DNA from: Tieghemostelium lacteum
Lineage: Eukaryota; Evosea; Eumycetozoa; Dictyosteliales; Raperosteliaceae
DNA: 64,000 bases
Direction of reading: 5' to 3'
Assembly (NCBI GenBank): GCA_001606155.1
Contig: LODT01000039.1
Span: 248,001 to 312,000 of the forward strand
Of the stretch, positions 1-64,000 are shown one piece after another. The notes beneath the pieces were generated by a model, which worked only from the letters and a program-made list of their open reading frames with translations, was not told where the DNA came from and made no database searches. Each line of letters starts with the position of its first letter. Position 1 is the stretch's first letter. A program made the translations under genes and the position numbers.

Positions 1-2
1 CC

Positions 3-3000
3 AATGAAGAGATTATTTATTTAAGAAATAAGATGATATTGTAAGATTTATACAAAAACTAGTTTAGTTTATATTATAATTTTAGCATTTTGATATATTT
101 TTATTAACATTATAAAATATAGCTTTTTAGAACAAATTGTATATTATCAAGGTTCAATTAGAAATGATATTAGTAGTAATTTAGTAACTGGAAAATTAAA
201 TCAATTGTTATTAGATATTAAATCACCACCTTCTAATTCCCTAATTAGTAGAACTAGAAAACCAACAATGATAAGTGGTATAGTACCTGATTATAAATCT
301 ATAACACAAAATAATAATAATAATAATAATAATAATAGTAATAGTGGATGGAAAGTTGCAACACCAACACTTAAAAAAGAATTGTCAGCAAATTCAGTAC
401 AGAATAGTAGTGGATCACCATCAAGTAGTTCACTATTCAACGGACAAGGACAATGTACAATAAGGTTATATATTACTAGAGACATAATTAAGACATTTGT
501 TTGTAAAATACAATCAACAATTGGTGAACTACAAGATAAAATCTATCAGAAATTCACTAAGATTATAATACTATCGGAGAACCCAAGTAGCCAAATTGAA
601 GAGATAACAATAGATGAAATGAAATCACGATATATAATTAAAATTCGTGGTTTGGAAATCTATTTAATCAACCCCAGTCAATTACTGTCATCTATTGATT
701 TTATAAATACAAAATCACGTAGACAAAAGAAAATTGATTTATTGTTACTACCAGCATCTGGAAACTCCCCTACTAGAATTAATAATAATGATATGTACAG
801 GTACTTGAATCTCTCCTATAAATATCAATGTGAACTATTAGAGAATTTTGAAAAACAACAGTTGGTTATAACAACACCTGACCAGAACCAAAATAGAAAA
901 AATAGTGGAAGTGGTAGTGATTTGCAAGTTACTGGAAAATCAAGTAATGGGTCTCTGTTGAACCTCTCTTATAATATCAAGAAAAAGAATTTGAGGATAA
1001 AGATTGGAGGTTTAAAGAACTTTTCTATTGATTTGTTGACTAGTCAAATGAATAACAGTCAGTCTAGTATCTATATAGTATGTCAGGTGTATCAATTTGA
1101 AGGTACAAAAATTGGAGAGGAAATGATTAGTCCAAAGATTCCTATAACTTCTAATCCTTCATGGTTGGCATGGTTAGAGGGTGTTTCATTTGATAAGATA
1201 CCTGGAAATGCTTATTTATACTTTCAAGTCAAGATTAATGACTTTTTGATATGTTGGGGTAAACACAAGCTATGGAACTACAAAAATAGATTGAATTTTG
1301 GATATACAGTGTTACCATTGACAACCTCAATTCCAAATAGTCAGATTACATTATCTTTTGAATTTGAATTCAATGCATCTTCTATAATGTACAAGGAAGA
1401 TATAGAATTCCAACCTAGAGAAAATAATGATGAATCTCAACACGATGACATGGCAGGTGATGATGAAGATGAACTCTCTCATGACGATATCAAAACTGTT
1501 CAATCTCTACTCCAAAGAGACTCACTAAGCAAACTCACTCCACAAGATAAAGAATCTTGCTGGAAATTCAGATACTATATCAAAAACCATTGTAAACCCA
1601 ATTCCATTGCTAAACTCGTCAGATCAGTTCCTTGGGGTGATCCATACTCTACACAAGAATTCTACTATCTACTTCGTCAATGGAACAAGTTGAGTAACCC
1701 TGTCGATGCACTAGAACTTCTCTCTTCAAAATACCAAGACACTCAAGTTAGAAAATTCGCAATTGAAAATCTAAGATCTATGAGTGACCAGGAATTTGAA
1801 ATGTATTTACCACAGATTATACAGTCTATCAAACATGAATCTTATCACCTTTCTCTACTATTTCAGTTTATACTCTCCAGAGCTTTGCTATCTAACTACA
1901 ATCTCGCAGGTAACCCAAGTTCACTCAGCCACTCTCTATTCTGGTTGATTAAGTCTGAATTGGTCTCATCTCAACAACAGAATCAATTAGAGTGGTATGA
2001 AAGATACCAACTCTTACTGGAATGTTATCTACGAGGATGTTCTGAATCTCAACTTTTAGAAATCACCAAAGAATATGAATTGTATCTGAAATTGAAATCC
2101 ATTGCAATAGGTATCAAATCAATACCAGCTGCAAAGAGAAAAGAACATCTATGCTCCTCATTGTCTAATACTAAGATACCGAATAACTTCTTGGTGCCTA
2201 TAAATACTGAGTTTAGGGGAAAGGGTATAGATATAAATTCAGCAAAAGTTAAGGAATCCAAGACTATTCCACTGTTTTTAGGCTTACAGAATCTAGATCC
2301 TTTAGGTGATAACTTGCATGTGATATTCAAAGCTGGAGATGACCTACGACAAGATCAATTGACTCTTCAAATGATTAAACTTATGGATAAACTCTGGCTT
2401 GAAGAGGGTATTGATTTGCAGACTATAAGCTACCAATGTGTAGCAACTGGTCCAAGTGAAGGTGTGATTGAGATTGTTCAAGACAGTATAACAATTGCTG
2501 AGATTCAGAAACTCTCTGGTGGTGTGACAGCAGCATTCAACGAAACTGCTATAAGTACATGGCTAAAACAAGAGAATCCCTCAGATTTTGAGTATTCCAA
2601 TTCCGTTGAGAACTTTATACGTTCTTGTGCTGGATGTTGTGTGTATTCTTATATACTAGGTATAGGTGACAGACATAACGATAACATTATGATTATGAAA
2701 TCAGGTCACTTATTCCACATTGATTTTGGTAGATTTCTAGGTAATGTTCAGACTTGGAAAGGTATTAAAAGAGAACGTGCTCCATTTGTATTTCCAAATA
2801 GTTTTGCACATATTATAGGTGACAACTTCAAGAATTTTGAAGATCTCTGCTGTCGTGCTTACAATATCATTAGAAAACACTCCAATGTATTTATTAATCT
2901 CTTTAGTATGATGATTTCAACTGGAATGCCTGAACTCAATCAAGAAGAAGATATACACTATCTAAAAGATGCATTGGCTCTAGACCTAACACCTGAACAA

Positions 3001-3096
3001 GCATCTGCTAAATTTGTCCAAATGATTTCAGATTCTCTAAAAACTATATCTACTGATCTAAATTTTGCAGTACACATATTAGCTAATCCAAATTAA
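3..3096 (+). CDS. Class I phosphatidylinositol 3-kinase catalytic subunit (5' end outside window)
   Basis: This enzyme phosphorylates PtdIns(4,5)P2 at the plasma membrane and in amoebae acts in chemotaxis and macropinocytosis. The gene enters the window mid-exon (3-40). A GT-AG intron at 41-122 (GTAAGATT ... ATATAG) leads in frame to exon 123-3096, giving 1003 visible residues. In order I see an Asn/Ser-rich segment, a Ras-binding-like region (about 450-780), a C2-like region (about 970-1380), an acidic spacer, the PIK helical domain (about 1480-2050) and the lipid-kinase domain (about 2240-3050). The kinase shows DDLRQDQL near 2338, the catalytic loop GDRHNDN near 2667 and HIDFG near 2719. 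Domain order and motifs fit class I, not Vps34 or PI4K. Dictyostelids have several paralogues (pikA, pikB, pikC and others) and I cannot say which this is. The true start lies upstream of position 1. Confidence 0.93.
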
Positions 3097-3260
3097 TAAA
3101 TAACTTGTTATAATCTTCACACGCAAATACCTAAACTTATTGTTTATTGATTCTGTTCATTATATGATATATAAACTGTTATTGAATTCAAAACATTGTT
3201 GATTTTGGTTGATCAGAAGTTGTTCATTGGTAATATACCATTCAAATTTATGGTTTACTT

Positions 3261-3294
3261 TAGTGTTGTATGTTTGCTTTTATGCACAACACTA
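3261..3294. repeat. Hairpin between convergent 3' ends
   Basis: Perfect 9-bp inverted repeat TAGTGTTGT (3261-3269) and ACAACACTA (3286-3294) around a 16-nt loop. It lies between the stop of the PI3-kinase gene and the stop of the small minus-strand gene that ends at 3312. A role in RNA 3'-end formation is an inference. Confidence 0.5.
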
Positions 3295-3311
3295 ATACTG
3301 ACGTGTTTGAC

Positions 3312-3449
3312 CTATTTGTTATTTGATTTTATAGTTGCAAATACTTTTTTATTCTTATATATCATGTAGGCTAATGGTACTACAACTCCAAATATCATTA
3401 CTATGGAACCTATAATATAAGATATAGTGTCTAATTTATAAGAAGTCAT
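3312..3449 (-). CDS. Small single-pass membrane protein, 45 aa
   Basis: An uninterrupted minus-strand reading frame runs from ATG at 3449 to TAG at 3312. The peptide starts MTSYKLDTISY. A hydrophobic stretch follows at about residues 10-31 (IIGSIVMIFGVVVPLAYMIY), then a basic tail (KNKKVFATIKSNNK). This is the layout of small subunits or assembly factors of mitochondrial or ER membrane complexes. The start codon sits in an A-rich context (caataaATG), usual for dictyostelids. The gene is head-to-head with the HD-domain gene, with 58 bases between the two starts. I do not recognise the family. Short AT-rich ORFs occur by chance, but the well-placed membrane segment, the basic flank and the otherwise unexplained 400-base gap support a real gene. 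Confidence 0.55.
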   Translation of the reverse strand: MTSYKLDTISYIIGSIVMIFGVVVPLAYMIYKNKKVFATIKSNNK

Positions 3450-3507
3450 TTATTGTTTAAATTGTGTGAAATAAAAAAAATTTTCATTTACTTTTCATAA
3501 AAACCAA

Positions 3508-4227
3508 ATGACAACATCGAATAATTTAATAAATAAATCAATTAAATTTGTAAAAGATATTATGAAATCAAATGATGCCAGTCATGATTGGAATCATGTT
3601 GAGAGAGTTTGGAGAATGTCAGTTCAAATAGCTAAAAAAGAGCAATATCAAGGGGATATTGAAATGTTGGAACTGGCTGCCATTTTACATGACGTAAATG
3701 ATCGTAAATACTCTGCAAAGAATGATAATGTAAAAGTATTTTTACAACAAAATGGATATCCAGAGGAAAAGATTGCAACTATTGAGAGAGTAATTGAAGA
3801 AATTAGTTTCTCGAATGAACTTGAAAACCCAGGTAAAGATATTCTTTTGGAATCCAAGATTGTACAGGATAGTGATAGACTAGATGCAATAGGTGCTATG
3901 GGTATTGCCAGAGTATTTAGTTATGGAACATTTGCTAAACGACCTTTATACAGTCTTACCAATTACCCATCTCTAAGTGCATTCACAGAGAGTCAGTTGA
4001 ATTCTACAAAAATGCTAACCAAAGAAGAGTACCAAAAAACCAGTAATCCAACTATAAACCATTTCTATGATAAACTTTTCCATCTAAGTAAAATGATGAA
4101 AACAAAAACTGGTAGAGAACTAGCAGAGAAAAGACACAAGACAATGTACGACTTTGTAAATAGTTTTAATGAGGAACTTGTTGACTGTTTTTCAGATCAA
4201 GAACAAATTAGTAAACATTTAAAATAA
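3508..4227 (+). CDS. HD-domain phosphohydrolase (YedJ-like)
   Basis: A single-exon 239-residue protein with the HD-superfamily metal-binding pattern. HDWNHVERV at residues 26-34 supplies the first histidines, LAAILHDVND at about 56-65 contains the diagnostic His61-Asp62 pair, and QDSDRLDAIGAMG near residue 125 supplies the later Asp. Family members are metal-dependent phosphohydrolases. The closest known layout is the E. coli YedJ / COG1418 group found in bacteria and fungi, and the substrate is unknown. The size matches this group. The absence of introns and the bacterial-type relatives leave room for ancient horizontal acquisition, which only a phylogeny can settle. No targeting signal is visible, so it is probably cytosolic. 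Confidence 0.85.
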   Translation: MTTSNNLINKSIKFVKDIMKSNDASHDWNHVERVWRMSVQIAKKEQYQGDIEMLELAAILHDVNDRKYSAKNDNVKVFLQQNGYPEEKIATIERVIEEISFSNELENPGKDILLESKIVQDSDRLDAIGAMGIARVFSYGTFAKRPLYSLTNYPSLSAFTESQLNSTKMLTKEEYQKTSNPTINHFYDKLFHLSKMMKTKTGRELAEKRHKTMYDFVNSFNEELVDCFSDQEQISKHLK

Positions 4228-4352
4228 TTTAAGATCACCAGATCTGAAAAAGAATTCTTGATTCTGCCCAACCCCTCCACTTATTTTTTTAGATTTTTTT
4301 TTTTTAAATTATTAAAAAAAACTGTTTCGAAGTTTAGCTTAGTAGATAAATT

Positions 4353-6248
4353 ATGAATAAATTATTTGTGTTGCTATTATTTGTATTGCTACAACAGATT
4401 GTATTGGCCAGTAAAAATGGGGTATCACCTAGTAAATTAACAACATTTGTGTGGAGTGCCAGTTGTGGTACAGAGGCTGGTTGTGATATCACCCAGGCTA
4501 ACAGTTGGAATGACACAACTGCCATTGGTAACAGTAGCGAATATATATTTCAAGTTGATGTTTCAGGCCAGGCTGGTATTATTAATTTAATGATTGCAAG
4601 TGCATTCGCACCTGGTCAATTGTATATAAGTGGTACCTCTAATACCACATTAACCATCAACGAGAATACAAATATCGATCAATTGTGTACTTTTGAAAAT
4701 GTACAGGTAAATGCTGATGGTGTTCAATTTGTATTTGGAATGTTGAATACTATGGGTGAGACCATTTTGGTTTTTAAAGGAGACTCTATAGTCTACAGTA
4801 GCGATGTACAGCCACAAAAGAAGAAGTCTACTGATATCAAACCAAAAGCATCACCTACAACACCTGTAATCTCTGTCAATGTAAATTCTACAATGAATTT
4901 CCAAGACTCTGCACAGTTGTTTACCAGTAACATTGAGATATTGGGAACTGTAAACCTAATTAGTCAAACTCTATTACAAGCCTCTATTGTAAACATTCAA
5001 AGTAACTTTTATATCTCACCATCTGCATCGATGGCATGTGACCAACTCACAGTATCTGTAACTGAAGGATCACCAACACTTTTGATTATGGGTAATATGA
5101 CTGTAAACCAACTATTTCAAGTTATGGATCATACACAAATTTCTGTAAACAATTTGAATGTACCTTCAATTTACATTGATTCCACATCTAGTCTAACTAT
5201 TGAAAATGGTACCAGTGAAATATCATCACTTGTAATGCTTGGTAATTTGAATATTGTTGATAGTACCTTTGTTTTAGCATCTCAAAATCAACTGGTACTC
5301 TCACAAAAGGGTCTATTGTCAATAAGTGGAAAATCTGCAGTTACACTCAGCAATGTGGTCCTAACTAACAATCTCCAAATGACAGATAATGCAACACTAT
5401 TTATCGAGAATAATGTCTACTTTATGACCTATTTTTACCTACACGGTATTGTCTATGTAAATGAAGGTGCATCATTATTTGTCACACAGGCTTTGGATGT
5501 TGAAGAATGTATTTTCAATAGCGGTACTGTAGTTCTTCATTCAACTTTAGCATGTTACCAAAACAAATTCCAAAACAGTGTTGCAGGAAGTCAATTGACA
5601 CTGATGGATCAATCTGTAATCTATGCTGTTGAGCTATGGAATTACGGAACTGTACAGGTTGAAAGTCCCTCCGTTTTACATGCAAATTTGTTAAATTACG
5701 GTACCATTACTATTGGAGTTGACAAGAACTTCAAAGTCACTGGATACTGTGATTTCTATGATAACTCATTACTGATGATTCAAGGTATTGGTTACAATAC
5801 TGACTATTCTGCATTTGATGTAACTAATATTATCACTCTAACTGGTGAATTGTATTTCAATATTTCCGATCCACCTACAACCAAAGGAACTTTTACCTAT
5901 TACCTCATTCACTCTGACCTGTACACTGACAATAACTTTACACAAATCACTCCCGACCCATCATTAGATGACTATGGCATCAAATTAACCTATTTAGCAA
6001 CACAAGGTACTCAAGAAGTTACTGATATTGAAATTATATTTAGCAATGGTGTCGTTGAAACCAGTTCAGAAATTGAAGAATCAGAAGAACACAAAGAAAA
6101 AGAAAAGAAAGAACTTTCTATTGCTTTTGGTATCATTGTACCACTAGTTGTTTTGGCCTTAGTTATTGGTGGTCTCTACATTATTGTAAAGAGAAGAAAT
6201 CGTAGAAGCTTTGCATTATACGAAAAAATTGCAGATGGTGATTTATAG
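4353..6248 (+). CDS. Type I transmembrane protein with large beta-rich ectodomain
   Basis: 631 residues in one exon. An N-terminal signal peptide (MNKLFVLLLFVLLQQIVLA) is followed by a Ser/Thr/Asn-rich ectodomain. The ectodomain holds many short alternating hydrophobic segments of the type seen in beta-helix or adhesin-like proteins (recurring patterns such as LNIVDSTF, LSISGKS and VYVNEGASLFV). A Glu/Lys-rich linker (about 568-586) leads to a transmembrane segment at about 589-612 (GIIVPLVVLALVIGG). The short tail is basic and begins KRRNRR. NxS/T sites are frequent, consistent with glycosylation. The architecture recurs in dictyostelid cell-surface proteins without an assigned function, and I cannot name the family. 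Confidence 0.8.
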   Translation: MNKLFVLLLFVLLQQIVLASKNGVSPSKLTTFVWSASCGTEAGCDITQANSWNDTTAIGNSSEYIFQVDVSGQAGIINLMIASAFAPGQLYISGTSNTTLTINENTNIDQLCTFENVQVNADGVQFVFGMLNTMGETILVFKGDSIVYSSDVQPQKKKSTDIKPKASPTTPVISVNVNSTMNFQDSAQLFTSNIEILGTVNLISQTLLQASIVNIQSNFYISPSASMACDQLTVSVTEGSPTLLIMGNMTVNQLFQVMDHTQISVNNLNVPSIYIDSTSSLTIENGTSEISSLVMLGNLNIVDSTFVLASQNQLVLSQKGLLSISGKSAVTLSNVVLTNNLQMTDNATLFIENNVYFMTYFYLHGIVYVNEGASLFVTQALDVEECIFNSGTVVLHSTLACYQNKFQNSVAGSQLTLMDQSVIYAVELWNYGTVQVESPSVLHANLLNYGTITIGVDKNFKVTGYCDFYDNSLLMIQGIGYNTDYSAFDVTNIITLTGELYFNISDPPTTKGTFTYYLIHSDLYTDNNFTQITPDPSLDDYGIKLTYLATQGTQEVTDIEIIFSNGVVETSSEIEESEEHKEKEKKELSIAFGIIVPLVVLALVIGGLYIIVKRRNRRSFALYEKIADGDL

Positions 6249-6417
6249 ATGATTTATCAACAACTAACTTTTTTTTAAATACACAACATTATAAACTATT
6301 AATTCTCCTTTTTAATTTTTAATAATGAAACGTTTGATTTTTTGATTTAGAAAAAAAAAATTTTTTTTCGCTTTTCGGTTTTTTTGATTATCTACCTGTG
6401 GATCCCTTTAAATAATA

Positions 6418-8253
6418 ATGAGTATGTTTATGAATATTCAAATAATTATTTAAATTTAATTAGTTACTAATAATATTTTCTAAATAATAGGCAAAAAATC
6501 ATCATCATCATCAAAAGTTTCAAATGAAACTGAACACCAAATTAAACCAGAAAAAACACCAGTTTTGGATACTAGTAAATGGCCATTATTATTAAAGAAC
6601 TATGACCAATTGTTAGTTAGATCTGGTCACTATACACCAATTCCAAATGGTCACTCACCACTCAAGAGACCAATTGGAGAATATATTAAATATGGTATTA
6701 TTAATCTCGATAAGCCAAGTAACCCATCATCTCACGAAGTTGTAGCTTGGATTAGGGATATTTTAAGAGTAAAGAAAACAGGTCATTCAGGTACATTAGA
6801 TCCAGCCGTAACTGGTTGTTTGATTGTTTGTGTTGAGATTGCAACTCGTTTAGTTAAATCACAACAAGGTGCTGGTAAAGAGTACGTTGGTATTGTTAAA
6901 TTACACTCTGACATTGAGAGTGAATCTCAATTATCAGCAGCTGTAGAGACTCTTCGTGGTGCAGTCTTCCAAAGACCACCACAAAAGTCAGCTGTCAAGA
7001 AACGTTTGAGAGTTCGTACTATTCACCAATCAAAATTGGTCGAATTTGACAAGGAAAAAAATTTGGGTTTGATTTGGGTAGATTGTGAAGCTGGTACCTA
7101 TATTCGTACTCTATGTGTACACATTGGTCTATTGTTGGGTGTTGGTGGTCATATGGCTGAATTGCGTCGTGTCCGTTCAGGTATCATGTCTGAGAAAGAA
7201 GGTCAAGTTACAATGCACGATATCAAGGATGCTCAATATGAATACGATAACAGCAAAGATGAAACCTATTTACGTCGTGTAATTCAACCATTAGAAACCA
7301 TTTTGAAATCATACAAGAGAATCGTTGTTAAAGACTCTGCAATCAATGCCATTTGTTATGGTGCTAAACTCATGATTCCAGGTCTCCTCCGTTACGAACA
7401 AGACATTGAAGCCCAAGAAGAAGTTGTTTTAATCACAACTAAAGGTGAGGCTATTGCTATTGGTATCGCCCAAATGACCACCGCTAACATGGCTACTTGT
7501 GATCACGGTGTTGTTGCAACCATCAAGAGAGTCATCATGGACAGAGATGTATACCCAGCTAAATGGGGTTTGGGTCCAAAGGCCAAAGCCAAGAAACAAA
7601 TGATTGCTGATGGTAAATTAGACAAATTCGGTAAACCAAATGAAAATACTCCATCTGATTGGTCAAATTCCTATGTCTACTACACCACCGTAGCTGAACA
7701 AACTGGTTTGACTACACCTTCCAATGGACATTCTGAATCCATGGCTGTTGACACTCCATCCAAGAAGTCATCTGATGCCATGTCTGTTGACACCCCATCC
7801 AAGAAATCCTCTAAAGACTCTGATGATGAAAAAGAAGAGAAAAAAGAAAAGAAATCCTCAAAGAAATCAAAGGATTCAGATGATGAAAAGAAAGAAAAGA
7901 AATCTTCCAAAAAAGATAAAGAGGAAAAGAAATCCAGTAAAAAATCAAAGGATTCAGATGATGAAAAGGAAGATGATAAGAAATCCAAAAAATCAAGCAA
8001 GAAATCAAAGGACTCTGATGATGAAAAGGAAGATAAAAAAGAAAAGAAATCAAGTAAGAAATCAAGTAAATCAGAAGACAAAGAAGAAAAGAAATCCAGT
8101 AAGAAATCTAGTAAAAAATCAAAAGACTCTGATGATGAAAAAGAAGATAAAAAAGAAAAGAAGAGTAGCAAAGATAAAAAACGTACTGCAGAGGAAGCTG
8201 AAGTAGATTCTGAAGATAAAGATAAAAAGAAAAAGAAATCTTCTAAAAATTAA
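6418..8253 (+). CDS. cbf5: Dyskerin / Cbf5, H/ACA snoRNP pseudouridine synthase
   Basis: Catalytic subunit of H/ACA RNPs, which convert uridine to pseudouridine in rRNA and snRNA in the nucleolus. The first exon is only ATGA (6418-6421). The intron 6422-6490 (GTATGT...AATAG) joins in frame to 6491-8253, giving 588 residues beginning MSKKSSSSK. The dyskerin-like N-terminus ([14 protein letters not shown]) is followed by the TruB catalytic domain with [14 protein letters not shown], where the catalytic Asp is near residue 105. A PUA-type region lies at about 280-370 ([13 protein letters not shown]). From about residue 420 the tail is almost pure Lys/Ser/Asp/Glu, with repeated [14 protein letters not shown] units. 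This is the Cbf5-type nucleolar KKE/D tail but unusually long. Confidence 0.96.
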
Positions 8254-8495
8254 TCACCATCCCTACTACCCTCGGTGAACTTGTTTTAATTTAATACAAC
8301 CCAATAATATTTTTATATATGCACTTTTTATTAATAAATCAATACAATAAAATAAAGACTAAATCTTTTCAACTTGTCAACTTTATATTTTCTTAACTTA
8401 ATTTATATATTTAAATATCAGAATGAATCGTTTGGCATATTCAATTGAATATTGTATTATTTATTTTAAAATTAAAATTCTTTAGTTTTATAATA
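8254..8495. other. Tail-to-tail spacer
   Basis: A 242-base AT-rich spacer between the convergent dyskerin and kinase genes. It presumably carries both 3' UTRs. I see no further feature. Confidence 0.6.
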
Positions 8496-9585
8496 TTAAT
8501 CTGGTATTTTCTCTAAATACTCTAAAATCTCTGCAAATGATGGTCTTTTGGAAGGATCTTGATGCCAGCATAGTTGAATCAATGTTTGTAATGGTTGAGG
8601 CCAGTTTTGTGGAATTGGAGGTCTGAGTCCTTTTGTAGTCACAGCCAATGCCAATTGAACACTATCTAGGCCAGGGTAAGGTAGCTCTTGGGTACCCAGT
8701 TCCCATAAGATAATGGCATAGGCATAAACATCAACCTTGTCAGTATATATTTCACCCATTAAAAGTTCAGGACTCATCCAAATTGGTGAGCCTATACTCT
8801 TTGTCATCTCTGTACTCTTTGACTTTAGTTTACTAAGACCAAAATCACATATTTTTACATTCATATTTTCATCCAAGAGTAAATTCAGTGATTTAATATC
8901 CCTGTGAATGATACCACTCAGATGAAGATAATTCATACCCTGTGCAATTTGAATTGCCAATTTTTTGTATAATGTCATATTCATATTCAATTTACGTGCA
9001 TGTAATGCATCATACAATGAACCACCTTGTAGAAACTCGGTTACAAAACATAGATTAGGAGCTTGTGTGCAAGCTGCCATTAGTAATACAATATTTGGAT
9101 GTCTTAGTCTTGATAGAATTGTAAGCTCCTTTCTAAATTCCTCCAAGATTTGGTTGTTGACATTAGCTTCATTGATTTTTATCTGCTTGATAGCAACTGG
9201 TAAACCTCTCCAAAGACCTTTAAATACAACACCAAATGTTCCCTCTCCAATCTTATTCTGAATCTTTAATTCTGAATAATTAATTTCAAAATCAAAGTTA
9301 TTACTGCTATTATTATTATTTTGAACATTATTACCACTATTTCTTAAACCATTATTATTATTATTTTGTAAATGTTGTAATTGTTGTTGCTGTTGTTGCT
9401 GTAATTGTTGCTGTTGTTGCTGTAATTGTTGTTGAATTTGTTGTTGATGATAGATTTGTGGTGGAGGTGATGGTGAAGGTTGAATATTATTAAATTGTAA
9501 AAATTGATTATTATTGTGTGTTGTTGGCGGACTTGGTGGATGGACAGCCAAAAAGTTATTATTATAATTATTAATATTATTGTTA

Positions 9586-9617
<32 letters not shown>

Positions 9618-10174
9618 GATATTAATATTGTTATTATTATTGTTATAATTATTATTTTTATTGTTATTATTATTATTCAAAAAAGCATTTTCAAATGAAA
9701 AATCTAAATTATTGATATTGTTGTTATAATTGTTATTATTATTGTTATTATTATTATTATTTTGATTTTGATTATTGTTATTAACAAAATCAGCTGAAGT
9801 ATTATGATTTAAAAAGTTATCATAACTGGTTTTAAATATATTATCATTAGTGAATGCATCCAATGCACTATTATTTAAATTATTCTGGTTGTTGAGGATA
9901 TTATTATATACTGATGGAGGAGAAGGAGTGACTTCCAATGATTCTAGTGGTGGTGAATTTTGAAGGTTTTGTAATTGTTCAAATGGTATAATATTCAAAC
10001 CAATGTACTGTACAAACTCATGAAAAGGTAGAGTGGTCAATGGTAGTTTTGATTGATCTGCACCAAACATTGCCAGTTTCTGTGTTTGTATACCACCTGT
10101 TTTATCCTTGTATTGGTTGAAAATATCTATAATATAGCAAGCCATTTGTGGTGTAAACCTTCTCTGTTGTTGTT

Positions 10175-10205
<31 letters not shown>

Positions 10206-10994
10206 TTGTTGTTGTTGTTGTCCACTAGGTGTATTTATAAATGATTTTGTGTATGAAAATGTCTCTATAAGTTGTTTTAGTGTCAATGATAAATTATCTA
10301 CAGCACCACTACCAATAGGTGCATTAGGGTTTAAAAGATTATAAGCCAATAGGAAATGAGTAGTTGGTGCTGATTGGTCTGGATAGATATTTTGAATATA
10401 CTGAATGAGCTGTTGAAAAGTTTTCAGTGTACCTCTACCCTCTTGGTCAATCATATTAAAATTGTGGTAGAGTAAATAAATCTCCTCCCAATTCATATCA
10501 ATAAAGTTACCTAATGAAGGTGTAACATTACTACTATTACTATTATTTTGATTTACATTTCTCTCATTGGCAGCATTCAATGAGAAATCGTCAAAAGATG
10601 CATTTCTCTGGTGTCTAATTAATTTTAATTGTCTATTCTCTAGATGATTTTGATTAAGATTTGGAGATAGACCTGCCATTACATAGGTAGAGTGTTGTTG
10701 CTGTTGTTGTTGTATTAGTTGCTGTTGTTGTTGTTGCTGCAGTTGTTGTTGTTGTTGTTGCTGAAAATAACTAGGACCATTGTTTATAATGATATTAGGT
10801 GAATGTAATATATTATTATTCTTAATGATATGATGTTGTTGGTGGTGTTGCTGTTGGTTTCCATTCATAATCATATTATGAGAGCTATTCTGTTGAAAAT
10901 AACTAACATTACTATGTTGTTGATACTGTTGACCAATAATTGATACGTTTTGCTGGTGCTGCTGTAAGTGGTGATAACCACCAGTTCCTTGCAT
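8496..10994 (-). CDS. TKL-family (Raf-like) protein kinase with Asn/Gln-rich N-terminus
   Basis: 832 residues in one exon, start ATG at 10994. The C-terminal 260 residues are a complete kinase domain: glycine loop IGEGTFGVVFKG (near 580), VAIKQIKI lysine, catalytic HRDIKSLNLLLD (near 694), DFGLSK and a SPE motif in place of APE (WMSPELL). Loop sequences resemble the tyrosine-kinase-like/Raf group, so Ser/Thr or dual specificity is likely. Upstream, FNMIDQEGRGTLKTFQQ (near 180) resembles one EF-hand loop. The rest is low complexity: several Gln tracts, one of 18 consecutive Gln codons encoded near 10160-10220, and long Asn tracts (about 9560-9790). Dictyostelids carry many TKL kinases and I cannot assign an orthologue. 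Confidence 0.93.
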
Positions 10995-11671
10995 TTTGTT
11001 ATTGAGTCTGAGTATTCTCTTTATTTCTGTGTGGTTCTTGTCGATAGTCTTTCTCAGTACTATCTTTTGTTGGTTTCTTCTAAATTTCTAAATTGTGGCT
11101 ATTTGAACTGCAAATAATCCACGCAATTGAGCAATATCGCCAAAGTGATAATAATACAACTGTACTAGTAAAATTATATATTAATATAATTGAAATATAT
11201 ATATATAAAAAATAATCAAAAATTCGATAATCTAGATTGTGATAAAAAAAAAAAAAATAATAAAATTGTTGACAATTTTTCAAATTTTTAGAATCCTCAA
11301 ACTCTCTTTTTTTCGTTGGTGTCTGGTTACAAATTAGTTTGCAATTTGAGATCTCACCTTTCCTATACGGAGTCTTAACTCTGTCTAATTTCTCTATAGC
11401 TATTGAATAAATAAAATAAATGTAAACACTAAATTTTTTAATGTGTGGTTTGATAAATTAAAAAAAAATTAAAAAAAAAAAAAAATAGCAAAAGCTAAAT
11501 TGGGATCCATCGATGAGGTGAGATTTAGACCATTACCAAAGGTGTTGGTGGTAATATTTATTAACCAGTTTTGGTAATTTTTTTTATTGAGAATGTGGTT
11601 TTTGTAGTGGGGTTATGTTTTTTAATAACAACTTAAAAAAAAGTTATGTTTTTTTGAAGTTACACTGTTTA
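10995..11671. other. Spacer and 5' leader of the kinase gene
   Basis: This 677-base stretch lies between the kinase start and the USP14 stop, both on the minus strand. It is AT-rich with long A/T runs and has a pyrimidine/purine-biased patch at 11300-11400. On the minus strand a donor-like GGAAAG|GTGAGA near 11360 and acceptor-like ATTTAG sites near 11090 could frame a 5' UTR intron. I see no convincing coding exon. Confidence 0.35.
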
Positions 11672-13230
11672 TTAGTTGGTGGTAGTAGTGGTAGTGGTAG
11701 AAGTTGTTTCTTCTGTGATTTTATCAGATTGAACTGGAACTGGAATGGATTTATAAACACACATATAGGCTACATGCCATTCACCTCCACCTACTAGTTT
11801 TTTGATATCTTCATTGTTACATTCAGAGACTACTTGATCATCATATTTCAACCATTTATCTTCAGCTCTCTTTACCCAAGCTACATAGTGACCAGCTTCT
11901 GCATAACGACCTGCATGAGTGAGTACAGCAATCAATTCATATTTACCAGTTTCATTTGGTTTGATATCACCAACAAAAATATCTTGATTGGCAGTTTGTG
12001 CCTTTTGTTTCTTGTCCTCCTCATCTAGGTCCTTTAGAGACATGTGTTTACGTCTCTCGAGTTTCTTGTTTTCTTCATCCTCCAAAAGCTTTCTATTTGG
12101 TGCTAGTTTCTCTTTAAGTTCAGGTGTACAGAATTCAAAGAGATCCAAAAGGAATGGGAATTGAACAATTCTGATAATTTTAGCTTTGGACTTTTCCTTT
12201 TCTTTCCAATAGAAACGAACAAATTGAACAGTTAGATAGGGTGGTAGAACTGAGACTTGAGATTTCTTGGTGTAGATTGCCTCTCTTCCTAGAGATTCTG
12301 ATCTCTTGGAGATCTCTTCTTCCAAACCCTTTTTGAGACCTTCAAAGAGGAATGAAGTTTCTATAGTGATGTTACAATTCATTTTGAGAACAGTCTCAGA
12401 TCGTATTGTTGGTTCTTCACTTGGATTGTCTTTGCAAATGAATTTCTCTTGCATTTCAATTCCAAAGAGTTTTCCAATTGCTGATCTCTTAAGTTGCTCT
12501 GTAGGTGATCCAGTGGATTTTCCATTCTCTTCCACTCTTAATAACTCCCTGGCGTAGGAACTTAAAAGTGATGACCAAGCTTCCTCAGCATCTTGTTGTG
12601 CGTATATTCCTGATTGAGATTTCTCTTGAAATTGTGGATAAATCTGTCTGAATGCACTGAGAAACACCAATGGTGTAACTGGATTATTACTATGTTCCAA
12701 TTCAGTAAATAAATGTTGTGAAGTCTTCATTAGAGCTGTGTCACCAGATGACATGCTAGATGGTTTATAAGTTCTAATAATTTTTGATAACTCTGGTACT
12801 GCCTTTAGACACTGTAACGTAGCATTCATATAACAAGTATTACCAAGATTTGTTAATCCTGCTGGTAATGTAGAAGCTATTTGTTTATCCTCTGGCAAAT
12901 CCTCTAAAAATTTAACTGCTGTAGTTGGTTTAGCTAACTCTTCTGCAGATCCTACTAACATTAATTGTTTACCTTCTGTTAATCCAACTTCATTCCAATC
13001 AGCTTGATCTTTCAAAACACCACCTTTAAATCCCATAACTATCATTTACAAAAATCATTAATATACTACCGCATCTCTGTAATAAATCTCCTAAATATCA
13101 TACTCTTTTGTCTATCTACTGGAACAAAAGTCAATGAGAATAATTGTGATTTGAATACTGATGGTGGTTGTGTTGTATCAATATCTACATCATATTTCTC
13201 TTTATTCCATTTAACTGTAACTTTAACCAT
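11672..13230 (-). CDS. Ubiquitin carboxyl-terminal hydrolase, USP14/Ubp6 type
   Basis: A proteasome-associated deubiquitinase that trims ubiquitin chains at the 19S particle. There are two exons: 13104-13230 (ATG at 13230) and 11672-13038. The 65-base intron at 13039-13103 (GTATGA...GATAG) joins RQK to IMGFKGG in frame, giving 497 residues. Residues 1-75 form the N-terminal ubiquitin-like domain (MVKVTVKWNKEKYDVDI, ending MLVGSAE) that docks on Rpn1. The catalytic cysteine box GLTNLGNTCYMNATLQCL puts the nucleophile at Cys111, close to Cys114 of human USP14. The histidine box is GRYAEAGHYVAWVKR. A Lys/Glu-rich insertion lies between them. Length and order match the family (about 494 aa in human). 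The C-terminus ends in a Thr-rich run. Confidence 0.95.
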
Positions 13231-13262
13231 TCTAATGTGAAGATCAAAATATGTTAAAAAAA

Positions 13263-13293
<31 letters not shown>

Positions 13294-13512
13294 TAATGTT
13301 GTTGGAAACAATTCGAAATTTCAAAGAATGATTTTAGAAAACTATGAAAACGACAATTCTTAAGTTTACTGACTTATCATAACGAGTATAATAATCTATA
13401 ATATATTTAAAACAAACAAAGAATTAAAATTTATTTAAATTAAAATTTTTTTATTTTTTAAATATTATTTAAATTTATTTTTCATATGAATCATTATTGA
13501 GATTTCATGTAA

Positions 13513-14772
13513 ATGTATAATAATAAGAATTACTTTAATCACCACAATAATACCAATGTTTACAATAGCAACAAACTAAAAAGATGGTTTAGAAGAACTA
13601 CAGAAAAGAGATATTTAGCTATTTTATTGATTGTGGTTGTTTTCTTTTTATGTTATTTATTGGTGAAAGTCTCAAGTGGATCAGGAACAACAACACCTAT
13701 TAAATTGAGCCTTGGTTTAAATACAACTTTTAAAAAGGTACCATTTGCATATGGTCCTAATGTAGATGTAGGTAGAAACTAGAATATTTAAAATTGTCAC
13801 TATAGAGTTAGTTCTCTAATTATTAACTAACATCTTTGGGTATTATATTAATAGAGAGATGTGGGAGATGTAACATTGATTACACAACTTTCAATAGAGA
13901 GATTAGAGAGACTTGCAATGATGGCTGATAAATGGAGAGGTCCAATTTCAGCAGCTATATATATAAGAGAACCAGAGGAAGTGTTAATGGTAGAGGGATT
14001 GGTAAAGAATAGTTTATCAGTTTCAATGTATGTGGATATACATTTACTGTATGCAAATCATACAAGATACCCAGTGAATAATCTAAGAAATCTTGCAATT
14101 CGTAATAGTAAAACGGATTGGGTACTTTTAATTGACGTTGATTTTATTACACCTTTACATGCTCATCAGTATTTGGTGGATTTAATTAGAGATCAGAATA
14201 CACCATCTAATGATTTGGTGAGTTATGTCATTCCTTCATTGTCCAGTGATTTACATAGATACAGAATACCAGATAGTAAAGAGGAATTAGTGGAAACTAT
14301 AAAGAATCACACTATATTTCAATCAAATACTGGATTTTGTAAGAAATGCCATGGACCTACAAACTATGATAAATGGACTAGTTTGAAGGCAAATGGCGAA
14401 ATATATCAAGCTGAGTACACTTGGATTTATGAACCATTTTTATTGTATAGAAAATCACAGATTAATGACTATGACGAAAGATTGAAAGGGTATGGATGGG
14501 ACAAGAATACTCATACATTTGGAATGGCATGTCAAGGATTTAGATTTATGGTACTACCCAATGTATGGATAGTTCACATGAATCATCCTTCTAAACCTTG
14601 GGAAGGTACTGACACCTATTCCGAACAAATGCTAGATTCTCTCAAAATTGTATGTAAGAGTATTCTACCAGACACCAAATCAAAATATGGAATCGATCCA
14701 AACAAACAACTCTACAATGAGCCACTAAATGACAAAAATTGTGTTTCTTCAAAACAGTGGAGTAACAATTGA
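13513..14772 (+). CDS. LARGE-like glycosyltransferase, type II Golgi membrane protein
   Basis: Two exons, 13513-13767 and 13855-14772. The intron at 13768-13854 (GTAGGT...TTAATAG) joins in frame to give 390 residues. The donor could alternatively lie at 13762. A short cytoplasmic tail (with LKRWFRRTTEKR) precedes the membrane anchor YLAILLIVVVFFLCYLLV at about 34-53, typical of Golgi type II enzymes. The catalytic part begins DVTLITQLSIERLERL and contains the DxD metal/nucleotide-sugar motif in WVLLIDVDFITP. These are hallmarks of the LARGE/B4GAT1-like family (GT49-type), called gnt-type proteins in dictyostelids. It probably extends glycans on secreted proteins, and the exact sugar is unknown. 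GMACQGFRFMVLPNVWIVHMNHP near the end is also characteristic of the family. Confidence 0.87.
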
Positions 14773-15143
14773 AAAATATATTTTATTATAAGTAGTATTC
14801 ATCATTTAGTATACTACACTTTAAATGTTGTTTGGTTTGGATTAATCTTTTTTTTTATAAATTAATTTAAATAAGATCGATAGGATAGGGTTCGAAAATG
14901 GGGATAGAGGGTCGGAGGAGTTTTTGTTTAGAATTAAATACAAAGAGGGGGGTGGTTTACTTTTGATGAGTATTGGTTGGAGTGAAAAATTAAATAAATT
15001 ATTAGAGTAGAAGAGGAAGAGAGTAGATGAGGTGATGTTTTATATATTTGGATTATATCAGAAGAAGGGAATAGAAGGGGATGGAAGTATTTATTTAATC
15101 GGAGAGAGAAAGGAGGTTTTTAAAAATGGTTGGTTGGGGGGAG
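14773..15143. other. Convergent spacer with a G-rich polypurine plus strand
   Basis: There is no gene between the two convergent stops. From about 14870 to 15140 the plus strand is strongly purine-biased, with many G runs (for example gatagagggtcggaggag and ggttggttggggggag). Such G density is rare in this AT-rich genome. On the minus strand it would be a pyrimidine-rich 3' UTR of the gene ending at 15144. Confidence 0.5.
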
Positions 15144-15593
15144 TTAATAAGATTTGTGTATATTAATATTAGAGTTTGAAGAAGAGGAGGATGATGATAA
15201 TGATGATGGTGGCTGTGGAAGAGAACCACCATTATTGGGATTATTGAAACCAACAAGAGAAGATGGTTGTTGTAAATTTATATTTTTTGATTTTGCAAAA
15301 TCAAAGAATTGACTGATCAGTTTAGACTCATCATAATGATTATTTTCAAAGACAGTTTGTTTCAATTGTTGAACTTGTGATTTATAAATATTATCAATTG
15401 CAACTATTGATCTATCTCTAATGGAAACCAAACTTGATGCGTAATCTTTTAAACTCTCAAGATCATTATCTACATTATTACTATTATTTATATTATTTAT
15501 ATTATTAATATTATTGTTGTTATTATTATTTTGTAATAATTTACTATCTACATTATTGTTATTATTATTATTATTATTATTAGTTTTGTGCAT
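15144..15593 (-). CDS. Asn-rich protein with short helical segment, or 3' part of the PHD gene
   Basis: From ATG at 15593 the frame gives 149 residues. Asn tracts at the start and a Ser run near the end flank one conserved-looking helical segment (LESLKDYASSLVSIRDRS to FDFAKSKNINL, about residues 42-105). The frame is open upstream only to 15626, and the PHD gene on the same strand stops at 15656, so the two ORFs are 29 bases apart. No GT donor is visible that would splice them. The segment may be a separate small gene with almost no room for a promoter, or the C-terminal part of the PHD protein joined in a way I cannot see. No family recognised. Confidence 0.4.
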   Translation of the reverse strand: MHKTNNNNNNNNNNVDSKLLQNNNNNNNINNINNINNSNNVDNDLESLKDYASSLVSIRDRSIVAIDNIYKSQVQQLKQTVFENNHYDESKLISQFFDFAKSKNINLQQPSSLVGFNNPNNGGSLPQPPSSLSSSSSSSNSNINIHKSY

Positions 15594-15655
15594 ATTAAAA
15601 TTAAGTTGATTTGATATTTTCGTCAACTTCTAGTAAATGTTCGATTGAATTTTTT

Positions 15656-16011
15656 TTATTCATTATTATTAATAGCGGAATTATTATTATGATTATTATG
15701 ATTTTTAATTATATTATTATTTAAAATTTTATTGGGTGTTGAAGGTGTTTGATGTTTGTTGTCAAAATATCTTGGTGACTCGATTGGTGAAAATGATGGT
15801 GATGAGTTTGGTGATATTACACTGGGTGTATTTAATGGCGTATTTAGTGGTGTGGTTACTGGTGATGTTGAGAATATTAAAGAATATAATGGATTCGATG
15901 AATCAATCATATTACTATTATGGTTGTGAGAATTACTAGAATTAGTAATTTTGACATTTAACGGTTTATTATTACTTGGTTGTTGTTGTTGTTGTTGCTG
16001 TTGGTGTTGTA

Positions 16012-16043
<32 letters not shown>

Positions 16044-17337
16044 AACTGTAATTGTTGTTGTTTATATTGTTCTGATAAATGTTTTGGACAAATGACCAAA
16101 CCAGTTTTTCTAGTCTCTTTAGACTTGGTTAGCATTTTTACACCTGGTGGCATACATATGACATGGTAGGCTGTTGGGCAACGAACGCAATGTACAGATT
16201 GTTTTCCGTCTCCAGAGACTCCACATCCACCACAATAGTGAAGTGGACAATTAAATCTAGGTGTTTTAGTATTTATGAGTTTTGCCAACTTAAATTCGCT
16301 TACACATTTATAATGATAGAATTTACCACACTGATGAACTTTACATTTCATCAGATCCATTCCAATGATGCCTCTTTGTTTGCAACTGAAGCATATGTTT
16401 TGGTCATTCACACAGTCATCGCATTCCCATTGTTGATCGGTATTGAAATTGGGTTGGACACCTTTCAAGCCCAGACATTCAACATGGAAACTTCTGAGAC
16501 ATTGTCCATCACACATTAACAAATTATTAGGTTTCTCGCAGATTGCGCATATAATTTCATTTTTTCTTCTTCTTGTGGAAGTTCCAGTTGATGCACCTGA
16601 TGTAGCTGTGGATGTGGTAGTTGTGGTAGTGGTACTATTACTACTATTAGTCAGCGACTGGTTGAGCAATGGTGGTGACAGAGATGGTCCAACAAGAGAA
16701 ATAGTTGAGGAATTGGATAAATTTAAAATTCCAGAATTTGATGATCTTGGTGAAATCAAATTACTACTATTGATATTACTATTATTATTGATATTTGAAA
16801 GTGTTGTTGACAACAGTCTATCATTAATTATATTTATACTTGGAAGGCTATTTGAACTATCAAGATCATCCTAGAAAGATATATTACAAAAAAAAGATAT
16901 TAAGATATTAATAAAAGGATATTTTTTGATTTTTTTTTGGAGAGATAGTTGTTTTTTTTTTTTTTGAGGATTTATCACTATCAAAGGGGGAAAATATTTA
17001 CAAATAGTATCTTCATTTTTTTCCTATCAGGGTTCTCTTCATCATCAAGTCCTCTTTTGTTATTTGGCTAAAATGGAGAGATGAATTAGTGTTTGGTTCT
17101 ATAGAACTTGGGTTATATACATACCGATAAACTATTTTTTGATTGCTCTGGACTTTTATTTTGTGTGTTGTAACTCGTAAATATTTGGTGGTTTAAATTT
17201 GGATTTGTTAAATTGGACGGAAATTTCTGAATTTGGTCTTGGAGGAATGAAAATCTCTGATCGTTTGGTTGATATTGTTGAATATGTTGATGTTGGTGAT
17301 TTTGGTAATTATTGTGGTTGTTCATTTTGTCCAACAT
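15656..17337 (-). CDS. Multiple PHD-finger nuclear protein
   Basis: Three exons (17125-17337, 17002-17067, 15656-16870) join in phase 0 to give 497 residues. The 22-codon middle exon reads [20 protein letters not shown], a basic, NLS-like peptide, and has clean borders (TTTTAG before, GTAAAT after). Three adjacent zinc modules follow: [46 protein letters not shown], and [26 protein letters not shown]. Their order and spacing recall the PHD cluster of NSD-type chromatin proteins, but no SET domain is present. The rest is Ser/Thr/Asn/Gln low complexity. The chromatin-reader role comes from family knowledge. TTTTTAG just upstream of the chosen ATG (17337) looks like a splice acceptor, so a further 5' exon may exist. 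Confidence 0.82.
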
Positions 17338-20082
17338 CAGAAACTCTAAAAATAAAAATATTAATAAATTGTATGGATGATGGTATGATGATTTTTTTTT
17401 AAAAAAAAAATAAATAATATTTAAATGTGATCTCGAAATGTGTCGTTAATGATGGGAAAAAAATAAAAAAAAAAATAAATATCTAAAGCAGAAGAAGTTG
17501 GACTCTGCTCAATTTAATGACAAGTGTCTTTTGGTTGGAAGGGTTATGCAAATAAATTCTTTAAATTCGAAATACTGTTATGTCTGATTTTTGGTGATGA
17601 AAAAAAATAAAAAAATAAAAAAAAACAGCAGTGGTACTAATTATGATGAAAAACAATTTGATAACGATGGGAATGGAATATGAAATGGAACAATTACAAC
17701 AAAGTGTGAATTGGAAATTTAAAATAAAAAAGATCATTAATTCCAAAAGTAAAAGGAAAATTTTTAAAAAAAAACAAAAAAAATTTGAATATCTTGATTA
17801 TCCGAATATCCAAAGTGCCTTATCGTGAATGCATGTACACAAACAAAAAGGCGAATTGTAATTGGTTTCAATTGGATTACAACAATTAAAAAAAAATTAT
17901 AATTATCTTTGCTATTTCTAAGGATTTTTTTGGTTTGTTCAAATTTGATTAATTAAATAATGTTTGTTTTTTTTTTTTGGATGGATAGTATTCTGATGTT
18001 GTTGTGAATACATTATTGAGAAAAAAATGGTACCCTTTTTAATTAAATGGGATGAGTAATTATTTAAATTAAGAATTTAGAATGGTAGAAAACCCCTTTG
18101 TGAAAAGGTGTGGGGTAAATTAAATATAAAGTGAGTAATACTCATTGTAATTACAATTGATCTAAGAATGAAATACAATCACAATTGTTATAATCTCCTG
18201 GTGAACTTTAAAGTTTAATTTAAAAAAAAAATTTTGTAAAAAAAAGGGCTGTGGACGTGGTCATGAATAAAAATTTTTGAATAAAATACATAAAACCCCA
18301 CAAAACTGGGGTCCTTTGTTGTACATTGGTGTTAATCCTAAACAATACTAAATTATGATCACTGAGATATATTATTCCATATTGTTTTTTGTCGATGTTT
18401 TCATATTCATTGTGTGATTATTGTGGTGTATGTTAATGTGGGGTTTTTTTGTGGGGTTTTAAAATGGGTGACCTAAATCATTGAAGAAGGGGAGGATAAT
18501 GTGAATCTATATTTACATTTGTAATTTTTTTATCTACTCTTGGTTTATATGTGAATTGATTATTGTTATTCTGTATTTATCTTAATGTTCATCGATAAAT
18601 AATTAATAATTAATATTTTTTTTTTTTTTGATTTCTTCTTGACCTCTACAAATTTGATTATGTGATTAAAATGAAAGTCTTAATTGAATGACCTTTAATA
18701 TATAAGTGAGGAGGAAAAAAAAATAGAGAACAATTGTTGAGAATATGACACTCCTGATTTAAAAATAAATATTAATAAATTTTAATAATAACAACTGCTA
18801 GCTCTACAGAACAATGTGATACAATGATATCAAATTTAAACTACACTGGCGAAAAGAAAAAAGAAAAATTAAATTTTAATTGAATGACTATGGATTGGAG
18901 AAGGTTTTCCCAAAAACAAAACTCAACAACAACGTGATTTATAATTAGAAGTCTCCCCTCATTGCAATTTTTCTTTGACATCAAAGAAGGCTATGTTGGT
19001 GTTGTAAAGGATTATTTTTTTTTTAAAATTTTCTCTTTTTTTTTGTATTGTCAATCTTAAAAATATTTGTAGACATTGCTGTTGTTGTTTTTCCTCACAC
19101 TCATGATGCTTACATCCCAAAAGTTACACTAACACCTCTTTGTGGTAAAAGAAATTGACCATCAATCACCCCCCAATTCAACTAAAATTGGTGCAAATCT
19201 CGTTGGATTTTTTTTTTAGCTCAGGTCCTTGTGCAAAACTAAAAAAATCAGTTAGTTTTTGTGCACTTTTATCCCGAATGATTTTCGAAATTTTGGTGTT
19301 TCATGATGAAAATAAAGGGGTTAACTGTTAATGCTGGTTGTCTGTTCTGCTGGTATAATATATTTCAAGACACTTTTTACGAAAGGTCACATTTCCACTC
19401 CCCAGTCTGCTCACTGAAATCTCGTTGATTTAAAATTCTGATTGGATATTTTTGCAAAAGATTTTTTGTTCCATGATCTTTATTTTAAAATAATTGAAGG
19501 ATTGAATAAAATTTTAATGTATCTATTTGCAAACATATTAATATAAATATTAATGTGAATGGGTTCATTTAGTAAAGGGTATTTGAGAATTTGTTGTTGA
19601 ATGTTCTGTATCGTCATATGGGGACTATTGGGATATTTATTTGACAAATATCTTATATGAAAATGCAAAAAGGTGGAGTGATGATCCTATATTATTACCT
19701 TATATCAAAAGATAAAAGTCGATTTGGAATTCACTCAAATTTGTGTAATCATAGTTTACCTTGTACAATAAATTTCGGTTAAAACTTATATATTCTTCCT
19801 TTAGTTCCCTATTGAATAACAATTGATAATGGGAATTAAAGTGTGAATTTCAATTTCAACAAAACCACATTTTTTGGTTTTGAGAGGGATTTTCATACAT
19901 TGAAATTTATCATTTCCAATGTAGTCAAAAGAGGATCTTATTGGTTGATTTCTATCCATAAATCAAATAGTAATAATATACTTACAAAATCAGAAATTAT
20001 TAATAAAATATCTACAAGTTTTTTTATTATAATGTACATTCCAATAAATTGGGTGTTGATGTGATAGGGGTTTACACTTCTA
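17338..20082. other. 2.7-kb gene-poor region
   Basis: The longest stretch without a convincing gene. It is AT-rich with many long homopolymer runs and scattered short GC-rich hairpins. One is CCCCA/TGGGG at about 18295-18310; an imperfect one at about 18092-18118 has ACCCC/GGGGT ends. An imperfect inverted repeat built on TGTGCAAAACTAA and TTAGTTTTTGTGCAC lies near 19230-19265. Short ORFs at 17631-17828 (+), 19480-19668 (-) and 19843-20064 (+) lack any recognisable domain. It may be an extended 5' regulatory region or leader of the PHD gene, or hold ncRNAs. I found no tRNA. Confidence 0.4.
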
Positions 20083-21009
20083 TTATTTAGAATTTTTAAT
20101 GATGGCTTCTAAAGTATATTTATATTTTTCATTCTCTAATTTTAATTCTTGTATGAATTTCTACATTCAAGTATATGGATTAGTTAACGTTATGTTTAAG
20201 AGGTTCTTTTGAATATTACATACCTGTAAACCTAAATTTATATTTTTAATAGATGAATATTTCTCTTCCACTGTCTTTATTTTATGGAGAGCCAACATTT
20301 TCTGATAATCCAACAACTGCTTTGATGCACTACTTATATTAAAATTTTCATCTCTTTCAAATATTCCACCTCTATCACCAACCTCTTTTAGACTTTCTGA
20401 TAACATACTTTTTGATAATTGTTAATGAAGAGTGTTAATTTCAAACATTTTGAGATACAATGTAGTCTAATACTTACGAATTTCGATTGATTGCGTGTTC
20501 TAATTGAATAGATAATGATCCTATATTATCGTCTTTTAGTCTAACTGTTTCCTTTAACCTTAGGTAATCCTCTTCTGTGATTTTGTGAGTTTCTTTCCAC
20601 TGTAGTAGTTCTTCATTTAGAAATCTAATTTTTTTACATTCGTCCTCTTTTATTTGATATTTAATTTTCATTTCATTCATTTTATTCTCTAATATCAATA
20701 CTCTAATTTATAAATTAAATCAAATGAATTAGAAAGGAGTAGAAACTTAAAAAGTGAAGAATAATCTACATACTGAGCAGATTTTGAATCTAATTCTTGT
20801 CTATAGGATTCAATTTTATTCTCGGATATCTCTTGTTGTTGAAGTAATTGTAAATTTTTTTCTTTTAGTTTGTCATTCAGCTCACTTAGTAACTGTAATT
20901 TATCTGATATTTCATGAAACCATAATTGTTTTTTTAAATCTTTATCTTCAATGCTATTATTAGTTTCATTACTCGAGTCATTCTCATTTTTAATATTATT
21001 ATCACTCAT
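20083..21009 (-). CDS. Coiled-coil protein, four exons
   Basis: Exons 20774-21009, 20478-20702, 20224-20407 and 20083-20160 join in frame to give 240 residues. Donors are GTATGT, GTAAGT and GTATGT, and acceptors are ATTAG, AAAAAG and ATGTAG. The first residues are MSDNNIKNENDSS. Most of the protein is predicted coiled coil with heptad-like Leu/Ile spacing (KLQLLSELNDKLKEKNLQLL; LNEELLQWKETHK; LKLENEKYKYTLEAII). One break near the middle, EVGDRGGIFERDENF, separates two coils. No other domain, signal peptide or membrane segment is visible. Such proteins are often cytoskeletal or centrosomal, but the sequence alone assigns no function. Confidence 0.78.
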
Positions 21010-21578
21010 CGCCAAACAATTAAAAAATGAAAAATTTTAAAATTTTGGGTGTGGTTTGATATGTTCAAAAGAAAAATTCAATCATCTTTAATAAATCAAT
21101 TATACTATTTAAATTATTACAGAAGATAATATAGTCATGTTATAAATTGCATACAAGGTCTCATAATCAATAAAAAATATAGAGTTTGGTTGAATTATTT
21201 GGGTTAAAAAATATTGCAATATTTTTTAAAGATGTAAACGAAAGAATCACTAAAAATATTAAATTTAGATGATCATTTAATTAAAAAAGGCTGGAACATA
21301 AATCTTATACTAGATATTTCGAAAGGGAATTTTTTTATAAAAATTATTTTTTCTTTTCGTTTTCGTTTTGTAAATCTTCTGTAGAGTTATTACATAGAAT
21401 TTGTTTGTAAATCTTTAATAAGACTTGTATGTACAAAAAAATATACAGTAATCAAAAACAATTATTTTTTTTTTGATGATTAAAATTTAAATGTTATATC
21501 TAACATTTATAATCTATTATAACGATGATTTAAATAATTTGGAAAAATTGGTGATTAGTCCACCAATTGGAGATCGAT
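21010..21578. other. Divergent promoter region
   Basis: This 569-base AT-rich spacer separates the divergent starts at 21009 (-) and 21579 (+). It holds the perfect palindrome at 21204-21229 listed separately, and otherwise only A/T runs. Confidence 0.5.
21204..21229. repeat. Perfect 26-bp palindrome
   Basis: All 13 base pairs match with no loop: TTAAAAAATATTG followed by CAATATTTTTTAA. It lies mid-way in a divergent intergenic region. It could be a dimeric transcription-factor site or a cruciform, and its role is unknown. Confidence 0.7.
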
Positions 21579-23234
21579 ATGGACACTGAAATTGAAGAAC
21601 ACCAAGAACAACAAGAACAACAAACAGAGCAACACCAAGAACCACAATCAGAGTATCATGAAGCTGATAGGGAGATTGAAGGTAGTCCAATACACCAAGT
21701 AACTGTCTCCATTGACCATATACAACGTGGAAATAGTGAAGAGGTTCATGAGCATGATGAACATGAACATCATCATCACCATCACCAGTATATCCAAGCA
21801 AATGCTATTGAGATGGTAAATGGCGATGACCATCAACAACAACATTATGAATCAAAATCTGATGACGTAGAGGAAATGGATGAAGAAGATGAAGATGAGC
21901 AAATGTCACCACAATCTGAACACCATCACCATCATCAACACCAATTAATAGGACATGATTCACATCGTAATCATAGAATTCAACAACAAAACCAAAGAAT
22001 ACTTCAACAACAGTCTCAACAATCACAACAACAGCAACAAGATGTACACATGGATCACCATCAAGAGGATGTTGAAGAACTTGACCAAAATACAATGGTG
22101 CAATTAGGATCACATATACACGATCAGAATATAGACCTACATCACCATCATCACCATCATCATCAACCATCACACCACCATCACCCATATTCCAAAAAAT
22201 GTTGTAATTGTGATTGTGATTGTGGTCAATTTATGGTAAATTCAATGAATGAAATTATATCAGATAAAATGGGGTTGTTATGGGACCAGTACAACAAACT
22301 CTTTCAACAAACTCAACATATTGAAAATCTTTTAAATTCAGTTATTCACATAAAATATCCGGAATTGAAAAAGAAAACAATGATGCAACAACCAGCACAA
22401 CCACAACCAACTCCACATCTTCACCATCCACAACATATTCATCATCATCATAATGTACAGTCAAGTCAACAAAATATACAACAGGTACTACAAGCACCTC
22501 AGTCACCTCCACAACAACAACCACAGCAACAACCACAACCACCACCACAACAACAACAACAGCAACAACAATCATTATCATTCGATGGAGATCTAGATGA
22601 AGATCAACCAAAAAAGAGAAGAAGAAACTATTCACATGATATATCAAATAAGATTAACTCTATTCTGGAACCTTTATTTGAAAGTGGATGGGTTCTACTG
22701 AAGGAACAAGAAAGATCATTAGGTGAACAGATTGCTAATGAAATTGGTGTGGAACTTGCTGAAGGTATGCTCATTGTTCGTTCATTTTGGCACAGATCCA
22801 GAGGCAATTCAAAGCGATTGTTTAATCAGTTGGATGACTATAGAATAGGTTTAGATCTCCTTGAGAAAGAAGATCCAGAAACCAAAGCAGATTTGATAAA
22901 GAAATTTAAATTTGAAGATTCTGATCAGGTTAGAAGAGATCTGGAAGAAGTCAATAAGGTACTTAAAGAAATGGCTGCAAAAGGCTCAGGTAGAACCACC
23001 TTAAAAGGAAAGAAAATCTTGAAAAAACTTCCAGATCACAGTATAAAAACTTTTAAAGGAAGATCAGCAACACTCTGTAACCATTTCTATCACTACTATC
23101 ATAATAATTTAGATTTGAATACTTTGGAATTGATAAATCCCGATTTCACTCCTTCTCAATTGGCTAATAATTTACATTACCAACAGCAACAACAACAATT
23201 ACAGCAACAACAACTAGCTCAATCACCTATTTAA
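21579..23234 (+). CDS. His/Gln-rich, probably nuclear protein with conserved C-terminal domain
   Basis: 551 residues from ATG 21579; the frame is open 9 codons further upstream but with no other ATG. The N-terminal half is low complexity, made of Glu/Gln and His runs (HHHHHHQ near 21768; HHHHHHHHQ near 22145), an acidic patch, and the cysteine cluster KKCCNCDCDCGQF near 22196-22233. Cys and His clusters together suggest metal binding. A basic patch KKRRR (near 22610) begins a globular, helix-rich domain of about 165 residues (SHDISNKINSILEPLFESGW ... FHHYYHNNLDL-type ending). This domain includes FWHRSRGNSKRLFNQLDDYR and a Lys-rich stretch TLKGKKILKKL. I do not recognise the domain. A DNA- or RNA-binding nuclear role is inferred only from the basic regions and the composition. 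Confidence 0.8.
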   Translation: MDTEIEEHQEQQEQQTEQHQEPQSEYHEADREIEGSPIHQVTVSIDHIQRGNSEEVHEHDEHEHHHHHHQYIQANAIEMVNGDDHQQQHYESKSDDVEEMDEEDEDEQMSPQSEHHHHHQHQLIGHDSHRNHRIQQQNQRILQQQSQQSQQQQQDVHMDHHQEDVEELDQNTMVQLGSHIHDQNIDLHHHHHHHHQPSHHHHPYSKKCCNCDCDCGQFMVNSMNEIISDKMGLLWDQYNKLFQQTQHIENLLNSVIHIKYPELKKKTMMQQPAQPQPTPHLHHPQHIHHHHNVQSSQQNIQQVLQAPQSPPQQQPQQQPQPPPQQQQQQQQSLSFDGDLDEDQPKKRRRNYSHDISNKINSILEPLFESGWVLLKEQERSLGEQIANEIGVELAEGMLIVRSFWHRSRGNSKRLFNQLDDYRIGLDLLEKEDPETKADLIKKFKFEDSDQVRRDLEEVNKVLKEMAAKGSGRTTLKGKKILKKLPDHSIKTFKGRSATLCNHFYHYYHNNLDLNTLELINPDFTPSQLANNLHYQQQQQQLQQQQLAQSPI

Positions 23235-23419
23235 ATAAATCGACCACGTCTAGTGATTAATACAAATGTAATATTGCTTTTATTTGGAGATAGGTAAGAA
23301 AAAGAGAGTTTTGTTTGAATGTAATTTCATTTTTGATTTATTTTTTTTTTTGATTTGATTAATACAGAGAATCTGTCTGTTATGTGATCAGAATTACAAA
23401 AAGGAGAGGGGAGGGAATA

Positions 23420-24111
23420 TTATGCTAAAAATGTACAAATACTAGAGAGGACACCAAATAGGATACCACCAATTAATACCCACCAACCAACGTATGGTCC
23501 CCAAGTTAAGTCAGATAGAGTACCATCTTTTGAACCCATAAACTTGTTACAATAGATTTCAGTAGTTTCACCAGTGAAAAAGTCAGAGACATCTTGACCT
23601 ACACAGTGACCATCGTCATCGAAAGCCTTGTTAATTTTGAAGAATGTAAAGAATGATACAGCAAGTAAAGCAGCAGCAGCCATTGCGGCAATAGCAGATA
23701 ACAATCTAAATATCTTAGATTTAGAGATGATTGCAATAATTTGGAAGATGGCTGTCAAAATACCAACACCAGCACCAACTGTCAAAAATGTCAATGAGGT
23801 TGTAAATACTGCTTTTACATTCTTATCGGAGTCACTATCATAGGTGTAGTCTTTAGCATCCTCAGTGTTATCCTAATTAAAAATAATATTAGTATACAGA
23901 TGAATTATTCAAATATAGATTAGATAAAACTTACATCATAGACAACTCTAGCTTTAGCCCAAAAGTAATAAGTTGTAAATGCTTTAATTACACTAGTGGC
24001 TGGATCTACTACTATTCGGTACCATGCAAATGAATAACTGATTACACAACATGCTATGAATACAAGTGTCAAGAATAAGGCACCTCCTAATTTACGTCTG
24101 TGATGACTCAT
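23420..24111 (-). CDS. Four-pass membrane protein (tetraspan-like)
   Basis: Exons 23935-24111 and 23420-23872 are joined through a 62-base intron (GTAAGT...AATTAG), giving 209 residues. A short basic N-terminus (MSHHRRKLGG) precedes TM1 (ALFLTLVFIACCVISYSF). A loop of about 60 residues contains the acidic NTEDAKDYTYDSDSDK. TM2 (VGAGVGILTAIFQIIAIIS) and TM3 (LLSAIAAMAAAALLAVSFF) form a pair. A second extracellular loop with two cysteines (GHCVGQ, IYCNKF) precedes TM4 (VGWWVLIGGILFGVLSSI). The layout matches tetraspan/claudin-like proteins of dictyostelids. The CCG motif of true tetraspanins is not seen, so I leave the family open. Confidence 0.82.
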
Positions 24112-25071
24112 GTTTGTTTAAATTAAATTGATAAATAGAATTTTATAAATTTGAAGAATAAAAAAAGTATATAAATAAAAATAATTAAAATTAATTATTA
24201 CTTTGTTAAATGGTCGTTGACAATAAGAATAAAATATTTTGATTATTATAAAAAGTTGTTATTGGGTTATTATTGTTGTTGTGTTGTGTTTTGCAAATAT
24301 ACAATGAACAAAAATAATTATAATGATGAATAGGTGTTGGATTTTAAAATCTTGTGTTAAAAAGACAAAAAGAGAGAGTGTGTGAAGGTGTGTGTTGTAT
24401 CTGAAATAAATATTATAATGTTGTTTCAACAAATGAATGGAATAATATTTTTAAAAGTAATTTAAATAAATTTTTAGGGGCTAAATGACAGATTATTTTA
24501 ATTATAAATTCAGATAAAAAAAGAAAGTGGACAATTCTTAGTTCTAAAACAGTACTTATGAAAATTTTTTTTAAGCCCCAATTTAAATTTTTTATTTGAA
24601 AATGTAGACAGATGGTTAAATAAGGTTCTAATTTTTCAAATCTCGCATAATTAATTAAATAATTAAACAGAAAAAACATTAAAATTTTTTTTTCCAAATT
24701 TTGTTTGACTTAATTCAAATAAAAAAATCAATTAAAAGTATTTTTATCATAAATTCTTTGGGTCTATATTATGCAAATCAACTTCACTTTTAGATTAAAA
24801 TAATGTAGTGGAACTAATTTTAATTCATTTAAACATTTTATTAATATTGATTTTTATTATGTTATTTATTTCTTTTTAACATTGATGGTTTCAACAATAA
24901 TATTAATAAATAATGAGGTAATTAAAATATATTATTACATTAATAATTATCAAATAATCTGAAAAAAATTTTCAGATAATGATATTTCGATGATATCTTA
25001 CCATTCACTTTTAAAGATTTTTTTTTTTTTAATTAAAAATCGTATTGCAGAATCGTTTTATTTTCAGTGAG
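24112..25071. other. Divergent AT-rich spacer
   Basis: 960 bases between the tetraspan gene start (-) and the ZIP gene start (+). It contains a TG-rich patch (24250-24290), a purine-rich patch (24360-24390) and a 9-bp-arm hairpin ATCTGAAAA/TTTTCAGAT at about 24957-24978. A 94-codon minus-strand frame (24413-24697) is Phe/Leu/Ile-rich in the manner of translated AT-rich DNA, and I do not call it. Confidence 0.45.
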
Positions 25072-26383
25072 ATGGATACAACCATCCTTAAGATATTGTA
25101 TCTGATTATCATATTTATTATTTGTTTTATTGGAGGAATAATACCAAAATACTTTAAAAATAATGCCAAAGCTCTAAGTTATAGTATTGCATCAATGTTG
25201 AATTGGTATATTTAGATTGATCATTGATTTTGTTAATACAGATCTTTTTCAAAATAGGTAACTGTTTAGGTGCGGGTATACTATTAGGAGCTAGTTTTTT
25301 ACATATCCTCAGTGAATCTGAAACTAAAATATCCAATCAATTCCCATCATCACATTTATTCTATTTTATTGTATGTGTTTTTGAAAAGTAGTAGTAGGAT
25401 CTATCATTAGGTTTTAAATATTAATTATTATAACTCAGGGGTTCTTTGGATCATTTATTTTGGAAAGAATTTTATTTGAACATAAACATGATCATTTATC
25501 AAATGAGGACAATATTGATATCTTTGATAACGAACTAAAAGAACTAAAACCAGAATCACCAGTTATAACATCGCTCAGTCAGACTGAAGATACTATAGTT
25601 ACTATAAATGAAAGTTTAGATTTGGAATCAGATGATCATTATCATAATGATAAAGACGAACACACAAAAAAAGAAGAGGAAGAAGAAGATAAACATCAAC
25701 ACAAGCATAACAAGGGTAAAGGATTCCCATTTATGTTATTTTCAGTTTTGGCATTGGAGTCTATTGTATCTGGATCAGCATTAGGTGTTGAGGATGACAA
25801 AGTTTCCATCTTTGTAACATTTCTTGCAATTTCAACACACATTTGGGCAGAGAGTTTTGCACTGACTGCAACAGTATTAAAATCAACAAAAAACTCAAAA
25901 ACAGTTTTCAAATCAGTGTTATTATTCTCTATGATGACACCAATTGGTGGTGTTGTTGGTTTAATTTCAGAAAAACTTTTGAGTAGAGAACAATCGAATA
26001 TAATAAGTGGTCTGTTGTTAGCATTGGCAGGTGGATGTTTTCTATATGTATCCATATTTGAAATTATGGTTGAGGAATTTCAGGATTCTCATGGAGATGA
26101 AATTCATCATAAACATGACAGTTCTCATCATCAACGTGGTAATAAAACTGGAAAATTAGATTTTGAAAAAGCTCTAAATGAAAAAGATGATAAAGATATT
26201 CAAGAATTTAATTTCAATGATATTAATAATATACCTGGTACACCATCGAAAGGTTATCAAAAGTTATCAACAAGTAACAAAAATCACAAACACAGTCATT
26301 TTTCAATACCTGTTAAATGGAAAAAAACCATTCTTTTAATATCAGGATTTACATTTATGGCACTATTAAGAACTTATGAATAA
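25072..26383 (+). CDS. ZIP-family zinc/metal transporter
   Basis: Three exons, 25072-25183, 25258-25370 and 25439-26383, give 389 residues. The first donor GTATTG at 25184 makes the family sequence ALSYS-NCLGAGILLGASFLHILSES read through. TM1 is LYLIIIFIICFIGGIIP, TM2 NCLGAGILLGASFLHIL and TM3 FYFIGFFGSFILERIL. The long cytosolic loop is rich in His and acids (HEHKHDH..., HYHNDKDEH, KHQHKHNKGKG), as in metal-sensing ZIP loops. In TM4-TM5, STHIWAESFAL keeps the His and Glu expected in TM5. The TM4 motif, usually HS..EG, here reads ESIVSGSALG, so its two usual metal ligands are replaced. The C-terminus ends shortly after TM8 (TILLISGFTFMALL). Confidence 0.85.
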
Positions 26384-26612
26384 TAATTATTTATTTAAAT
26401 AAACGACCGATCGAAGTACACAACATTTGTAATATTATATTAAAAGAAACAGGAGTTAATTTAATAAATTAATATTTTTTATTTAAATATATAATATAGA
26501 GGGCACAAAACAATAATAAAAGATAATTAGGAATATTGAATATTAAAATGTAAAAAGGGTGTAAAAATTTAAATTTGAATTATTTGGGAGACTACACTAA
26601 TATATTATAATT
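26384..26612. other. Convergent spacer
   Basis: 229 AT-rich bases between the stops of the ZIP gene (+) and the HAM1-like gene (-). Nothing further is seen. Confidence 0.5.
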
Positions 26613-29012
26613 TTAATTGGAAGATGGACCTACATAATTTGGACGCATTTCTGGGGTACCAGTTGAAGGTTTCTCTTTAGTGAATTGTTCAACAGTCTTG
26701 GTTGTTGTAGTTTGTGTGATATTTGGATTTACAACATATTGTGTAGCTTGACCAGTAAGTGGTAATTGGTCATTGGAGATGGTTTCAACTGGAACAGTGG
26801 TAGTAACAACTCTTTCTTTAGTAAGTGGGATTGGTTCTTCAACAATCTTAGTGGTGGTTGTTGTAGTTGTAGTTGTAGTTGGGATTTCCATTCTCTGTTC
26901 TGATGAACTCTTTTTACTTCCAACAACAGTCTTGAAGAAGTTAGATAGATTTGCCTTCTTATGGGCATTTGGATTGGCAGCTGCTTTGGCCTTGGATTTC
27001 TCTCTGAGAGCCTTGATACGTTCATTGAGCTTGTTCTTAGCTCTGAGACGACTATCACGAGATCTATTATATTTACCAACCAATTTATAATCATATTCAG
27101 CAATCTTCTTGGCAACCATTTGAGCAACTGCTTTTTCAATTGCAAACTTTAATTTCTTTTTGAGCATACGAGTTACTAATTTATAGAGGATTCTGTGTTT
27201 ACAGTTATATAGACGGATATTTAGATTCTCAATGGAACAGTAGGAGTCAACTACTTGGGTCTTTCTTTCCAGACCATGACCAAGAATTCTCAATTCAACA
27301 CCAACTCTAGCACCACGACCATCCATATAAACATCAGCTAAACCAGAGTCATGGAGTTTAGGGAAAACAAATCTTTCATATTCCCAAGCAATCTTTTCAA
27401 TACGAGCTCTGATGGCTGTTAGCTCAACCCAAACAATGGTATCAGGGTCAATGATGGAGAGTGTATATGGATCAGCATTAGTTTTGTGTGAGATTTCAAA
27501 ATGAATGTTTTCAGGGAGCAATTCAATGGCAGAGAGATTGATATTAGCTACACGATATCCCATCTTTCTATCTGGAGTGACACCAGATGTTGGTGGAATT
27601 GGAATAGTTCTAAATTCTTCTATGAGGAATGGAACCAAGAGCATTCTCAATTGACCATAGAGTTTCTTGGATGAGCCTTTACCTGGTGGGTTCAAGTCTT
27701 TGGTGAGTTGTTTCAAGTGAGTGTAGAAGACTGAGTTTAATTCATCAGTTACAATACCATCTTTCAAACGAACACCTTCATTTGTGAATCTTTGGAGAGC
27801 TGGGTTATTCTTGGTTGCAACCAATAGAGATTCACCTCTACTGTATAGGTCTCTAATAGCCTTTCTAAATGATGGATCATCAACTAATTCTGGGTGTTCC
27901 ATCAACTCCAAAGTAATTCTTTGTAAATCTTGAAGGAATTGGTTGTATTGTGGATTCTTTTTCAATTCAATGGAGGCTTCAGTACCATATTCAAAGAACT
28001 TATCAACATCAGCAATGGATTTATCTTTGATGAAAGACTGTAAAAGAATACGGAAACTTGAATTCAAACTATTATAAGATGGATTGGATTGAATAGAAGA
28101 GAGTTTCTTTGATGCTGATGTAGATTGAATCTTCTCATTTTCTCTTATATCAGAACCCAAGACTTTACTGTTGAGTACAAACTCATTCCAAGCTGGGTTG
28201 CTACTAAGAAGACGAGCAACTTGGAAGAACTCTTCAAAGACAATTTCTCTTTGAGTATCAATAAGAGCTGAATCCTTATTGAGGACGATCATTTGTAAGA
28301 ATTTAGTACCCTCTGATAGGAAACGTAAGACACATTCAGAGTTTTTCAAATCACCAAGTAGTTTGGTTGAAGAATTAATCAAACCTTTAGATTGATCACC
28401 AGTTGCCAAACGCATGGCAGTTGCTTTCCAGTCTTCCAAGAGAATTTTCATTTCTTTGTCAGATGATAAATCACCACTGAACATCTTCATATCTTTAATA
28501 ATTTGTTGAATGTGTAGATCAGTCTTTCTAGTTTCACAAATGACAATGATATCTTGAAGAAGGTTTTTCAAATCATATATAACTCTTTTGGTATTATCAT
28601 CAGCTCTCTCTCTGAAGATTCTGGTACCCATTAATCTCTCAAGTGAGTTTAGATGTCTTTTGAGAAGAACTGGTGTTGGTGCTTTGGAAAAAACATTTAC
28701 GGGCAAACCATTTTCATCTAAAATGGGTTGTTGAACTGGTTGTTCATTTAAAGTGGCAATATATTCTCTACGAAAATCCATACCACTCTTTGATTTGTCA
28801 ACATTTACTGATGCAGCTTTTTCATCTATATTCTTTTCTCTTCTGTTTCTATTTAAATCTGCATTTGTTGTTGGTGTCATTGGATGGGAACTGGAACTAC
28901 TTGGGTTTCCATTTTCATAATATTCAATTCCCTTTTTTCCACTTTTTTCAGCGTGTCCTGAACGATGACCTTGGCTATGTACTGTAGTCTTAACTTTATC
29001 TACAATTTTCAT
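26613..29012 (-). CDS. HAM1-like large helical protein with a lipid-binding-type C-terminal domain
   Basis: 799 residues, one exon, ATG at 29012. A polar N-terminus (SQGHRSGHAEKSGKKG) is followed by about 400 residues of helical repeats (LLQDIIVICETRK, LFVEDFFQ-type segments, KDKSIADVDKFFEYGTEASI). Next comes a beta-rich domain (GYRVANINLSAIELLPENIHFEIS; SIIDPDTIVWVELTAIRARI), then amphipathic basic helices and a Thr-rich tail with eight consecutive Thr codons at about 26849-26872. This order resembles the conserved fungal and amoebal HAM1-like proteins (HAM1_N/HAM1_C, DUF5923-type), whose C-terminal part is related to TULIP/BPI lipid-binding folds. A role in membrane-associated lipid handling is inference. 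No signal peptide is present. Confidence 0.65.
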   Translation of the reverse strand: MKIVDKVKTTVHSQGHRSGHAEKSGKKGIEYYENGNPSSSSSHPMTPTTNADLNRNRREKNIDEKAASVNVDKSKSGMDFRREYIATLNEQPVQQPILDENGLPVNVFSKAPTPVLLKRHLNSLERLMGTRIFRERADDNTKRVIYDLKNLLQDIIVICETRKTDLHIQQIIKDMKMFSGDLSSDKEMKILLEDWKATAMRLATGDQSKGLINSSTKLLGDLKNSECVLRFLSEGTKFLQMIVLNKDSALIDTQREIVFEEFFQVARLLSSNPAWNEFVLNSKVLGSDIRENEKIQSTSASKKLSSIQSNPSYNSLNSSFRILLQSFIKDKSIADVDKFFEYGTEASIELKKNPQYNQFLQDLQRITLELMEHPELVDDPSFRKAIRDLYSRGESLLVATKNNPALQRFTNEGVRLKDGIVTDELNSVFYTHLKQLTKDLNPPGKGSSKKLYGQLRMLLVPFLIEEFRTIPIPPTSGVTPDRKMGYRVANINLSAIELLPENIHFEISHKTNADPYTLSIIDPDTIVWVELTAIRARIEKIAWEYERFVFPKLHDSGLADVYMDGRGARVGVELRILGHGLERKTQVVDSYCSIENLNIRLYNCKHRILYKLVTRMLKKKLKFAIEKAVAQMVAKKIAEYDYKLVGKYNRSRDSRLRAKNKLNERIKALREKSKAKAAANPNAHKKANLSNFFKTVVGSKKSSSEQRMEIPTTTTTTTTTTKIVEEPIPLTKERVVTTTVPVETISNDQLPLTGQATQYVVNPNITQTTTTKTVEQFTKEKPSTGTPEMRPNYVGPSSN

Positions 29013-30163
29013 TTTTTAAAATTCTAAATTTATATATTATATTATAATTTTAAATAATATAATAATATAAATATATAAATAAAAAAAAAATAAAATTAAA
29101 CTAACAATGAATAATTGTTTTATAAATTAATTGAATTGAAAAAATTCATAATCCACCACATTTCCAATGAGACACAGATAGACATTCACTGAAATGCAAC
29201 TAAAAAAAAATAACATTTAATTCTTTTTTGTTGTTCTTCTTCTTTTTTCTGGTTTTTTTTTATAATCTTAGATATGTCTTTGAATGCTGGTGGTATGATG
29301 ATTACATTGCATACATACATATTTTTTTTAAAAAAAAATATATTATTAATATATATTTGTTGTAATGGTATTGGAGATAGATAAAATCAAAAAAAAAAAA
29401 TAAATAAGAATAAGTGACTTTGAAGTTATGAGTAATTAAAAAAGTAAATGCAAGAGTAAAAAAAAAAATTAGAAATTACAATTGGAAAATAATTAAAATG
29501 GTTAAAAATAATTATAGAAAATTAATAATTCGTATTGTGATTCGTAGATAAGATATGGAAATTATTAGTTAATTTTCATTGTTGCGATTAATTATTGTGG
29601 GTGGGGGTGTGGTTTAGATTTTTTTTTTGTTGTCCATAACAAATTGAGTTTCCATAAAATTGTTTTAATTGCATTACATTTTTAACTTGATTTAAAATGT
29701 CAATTATCGATATATTAAGTTAATTTTTTTTTTATGTATTACTTTTTTTGGAAAAAATAAAATTTTTTTAGTGTGTTTATACATTTTTACACATATAATT
29801 ATCAAAACATAGTGTAATGTTTAAGAATAAGCTTCTTTGATCTTAAGAATTTTTTTTATTTTTAAAATTTGGCATAAACTCATGAGTTTTACCAGAAATT
29901 TTAAAAAAAGATTTTAAATAATTTCGAGAATCATTATTTAGATTAGATATTGTTAATATAAACTTGAATTATATGTGTGAAGATAAATATCTTTAACGAC
30001 AACATGATGTAATTAAATTAAAAAATAAAAATAAATTTAATTATTAATAATTAAATTGAATTAATTGTAAAATTTGGAAATGCAGTGTTTTAAAATATAA
30101 AAACAAAAAAAAAAAATTACCATTATATTTTCGATCACCTCAAAACCACATTAATAAAAAAAA
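29013..30163. other. Divergent 1.15-kb spacer
   Basis: AT-rich intergenic DNA shared by the divergent HAM1-like (-) and cystathionine beta-synthase (+) genes. A G-rich patch (29599-29613) sits inside it. TTGTGGGT at 29595-29602 is, on the minus strand, a perfect match to the ncRNA promoter box (A/T)CCCA(C/T)AA. No ncRNA-like sequence is evident 60 nt downstream. Confidence 0.4.
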
Positions 30164-31660
30164 ATGTCACAAACAGAAGGACCATCAAAATGCACATGGA
30201 AACCAAACACAACTGAGCAAACTCCACATACCACTAGAAAACCAGTTAAACCATTATTAATGAACACAATTTTAGAGAATATTGGTAACACTCCAATGGT
30301 TAGAGTTAATAAAGTTTCAGAAGGTCTCAAATGCGAATTGTACGCAAAATGTGAATTCTTTAATGCAGGTGGTTCTGTTAAGGACAGAATTGGGTATCGT
30401 ATGATTCAAGATGCCGAAGATAGCGGTAGAATCAAACCAGGTGACACATTGATTGAACCAACCTCTGGTAACACTGGTATTGGTTTAGCATTGGCTGCTG
30501 CTATTAAAGGTTACAAAATGATCATTACCTTACCAGAAAAGATGTCTCAAGAGAAGGTTGATGTTCTAAAGGCTTTGGGTGCTACTATTATTCGTACACC
30601 TACTGAAGCTGCATTTGATTCACCAGAGTCACACATTGGAGTTGCTAAGAAGTTAAATGCTGAGATTCCAAATTCACATATCCTCGATCAATATGCTAAC
30701 CCATCTAACCCATTGGCTCACTATGATGGCACTGCTGAAGAGATTTTGGAGCAATGTGGTGGAAAGGTTGATATGGTTGTCTGCACTGCAGGTACTGGTG
30801 GTACAATCACTGGTATTGCTAGAAAGATCAAAGAGAGACTACCAAACTGTAAGATTGTTGGTGTAGATCCAGTAGGCTCAATTTTGGCTCAACCTGAGAG
30901 CTTGAACTCTGAGATCAAATCCTACAAGATTGAAGGTATCGGTTACGATTTCATTCCAAATGTCTTGGAAAGAAAATTAGTAGACAAGTGGATTAAATCA
31001 GTAGACAGAGAGTCATTCATCATGGCTAGACGTTTGATTAAAGAAGAAGGTCTCCTTTGTGGTGGTTCATCAGGTAGTGCAATGGTTGCTGCCTTGGAAG
31101 CTGCCAAAGAGTTGAAAGAAGGTCAAAGATGTGTAGTACTTTTAGCTGACTCCATCAGAAACTACATGTCCAAACATTTGAATGATGATTGGATGGTTGA
31201 CAATGGATTTGCCGATCCAAAATATGTCTACACTAAATCTCAAGAAGAAGAGAAATATCAAGGTGCAACAGTCAAAGATTTACAAATTGGCAATCAACCA
31301 ATTACAGTCACTGCCAATACCACATGTCAACAAGCTGTCACTTTGTTACAACAACACGGATTCGATCAATTACCAGTTGTCTCTGAAAGTAAGAAAGCAT
31401 TGGGTTTGGTAACTTTGGGTAACTTATTATCATTTATCAGTTCAAACAGAGCTAAACCATCTGATCCAGTCAGTAAAGTTATGTTCCGTTTCACTACCTC
31501 CAAGGAATTCGTTCCAATCACTCCAGCTACTTCATTGGCCTCTTTGCAAACATTTTTTGAAAACCACAGTTCTGCAATCGTCACTGAAAATGATGAAATT
31601 GTCAGTGTTATCACTAAAATTGATTTGTTAACTTATTTATTAAAACACCCACAAAAATAA
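30164..31660 (+). CDS. cysB: Cystathionine beta-synthase
   Basis: A PLP enzyme of transsulfuration that condenses serine and homocysteine to cystathionine. 498 residues, one exon. The N-terminus CTWKPN..TPH places Cys10 and His22 where human CBS has its heme ligands Cys52 and His65 (spacing 12 here, 13 in human), so a heme-binding enzyme is likely. The catalytic core shows FNAGGSVKDR with the PLP lysine Lys73, the PLP-phosphate and substrate motifs TSGNTGIGLALAA and GTGGTITGIARK, and GLLCGGSSGSAM. After about residue 360 a C-terminal pair of CBS motifs forms the regulatory Bateman module, which binds S-adenosylmethionine in the human enzyme. Similarity to human CBS is high throughout. Confidence 0.97.
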   Translation: MSQTEGPSKCTWKPNTTEQTPHTTRKPVKPLLMNTILENIGNTPMVRVNKVSEGLKCELYAKCEFFNAGGSVKDRIGYRMIQDAEDSGRIKPGDTLIEPTSGNTGIGLALAAAIKGYKMIITLPEKMSQEKVDVLKALGATIIRTPTEAAFDSPESHIGVAKKLNAEIPNSHILDQYANPSNPLAHYDGTAEEILEQCGGKVDMVVCTAGTGGTITGIARKIKERLPNCKIVGVDPVGSILAQPESLNSEIKSYKIEGIGYDFIPNVLERKLVDKWIKSVDRESFIMARRLIKEEGLLCGGSSGSAMVAALEAAKELKEGQRCVVLLADSIRNYMSKHLNDDWMVDNGFADPKYVYTKSQEEEKYQGATVKDLQIGNQPITVTANTTCQQAVTLLQQHGFDQLPVVSESKKALGLVTLGNLLSFISSNRAKPSDPVSKVMFRFTTSKEFVPITPATSLASLQTFFENHSSAIVTENDEIVSVITKIDLLTYLLKHPQK

Positions 31661-31918
31661 AAGTTTTTGCTGAATCCCATCTCCACTCTATCATCAAGTA
31701 ACCATAGAAGAAAAAACAAACAGAAAAAATAAATAATCGAATGATAACATCAATACCCCCTTTTTTACAATATTGAAAAAAATTTAAAAGTCTTGTGGTA
31801 TCAAGTGGGGGAGTATATTATTTAAAATATTATTTTTATTTTATTATTATCAAATGAAAATATAGGTTTGGGAGGTAGTACGATTTTTGGAGGTTTGAAG
31901 TAGTTGAATATATGATAT
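31661..31918. other. Convergent spacer
   Basis: 258 bases between the CBS (+) and Sec24 (-) stops. AT-rich with short T and G runs. No further feature seen. Confidence 0.5.
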
Positions 31919-34900
31919 CTATTGAAGAACTCTTGATTGTAATTGTAAAATGAATTCATAATATGAACTACCTTCTGGAGTTCTATCCTCAACGAGAAGA
32001 GATTGAATTTCAGATCTTCTCTGAGTATTACCTTTGATCAAGTAGATACCTTGGTATCTTGGGAAGCTTGAACGTACTTGATGAAGAACCTTACGTACAT
32101 AGACAGAATGTGGATTCTCGAGTACTGGGAAATCTTGGAAAGTCAATTGATCAAGACTCTGATAATCACAACCAAAGATATCTTGGTGTACTTGTGGATC
32201 AATAGCCTCACCTACAAATATATATATAGTAAAACCATTGACAATCATATAACAACCAGATCTAGACAACTCATCAGCAGACAATTTATGACTGATTGGT
32301 AGTTGGAATGGTTGAGTTTCGTCCTGTTGTTGTAATTGTTGTGGGTTTTGTAATAAAGAGTAGAAATAGGGATAGAAGAAGTTTAGACACAAGTTAGTGT
32401 CGAGAGTCTTCATTCTCTGCATGTGGAAAGATCTCACATCTGGAGAGGTTGCTTTGGAAGAGAATATAATGTTTTTAACCATTGAGACTACATATAGAGG
32501 CAGATGTTTGAGAGTTTCAGGTAGGAGAAGTTTAGGAGCTTGAGTACTCAATGTCACCGATGATGAGGCATTGGAAGATAGAGTGGTTTTATAAGCAATG
32601 AGAATCTCTGCACATTTATTGGCAATGGCTTCTCTGGCATCTGGAAGTGAACTTGAGAGTGCCTTATCGATTGCCATCTTAGAAATGAGATTTACAACTA
32701 CAGAGATATCAGCATGTTTAAAGAGATCGTGATAATTTTGAACAACTGGTAAACTGACTGTAAATACTCTAACTCTTCTCTCACCGCAACTGTGAGTGTA
32801 TAACAATGCAGATTGCAAAGCTGCGTATTTTCCAGGTATATTATCAGTGATACCCAATTGCAGAGTAAATGTTTTATCGCTATCGACAGTTGGTAATGCC
32901 AACAGATCTGAACTCTTCAAAAAGTAGTTACCATGATAGGCAGTGGTATTCAATCCGCGACTGTTACGAACTCTCATTACAGCCTCCCATGCAGTGGTTC
33001 TAGTCAGACTGTGAGATAGGTCATTCATAAATGCTCTACCGTCACGATTGGCAACAAATTGGGGATAGTAATGTACCTCACCTCCGGTAATCTGAGATAG
33101 TTGTCCGAGGGATGCAACATCAGTGTAATCAGTTGCAAACATAAATGTATCCACAGAGATATGGTGTTGTGAACATGCCAATGCAAATTCCTTATAAGTC
33201 TCAACATCACCATTAGGTTGCAGGAATTTAACCTCCTTTTTAGTTCCAATCGAAGACTGATACTCACGCATTGGAAGCTTACCAATTGGACCTCTGGGGA
33301 TATAGGATTGGAAAATCATTATTTTACCACCAACTCTCTGTGTGATTTGATAGGCAGCTTTGAAAGCACTACCTAGACATGACTCAACTTTTTGAGTTTT
33401 TCTCTCCATGTTTTGAATGATATTTAGGGTGTTATCAATGAGCTCTCTATTGTCTTTGAGGTTTACAAGAAAGTCGTCAAAAGGTGGTACAAATACGTTA
33501 TCCATCTCAGTGACAACATACATTTGTGGTCTGAGTGATGGTGATGCTTTTAGATTAAACAAATGAAGTTGATCATCAAATGTCATGATACCAAATCTAG
33601 TACGAGATTCACCAGGAAGGTTGTCTAGTGATTGTCTAATGGCTTGAATGGCGCAATTCAACATTCCAGAGACAATAGATTCATAGCAAACATCAATGAT
33701 AAAGAAATAACATGGTGGTTGTGGTGCTCTGACTGCATATTCAGAGGTTGCCACAAACTCAACACAACCTCTCTGTAACTCTGGTCTCTGATCAATATCA
33801 AATCTCTTTCCAGTTGTCAAATTAATTGGACTTACATAGTCTGCTGGTGTATCATTGAGAAATTGACAAATATTACATTTCCATCTTGCTCCTCCATCTG
33901 TAAATATTACAAATGGATTAATATAAGCTCTACATGATCTACATCTAACAATATTTGAATTAATTAATGGTATTGGTTCCTAGAATTGTACAATTTTATA
34001 AAATTAATATAATTATTATAATGGGAGATAGAGAGAGAGTGGGGTTTGAAATATACATACATTTGGTGCATCTGCTAATGGGTTAATAACAACACCTAAT
34101 GGAATATGTACTTTACTCAAAGTCGATGGTAAATTTGGAACTACATTCATTGACATTCTCATATATTGTTTTGGACATAGGTTCTCTGCAGTTGGTAATG
34201 GTGCTTCTGGTATAAATGATGATGGAGTTGTTACCATTGGTTGATTTGACTGAATTGGTTGATTTGTTTGAATTGGTGGTTGATAATTTGAATAGTTATT
34301 ATATTGTGGTGTAAATTGTTGATATCCTTGTCCCTGTAGCTGTGGTTGTTGTTGTATTTGCCCTTGAGCTCCATTTTGTTGATTTTGGATTGTAGGTATA
34401 AATTGTTGATATCCTTGTCCTTGTCCTTGTGGCTGTGGTTGTGGTTGTGTTTGTGGTTGTGGTTGTGGTTGTGTTTGTGTTTGTGTTTGTTGTCCTTGTG
34501 GTGAAAAAGTTGTTGGTTGAGTTACTGGTGGAGTTTGAGTTTGATGCATTGTCTGTGTTTGGTGTTGTTGAACTGGTGAATATAGATTTTGTGTATTATT
34601 TACCAATGGATTTGCAAGATTTGATTGAATTGGTTGTGGTGAGACCTGTTGTTGTTGTGGTGGTAATGTTGTTGTTGTTGTTGTTGTAGTTGTTATAGGT
34701 GGTGAGAGTTGTTGAACTGGTGTGGTTTGATAATACTGTTGTTGTTGTGGGTATGGTTGTTGTTGTGTTTGTGGTGGTTGTTGATATTGTTGTTGATTTA
34801 AATTCATTTGATTAAATTGAGAAGTTAAAAAAGTCTCATTATTGGCATCTACAGGATAAACTCTCTTTGTTACTGCTGAAGTAGCACTCTGATCAATTCC

Positions 34901-35176
34901 ACCTGTTGTTCCAATAACTGGTGGTTGTAATCCTCCACCTTGTTGGTTACTCATCTGTTGTTGTTGTTGTTGATTTGGACTAAACTGATTATACCCCTGT
35001 TGTTGTTGTTGTTGTTGTGGTAGTTGTGTATTTTGTTGTTGATTTGGTGGTAATTGACCAAATTGTCCTGTATTTGGAACTATTTGTGGTTGACCCATTT
35101 GTTGTTGATGTTGTACACTGTTGTAAGACAGTGTATTTGTAGGGTCAGTGGGATATGCTCTCCTATTACCAGACAT
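31919..35176 (-). CDS. sec24: COPII coat subunit Sec24
   Basis: The cargo-binding subunit of the COPII coat at ER exit sites, paired with Sec23. Exon 1 is 34061-35176 and exon 2 is 31919-33979; the intron 33980-34060 (GTATGT...TTCTAG) is phase 0. The 1058-residue product begins with about 330 residues of Gln/Pro/Thr-rich disorder containing many QQ and TTT runs. The exon junction joins NPLADAPN to EPIPLINSN, directly before the zinc finger CRSCRAYINPFV...WKCNICQF. The trunk domain (YFFIIDVCYESIVSGML), beta-sandwich, helical domain (KALSSSLPDAREAIANKC) and gelsolin domain (GCYMIVNGFTIYIFVGE) follow in the standard Sec24 order. Confidence 0.95.
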
Positions 35177-35716
35177 CCCTTTTCAAAATAAAATAAAATA
35201 TATTATTATAAAAAAGGTTGATGTGCTTTAGAATGTGATAAAACAAAAAAAAATAAAAAAAAGTTTTTTAAAATTTGATTTTGCTCATGAAGTTCTCTAT
35301 GGAGGTATAGAAAATAATTCAAATGTGACTCACATAGTTTTGATTTTTCAATAATGAATAATACTTTTATTTATTTATAAATCTTTTCACCTGACACTCT
35401 AGTAATGTAGAAATAGACAAACATACATATAATAAACCACCTATGCAAAAACAAACAAAGTGATGAATCATCAAAAAAAAAAAAAAAAGAAATTGGCATA
35501 TGCAAAAAGTCAAAAATTTTTTTTTAATTTATGTAAATGTGAATCTTAAATTTCCCATTTGAACGACCCAAAATAACACGTTAGAGGTGTATTGCAATGC
35601 AATGAAAAGACTCGTATATAAATAATTCTACAATTCCATCATTTTTTTTTTAAGTATTTTTTTTTTTTTGAAATTTTTTATTTCAAACGACGAATTTTAG
35701 ATTAAATTATAGCAAG
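35177..35716. other. Divergent promoter spacer
   Basis: 540 bases between the Sec24 (-) and inositol monophosphatase (+) starts. Very AT-rich with a 16-A run near 35474. No other gene seen. Confidence 0.5.
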
Positions 35717-36541
35717 ATGATTAATAATATAAGTTATCAAGAGTTTTTACAAGCAGCTGTGGATGTTACACAAGAAGTGTCACCATTGATTTTAAAAAAC
35801 TATCATAGCAGAGAGAGAAAGATTGAATATAAAGGTGCAGTTGATTTGGTTACTGACACTGACAAAGCTGTCGAAGAACATATAATTAAGACACTGACTA
35901 CAAAGTATCCATTCACAAAGATACTTGGAGAAGAGTCAACTAAAGATGGTATATACGGGTGGACAGATGAACCAACATGGATCATTGATCCCATTGATGG
36001 AACCACAAATTTCGTTCATAGATTCCCATTGTTTTGTGTAAGCATTGCTTTGGCATATAAAAAAGAGGTGGTAGTTGGTGTTATCTATTGTCCAACTCTA
36101 AACGAAACATTTACAGCCACACTTGGAGGTGGTGCCTATTTGAATGGTGAGAAGATTTCAGTCAGTCAAGTTGATAACCTTCAACATGCCGTTATAGCAA
36201 CCAATGTTGGTTATGATAGATCAAAATCTGGAATTGATTTCATGTTGGGAAATCTCAGTAATATATTGAATCAAAATGTACAATCTATTCGTTTCTCTGG
36301 TACTGCTGCTTGGGAGATGGCATCAGTCAGTTGTGGAAGAATTGATTGTTTCTATGAATGGGGTATTCATCCATGGGATATAGCTGCTGCCTCTATCCTC
36401 ATTACAGAGGCTGGTGGTGTAGTAGTAGATCCAACAAATACCAAAGTAAATATGGAATCACGTAAAGTTCTTTGTGGAAATCCAAAAATTGTCGAATTAG
36501 TTTCAAAACAACTCTTAGAGAAACCAGGTCACCCCAAATAA
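35717..36541 (+). CDS. impa1: Inositol-1-monophosphatase
   Basis: 274 residues, one exon, the normal size for the family. It hydrolyses inositol monophosphates to myo-inositol and is the classic lithium target. The metal-binding motifs are complete: LGEES (Glu near residue 75), WIIDPIDGTTNFVHRFP (two Asp ligands), and WDIAAASILITEAGG near the C-terminus with the third Asp. GAVDLVTDTD near residue 35-44 is the usual N-terminal signature. No targeting sequence is seen, so it is probably cytosolic. The stop lies 69 bases from the stop of the convergent RED-like gene, so the two 3' UTRs probably overlap. Confidence 0.96.
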   Translation: MINNISYQEFLQAAVDVTQEVSPLILKNYHSRERKIEYKGAVDLVTDTDKAVEEHIIKTLTTKYPFTKILGEESTKDGIYGWTDEPTWIIDPIDGTTNFVHRFPLFCVSIALAYKKEVVVGVIYCPTLNETFTATLGGGAYLNGEKISVSQVDNLQHAVIATNVGYDRSKSGIDFMLGNLSNILNQNVQSIRFSGTAAWEMASVSCGRIDCFYEWGIHPWDIAAASILITEAGGVVVDPTNTKVNMESRKVLCGNPKIVELVSKQLLEKPGHPK

Positions 36542-36610
36542 AAAAGCCCCACACACCCCTACTCCAAAATATCTCAATATATAACGTCCAACATCTATAT
36601 TTATTTATTA

Positions 36611-38041
36611 TCACCTTTTTCCAGCTAATGGTTTAGTAGGTTTGGGTTTAGGTTTGGAATGTTTCGAATCACTACCAAATATATTAACAAATTTCTCACC
36701 AGTTTCCTCTGCTTTCTTTTTGAATATTTGATTGATTTGTTGCATTTGTTTGTGTAGTTTGATATCACTCTTGTGAGTATCAGTGCTATCAGATTTCAGT
36801 TTTTTAGATTTTTCATATTCTTTATCGTCTTGGACTGATTTCATTAGATTCTCTAGATCTTTTGTCTTTTCACCTCTTTCTCTTTCAAAACCTTTAAATT
36901 CAAATTGTTTAGGTAGATATTCATCCGATTCTATCTCTTCTAATTTTCTCTTTAAATTTTCATTACTGGTGTCCATCTTTAATATATTCTTATCTTTAAG
37001 TGAACTTTTAATTACAGAGTCGACACCATACAAAACCTTCTTTATAGGCTGACCATTATCACCATCATCATTCATATAAGATCCATCTTCTTCATCTTCA
37101 TTTGGTGGCATTATATCATAGTTATCCTCATCCTCTTCATCTTGATTTTCAGGTGGCATTATATCATAGTTATCCTCATCTTCTTCCTCTTTTCTATCCA
37201 TTTCCTCATTCCTTTTAAACTCCTTTGACATGTCATAAGATTCTTCATCACTACTTGTCGATTTGAAATATTTTGTTGATTTTACTTCAGAGTTCTTCCT
37301 ATCCTTTGGTTTCATATCACACTGATATTCCTCTACATCCGAATAGATATTATCCGAATCCTCATCTACTTTTGATTTTATATTTACATTATCATCTTCA
37401 TCTGATGAATATATACTAGTGGAATTCCTACTATCCTTATTACCACCACTCTGAATCTCCTCACATGGTTGACTACCAGGTGAATAGTAATTAGATAACT
37501 TCCTCAATAGTACACTATCTAATCTAACAGTCATAGTGGGTTTAATAACTACACTATCATCTTTACTATTGGTAATTGTAGATGGTAGTAGTTGGTTGAA
37601 ATGAGGATCCAAATCAAATGCATATAGAGTTCTTCCTCTTTGAAACAACTCTTTATTCTGTTGTCTCTGTAGTTTTGTGTAATAAAATGATTCTGTGTTA
37701 TAGTCTTTGTGTGACAGTATTTGATAGATTGCTTTAGCCATATCACTCTTGCATTCAACTGTTTTTTTAGATGGTTTATCAGTTACCATTACTTTCTTTT
37801 GTTTATCATCTTGTGAGATTTCATTATTATCTTTAGTATCATCTCTGTCTACATTTTCAGATTTCTTAACAATTTCAAATCTTTTATTTTCTTCATCTGC
37901 ATTACCAGTTCTTCTTTCTTTTGCTCTATCTCTATAAGTAGATTTTAGATATTCACGTTGTTCTCTTAACTCATTTTGATATTTTTTAGTTTCTTCATCT
38001 ACCCCACTATATTTCTTTTTAACATTGGATTTCTTTTCCAT
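36611..38041 (-). CDS. RED/IK-like spliceosomal protein
   Basis: 476 residues, one exon, highly charged. The N-terminal signature is the RED/IK motif, QREYLKSTYRDRAKERRTGN (residues about 28-47). The conserved region KSDMAKAIYQILSHK..LFQRGRTLYAFDL and a hydrophobic patch (VRLDSVLLRKLSNY) follow. RED (with SMU1) is part of the spliceosomal B complex, so nuclear splicing is the likely role. The middle is acidic/serine-rich and holds a near-exact duplication, EDEDNYDIMPP, about 17 residues apart. The Arg-Glu/Asp repeats that name the animal protein are absent, and the C-terminal half is poorly conserved. A 17-residue basic tail (SKPKPKPTKPLAGKR) ends the protein. Confidence 0.8.
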   Translation of the reverse strand: MEKKSNVKKKYSGVDEETKKYQNELREQREYLKSTYRDRAKERRTGNADEENKRFEIVKKSENVDRDDTKDNNEISQDDKQKKVMVTDKPSKKTVECKSDMAKAIYQILSHKDYNTESFYYTKLQRQQNKELFQRGRTLYAFDLDPHFNQLLPSTITNSKDDSVVIKPTMTVRLDSVLLRKLSNYYSPGSQPCEEIQSGGNKDSRNSTSIYSSDEDDNVNIKSKVDEDSDNIYSDVEEYQCDMKPKDRKNSEVKSTKYFKSTSSDEESYDMSKEFKRNEEMDRKEEEDEDNYDIMPPENQDEEDEDNYDIMPPNEDEEDGSYMNDDGDNGQPIKKVLYGVDSVIKSSLKDKNILKMDTSNENLKRKLEEIESDEYLPKQFEFKGFERERGEKTKDLENLMKSVQDDKEYEKSKKLKSDSTDTHKSDIKLHKQMQQINQIFKKKAEETGEKFVNIFGSDSKHSKPKPKPTKPLAGKR

Positions 38042-38191
38042 TGACTAAATAAAATTAAAAAAAATAAATAAAAATAATCTTTAAGAATATAGTTCAATAT
38101 AGTTTGAACATGATACCTAATTGAATTTAAATTCAAACTCCATTTTTGACAAACTATAAATTTGTTTTTTTTTTATTTCAATTACAATAAA

Positions 38192-39244
38192 CTATATACT
38201 AGAAAATGAAAAATAGTCAGTCAAAGATATGGGATTTGATACAAAAGAATCCACAGAGATATTGGACCAACTATTGAGTTTGATATTGTAACGTGAAATT
38301 GACTTTTCTGTATGACCAATCAAATTGATAAAGTTATCACCATCATAATAAAATCTTTCCATGAATCCATCTCTAGATTGAGAATGTGATTTTAATTTAT
38401 ATGTTATACCATTTCTATCCAATCTAAAGAATTTTGAATCTTTTGTGAGAATATAAAATGATTTATGTTTAGGTACATATACACCATTTCTAAGTAGTGT
38501 TATACCAAATAGTGTTGTATTTTCAAATACAACATCTAGACTATTATTGGATACATTCAATCTATAGATTCTATTTAAAAATTTATGTTTGTAATTGAAA
38601 CCTCCAATAATCAAAATGTTACCATCTTCATCTAAAGACAAACCATTTAATCCACAATCAATTGGTAACTCTCCAATACATGTAAATAATTCACTTTTTA
38701 CATTGAATTTATACATTTTCTTTATAGTTTCACCATTATTATCAACACCAGATTTTAAAAATCCTCCTTTTAATTACCAAATAATTAATAATATTAATAT
38801 TCAAAAAAATGAAATTATAATAAATATTGTTTTACATACCAATTAAATAAATATTTTCTTTTCCATCGTAGATTGTGGATTGTAAATCATAGGAATCAAA
38901 AGGTAAATTACCAATTTTCCATCTAGGATTTATAGAATCACAATCTAGAAACCAATAATTTAATCTATTAAATATACATATTGTTGAATCATTTGAATTA
39001 CATTGATAGAGAAATCTTCCACCTGAAATTGGTGAATATTCTCTAGTGTTATCAATTATTAATGAAGTTTTACCAGTTTCCAAATCAATCTTTTCAACAC
39101 CAACTCTACTACTATATCTATATATTATATTCTTTTCTTTTGATTTACTATTTCTACAAAACCTATTCAACTGTAACTGAATTGATAATATTGAGTTATT
39201 AATTGAACTGGACTCTTTAAATGATGCTATTTTATAATCAATTA

Positions 39245-39278
<34 letters not shown>

Positions 39279-39848
39279 ATTATAATTATTTTCTGTGTTA
39301 TTACTGATATTGTGAAATATTTGATTTGAATATTGTGAAATGAAGGAACATTTACTATTAGTGTGTGAAGTGGTGGGGTTTTGAATTTCATTTAAAATAA
39401 AATTTGATTTTGAAATTTCATTGTCAATATTAGAGATAAAGGATGAGAATTGTTCTGTATTCTCTTCTAAATGTGAATTAATTTCTCTTTTGATTTCAAT
39501 TTCTCTAATGTGAAGTTGATCGTGTAAATCACGAAAATGTGATTGAATACTCGTCATTTGTCTATTATAATGATCTTTGATTTCCGATTGAAACACACTT
39601 TGATTTACAATCTTTATTTGATTGTAATTATCAATTTGTGAATTCAAATTATTGATAAATGGTTTAGGTTCCATCAGTATCTTGTCAAATACCTCTTCAT
39701 TATCCATTAACTTATGTTGTGTTGATTGGTGAGGTAGTATACAGGCTGAACATATACTCTGTTGACATGTATAACAAAATAAAATTGATCCTCTTTGATG
39801 TTGATTTCCTTTACATTTTATCATATCGCTATTATTATTATTTATCAT
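38192..39848 (-). CDS. B-box zinc-finger protein with beta-propeller-like C-terminus
   Basis: Exons 38840-39848 and 38192-38766 are joined by a 73-base intron (GTATGT...AAAAG) in phase 1, giving 527 residues. Residues 10-47 form a B-box type zinc finger: CKGNQHQRGSILFCYTCQQSICSACILPHQSTQH. About 120 residues of coiled coil (IREIEIKREINSHLEEN) and a poly-Asn tract encoded near 39245-39285 follow. The C-terminal half has repeats with Kelch- or propeller-like spacing (GGRFLYQCNSNDSTICIFNRL, GNILIIGGFNYKHKFLNRIYRL). This TRIM-like plan without a RING finger is common in dictyostelids. No function is assigned. Confidence 0.83.
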
Positions 39849-40379
39849 AATATGAGAAATATTATATAAAATGTTGTCAAAATTAGAGATATTATTATTG
39901 CATCACCAAACCCAAATCAAACAAAAAATAATAATATTGGAGAAATATCTAAAGTAATCGGATTAGATATACAGTATAAAGGATACATAAAAATGGATTC
40001 AATCACCCTCTTTGATTTCTTTTTTTCTTACACACAAGTGATTTATTTTAAAAAATTAGAGTTCATAGATTAGTGGGATAAATAGTTGAAATCGAGATAA
40101 TGCAAACGAAAGGTCAACCAATCGATTTCTTGGATCATCTTTTGAAATCACAACAAACTTGAAAAAAAATAAAAAAAAAAAAACGAATTTGGATTACTCT
40201 AGAAATTAATATCTCTAAATCTATGTAATCTATGAACTCTTATTTTTTACTTTGGTTACACCAGGGATATTACTATTAATATTTTAACTCGATAATATTA
40301 TCTTTAATTTTTTATTTTGTATCTTTTATATAAAGCTAAAAAAATTTCAAATTTTGCCATTTTTATTTCACTTTTCAAT
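39849..40379. other. Divergent spacer with inverted-repeat structures
   Basis: 531 bases between divergent starts. Besides the 199-bp inverted-repeat segment listed next, it holds a small hairpin with 8-bp arms, ATATCTAA (39945-39952) and TTAGATAT (39963-39970). No protein-coding frame seen. Confidence 0.5.
40050..40248. repeat. 199-bp segment bounded by 23-bp inverted repeats (MITE-like or structured RNA)
   Basis: The left arm 40050-40072 and right arm 40226-40248 are reverse complements at 22 of 23 positions, with the perfect core AGAGTTCATAGATTA / TAATCTATGAACTCT. A second nested pair lies inside: GAAATCGA (40088-40095) and TCGATTTC (40122-40129). If the repeat starts at GAGTTC, the flanks offer TTA on both sides as a possible 3-bp target duplication, but these bases are also part of the match, so the evidence is weak. 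It could be a small non-autonomous DNA transposon or a folded ncRNA. It lies in the shared promoter of the B-box and MCTS1 genes. Confidence 0.5.
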
Positions 40380-41132
40380 ATGTTCAAAAAGTAATTAATC
40401 ATTTATTTAACATTTTTAATAATAAAATAATGACTAACTGTTAAGTTATAAAGATTACAGTTAAAGGGTACATCATCTGCCCAAAATCAAATTAAATCAT
40501 CACTACAGAGAAACATTAAAACCAATATACTACAGCAATACCCTAAACTAAACGATATACAAGATGAAGTTTTCCCAAAAAAGATACCAATAGTTCAAGT
40601 GAAAACGTATGAATTCATCTACATTATATAGCTAAAAGTAGACCTGTAATATTAACATAACAACACACAGACAAAATAATTTTAATTTAGTATTAGTTAA
40701 TAATGAAGTATTATTTTTTAATGAAAAGGATGGACCTTATTTCCCAACTTTGAGATTATTACATAAATGTAAATACAGAGCATAGTAAAAACACATTTAC
40801 ATATAGAGTAAACAGATTATCTAATATTTAGTTTTATCAACACAGATCCAGAAATATTACCACAATTACAGGTTGATAGAGGTGCAATTAAATTTGTTTT
40901 ACAAGGTGCTAATATAATGTGTAAAGGTTTAACATCACCTGGTGCAAAAATGGAAGTTGATGTACCAGCAGATACAGTAGTTGCCATTATGGCTGAAGGT
41001 AAAAAACATGCTGCTGCAGTTGGTTTCACAAAAATGTCAACTCAAGATATTCGTACCATCAATGCAGATATAGGTGTTATTAATGTTCATCATTTAGGTG
41101 ATGGTTTATATGTTTCTCCAACATTAGAATAA
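40380..41132 (+). CDS. mcts1: MCTS1 / Tma20 translation re-initiation factor
   Basis: MCTS1 works with DENR in ribosome recycling and re-initiation. Four exons, 40380-40390 (11 bases, MFK plus two bases), 40454-40606, 40671-40768 and 40846-41132, give 182 residues (human 181). The joins restore the family sequence at each border: MFKK-LQLKGTS, QVKT-QNNF and LLHK-YPEILPQLQVDRGAIKF. The last follows human [21 protein letters not shown] closely. The N-terminal domain ends near residue 90. The C-terminal PUA domain contains GANIMCKGLTSPGA, VDVPADTVVAIMAEGKKHAAAVG and a terminal HHLGDGLYV. Introns are 63, 64 and 77 bases. The third acceptor is CAACACAG|A, not the earlier TTTAG. Confidence 0.95.
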
Positions 41133-41301
41133 ATATACTATAACCAATAACAATATATATAAAAATTGAAAACTAAAAAAAAAATAGAAGATTGTGAGGG
41201 GTGAGTTAGAGAAGGGAGGTATACGTGTTGAGTAAAGAATTAATTATTATTATTATTATTATATTGAATTATATATAAAAGATAGGATGTTTGGGTATTT
41301 T

Positions 41302-41949
41302 CTAAGATTTATTTATATGTGACACTAACCAATCTAAACCTTGTTCTAAACCTTGACCTGTAAGTGCACAACATGCCTGAATGTGGTAGTCATGATCTTT
41401 TATAGTGTGTAATGCCAATAGATTAGTTAATTCAGTTGGTGTCATTGCATCTTTGAGATCTTGTTTATTGGCATAGAGTAATATAATGGATTTCTTTAGA
41501 TTCTCATGTGCCAGCATTTTAAATAGTTCTTCTTTAATTAATCCAACTCTCGCACGATCAGTACTGTCAATAACTAATATTACAGCTTGAGTATTTATAT
41601 AATATTGATTCCATGTTGATCTCAATAGATCTTGTCCTCCTAAATCCCACATTAATAACCTAATATTCCTATATACAAATTCCTCTAAATTACTACCAAC
41701 TGTAGGTGTAGTTGACACCACTTCATCTAGTAGTCTATTTATTCAATTAAATAACATTAGCATTCATTAAATACTGTCTTTCTTTTACCCCAGGGGTAAA
41801 TTTAAATGCTATTCTACTATGACATCATACAATTTATATAATGTTGTGGTTTTACCAGCTGCGTTTAATCCTACAATGATTACTTTATATTCTGCATTAT
41901 TAAAAACCCTATTCCATATCTTTGCAAATATTGATAATGATGAACCCAT
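41302..41949 (-). CDS. arl5: ARL5-type small GTPase
   Basis: An Arf-like GTPase; ARL5 acts at the trans-Golgi in recruiting the GARP tether. Exons 41831-41949 and 41302-41734, intron 41735-41830 (GTATGA...AAATAG), give 183 residues. Gly2 in MGSSLSIFAKIW fits N-myristoylation. The nucleotide motifs are GLNAAGKTT (P-loop, with Ala replacing the usual Asn), SPT-like TTPTVGSNLEE in switch I, WDLGGQ in switch II, NKQD, and CALTGQGL. The run HIQACCALTG-GL-QGLDWLVS is specific to ARL5. Across the splice, TTLYKLLLDEVVSTTPTVGSN aligns without gaps to human ARL5 [21 protein letters not shown], which supports the donor choice. Confidence 0.93.
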
Positions 41950-42098
41950 ATGGTCAATTGACCTTTTTATAAAAATAAAATAAAAAAAAAAAAAGAAATA
42001 ATTATAAATGTGTTGTATTAATTTTCTAAAAAAATAGATTTTAGATTCAATATATTAGTTATATTGATTTATATACACTTCTTTGAAATTGATTTTTA

Positions 42099-42431
42099 TT
42101 AATTCAATGCCCAATATGAAGGTGAATCATCTCTGTGATTTGAAGATGGCAATTGTGGTGATCTTTGTTTTTGTCTACCTCTATGTATCTCATTCTTTGT
42201 ATTAACAATTTCTAAAGCCTTTTGAAATATTTCATTAGAGTTCTTGTGTTCAATTATTTTTGATTTCTCTAATTCTGCACATCTTTCTTTACTTAAACTA
42301 CCATATAATTGTATAGCTAAATTCAATTTATGTAGTTCTTCATCATTCCAATGAATATTTTCTGATTCTATAGTTTTAAATTAACATCAATACTATTTTA
42401 ATCCTATATTATATTTAATATATCTACCCAT
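42099..42431 (-). CDS. Small SANT/Myb-like protein, 90 aa
   Basis: Exon 1 is only ATGG (42428-42431). A 60-base intron (GTAGAT...CTATAG) leads to exon 42099-42367. The product begins MESENIHWNDEELHKLNLAI. The spacing W-x-DEEL-x5-AI-x2-YG-x8-CAELEK matches a single SANT/Myb repeat: first Trp at residue 8, helices 1 and 2 clear, and the third helix holding Ile/Lys-rich SKIIEHKNSNEIFQKALEI. The last 25 residues are basic and Ser/Pro-rich, ending SPSYWALN. Single-SANT mini-proteins often act as subunits of chromatin complexes. No orthologue is recognised. Confidence 0.72.
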
Positions 42432-42703
42432 TTTTAAATATTAATTAAAATAAATAAAAAAATTTTTTTTTAGCAAAAATGATAAATTTGGAAATTACAA
42501 AATTTCCTCACACTATTAATTAATTCCAAATACAGAAATATTATTATTAAAATATAATGACTACATAGTTGTTTTATTAATTTATGATAAAGTGAAATTT
42601 TTGATTTATTTTTTTTTTTTTTTGGTATTATTTTAAACAAGTAAATTAATAATGTTTTGAAATTAAGATAAACATACATGAAATTTAAGATTATAGGTAT
42701 AAT
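42432..42703. other. AT-rich spacer
   Basis: 272 bases between a minus-strand start and the next minus-strand stop. It contains a T run near 42609. No feature is supported. Confidence 0.4.
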
Positions 42704-44852
42704 CTAATCAGCAGTGTAGAGTGGATTTTCACCTCCATTTGCATTTTTTGCTTCATAGAGTGGATTGGAGTTTGCCATTGATATTTTGTCACCCTGAGTA
42801 TCTTTCCAATAGTCATAACCTTTCTTACCTCCAAAGATGGCTAGACCTAGTGCTGCAGCACCTGCAACTGTTACACCCGCAATAACAGATGTTGATACAA
42901 CTTTAGCTGTACTACAAATGAATGGAGCAGGGTCATAGTCTTTGGATGTACATTCACGAGTTTCGTTATTACAAATACCTTTTTGACATCGTGGGTTATC
43001 GGCTACACACTCTTTATCAAAGAACATGCAACCAAAGACATCGTCACAGGCAGATTCTATACAGAAGAAATCAGATTGGCATTCACGAGGTTTATATAGA
43101 CATCCTTTATCTTTGTCACAGTACCCTATTTGACATTGGTTAAGGTCTGGACATTTTACAAGAGTGTGTTGACAACCACCTTTGAATGGGTCACAAGTAT
43201 CGATAGTGCATTTGTTATTGTCCTCACAGGATACTGGTAAATGTAGACATTGTCCATTGGAACCGCATAATTCAGTTGTACAAATGTTACCATCATTGCA
43301 ATTCACTAGATTTTCTTGACATGTTCCGTTTTTTATATTACAAATACCACACACACCACAGTCCAGTGGGGTGTGGGTTACCCCATTTTCTTCAGAACAT
43401 GTATCATTGGTACATGGGTTACCATCATCGATATCTAGGGGTAGAGGTACACACTCTGCAGCTGAATTACAAGATTTAACCTGACACTTGTTGAGTTTAC
43501 CTTCACAATCACATTCCTTACAATTTGAAATAGGTTCTTCTGAACATTGACCATCTATAGAGCATTTAGACTGCATACATGCACTAGAAGGTACACACTT
43601 ATCTTTCATTTGACATCCGATATGCTCATCACAGGTGTAAATCTTACATTTGTCACCTCTGTCACAATCAACAGGCACACAAAAACCACCATTACATGCA
43701 CCTGTATAACAAAGGTTCTTTGAAGAGTCACATTGGGTAGTATAGTTACATCCATTGGGGGTAGAAAGGAAACATCCATCTAAATGTAGACATTCATCAG
43801 TTCTGTTAGGACATTCTCTTGGTTTCTGTTTACAACTACCTTCTAAAGTCATACACTCAGCAACATGACAAATGTCTTTAGGTTCACACACCTTTTCTAC
43901 AAAGTCACACATTTCCTTATAGTTAGCAGAGGTAACACCAGGTTTAGAGTTCTGTGGACATGTAAATATCTTACATTTGTCTTCTGATCCTTTGCAATCA
44001 CTTGGTTGACAACAATCTGATCCATTTCCTCTACAAACACCACAATAGTCAACAGCAGGGCATTTCACCAGCAAATTAGTCGTAATTTGCATTACAGATT
44101 CTGTAGTATGTCTTTCACAATAGAAAAAGTCAAATGAATAGTCTTCGCCTACCTTCAACCCCAAAGTATCAAGTGACAGTGACTTTTCTTGTGCAGGATG
44201 GACTCCACCCAAATCAACTCTTAATTGATTGTCAATATAAACCCACTATTTTTTCAATCCAAAAAAATATAAAAAGTGTGTTAATAGGATTTAGGTTATA
44301 TATATATTTAAAAGTATTGATATATAAACTTACAACATCATCATCACCTCTGAAATTAAAAATGTCACCTGCTTTATAGGTAAATCTAGTATTGATTTTT
44401 AAACAGAAATGAAAGTTTTGGTAGTTTCCTGAAGCATCTTTGTAGGTTTTTCTGTTTAGTTTTGGATCATCCCAACCTTGTTTGTTAATTGGAAAGAATG
44501 CATTGTTTTGGTACACATAATTTCCAGAATCTTCATTGTATTTAAGTTCAAGGTTATAACTTATAGGTATATTCATTCCATTTTTATTGGAGAAGAAAAA
44601 TGGAAATGTAGTAGCATTATTAATTCCACCTTTGGAGAGGTCATAAGGATCTAGTGATCGTAATTCAGGTAGATTATTAGACAATTTTGATTTTACCATA
44701 CCACTAGTATACTCAATTTCACCTTCAAAATTTGAGTTTAGATATGGGTGATGATCATAGATTACCAATGGCAACACTAATTTTTGTGGAATTTCTTCAC
44801 TATAAATATAATTAAAAGATACAAATAATAAAATTAATAAAAATACATTCAT
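42704..44852 (-). CDS. psi-family PA14 cysteine-rich membrane protein
   Basis: Exons 44334-44852 and 42704-44245, joined in phase 0 through intron 44246-44333 (GTAAGT...AAATAG), give 686 residues. A signal peptide (MNVFLLILLFVSFNYIYS) precedes a PA14/fibro-slime domain at about 40-215. The splice restores its hallmark FNFRGDDDVWVYIDNQLRVDLGGVH. About 390 residues of Cys-rich repeats follow (C-x-DGNxCTxDTC types such as CNDGNICTTELC, CEDNNKCTIDTC). A transmembrane segment (VIAGVTVAGAAALGLAIF) leads to a cytoplasmic tail with NPLYEAKN and NPLY, motifs shared by this family. The known member PsiA of D. discoideum is a secreted/surface prespore-inducing factor. Which paralogue this is cannot be told. 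Confidence 0.92.
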
Positions 44853-45129
44853 TGTTTAAATATAATATAACCAATATGTTGAAATGATAAAATTTAATTA
44901 ATAAAATAAAGAAAATCAATTTCTCAAAGTAAAAATTCTTGATAATAGAGATTTATTTCTGATTTAGAAATTTCATAGTCCCAAAATTCTATTTTTGTTC
45001 AAAAGTGGGGTTCACACTGATGGGTTAATTTGAAATAAAATTGAATATAAGGTGTTTTTTTGGACTTTGTGGTAAACCAATTTACAATTTAAAATTGGTA
45101 ACTATTATCTGGAATTTCAGTTAATTTTA

Positions 45130-45176
45130 TATATACTAGAGGTACACACAACAAATGTTGTGAACTGTAGTATATA
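45130..45176. repeat. Nested hairpin
   Basis: Outer arms TATATACTA (45130-45138) and TAGTATATA (45168-45176) pair perfectly. An inner stem CACAACA (45147-45153) / TGTTGTG (45156-45162) closes on a 2-nt loop. Unpaired stretches separate the two stems. It lies about 350 bases from the ncRNA genes, and its function is unknown. Confidence 0.5.
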
Positions 45177-45524
45177 AAAAAATAGCCATGGATAATATCA
45201 GAATTTAAAATTAAATGAACAAATCAATTCTTTTGTTAGATATCATATGATCATCTATCCAAAGTTCACTTCAAACTACTGGCGATTGTTTGATTAACAA
45301 GGTTAATACTAACTATTCCCCAATCATCAGACTAATAGTTGAAAGAATGGTGAGATGTGTATAAGAATAATTAGAAAATTTCTGTCTATGAAGTCTATTG
45401 AACCTTTGGCCAGTATGGAAGTTGGAAATTTCAATGGATGCATAATCTTACATGAGGTTGTAAATAAGTTTTATGCATGTAAAACCAATCATAAAAAAAT
45501 ATCTTTTAAATTGTGTTGTTGGAC

Positions 45525-45576
45525 AGAACTCGGTTTTTTCAATGAGTGGAGTTGATTTAATTGCTGTAAGAGTTCT
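45525..45576 (-). ncRNA. Class I-like small ncRNA, copy 1
   Basis: A 52-nt unit. The 5' end AGAACT (45576-45571) pairs perfectly with the 3' end AGTTCT (45530-45525). The 11-mer TCTTACAGCAA follows the 5' arm at once (45572-45562). This is the plan of dictyostelid Class I RNAs: 42-65 nt, short terminal stem, and a conserved 11-nt motif next to the 5' stem, CCTTACAGCAA in D. discoideum, so one mismatch here. The box AACCATAA lies 60 bases upstream (45643-45636 on this strand). The second copy shares the stem, the motif, TTAAAT after the motif and CGAGTTCTGTC at the end. The agreement of stem, motif, length and promoter makes chance unlikely. Confidence 0.85.
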
Positions 45577-45635
45577 TGTTCAAAATTTCAATTTGAAAAG
45601 TAATTAAAAATTAAATTAAATTTAGTCAATACACA

Positions 45636-45643
45636 TTATGGTT
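45636..45643 (-). promoter_or_regulatory. DUSE-like box for copy 1
   Basis: On the minus strand it reads AACCATAA, matching 7 of 8 positions of the Dictyostelium upstream sequence element (A/T)CCCA(C/T)AA. It ends 60 bases before the 5' end of the ncRNA; about 63 is usual for this element. The identical octamer serves copy 2. Confidence 0.7.
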
Positions 45644-45703
45644 GTTCACTTTATTTAAAAATAAAAATAATACAGAAAATTGAGAAAAATTAAATAATGA
45701 CCA

Positions 45704-45711
45704 AACCATAA
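45704..45711 (+). promoter_or_regulatory. DUSE-like box for copy 2
   Basis: AACCATAA, identical to the box of copy 1, ends 61 bases before the 5' end of the second ncRNA. Both boxes carry A instead of C at position 2 of the known consensus, so this species or this gene pair may use a variant element. Confidence 0.7.
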
Positions 45712-45771
45712 ACATATATTTGACTTTTACTTTTGGAAAATTTGATCAATTTGAAAATTGATTATTAATTG

Positions 45772-45824
45772 AGAACTTCTTACAGCAAATTAAATTCAAT
45801 TGTTACTGAAAACCTTCGAGTTCT
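45772..45824 (+). ncRNA. Class I-like small ncRNA, copy 2
   Basis: A 53-nt unit with the same design as copy 1. AGAACT (45772-45777) pairs with AGTTCT (45819-45824), and TCTTACAGCAA (45778-45788) follows the 5' arm. The variable middle is A/T-rich. Downstream, GTCAATTAATAATCC leads into a run of 12 T (from 45839), which could end Pol III transcription. Copy 1 is also followed by a T run after GTCC. In D. discoideum these RNAs are abundant, cytoplasmic and regulated during development, but their mechanism is not settled. The two genes are divergent, with 195 bases between their 5' ends. Confidence 0.85.
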
Positions 45825-46074
45825 GTCAATTAATAATCCTTTTTTTTTTTGAATATCCAATCAAATGAATGTTATTCATTAATTCATTTGTTAGGAAAGT
45901 TAGATTCTTTCCTGTTTCTTATTAAATATAATGGTGTGTTACGTTGATAAGAGTTTGAATAACAACAATGTATATTTTAAAATTTAAAAAACTGATATTT
46001 GAATATGAAAATTTTAAATCAATTTTTTTTTTTGTAGATTTATTCATTACTCGAGAGAGAAGAAATTAACAAAA

Positions 46075-48967
46075 ATGGCGTTTGAAAAGAAATATATGAA
46101 GATGGTTAAGAATATATTTCCTAGTAAAAACAATCCAGAGATACAAAAAGGAAATATTAAAGATTTGATATATTTTTGTAATACAGCACCAGAACAATTA
46201 CAATACATTGGACCTTACTTGTATAAAAAAGCAAAAAAGAATATTAAAAAGAAAAGATACAAGTAGGTAATAATAGAGGGGTTTGTGAAGTTATAGAGTA
46301 TAGAAATTAACAAGTTTGATTTTGTAACAATGTAGTTATGTTAAAGCATGTATTTTTATTGTAAGTGAATTAGTAGTTAGAATGAGAAATATTTTGATAT
46401 TTCCACCTGCAATCACATTGATGGAATTACTTTTGAATCAAAGTAGTTTACCAGAATTGCAAATTGAAGCTACCAAAACATTCTCACAATATGTATCAGT
46501 TCAGAATGATACCAGTCAATTTCCATCGGAAATTAAACATTTTATTAAATCTTTTGTAGATATGAGTAAGAATAATAGTAAGGATGATATTCAGAGACGT
46601 CAAATCAGATCTGAAGGTCTAAAAGGTATATCAGCATATGTATCACTACTTAATCTCACTGATGAACTTGACTCCTTTATATCCAATAACACTCTGATTC
46701 AACAAACTACTCAGAATAATCAAAATACCAATACAGCTACAACCAATAACAATAATAGTCATCACCATTTACACCATTTACATAGTAACAGTAACTTTAA
46801 TAACACCAATAACAACGCTAATAACCAGAGTTCTAGTAACCCTAATAATACAGATAATATTATATTCATTCTTTTGGAAAACATGCAGTATAATGATAGT
46901 ATTCAATCTCAACAACAACAGCAACAACAGCAACAGATTAGAAATCAGAATGGAGAGGAAGGAGATGATTCGTCATTGCCTGCAGATGTCAGAGGTCAGG
47001 CTTTAGAATCGCTTAAAGATCTCAGTAGAAGAGTTGAGAATGTTACAGTAGGTACATTGATAAACTCCATTTGTAACTATTTGGATATTCAACAGAAATG
47101 GAGTCAAACTCAGTTCTCAAGTGAATGTTTGAAAGCTGTTGCAGAGTCAATTAAACCACAACACTATTCCATTCTATTGACTAAATATCTCAATCATTTG
47201 GAGAGTCCTCATCCAACTTCAGTCATTATTCAAATTGTTCAGAGTTGTATATCAGTTGTAAAACCAGATGTTACCGTTCATTTGATTATAACCTCACTCT
47301 TGAAGGTTTTAGTTCGATCTATTGAGGTTTCTAATAGACCTCCATCAGACGTTGACGAACAGGTTAAATTACAGTCATCTATCATCGACACACTCTCTGA
47401 TATCGCTAAAAAGATCAAGACATCTAGATCCAAGATTGAAATGATGAATCACATTATGAACTTCTTACGTGATGTTCAAGCTAGTTACACAACTAAATCC
47501 ACACCAAATAATCAAATTCACGGAATGAATGTTATCATTTTGGATCTAGTTCAATGTATTCTTCAAGTCGCCTCTACAATGAACGACATCCAACCTCCAA
47601 AACTCCTAAATGATCTCACTATGAAACTTCTAGATCTCTCTAATAATGACCTGACATCACCAGAATCTAGAATCTACATTCAAAAGATTCTCCAAACTTT
47701 TATGTTACCAGGTGGAAAATCATTTGAACAACTCATTGCAGGTCAGTTACCTCTGGTGGTTGGAAACGATGGTGTTGATGAATATCTACAAGATAACAGC
47801 TCACTTATTCGTGACCAGGTATTTAGTAGTTTTTGTAAATCAACTAATCAACCAAATAACATTATTGCCTTGTTCAAAACTTTGGTTATCTTACTCTTTA
47901 GAGGTAAGAACAAAGAGATTTTGAATTCAGTTCCCAAGTTATTCCTATTACAGAGTAAAACTACTACTCTTCCATTTAGATTATCTCGATCTATCAATGC
48001 TGCAATTACCAGTTACTTTTTAATGGTATCTAAAATCTATAAGGATACTAATACTCTTGAGCTCTATATTAATGGAGTAGTCGAAAAACGTAACCAATTC
48101 AATCAGTCATGTAGATACATATCATTTGATCAGAACAGTGGTTTGGTAATCAAAAACAACAAAAACAAATACAACAGTGAAAAGAAACATGATCAAGAGC
48201 ATACCAATGGTACTGAAGATCTATCTGTTGAACCCAGTCACATTGCTGAGATTCTATCGAATATAAATTCATTGACATCAGAATTCCCTGATATTAGATC
48301 ACATTTGTTGTCTAATAAGTTCAGTCAGAGTTCAATGTCTGGAAAGGATTTACAATTTTCTCAGGATGAGTCTACTGTTGATACATCTATTCCAAGACTT
48401 ACCAACTCCACAATCACAGAGTCACAAGGAAGCAGTGGTATTCCAATGAATAGATCTAATACCATACCAGTACTAGCAAAATCTATAAGTTCAGATAGCT
48501 CACCAAGCTCAGCATCTATGAAACCTAATAGTCCTGTTGATTCCAATAATACAAGTGTCACATTCGATTCATTCAAAAGATTCACAAGTGAACCATTAAG
48601 TGACCAGATTAATACTGTTCGTGACGGTGGTCATCCTGCTAATAACCAAAGATCTTTAAATGGACTCATTTTAAGTAAAGATCTCAGTTATCAATATGTA
48701 ACTCAAAAATGTGAAGAAGTTCAAATCATCAATCAAGAATATCAACAACTTCTCACCATTTTGGAATTCACAGAACAAACTAGACAAAATCATCTCAAGC
48801 AACAACTATTAATGAAACAACAACACGAAGCTGAATCTAATCACAATCAATTCCACAATATCAATTCAATCAGTAATACCAATACCATACTAAATAATGA
48901 TATCAACCCAAGTGAATTATCTCAATCTTGTACATTGAAAATTCAATTACTAAATATTTTGGAATAA
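46075..48967 (+). CDS. EFR3-like plasma-membrane scaffold of PI4-kinase
   Basis: EFR3 anchors the PI4KIII-alpha/TTC7/hyccin complex at the plasma membrane. Exons 46075-46262 and 46336-48967, intron 46263-46335 (GTAGGT...AATGTAG), give 939 residues. The N-terminus (KYMKMVKNIFPSKNN..KGNIKDLIYFCNTAPEQLQYIGPYL) and the spliced KKKRYNYVKACIFIVSELV align with animal EFR3 (KRLVDNIFP..LTFYALSAPEKLDRIGAYL..RHRYGYVCIAMEAL). HEAT/ARM-like helices follow to about residue 560. Asn and Gln tracts interrupt the first third (encoded at 46690-46960), and the C-terminal third is Ser/Asn-rich. The basic N-terminus fits membrane attachment. The Cys cluster palmitoylated in animals is not seen. Confidence 0.85.
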
Positions 48968-49030
48968 TATATAAATAATAAAAAAAAAAAATTTTAGAGA
49001 GTTAAAGTTTATATAATTTTATGAACTTGT

Positions 49031-51178
49031 TTATAGATTGGACATATTCTTTGGTTGAATTTGGTATCGTTCAAGGTTTTCAGTTGGTAGATATCTTTCA
49101 TTGAAGGTGTCAGGTATATGGAATGTATTTCTAATGATGGGATGGTTTTCAAAGGTCCAAATCATAGTTTTTAAAAATGGTGATTCAAATGTGTTTTTTG
49201 ATTTATATTCTTTTCTGAGAAGGAGTAATCGTAAGGTAGATGGTAAGCTAGTGATATCTTGTTGGAATTCGACACCTAATCTGAGGTTTAAGAGTTTAGA
49301 TGGGAGAATACCTTCACCTGAAATTGGTTGGTTAAATTGTTTAGAAAATGAAATGGTCTCTAAAGAATCAGGTAAAACTCCAACTGACAATGGTTGGTTA
49401 TAAGAGTGTTGGAATTCTAATCTTTTCAATGATTTTGGTAAGACATTTGGTAGTAATGGTTGATTGAAATGGTTTGGTAACTTTAGTTCCTTTAATGTCT
49501 CAGGTAGAACACCAACTTCAAGTGGTTGATTAAACTGATATATAAATACAAGTTTTTGTAGATTCTTTGGTAGTGTGTTTGGTAGTAGTGGTTGATTGAA
49601 ATGGTATCCAAGTTCCAAATCTTCTAAAGACTCTGGTAATGAGTTTGGCAGTATTGGTTGATTGAATGTGTTACCGAATTTAAGTGATTTTAATGATTGT
49701 GGAAGTACACCAATTTCAATAGATTGGTTAAAAGCAGATCCAAAAATTAGTGTTTTCAAAGTTTGTGGTAAAATACCAGGTTGTAACGGTTGATCAAAAT
49801 CATAACCAAACGATAGATAGGTCAATGAATAGAGTATTGATAAGCAACCTGGAAGAAGTGGTCTATTGAATCTACTACCAAACCACAACTCCTTTAGAGT
49901 CACTGGAAGTGCATTAGGTAACAAATCTTGATTGAACTCGTTACCCAAAAGTAATTGGGTAAGTTGAGTATTTGAAAGAACACCTACTTCTAAAGGGTTA
50001 TTAAACCCTGTTCCAGCACGAGTGGGTGCAAAAGGTTGGTAGAAATATCTATCAAAATACAGTTCCTTTAAAGATGGCGGAAATATCCCGACTGATAAAT
50101 CTTGGTTAAAGGCTCTTCCAATATGAACATATTCGATACTGGGAGGTAGTTTAGGAAGTGGGTGATTATAGACACTACCAATAACTAATTTCGTTAGTGA
50201 CTGTGGAAGTACTCCTTCTTCAATTGGACTATCAAAGTAATCACCCATATAAAAGGTCTTTAAAGATTCTGGTAGGATGTATTTACCTATGCTACCTGAT
50301 ATACCATAAACTATTTTCAGTGTCTCTAAACCCTCTGGAAAACAGTTTGCATCAAAATTGGCACCTCTATAGATCTGACATTCAAATTCCTTTAAAGACT
50401 TTGGAAAACACCATTTATTGAGTGGTAATGTGTGTTCTTGAGAACCAACGACCAATCTCTTGACATTATTCTGAAAAGTTCCTAATATCAAAGGATGATT
50501 ATGTAACTGTGATATATAAAGAGTCTCTATACTTGGTGGTAACCAATCAATTTCCTGACTGAAACTGTAAGGTAATTTAAGTGACTTTAAACCATCTGGC
50601 AATAAACCTGGAACTATTTTCTGATTGAATTCTCTAAATCTTAATTTCTCCAAAGTCTTTGGTAATTGGCCTGCTTCCAATGGATTTACGCAACGACCTA
50701 TTGTTAGTTTCTTTAAAGGTAATGTGGAAATGTCACTTGGTAGAGGTTTATCATAGTCGTATGGGAAATTGAGTGTTTGTAGTGTCTTTGGAAGTGTACC
50801 TGATGGAATTTCAACTTTGAAATTCATTGGAAGTGAAAGCTCTGTTATAGTCCTTGGAAAGAAGTTAAGAACCATATCGTCTTGGAAATTAACATTTCTC
50901 ATATCTAATATGCCATCTATATCTAGTAACTCAAGTTTCTCAACCCCCAATGAAAAGAAACTTCTAAAATGTATTGGTTTGCTCATTATAATGTTTTTAA
51001 ATTTTTTAGGAATGCTTTCAAGAGAGTAAACTTCTGAAAAGTATTCTATTGGAAATTGATGATATCTAATAGAGTCTCTTAACTTGCTATACACTTCCTT
51101 ATTGACTGAAACTAAATTTAGTATATCTACATTACTATACAAATAATATACAATTTCTTTTATAGCTTGTATATTCAT
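49031..51178 (-). CDS. FNIP-repeat protein
   Basis: 715 residues, one exon. After an N-terminal F-box-like helical segment (IYYLYSNVDILNLVSVNKEVYSKL), the protein is an array of roughly 22-residue FNIP repeats of the form LP-x-SL-x2-L-x-LG-x2-FNQPL, such as LPQSLKSLKFGNTFNQPI and LPESLEDLELGYHFNQPL. About twenty units can be counted between residues 110 and 640. FNIP proteins are hugely expanded in dictyostelids and in amoeba-infecting giant viruses, and those with an F-box probably act as SCF substrate receptors. Here the surrounding genes and spacers are ordinary host DNA. The repeats are regular and uninterrupted. Substrates are unknown. Confidence 0.93.
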   Translation of the reverse strand: MNIQAIKEIVYYLYSNVDILNLVSVNKEVYSKLRDSIRYHQFPIEYFSEVYSLESIPKKFKNIIMSKPIHFRSFFSLGVEKLELLDIDGILDMRNVNFQDDMVLNFFPRTITELSLPMNFKVEIPSGTLPKTLQTLNFPYDYDKPLPSDISTLPLKKLTIGRCVNPLEAGQLPKTLEKLRFREFNQKIVPGLLPDGLKSLKLPYSFSQEIDWLPPSIETLYISQLHNHPLILGTFQNNVKRLVVGSQEHTLPLNKWCFPKSLKEFECQIYRGANFDANCFPEGLETLKIVYGISGSIGKYILPESLKTFYMGDYFDSPIEEGVLPQSLTKLVIGSVYNHPLPKLPPSIEYVHIGRAFNQDLSVGIFPPSLKELYFDRYFYQPFAPTRAGTGFNNPLEVGVLSNTQLTQLLLGNEFNQDLLPNALPVTLKELWFGSRFNRPLLPGCLSILYSLTYLSFGYDFDQPLQPGILPQTLKTLIFGSAFNQSIEIGVLPQSLKSLKFGNTFNQPILPNSLPESLEDLELGYHFNQPLLPNTLPKNLQKLVFIYQFNQPLEVGVLPETLKELKLPNHFNQPLLPNVLPKSLKRLEFQHSYNQPLSVGVLPDSLETISFSKQFNQPISGEGILPSKLLNLRLGVEFQQDITSLPSTLRLLLLRKEYKSKNTFESPFLKTMIWTFENHPIIRNTFHIPDTFNERYLPTENLERYQIQPKNMSNL

Positions 51179-51411
51179 ATTATTATTATTGTGTTATTTA
51201 AGATGATGTGATTAAGATTTGATGATGAAAGCAAAATAAAAAAATTTTAAAATAACCTTATATTCATTTTTTTTAAAATAATAAAAAGATATTTTAAGAT
51301 TTTAATGAACAGTTCTGATTTTATTCTAATGACATAAAGTGATTCATTGTGTATTCCCCTTTATAAAAATTTTTTTTTGATTTATTAGGGTTTTTAGAAA
51401 ATTCATAAAAG

Positions 51412-52008
51412 ATGTTGTCGCATATTTACAAGATTCAAAGATCTTCAAAGTTTATAGGAATTTTAAACAAGACATATTCTATATCATCTATATATACCAC
51501 ACATAATAACAATCAGAGATTTTTTAGTACAAATAATAATAAATATAACAATAATGAAAAAAAAGAATTAGAGGATAGATATCACAAGTCATTTGATGAT
51601 ATTATAAAATCAATTGGTCAGAATACAAAAAAAATTGAAAAGGAGAGTGAAGAAGAGATGAAAATAATCAAGCAGGATATAGAAAAGAATAAGATTACCT
51701 TTTTTCAACATCTTAAAAAGTCACATGGGACATTATCTTTGATATGTCTGGTCATTGTCATTTTACTATATAATTTCAAAACTTATTTTCACATTAAAAA
51801 ACATAAAGCCACATTGGTGCAGGTTGACCATCATACTAAAGTCACAAACAATGAAATAGATAGTCTCAATAAAGAGCTACATAATCTACAATCTCTGTCA
51901 CCATCACAACAAGATCAATTGGTTAAAATTTTAGTTAGAGACCTAAATAGAGAAAATGGTAAACTAACTGCATCGGAAATCACCAATTTGAAACAAAAGT
52001 TATTTTAG
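51412..52008 (+). CDS. Probable mitochondrial inner-membrane protein, 198 aa
   Basis: The N-terminal 45 residues are basic and hydroxylated without acids (MLSHIYKIQRSSKFIGILNK ... NNQRFFSTNNN). RFFS is a plausible presequence cleavage site, so mitochondrial import is likely. Two coiled-coil segments (KIEKESEEEMKIIKQDIEKN; NNEIDSLNKELHNLQSLSP) flank one transmembrane helix (LSLICLVIVILLYNF, about residues 121-135). The C-terminal 40 residues are helical and end KLTASEITNLKQKLF. The order presequence, coil, TM, coil resembles small mitochondrial assembly or organising factors, but no family is recognised. Confidence 0.7.
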   Translation: MLSHIYKIQRSSKFIGILNKTYSISSIYTTHNNNQRFFSTNNNKYNNNEKKELEDRYHKSFDDIIKSIGQNTKKIEKESEEEMKIIKQDIEKNKITFFQHLKKSHGTLSLICLVIVILLYNFKTYFHIKKHKATLVQVDHHTKVTNNEIDSLNKELHNLQSLSPSQQDQLVKILVRDLNRENGKLTASEITNLKQKLF

Positions 52009-52344
52009 ATTTAGAAATTCCAACCTCCCACCCATCATGATTGATTTTTTAATAATAAAAATTTTTTTTTTTAATTTGATTTTTTTTTAAATTTTTGGGC
52101 AAAAACAAATAATTTTTTTAATCTTTTTTTAGTGTCTTTTCATTTATTCATATTACTATAGGGGTAATTATGATTTGTTAATAACATATCATATTTCCAT
52201 AGAATAGTTTTTTTTTTCCCATTTTTATCAATTGTGTTTCGTTTATTGTATTCATAGGGTATTATAATTTTTTTTTTTTTAATTTGTTTTTTTTTTATAT
52301 TTATATATTATTTATTTTTATAACTTAAAGTGGACAGAGAAAAG
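52009..52344. other. T-rich spacer
   Basis: 336 bases dominated by T runs between two plus-strand genes. No feature seen beyond the presumed promoter of the DENN-LIM gene. Confidence 0.5.
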
Positions 52345-55300
52345 ATGTCCAATTCACCAAAACAAAAGTCCAAAAAAGATGCGCCAATACCAGACACTTT
52401 ATTCTACAAATTCCTTATAGTTCAATTGGATACTACAACATTTACACCATCATTAGCATTCTTATGGATACCTGGTGGTAATAAATCTTCAAAGGACAAG
52501 AATGAAGCAGATGATATGAAAATTCAACAGTTTTGTTATCCAGAATCTCCAGATGTACTTCAATCACTATATAATAAAGAGTAAGATGATGATTTATATA
52601 AGTTCTTATTTGGTACTAAATTCGTACTAATACAATACCACCATTATAATTATAATAACAGTAAAGAGATAATTGATATATTTTCATTCATTCTGACAGA
52701 TTCGTTAGGTAGAAAAAGCTTTGCCTATTGTAAGAGAAATATAAAAAAGAACAGTGAATGCAATTGTTTTTGTTTCATTAGTAAATTTCCATATTTCAAA
52801 CTATTTGAGAGAGTAATTCATACCATAGAAGGAAAATATGAAAAGAAATCAAAATATAGTATTCATGGTCTATTACAGGCTTTAGCAGCACATCCTCCAC
52901 CAAACAGTTCGACAACTATTGAGGTTAAAACATTTGCATCCAATTCAGCATCTGAATCATTTGTTTTTCCATTTTCAAAACCAAGAACCAAATTTGATCA
53001 TGTATGTATAAAATAGAATAGATTTTAGGTAGAATAGACAGAGATTCTAATTAGACCAATGTAAAATAAGATATCCTATGAATTGTTATTTAAGATTAAA
53101 CCAGCACATTTAGTTAAATTATTTGAATCGATTTTATGTGAAAGTAGAATTATATTATTGTCATCGAGTACATCAGTATTGTCAAATACAATATTGGCAT
53201 TACAGTCATTAGTCTATCCATTTGTGTGGCAACACATTTTTGTTTCTATTCTACCCATTTCATTGATGCCCTATGTAGCAGCACCAATACCATTTCTAGT
53301 TGGAATCTTGGATAGTTCACTAAAGTCATTCTATCAACAACCAACTGAACAGGTCATCCTCTACAATCTAGATAAATTAGAATTCATCATTTTTGATGCA
53401 AATTTTAAATCACTTCTACCATATCACCATACCAGTTATCTCAATAATTCTTTAAAAAAACTAAGAGTTGAGAATACAGATTGTAAGTCCTCCTGCTATA
53501 CATCCCTACAAGTCCAAACACAATCCACTAACCTCACATTTAACCCTATAGATAACAGTGATTTAGATATAGAAATTAGAAAACCCTTTTTCTCTGTAAT
53601 CTATCAACTATTTAAAAATTATATATACTATATGACTAAAAAAGAGAACTCCTATGTATTTAATAAAAGTCAATTTCTAGAATCTCTAAAAGGTCAATCT
53701 AAAACTGTAAGTATAGGTAATATAATTACATAAATTACAATGATTAATATACTAATAAATTTATTTTATTTGAAAATACTAGATGTTGGAAAATGTTTGT
53801 AACTCACAAATGGTAGAAATGTTTTTCAGTGAAAAGGAAAGAGAATTCACTGAATTGGATGAATTGAATTGTAGTTATTTGAATAGTGCTAGAGAACTTG
53901 CAGAGGTAATTCCAGAATACACTACAAACATTTTGGGTAAATATGATTGTCCTGTGTGTGTTCAAACCACAATCTCAGAGTCAACAGTAGACATTCACAA
54001 TGTTACACTACACACTGACTGTTTTCGTTGTACGACATGTCAATGTTCACTCATTGAAATGGAACGTGAGAAAATCATCATTAAAAAACGTGGTGATGGT
54101 CACAGAATCAAAATTTATTGCGCAGATTGCAGAGCCACATTTATGAACAAGTCAAAATTAAAGTTTTATGCCTTGTTTAAGAATGATTCAACTAGTTCTG
54201 ATTCTTCTGGATTCCAACCATCCTCACAATCACAACAACCACCACAACAATATCAATTACAAAGATCACTATTTCCAGCTAATCAAGAGATTATTGATTT
54301 CAAATTCAAAAAGAAAGGTCCACCACCAAAGGATCTAGGAAAGAAATCAAATTCACTGAATAATGTATATTCTTCAACTTCTGTAGTACCTAATCAACAA
54401 CAACCACAACAATCAAATATACCTCCTATTTCTCAACCTGTTAGTATAAATGTACAAAAACCAATACCTCCATCAGTACCATCAGCACTTTCAGTTTCAC
54501 CATCTGGAAAAACACAGGTATCAACATCACCTCAGAAACATGTAGAGTTTGCAGTTGATCAACCAAAGAGTGTACATAGAAAGATTGCACCTTTACCCCC
54601 TACTCCAGGTGAAAGAAAAGAAAGAGCTATTGAACAGATGAAACAAAGAAATATTAATATACCTCAGTTTTTAAGTAATTCTGATTTACCGTTGCCATCA
54701 TCATCATCAACTTCATCATCATCTCAACAAGCTCCATTACTTACTGTACCTGCAACTGCAAGTTTACCAATTATTCAACCTCAACAGCAACCTCAAGCTC
54801 CTCCTCCACCTCCACCATCTTATCCACCATCTTCAACAACACTTACACAATCACAACCACAGTTACCTACTAGAAAACCTACACCTGCAATACCTTTAAA
54901 TCAATCTGTACCACAACCAAAACCAATATCTGAAAAACAAGGTTACAATAGACCATTACCAACACCTCTTAGTAATGTAGATCAATCTAATACTACTCCT
55001 CAACCTACACCTCAGATACTGAAAACTCCGCCACCAATTGTACCTAGAAGTCAAACTAATATGCCAACATTGGTTAAATCACATTCAAAATCATCTCCAC
55101 CACCTCCTAATAAGGCATATCTACAGCAACAACAACAGCAACAACAGCAGGTTAATCAAGGAGAAATAAAGAGATCTGGTAGACCATTACCAACACCTCC
55201 AGTACCACCTTCAATTAATAGACCACCATCACCCTTATCATTAACAACTAAACCCTTGTCACCCAGAAATCCACCACCTATATCACCTAGAAATAGGGCA

Positions 55301-56203
55301 AATACAACATTAACTACAACCACCACAACAACCACAACCACCACAACCACAACCACAACCTTGAGCACATCAAATAATATTTCAAAAAAACCATTGCCAC
55401 CCACTTCTAAAGTACCACCAACATCAACATTTATTAATTTTATTTCGGTTAGTGATGACGATCAAATTCAACAACAATCTATCATATCACCCACACCTTT
55501 TAAGGGTGCTAACAATGGTGGATACCAACATCAACAACAACCACAATCCAATAATGTAAATAAGAACCAAAATTACAGTCAAAGATATTTACCATTCGCA
55601 AATTCTAATTCTAACTCTATTAAAAATGTTCATCAATATGTTAGTAATAGTAGTGGTAACCATAGTAGTAATAGTTGTAATCCGAGTAGTAGTCAGAGTA
55701 GTAGCAAGCCAAATCCTGTAGTTAATGCCGGTACTAAAGTAACCCCACCTGCAATAGCGAGTAAGAACTATAAGGTCATTTCTACAGCTGTAGTTGGTAA
55801 AGCGAATCAAGGAGGAACTGCTATTGTTACAGGTCAAGGAAATATTAATAGTAAAGGTAGTGGTCAAGTAAATGATTCTCAATTAAATACAACAAATACG
55901 CCTACCATTGCTCCAACTACTAGTCAGAATAATAACAATAGTAGACCAAAATCTGGAAATAATACTAAATATACCCCTAGTCGATTAATCAAATGTTGTT
56001 TTAAATGTAAAGAGCCATTTCAGAATAATACAAAGTTAATGATGGCTAATTTCAAGTATTATCACACACAATGTTTCAATTGTGAATATTGTATGATGCC
56101 TGTAACTTTAGACTATAAACTTAATGACAATCTACTATACCATGTTTCATGTAGTTATCATTTAGCTCCACCATATCAGAAGACTAATAAATATATTAGA
56201 TAG
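52345..56203 (+). CDS. DENN-domain protein with two LIM zinc fingers
   Basis: Exons 52345-52580, 52662-53001, 53071-53706 and 53783-56203 give 1210 residues. Donors are GTAAGA, GTATGT and GTAAGT; acceptors are AACAG, ATAAG and ACTAG. Exons 1-2 encode the upstream DENN module (FYKFLIVQLDT...IFSFILTDSLGRKSFAYCKR). Exon 3 encodes the core DENN (ISYELLFKIKPAHLVKLFESILCESRIILLS). DENN proteins are exchange factors for Rab GTPases. Exon 4 opens with a LIM domain (CPVCVQTT...HTDCFRCTTCQCSL...YCADC) and closes with a second LIM (CCFKCKEPF...HTQCFNCEYCMMP...HVSC). Between them are some 550 residues rich in Pro, Gln, Ser and Thr, with PPPPPPSYPP-type SH3 ligands and a 17-codon Thr tract. The DENN-LIM pairing suggests linking Rab activation to actin-rich sites (inference). 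Confidence 0.88.
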
Positions 56204-56621
56204 TCTACTCAATACCACACCACACAACTTATACTATCTTCACACACCACAACTAATATAATTATTTATTTACAATAAAACAAACAGAAAAAACAGTTAA
56301 TTTATTATTTATAACATTCATAACAATTATTATTAGAAATTAATCCTGGATTTTTTGAATAAATTAATCTATATATATAAAATAAATTAATAAATATATA
56401 AGTGTTTAAAATATAATATAATATACAAATCATTTCTTCTAACATGAAAACCATATTTTTGAATGATATCTTTTCAGTTAATTCAGATTCAAGTTTTTTA
56501 GATAGTTCATCGGAATCTAAAAATGATCTAGTAACAGTATTTTCTTGATTTACCCATTGTTTAGTTTGTTTTGAAAAATGGAAGAAAAGCAATAAAAAGT
56601 ACTTTAAATGTGCTATTTGTG
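56204..56621. other. Spacer with one doubtful small frame
   Basis: A minus-strand frame at 56305-56592 reads KQTKQWVNQENTVTRSFLDS, then a hydrophobic stretch. It has no ATG before the middle and no recognised domain. It may be a decayed or partial gene related to the neighbouring pseudogene, or chance. Confidence 0.3.
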
Positions 56622-56688
56622 GTATCTCACTTTTAAATATCTTAATAGTTATTTAAATATAATATTAAGATATTTAAATGTGAGATAC
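56622..56688. repeat. Long hairpin with 26-bp arms
   Basis: Arms 56622-56647 and 56663-56688 are reverse complements at 25 of 26 positions (GTATCTCACTTTTAAATATC... against ...GATATTTAAATGTGAGATAC) around a 15-nt loop. Transcribed, it would form a near-perfect stem suited to Dicer. It could also be a small inverted-repeat element. Confidence 0.65.
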
Positions 56689-56748
56689 TAATCACACAAG
56701 TATATGTTGAAACAATAGTTTCCCAAGAATATATTAATTTACAATAAA

Positions 56749-57440
56749 CTATTTAATATTAAGTTGTTTTTCAAGTTCTTTAATTCTTTTATATGCTTTC
56801 TCTTTTTCTGCTTTCTCTTTCTCTTTTTCTAATCTCTCAAATTCAATAGTTTCTTCATATTCTGTTCTAAGGAGTATTCATATCCTGCCTCTCTTGCACT
56901 TTTTTCAAAGGCTGCGAGCTCATCAGAAGATAAATTGGCAAATTTTAGAGTTTAGAGCATTTCAATAACAAATTTATCAGCTTTTAAAATATTTGGAAGT
57001 TCATCTATGCTTTTCAATTTATCAGATATAGGTAAAATAGAAGCTAATTTCTCAGTAGTAGTAGAATGTTCATCAATAGAGGAAATGTAAATTTTGGAGC
57101 TGAATAAAAGTTAACTTCATTGGGACTTCTTCTTGGCTATCAAGTAATACAGGTGATCTAAGTGTTGGGTCAGTATCTGTATTATAATAGACTGAGCCAT
57201 AAACAAGTGGTGCTTTTGAAAAACGTTTGTCAGACAGAAGTTCTAAATGAATTATTAAATAATTTTGTTATCATTTTGTGATAAGTTAATAAAAAAACTG
57301 ATTTTATCATTATCAGAAATATTTCAAATGAAATTGATGAATGGAAGATTTCAAGTTCAAAATTCTATAAAATTACTAAGTTTCTATGACTTATACAAAA
57401 CAAATTCAAGATCCTTTGCATGCTCAAGATTCATCCGGAA
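56749..57440 (-). pseudogene. Decayed protein-coding gene, family unrecognised
   Basis: Read on the minus strand, stretches of convincing protein appear in different frames: RMNLEHAKDLEFVLY, FSKAPLVYGSVYYNTDTDPT, ADKFVIEML, NLSSDELAAFEKSAREAGYE, and a terminal coil EKEKEKAEKEKAYKRIKELE before a stop at 56749. Several stops and frame changes separate them and no GT-AG introns explain the breaks, so the copy is broken in at least four places. I do not recognise the family and cannot say whether it is a host gene or part of a mobile element. The plus-strand ORF 57265-57465 is antisense to it. Confidence 0.6.
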
Positions 57441-57555
57441 GCTAACTCGAAATTTTAATCATTAACAAATATCTCAAAATCACAAGAATAAAATAACAAA
57501 ATTTTTTTTTTACAATAGTTTTTTTATTTCACACTCTATATATATTAGTTTTTAT

Positions 57556-58891
57556 ATGTCTTCTTATTTAACATCGACACCTACATCGTGTTGTCCTGGT
57601 AAATATTAAATGAGTGAAATTTCAATTTTTGAATATACCACTAATGAAAATATTGTAAAATTAAACTACAGGAACATGTTGTGGACTAGATGTTAGAAAG
57701 TCAACAGTTACTAGAATTATCTATGTATTCTTTTTCTTATTATTAGCAGTTTTAGCATATGTATTCAGTTATTTCTCATTTGATTGGTTGAATAATATAG
57801 ATATATTGAAGATATGTTCACAGAACAATGAATGTTATGGTGCATTAGTAGTTTTTAGAATTTCATTTGGATTGGCACTATATCATGTATTGTTAGCTTT
57901 GATATTGATTGGTGTAAAGAGTTCAGGTGATGGTCGTGCAAAGATACAAGATGGACTTTGGCCAATTAAGATACTTTTATTGGCAGGTTTGATATTTGCA
58001 GCATTTTTCATACCAAATTCATTCTTTATCTATTATGGATGGATATGTATATTTGGTGCTGCATTCTTTGTATTGGTTCAATTGGTATTGTTGATTGAGT
58101 TTGCCTATGGATTCAATGAAACCTGTGTACAACATATCGAGGAAGAAGGTCACCTCAATAATAAATGGTATATCACATTATTTGTAATCACCATTGGTTC
58201 TATTGCTGCAGGTTTAGTTGGAACTATTCTCATGTTGGTTTTCTTTAGCAAGTCATGTTCATTGAACCAATTCTTTATTGTATTTAATCTAGGTCTATCA
58301 TTGATTGTTGGTGTACTTTCAATGAGTGAAAAGGTTCGTGAATATCGTCCCAGTTCAGGACTCTTCCAATCTGGTGTTGTATTCTTGTACACTACCTATT
58401 TAATATACTCTGCAATCATGAGTGAACCAGAAGGATACTGTCCATCTATCAATGCAGACCCCAAGAAATCCACCATTATCATTGGTGCTGTCTTCACAAT
58501 CATCTCAGTTTGCTACTCTGCTTTCCGTGCATCAGATTCCAATGAAATTCTAGGAAAATCCTCATTAGACACTCACAACCATTCCAACTACAGTTCCATT
58601 CCTTCTCTTGACCAAGAAGGTAACGAGGTAAACCAAGTTCAAGATGATGAATGTGAATGCGTTACCTACAATTACACATTTTTCCATATTACATTTGCCG
58701 TCGGTGCAATGTACCTAGCAATGCTTCTTACCAATTGGTCAACAATCTCAGGTATCTCATCAGCAAATGTAAATGTAGACAGTGGCTTAGTATCCGTTTG
58801 GGTTAAAGTTATTTCATCATGGGTTATTCATGTTTTATATCTTTGGACTCTTATTGCTCCAGTCATTTTCCCTGATAGACAGTGGGATTAA
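57556..58891 (+). CDS. serinc: Serine incorporator (serinc/TMS1)
   Basis: A multi-pass membrane protein of the SERINC family, implicated in lipid scrambling and serine-derived lipid supply. Exon 1 (57556-57598) encodes MSSYLTSTPTSCCPG. The intron 57599-57671 (GTAAAT...CTACAG) joins it to exon 57672-58891, giving 420 residues. The Cys-rich start SCCPGTCCGLDVRKSTVTRI is the family N-terminus. About ten hydrophobic segments follow, including the signature KSSGDGRAKIQDGLWPIKILLL, GAAFFVLVQLVLLIEFAYGFNE and RASDSNEILG. The protein ends with the usual WVKVISSWVIHVLYLWTLIAPV and FPDRQWD. Length is slightly below animal members (about 450). Confidence 0.95.
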
Positions 58892-59093
58892 ATTAATTCT
58901 CCTTTCTTTCTTTCTTCACAATATAGAGAAATATAAAATTTCTATACATGTACAAATAAGATTTCATCAAAACTCTCTAATTTTTTTTACTTGAATCCCA
59001 AATTTTTTATAAATATCTTTGTGCCCATTCGTTGGACATCTTTGGTTTCTCTAATTTTTTTTTTGGCATTGTAAAAGTATTACTGTTAGTTTC

Positions 59094-62000
59094 ATGTGTA
59101 GATTAAAAGGTCTAATTTTGTGTTATTTGATTATATGTATATTTTCAATTGAATGTCAATTACCAACATCACAGAATGATGCTTTAACAGCTATTAGTAA
59201 TGCATTTAGTTTAGGATGGACTCAACCATATTGTGATATCACATCTTCTATTACATGTAGTGGAAACAAAGTAGTAGCTTTAAAAATTGTTTATACAATA
59301 ATACCCACCTATGTACCAGCTCAAGAATTTCTATCATTACCTAATTTAAGAGAAATGTAAGTGTTGGGAGCCATATACCATCTTAATAGATTTGATCAAA
59401 TTAATTAATTAATATTTATCTAAATAGTGAATTTGGTTCAGGAATTGGGGTTAATGATGAGTTTTGGGATGTTTTACAGTCTTTAACAGTATTAGAAAGT
59501 TTAATTATACAAGATCATCAAGAATCACTTCCTAATGATTTAGGAAAATCATTTCCATCATCTTTAACAAACTTGTTAGTATACATCACAATATTGAGTT
59601 ATTTAAATATCTATGATTAAGATTTTCTGATATTTTATTTTAATAACAGTCAGCTTAAAAGTTGTCAAAATGCAATACCATCTACACTTTTTACAAAAAC
59701 AAAAATTCAAACTTTAGGAATATCTTTAATTGAATTGGGATCATTTCCAGGTAATATAGATCTTCCATCACAAGTTACACAATTTTCAGCTACAGTAAGG
59801 GACAGTTTTATAGACGGTGCATTCTTTGATCAGTTAAGAGAACTTAGTTTGACACCCACTGACAGCATTCAGTTTAAATATGACAGATTTAGTACTTTTA
59901 CAACATCCCAATTATCAATGTATGTATATATTACATTTTTAGCATTATGTGAAGCAATGGGCTAAAATTCAAATTCAAAGTAAATTTTTAGATTCAATTA
60001 GAACAAGTGGACTTTATTCATTCCCAGGTTCAATCTATATGGCTACTAATATAAATACATTATCAATTGGAGATGGTTGGTTTAATTTTCAAGATGCTGT
60101 CTTAAACTTTACAGCTATACCACAATTATCATTAACAATTACAGATTCCAATATAAATACTGTACAGAATATTCTATTTGGTGTAGGTATATCCCTACAG
60201 ATAGATGCAAGTATTGGAAATTTGAATTTTATGAATATATTCCAAAATGCAAATCAAATGTTGAATTTAGATAGCTGTGAACTCACTGAAATACCTGAAA
60301 ATGGTGCATATGAAAATATACTACTATTGTATGTATTACTTTTATTATCACTGTTATTATTATATTAACATTTTATGTTTATAAAAAGGAACATTAAAGA
60401 TAATCAAGTACATACCATTTCAGATGACTTTTGTAAAGTTAGATCATTTGATATCAGTGATAATGGAGTAACTTCAGCTCCACAATGTATAATTTGTTCA
60501 AAGAATACATTTCCAACACGGATTCTAACTGGAAATACTATGATATCGTCAATGATATGTAATCAAGCATCAATAACTTTAACTCTACCAACAAATATAA
60601 AGGTTCCAACTAGAGGTGGTTCATTTACAATCACTGGGAATAATATGGGTTGGAGAATATATAAAAACACTAATGAAATTTGGGATTCTGATGCTGTCAT
60701 TCCAAATCAACAATATGCACTTAAGTTAGATCCTGGAGTTGGAATTGATATTCCTTTTACCATTAGACTATATGCAGATGAGATTCATAAAAGTGATTAT
60801 CCAGGTACTTTTAGTTATCTTCCACCTTCAATTGGATCTAATCAGGTTATAACATCAACTGGATCTTGGGTTCTGAGGGGATCAAATTTTGGAAACCAAA
60901 CAACTAATTGTGAGGTTACTATAGCTTCCTCTGCATATTCAGTTGGATTGATATTTGAACATGATACCATTACATTTCCAATGTCTCCGTTACCTTATAA
61001 TCAGGATATTATCTTTAAAGTTTGGGTTAATATAGCTGGTCAGCAAGTTGTTAAAATTATAGATAAACTGATTGGTGAACCTATTCTCTATCAACCATTT
61101 CCTCAGTTAGATAACGGTACTGGTCCTTATCATGTCACATTTTATGGTGACCATTTAACCTTCGATCACACTATAGTTAGTTTAAAATTAGGAACTTTGA
61201 GTTGTCAGGTTATATCTAGTACACTGACATCAGTTACATGTTCCTATTCCAATATTCAGAATACTAAAGATTTGTCAGTTGAATTGAATATCGCTTCACA
61301 CATATTTAAGGGTGCATATGTAACACCATCTCCTTGTGTTCCAGTGCCTAATGGATACTGTCAAGGAAATTTGTTGGTATGCAACCAAGGTTTCACAGGT
61401 CCAAATTGTACATTACAAATTATCATTGTTCCACCACCTTCAGTTAATAATACATCTCCAAGTACCAACACAACTGATACCACTACACTTCCAGATGGAA
61501 CTAAAGTAACTCACACATCTTTGATTTCTATTGTTGAGATTAAAGAAATCAAATCAATCAACAATGAAACTATTCACAAATATCTATTTGATACATGGCA
61601 CTATTTAAATATTTCAGAGAATCATTATCAGTATACTAGTAATTTCACATCTCTGGATAAACAACAAACTGGTATTAAAGTTGATATTCATTGGTATGAT
61701 ACTCCAACTAATATTACATTTGGAAGTCAAATCATTCAAGTTCAAGCATCAACACTCAAATACAATATCATTTTGGATAAATACAACTTTCAGTCACCAA
61801 TTAATTCTTTGCAGTTAATCATGTCTGCCAAATTCCAAGTATCAGATGAAAGTGATGAGTCATGTTCTCTGATTGAGTTTGGAGAAGAGAACCAAAACTA
61901 TGATTACTTTAGAATGCAATACAACAATATTGGGCTCTATGGTAAATTCATTCGTCTAGCATTGGTTGACAACAGAACTACTCAGATTTCCAATACTATC

Positions 62001-62333
62001 CTAAGTACCAATGACATGAATGACAATGACGACAGCACCTATGAATCACTCATTTCAATTAATGTTCCACATTACTATCAGAATCTCTTTTTAGATCCTG
62101 ATTTTTCACTCTTAATTGACTCAGAAAATGCCAACACCAATCCCAATGCCAACTGTAAATCAAATGCAAAATCAGGATTGACAAGAATTCAAAAGATTGG
62201 TATTATAATTGGTTGTTCGGTATTTGGTGTCTGCCTTATAATAGTCTCATTGTTCATATTGTACAAACACAATATCACATTCAAAGTTCAAGTACAAAAA
62301 GTTATTAAAATGAAACAAAACAATATCCTTTAA
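59094..62333 (+). CDS. LRR-TIG-EGF type I membrane protein
   Basis: Five exons, 59094-59356, 59428-59574, 59650-59919, 60002-60328 and 60389-62333, all joined in phase 2, give 983 residues. A signal peptide (GLILCYLIICIFSIEC) precedes about 400 residues of irregular leucine-rich repeats. IPT/TIG immunoglobulin-like folds follow (ITSTGSWVLRGSNFGNQTTNCEVTI; GTGPYHVTFYGDHL..VSLKLGTLSCQVISSTLTSVTCSY). Next is an EGF-like unit (CVPVPNGYCQGNLLVCNQGF, then GPNC), a glycosylated membrane-proximal region and one TM (IGIIIGCSVFGVCLIIVSLFIL) with a short basic tail. The architecture matches the dictyostelid ComC/LagC-like surface proteins used in cell-cell signalling and adhesion. The specific orthologue is unknown. 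Confidence 0.85.
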
Positions 62334-62949
62334 ATTGATAAATATTTACATTAAACTGATTTATGATTATACTATATCAAATTACAAATAGTTAACTATT
62401 ACCTTTCATTTTCGTTGATATAATGGTATTAGAATTCTATTTAGTATAATATCTTTCTGGCATTTGTCACCGGACATTCCTGTGACATGTAGAGGTTCTA
62501 TGTTATAAGAGTTATCTCCTTTTGAATAAAAATTTTTTGGTTTTTTGTTCTTTTAGCCATGTGACTCATTAGATCTAGTTACTAACTTTTCCATATATAC
62601 ACTTTTACTGGTCTATCTATATGTTAGTTAATTAGTAAAATGAAATAATGAAAAAACCGAATTAATGATTGGTTAATTTAAAAAAAAATTTTTGTTTTGG
62701 GGGTATTAGTATGCTAATTTAAAATATATTATCATTAGTATCTATTAAATTTAATTTATTAAAAGTAATATTGATCAAATAAATGAAAGACATGTAATAA
62801 ATCTGTTTTCATTATACAAAGATTAAAGGTATAATTTCAGATTGGTAACTAGTTAAAATCTTATTGGGGTAAATAAAGTTTATTTAAATTAAAAGCTATT
62901 TTTATTTCAAGTCATTATTATTAACTTTAATTGTTTTATTCTTAAAACT
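62334..62949. other. Promoter region of the polyketide synthase gene
   Basis: 616 AT-rich bases. A small hairpin TGTCAC/GTGACA lies near 62466-62488. No gene seen. Confidence 0.45.
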
Positions 62950-64000
62950 ATGTTACAAAATAATATTGATTTTAAAGACAGTGATATTGCAGTAATAGGT
63001 ATTGGCTGCAGATTCCCAGGAGATTCAAATTCACCAAAAGAGTTATGGGAAAACTTAACTAACAAAAACTTTAGTGGAATTGTTGAGGTTCCTGAGGAAA
63101 GATGGTCACCATTATTTCATCAACAAGGAATGATAGGCAATTCAAAATCAGGTTTGATTGATTTTAAACATTGGAAACAATTTGATTCTCTATTCTTTGG
63201 TATCTCTCCCCAAGAATCAACAAACATTGATCCACAAGAGAGAATGTTGAATGTACTTCTTTGGGAAGCATTAGAAGATGCTCATATCAGACCATCTGAA
63301 TTCAGAGGTTCTGATACATCTGTTTTCATTGGTTCAATGCACAATGATTACCCAAACATTAGACTTGTTCAGAAATCGACTACTCATTCTTCAGGAACAT
63401 CATCAACATTTTTATCAAATTCATTATCTTTTGCATTTGATCTTAGAGGCGCATCAATGACTCTTGACTCAGCATGCTCATCATCATTGAATGCAATTCA
63501 TCTTGGTTGTCAAACCATTCTCAACGGTGAAAGTCAAATTTCAATTTGTGGTGGTGTAAATGCATTGTTTGATCCATTAATTTCTATAAATTATTCTCGT
63601 CTTGGTATTTTGAGTAAAAAAGGAGTTTCAAGACCATTTGATAGTGATGCAGATGGATATATCAGAGGTGAAGGTGCTGGATTGGTTGTTCTCAAGAAAT
63701 TATCAAAAGCCATTCTTGATAAAGATAGAATCTATTGTGTTATCAGAGGTTCTTGTTCAAATTCTGATGGTCAAAATCAAAAGAACTATTCCACTCAACC
63801 ATCAGGTCAAGCTCAATATGAAAATATTGTACAAACATTGAATCGATTTGAAATTCCTCGATCTGACATTTTCTATGTTGAAGCACATGGAACAGGTACT
63901 CCAGTTGGTGATCCAATTGAAGTTGAAGCACTCTCAAGAATTTTCAAAGATCACCATTCTTCTGACAATCCATTATATATTGGAAGTCTCAAATCACAAT
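62950..64000 (+). CDS. Polyketide synthase, N-terminal ketosynthase (runs off the window)
   Basis: The frame opens at ATG 62950 (MLQNNIDFKDSDIAVIGIGC) and stays open to the last base, covering 350 residues. It is the N-terminal part of a beta-ketoacyl synthase: IGCRFPGDSNSPKELWENL, FFGISPQES..DPQERMLNVLLWEALEDA, active-site motif TLDSACSSSLNAIH with Cys176, then YVEAHGTGTPVGDPIEVEAL with the first active-site His and the start of the GSLKS motif. Dictyostelids encode dozens of type I iterative PKS genes of about 2,000-3,000 residues making stalk-inducing and other small molecules. Nothing here is broken. Downstream domains lie outside the window. Confidence 0.95.
   Translation, partial: MLQNNIDFKDSDIAVIGIGCRFPGDSNSPKELWENLTNKNFSGIVEVPEERWSPLFHQQGMIGNSKSGLIDFKHWKQFDSLFFGISPQESTNIDPQERMLNVLLWEALEDAHIRPSEFRGSDTSVFIGSMHNDYPNIRLVQKSTTHSSGTSSTFLSNSLSFAFDLRGASMTLDSACSSSLNAIHLGCQTILNGESQISICGGVNALFDPLISINYSRLGILSKKGVSRPFDSDADGYIRGEGAGLVVLKKLSKAILDKDRIYCVIRGSCSNSDGQNQKNYSTQPSGQAQYENIVQTLNRFEIPRSDIFYVEAHGTGTPVGDPIEVEALSRIFKDHHSSDNPLYIGSLKSQ

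Follow-up and report, generated by a model that had tools for sequence, protein, structure and literature searches.

Two short RNA genes of a known family lie on opposite strands in the window, by which we mean the whole stretch of 64,000 nucleotides that was analysed, from a contig of the Tieghemostelium lacteum genome referred to below as C33. Tieghemostelium lacteum is presumably the newer genus name for D. lacteum. With Rfam release 15, both units were matched by RF01414 (Dicty_Class_I_RNA), at 45773-45825 on the plus strand (49.6 bits, E = 1.5e-6) and at 45575-45524 on the minus strand (43.4 bits, E = 5.5e-5), the E values being for 64 kb against 4227 families. Given that both scores exceed the gathering cut-off of 41.5 bits at these E values, a chance match is excluded for both units, and the pair constitutes the only two matches above the curated Rfam cut-offs in the 64-kb window. 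The initial annotation had described two units on opposite strands with a shared terminal stem and matched promoter boxes and had taken them for Class I RNA genes with DUSE promoter elements. The units are present as described, with AGAACT starting at 45772 (plus) and 45576 (minus) and with TCTTACAGCAA, TTAAAT and CGAGTTCTGTC in both, and the Class I identity is borne out by the Rfam scores, the promoter spacing, the covariation in the stem and the motif pattern across the genome. In the covariance-model search that had been proposed as a check, both units scored above the RF01414 cut-off and further copies were present in the genome.

To the left of the RNA pair are a frame with Dicty_CTDC repeats (PF00526; 42704-44092, minus strand) and a 206-aa frame without a Pfam match, and a 715-aa frame of an FNIP repeat protein (PF05725) occupies 49031-51178 on the minus strand. 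No tRNA genes were found in the 64-kb window by ARAGORN with the bacterial code.

Most Class I RNAs of groups 1-3 start 1-2 nt before a conserved G, and CUGU forms the 3' end of Class I RNAs (PMC7919456). The ends first proposed for the two units (45824 and 45525) were therefore shifted to 45826 and 45523, and with the start placed 1-2 nt ahead of the G and the end at CUGU, the expected RNA lengths are 55-56 nt (plus) and 54-55 nt (minus). The conserved G and CTGT are intact in both genes; the two bases preceding the G are AA, the form typical of the family, in the minus gene and GA in the plus gene. Both genes have T, C, C, A and A at positions 3, 6, 9, 10 and 11 of the 11-nt motif (TCTTACAGCAA), a short terminal stem of 6 pairs, and a DUSE at the usual distance of about 60 nt upstream (Table 1).

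Table 1. Positions of the two RNA genes and associated features in the window.
Feature	Position	Strand	Remarks
Class I RNA gene, plus member	45771..45826	+	RF01414; conserved G at 45773; expected RNA from 45771/45772 to CTGT at 45826; stem GAACTT/GAGTTC
Class I RNA gene, minus member	45523..45577	-	RF01414; conserved G at 45575; expected RNA from 45577/45576 to CTGT at 45523; stem GAACTC/GAGTTC
DUSE AACCATAA of plus gene	45704..45711	+	61 nt before G; octamer common to 13/17 Class I loci
DUSE AACCATAA of minus gene	45636..45643	-	60 nt before G
Spacer between the outward-facing DUSE octamers, 60 nt	45644..45703		about 90% identity to the C19 copy
11-T run after plus gene	45840..45850	+	probable RNA polymerase III terminator (putative role)
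7-T run after minus gene	45493..45499	-	probable terminator (putative role); inside 18 nt that are the same in the C19 copy
Block with a second copy on contig C19 (~78945-79336, reverse orientation)	45466..45848		local alignment with permissive gaps; core 45516-45827 at 91%

The genome (23,333,832 bases in 43 contigs) was searched for further members of the family. At least 15 RF01414 matches were obtained at E<=0.001, at least 14 of them above the cut-off, and at least 21 at E<=10, these counts being lower bounds given that 61 of 25,566 first-look candidates were scored. Among the 21 genome matches listed, CCATA ends 59-62 nt before the conserved G in 17, the window pair included. Four weak matches (C40, C42, C26 and C4w; 19.3-29.4 bits) were not counted and are probably due to chance, since CCATA was not found within 110 nt upstream of them. 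The DUSE octamer AACCATAA is present in 13 of the 17 Class I genes and the motif TCTTACAGCAA in 9 of the 17 (counted by eye among the matches listed). The departures of both elements from the D. discoideum form had been interpreted as a possible lineage-specific variant, and this holds only in the ordinary sense that both departures are common in this genome. A DUSE with two Cs has been reported for most D. lacteum and A. subglobosum genes and for all P. pallidum genes, and DlaR-1 and DlaR-5 are 61 and 54 nt long (PMC7919456); the best-scoring locus in our genome search is 61 nt long and three loci are 54 nt.

In the 64-kb window there are exactly two perfect matches to CTTACAGCAA, which are the two RNA genes. 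With one mismatch allowed the window contains 6 matches, an ordinary number given that 16 of 100 shuffles contain at least as many. The genome-wide search for promoter and RNA start that the initial annotation had suggested was unspecific in its loose form (CCATAA, 40-70 bases, AAGAAC), with 94 matches compared with 354 in the reversed control. It became specific when the motif was added: CCATA-N{64,76}-TTACAGCAA gave 13 matches and the reversed control 1, and 11 of the 13 were Class I loci.

Six terminal pairs are possible in both window RNAs, and among the 17 genes a mismatch within the six was found only in the gene C17far. Covariation was examined in 13 aligned genes out of the 17; the window minus gene, C19p, C17far and C20 were left out because their junction is shifted or their loop very long. 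In this alignment 78/78 stem cells were paired, 9 of them with both sides changed (0/500 shuffles as high on either count), and the covariation score was 0.509 compared with 0.273 in shuffles (0/500 as high). Two of the five covariation measures were unexceptional, namely double-change pairs (34/500 shuffles as high) and further pair types (157/500). The sixth pair is C-G in 7 of the 13 genes, U.G in 5 and U-A in 1. Given that its 5' base is also the first base of the 11-nt motif, the one-base difference in the motif is a change in the stem that keeps pairing.

The register of the 11-mer differs between the two window genes: in the plus gene GAACTT is followed by CTTACAGCAA, and in the minus gene GAACTC is followed by TTACAGCAA, so that the T and C of the 11-mer are stem bases there. 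The junction between stem and motif in the minus gene, as also in C19p and C17far, is thus one base shorter than the model expects, which explains why this gene is only 1.9 bits above the cut-off. Folding of the single sequences gives the terminal stem in both RNAs, at -5.0 kcal/mol for the plus RNA (z 0.61), which folds no better than its shuffles, and at -6.6 kcal/mol for the minus RNA (z -1.44), which folds weakly better.

The window pair is like the dictyostelid Class I RNAs (RF01414; DdR, DpuR, DlaR and others; Kjellin et al. 2021) in length, terminal stem and CUUACAGCAA motif, and also in the G start, the CTGT end, the DUSE about 60 nt upstream, the downstream T run and the clustering of genes, and no feature of the pair speaks against membership. 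In D. discoideum, Class I RNAs are abundant small RNAs of 42-65 nt. The stem sequence is known to vary, being GAACT(C/T) in the window, GTTGA in D. discoideum and GAATT in D. purpureum (PMC3188802, in the part seen). These are very probably two genuine Class I RNA genes of a known family, and since Class I RNAs of D. lacteum have been published both as predicted and as expressed, with observation by northern and RNA-seq (PMC7919456), the pair has very probably been catalogued already.

How the pair would work was deduced from the published features of Class I genes (PMC7919456). Transcription of each gene would be directed outward by the DUSE that lies about 60 nt before it, with RNA polymerase III as the most likely enzyme, and would end at the T run. 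After any processing, the transcript would be held by the terminal stem of about 6 bp, leaving CUUACAGCAA mostly unpaired, probably as a protein-binding site, and may take part in regulating multicellular development. According to the same article, a DUSE precedes all expressed Class I genes and high-scoring candidates without it are silent, the Class I motif is mostly unpaired, and in D. discoideum the protein Rnp1A binds DdR-21, loss of which disturbs early development, these last observations being for DdR-21 only (PMC7919456). We are highly confident in the reading as a whole, that is, a genuine head-to-head Class I pair which would be transcribed outward from its DUSE elements as far as the T runs, would yield stem-held RNAs with a developmental role, and belongs to a unit copied between C33 and C19.

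The divergent unit of the window corresponds to C19:78964-79275 in reverse orientation, with 91% identity over 317 columns. When the segments were compared separately (gap columns not counted, the boundaries of the minus DUSE being off by one base), the identities to C19 were 0.98 for the minus RNA, 0.95 for the minus promoter, 0.90 for the region between the DUSEs, 0.90 for the plus promoter and 0.96 for the plus RNA; they were 0.74 in the left flank, 0.56 in the right flank and 0.50 farther out. The idea that the duplication ends exactly at the 3' ends of the RNAs was considered and is weakened by the local alignment with permissive gaps, in which the similarity runs on to 45466-45848 and so covers the left T run and the larger part of the right. 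When three neighbouring frames of the window were compared by tblastn with the 7.5 kb surrounding the C19 pair, none gave a match at E<=0.01. Given the extent of the similarity and the unrelated neighbours, the copied piece would be roughly 310-380 bp. The unit thus appears, by sequence comparison, to have been copied once between C33 and C19; alternatively, the similarity may be what constraint has preserved of a larger and older duplication. Duplication of a head-to-head unit in this way offers a concrete route of multiplication for a family that changes fast and has been linked to multicellular development.

Another head-to-head Class I pair is located at C17:125176-125229 (minus) and 125425-125478 (plus) (L036), with RNAs 94% and promoters 47% identical. 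The distance between the two Gs is 197 nt in the window, 198 nt on C19 and 195 nt on C17, and that between the CCATA cores 64, 65 and 65 nt, respectively, where the window and C19 count as one case among the three pairs. If 17 genes were randomly placed, about 0.0006 head-to-head pairs within 200 nt would be expected (rough formula), which indicates that the pairs were made by local duplication and not by chance. A fourth close pair, on C4, is tandem; 8 of the 17 Class I genes are in close pairs and 9 are without a close partner. A constant spacing of 64-65 nt separates the cores on C33, C19 and C17, and the two outward-facing DUSE elements could form one bidirectional promoter that drives two different Class I RNAs together, the cassette being inherited as a module, an idea that we put forward tentatively and consider rather unlikely.

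The spacer of the window cassette was compared with that of C17 in the orientation in which the gene C17m corresponds to the window plus gene (z 2.76, masked 3.15) and in the other orientation (z 3.27, masked 1.44); for the C19 spacer the values were 2.21 (masked 2.52) and 2.79 (masked 1.46), respectively. At these values, shared ancestry of the window and C17 cassettes is suggested at most. The C17 spacer is not a palindrome (z -0.26), although the full cassette, RNAs included, is 67.6% identical to its reverse complement in an alignment of 349 columns. That the window pair arose by recent inverted duplication was likewise considered, but there is no clear trace of it: the window spacer gives a z of 2.19 against its own reverse complement and 1.15 with the DUSE masked.

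Among the single Class I genes, C9:121893-121953 (plus) and C31:425115-425174 (minus) (L034 and L035) share 85% identity between -90 and +95, and this duplication includes the DUSE, the RNA and the T run. A further shared piece near +184 was rejected as part of the same duplication and is explained instead by separate insertions of two subfamilies of one retroelement at different distances.

The matched features of the window genes could also be ascribed to recent gene conversion between them, as the initial annotation had suggested, since both have the identical 11-mer and DUSE octamer and since what looks like homogenisation limited to the RNA occurs in the C17 pair (C17m and C17p), in which the 58 nt preceding the G show the 47% identity given above. 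Conversion between the window genes is nevertheless not supported and in our view extremely improbable: their RNAs are 74% identical over alignment columns, which is lower than the identities of the plus RNA to C4a (0.83), C4b (0.82), C30 (0.80) and C17m (0.80) and of the minus RNA to C30 (0.80), the register of the 11-mer differs between them, and both motifs are common elsewhere in the genome. Each of the two RNAs is closer to one gene of the C19 cassette (plus to C19m 0.96, minus to C19p 0.89), in agreement with the earlier statement that they are not a fresh copy of one another. The middles of the two RNAs, which had been said to differ, are not the same but, at this 74%, partly alike. The 58 nt before the G are identical at 0.63 between the two window genes, just above the 95% level of shuffles (0.61; maximum 0.71), and a weak trace of kinship is therefore possible.

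It is very unlikely that one or both of the window genes are decayed, untranscribed Class I copies. The junction that is one base shorter, the lower score of 43.4 bits and the short T run (7 T), which begins 24 nt after the RNA, might suggest decay of the minus gene, but in both genes the stem and CTGT are intact and the DUSE is correctly spaced, the window and C19 RNAs differ in loops and not in the stem or motif, and the shifted junction, being common to the window minus gene, C19p and C17far, is an inherited form. The cassette could, in turn, be regarded as a small mobile element with the RNA 3' ends as its inverted ends (GACAGAACTC...GAGTTCTGTC), given that the high similarity between C33 and C19 starts and stops near these ends and that the neighbouring genes differ. 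This is highly improbable considering that weaker similarity continues into the terminators, that a target-site duplication was not seen by eye in the window/C19 alignment, that the whole cassette was covered by the window and C19 only among the 8 matches of the search, and that the related single genes on C9 and C31 instead share the piece from -90 to +95.

After their terminators, the genes on C9 and C31 have in common TAGCGTATTGCTA followed by an A-rich run. Genome-wide there are 13 copies of this 13-mer, compared with 0 in the reversed control. The 117-base piece after the C31 gene had 43 genome matches and the 141-base piece after the C9 gene had 8, some places being in both. A long copy of the element (L096) contains a 1165-aa frame with matches to RVT_1 (4.2e-35) and Exo_endo_phos (1e-7), that is, an APE-type endonuclease together with a reverse transcriptase; a shorter piece of the element, of 415 aa, had given no Pfam match. 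A tRNA-Trp gene is located upstream of this copy on the same strand. In 38 element loci (30 of the 43 C31-type matches and the 8 of C9 type) surveyed by ARAGORN with introns allowed, 10 tRNA genes were found, 9 of them distinct and all upstream of the element on its strand, with gaps between the end of the tRNA gene and the start of the element of 25, 48, 53, 54, 58-60, 59, 60, 74 and 142 nt. Compared with TRE3 elements, which lie 40-150 bp downstream of tRNA genes in the same orientation, the orientation agrees in 9/9 and one gap is below 40. The elements are also like TRE3 retrotransposons in the A-rich end and in the combination of endonuclease and reverse transcriptase, and TRE3-like sequences have been published for D. 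lacteum (PMC5006619, in the part seen). A difference is that Class I and U6 genes are among those followed by copies here, a location not mentioned in the parts of the TRE3 literature seen.

Tails of this kind on the same strand follow 3 of the 17 Class I genes, with gaps of 43 nt (C31), 69 nt (C9) and 53 nt (C4a) (L058, L088 and L010, respectively), the tail at C4a being a 46-nt fragment at 91%. The U6 match (L074, C24) is followed by two successive TRE3-like tails on the same strand, starting 48 and 89 nt downstream. No countable tail was present within 480 nt of the remaining 14 Class I genes, to which the window pair belongs. Short element matches at C19p (31 nt, other strand) and C2a (24 nt) were not counted as tails since they fall in a stretch of the element that gives many repeated matches. 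When 30 element loci and nine other stretches were searched with Rfam at its cut-offs, tRNAs, U6 and Class I genes were found; one U3 match about 1.4 kb away on the other strand, cut by the end of the locus, is off-pattern and probably unrelated. Random scatter of 51 copies would give 0.003 Class I genes with a same-strand copy within 150 nt downstream compared with the 3/17 observed (P about 4e-9, a rough value given that 51 is a lower bound for the copy number and that the C9 and C31 genes are related).

Given that the same element family occurs on the same side, on the same strand and at the same distance after tRNA, U6 and Class I genes, we infer that the polymerase III machinery which these elements follow is also present at Class I genes. 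It is fairly likely that they are landing sites for TRE3-like retrotransposons that target tRNA genes, as U6 and tRNA genes are, and this would mark them as true polymerase III genes. T runs are present after many of the 17 Class I genes, and such runs have been taken to suggest that Class I genes may be read by polymerase III (PMC7919456). The retroelement tails form a line of evidence separate from the T runs and make the question directly testable. A preference of the elements for the DUSE or for open chromatin, and not for polymerase III, would also place tails beside Class I genes and would fit with U6 and Class I genes having, to our knowledge, no internal B box. Such a preference is unlikely to be the explanation considering that tRNA genes, which as far as we know are not DUSE genes, are followed by the same family in the same arrangement of side, strand and distance.

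Given that the kind of gene is known and the genome has very probably been surveyed, the finding of the window pair is regarded as already known; the pair itself confirms a known family, and its surroundings matter more. The second cassette on C19 and the TRE3-like tails after three Class I genes and U6 are additions beyond the known family. In a literature search that scarcely covered subscription journals and in which most papers were judged by their listing, no account was found of duplicated Class I cassettes or of Class I genes with TRE elements beside them. The main text of PMC7919456, in the part seen, mentions clusters but nothing on the relative orientation of paired Class I genes; there was no mention of snRNA, ncRNA or class I RNA in the part of PMC5006619 seen, or of ncRNA in PMC5391098.

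Spliceosomal snRNA genes with DUSE promoters have the promoter type alone in common with Class I genes, the RNA family being different. CCATA lies 63 nt upstream of the single U6 match in the genome. Of the four U2 matches, one has CCCATAA and three have ACCTTAA, at 54-56 nt from a start position set by hand. In three of the four U2 genes (L041, L042 and L043) ACCTTAA thus replaces the CCATA core at the DUSE distance, and L041 has TTCCATAA 74 nt upstream.
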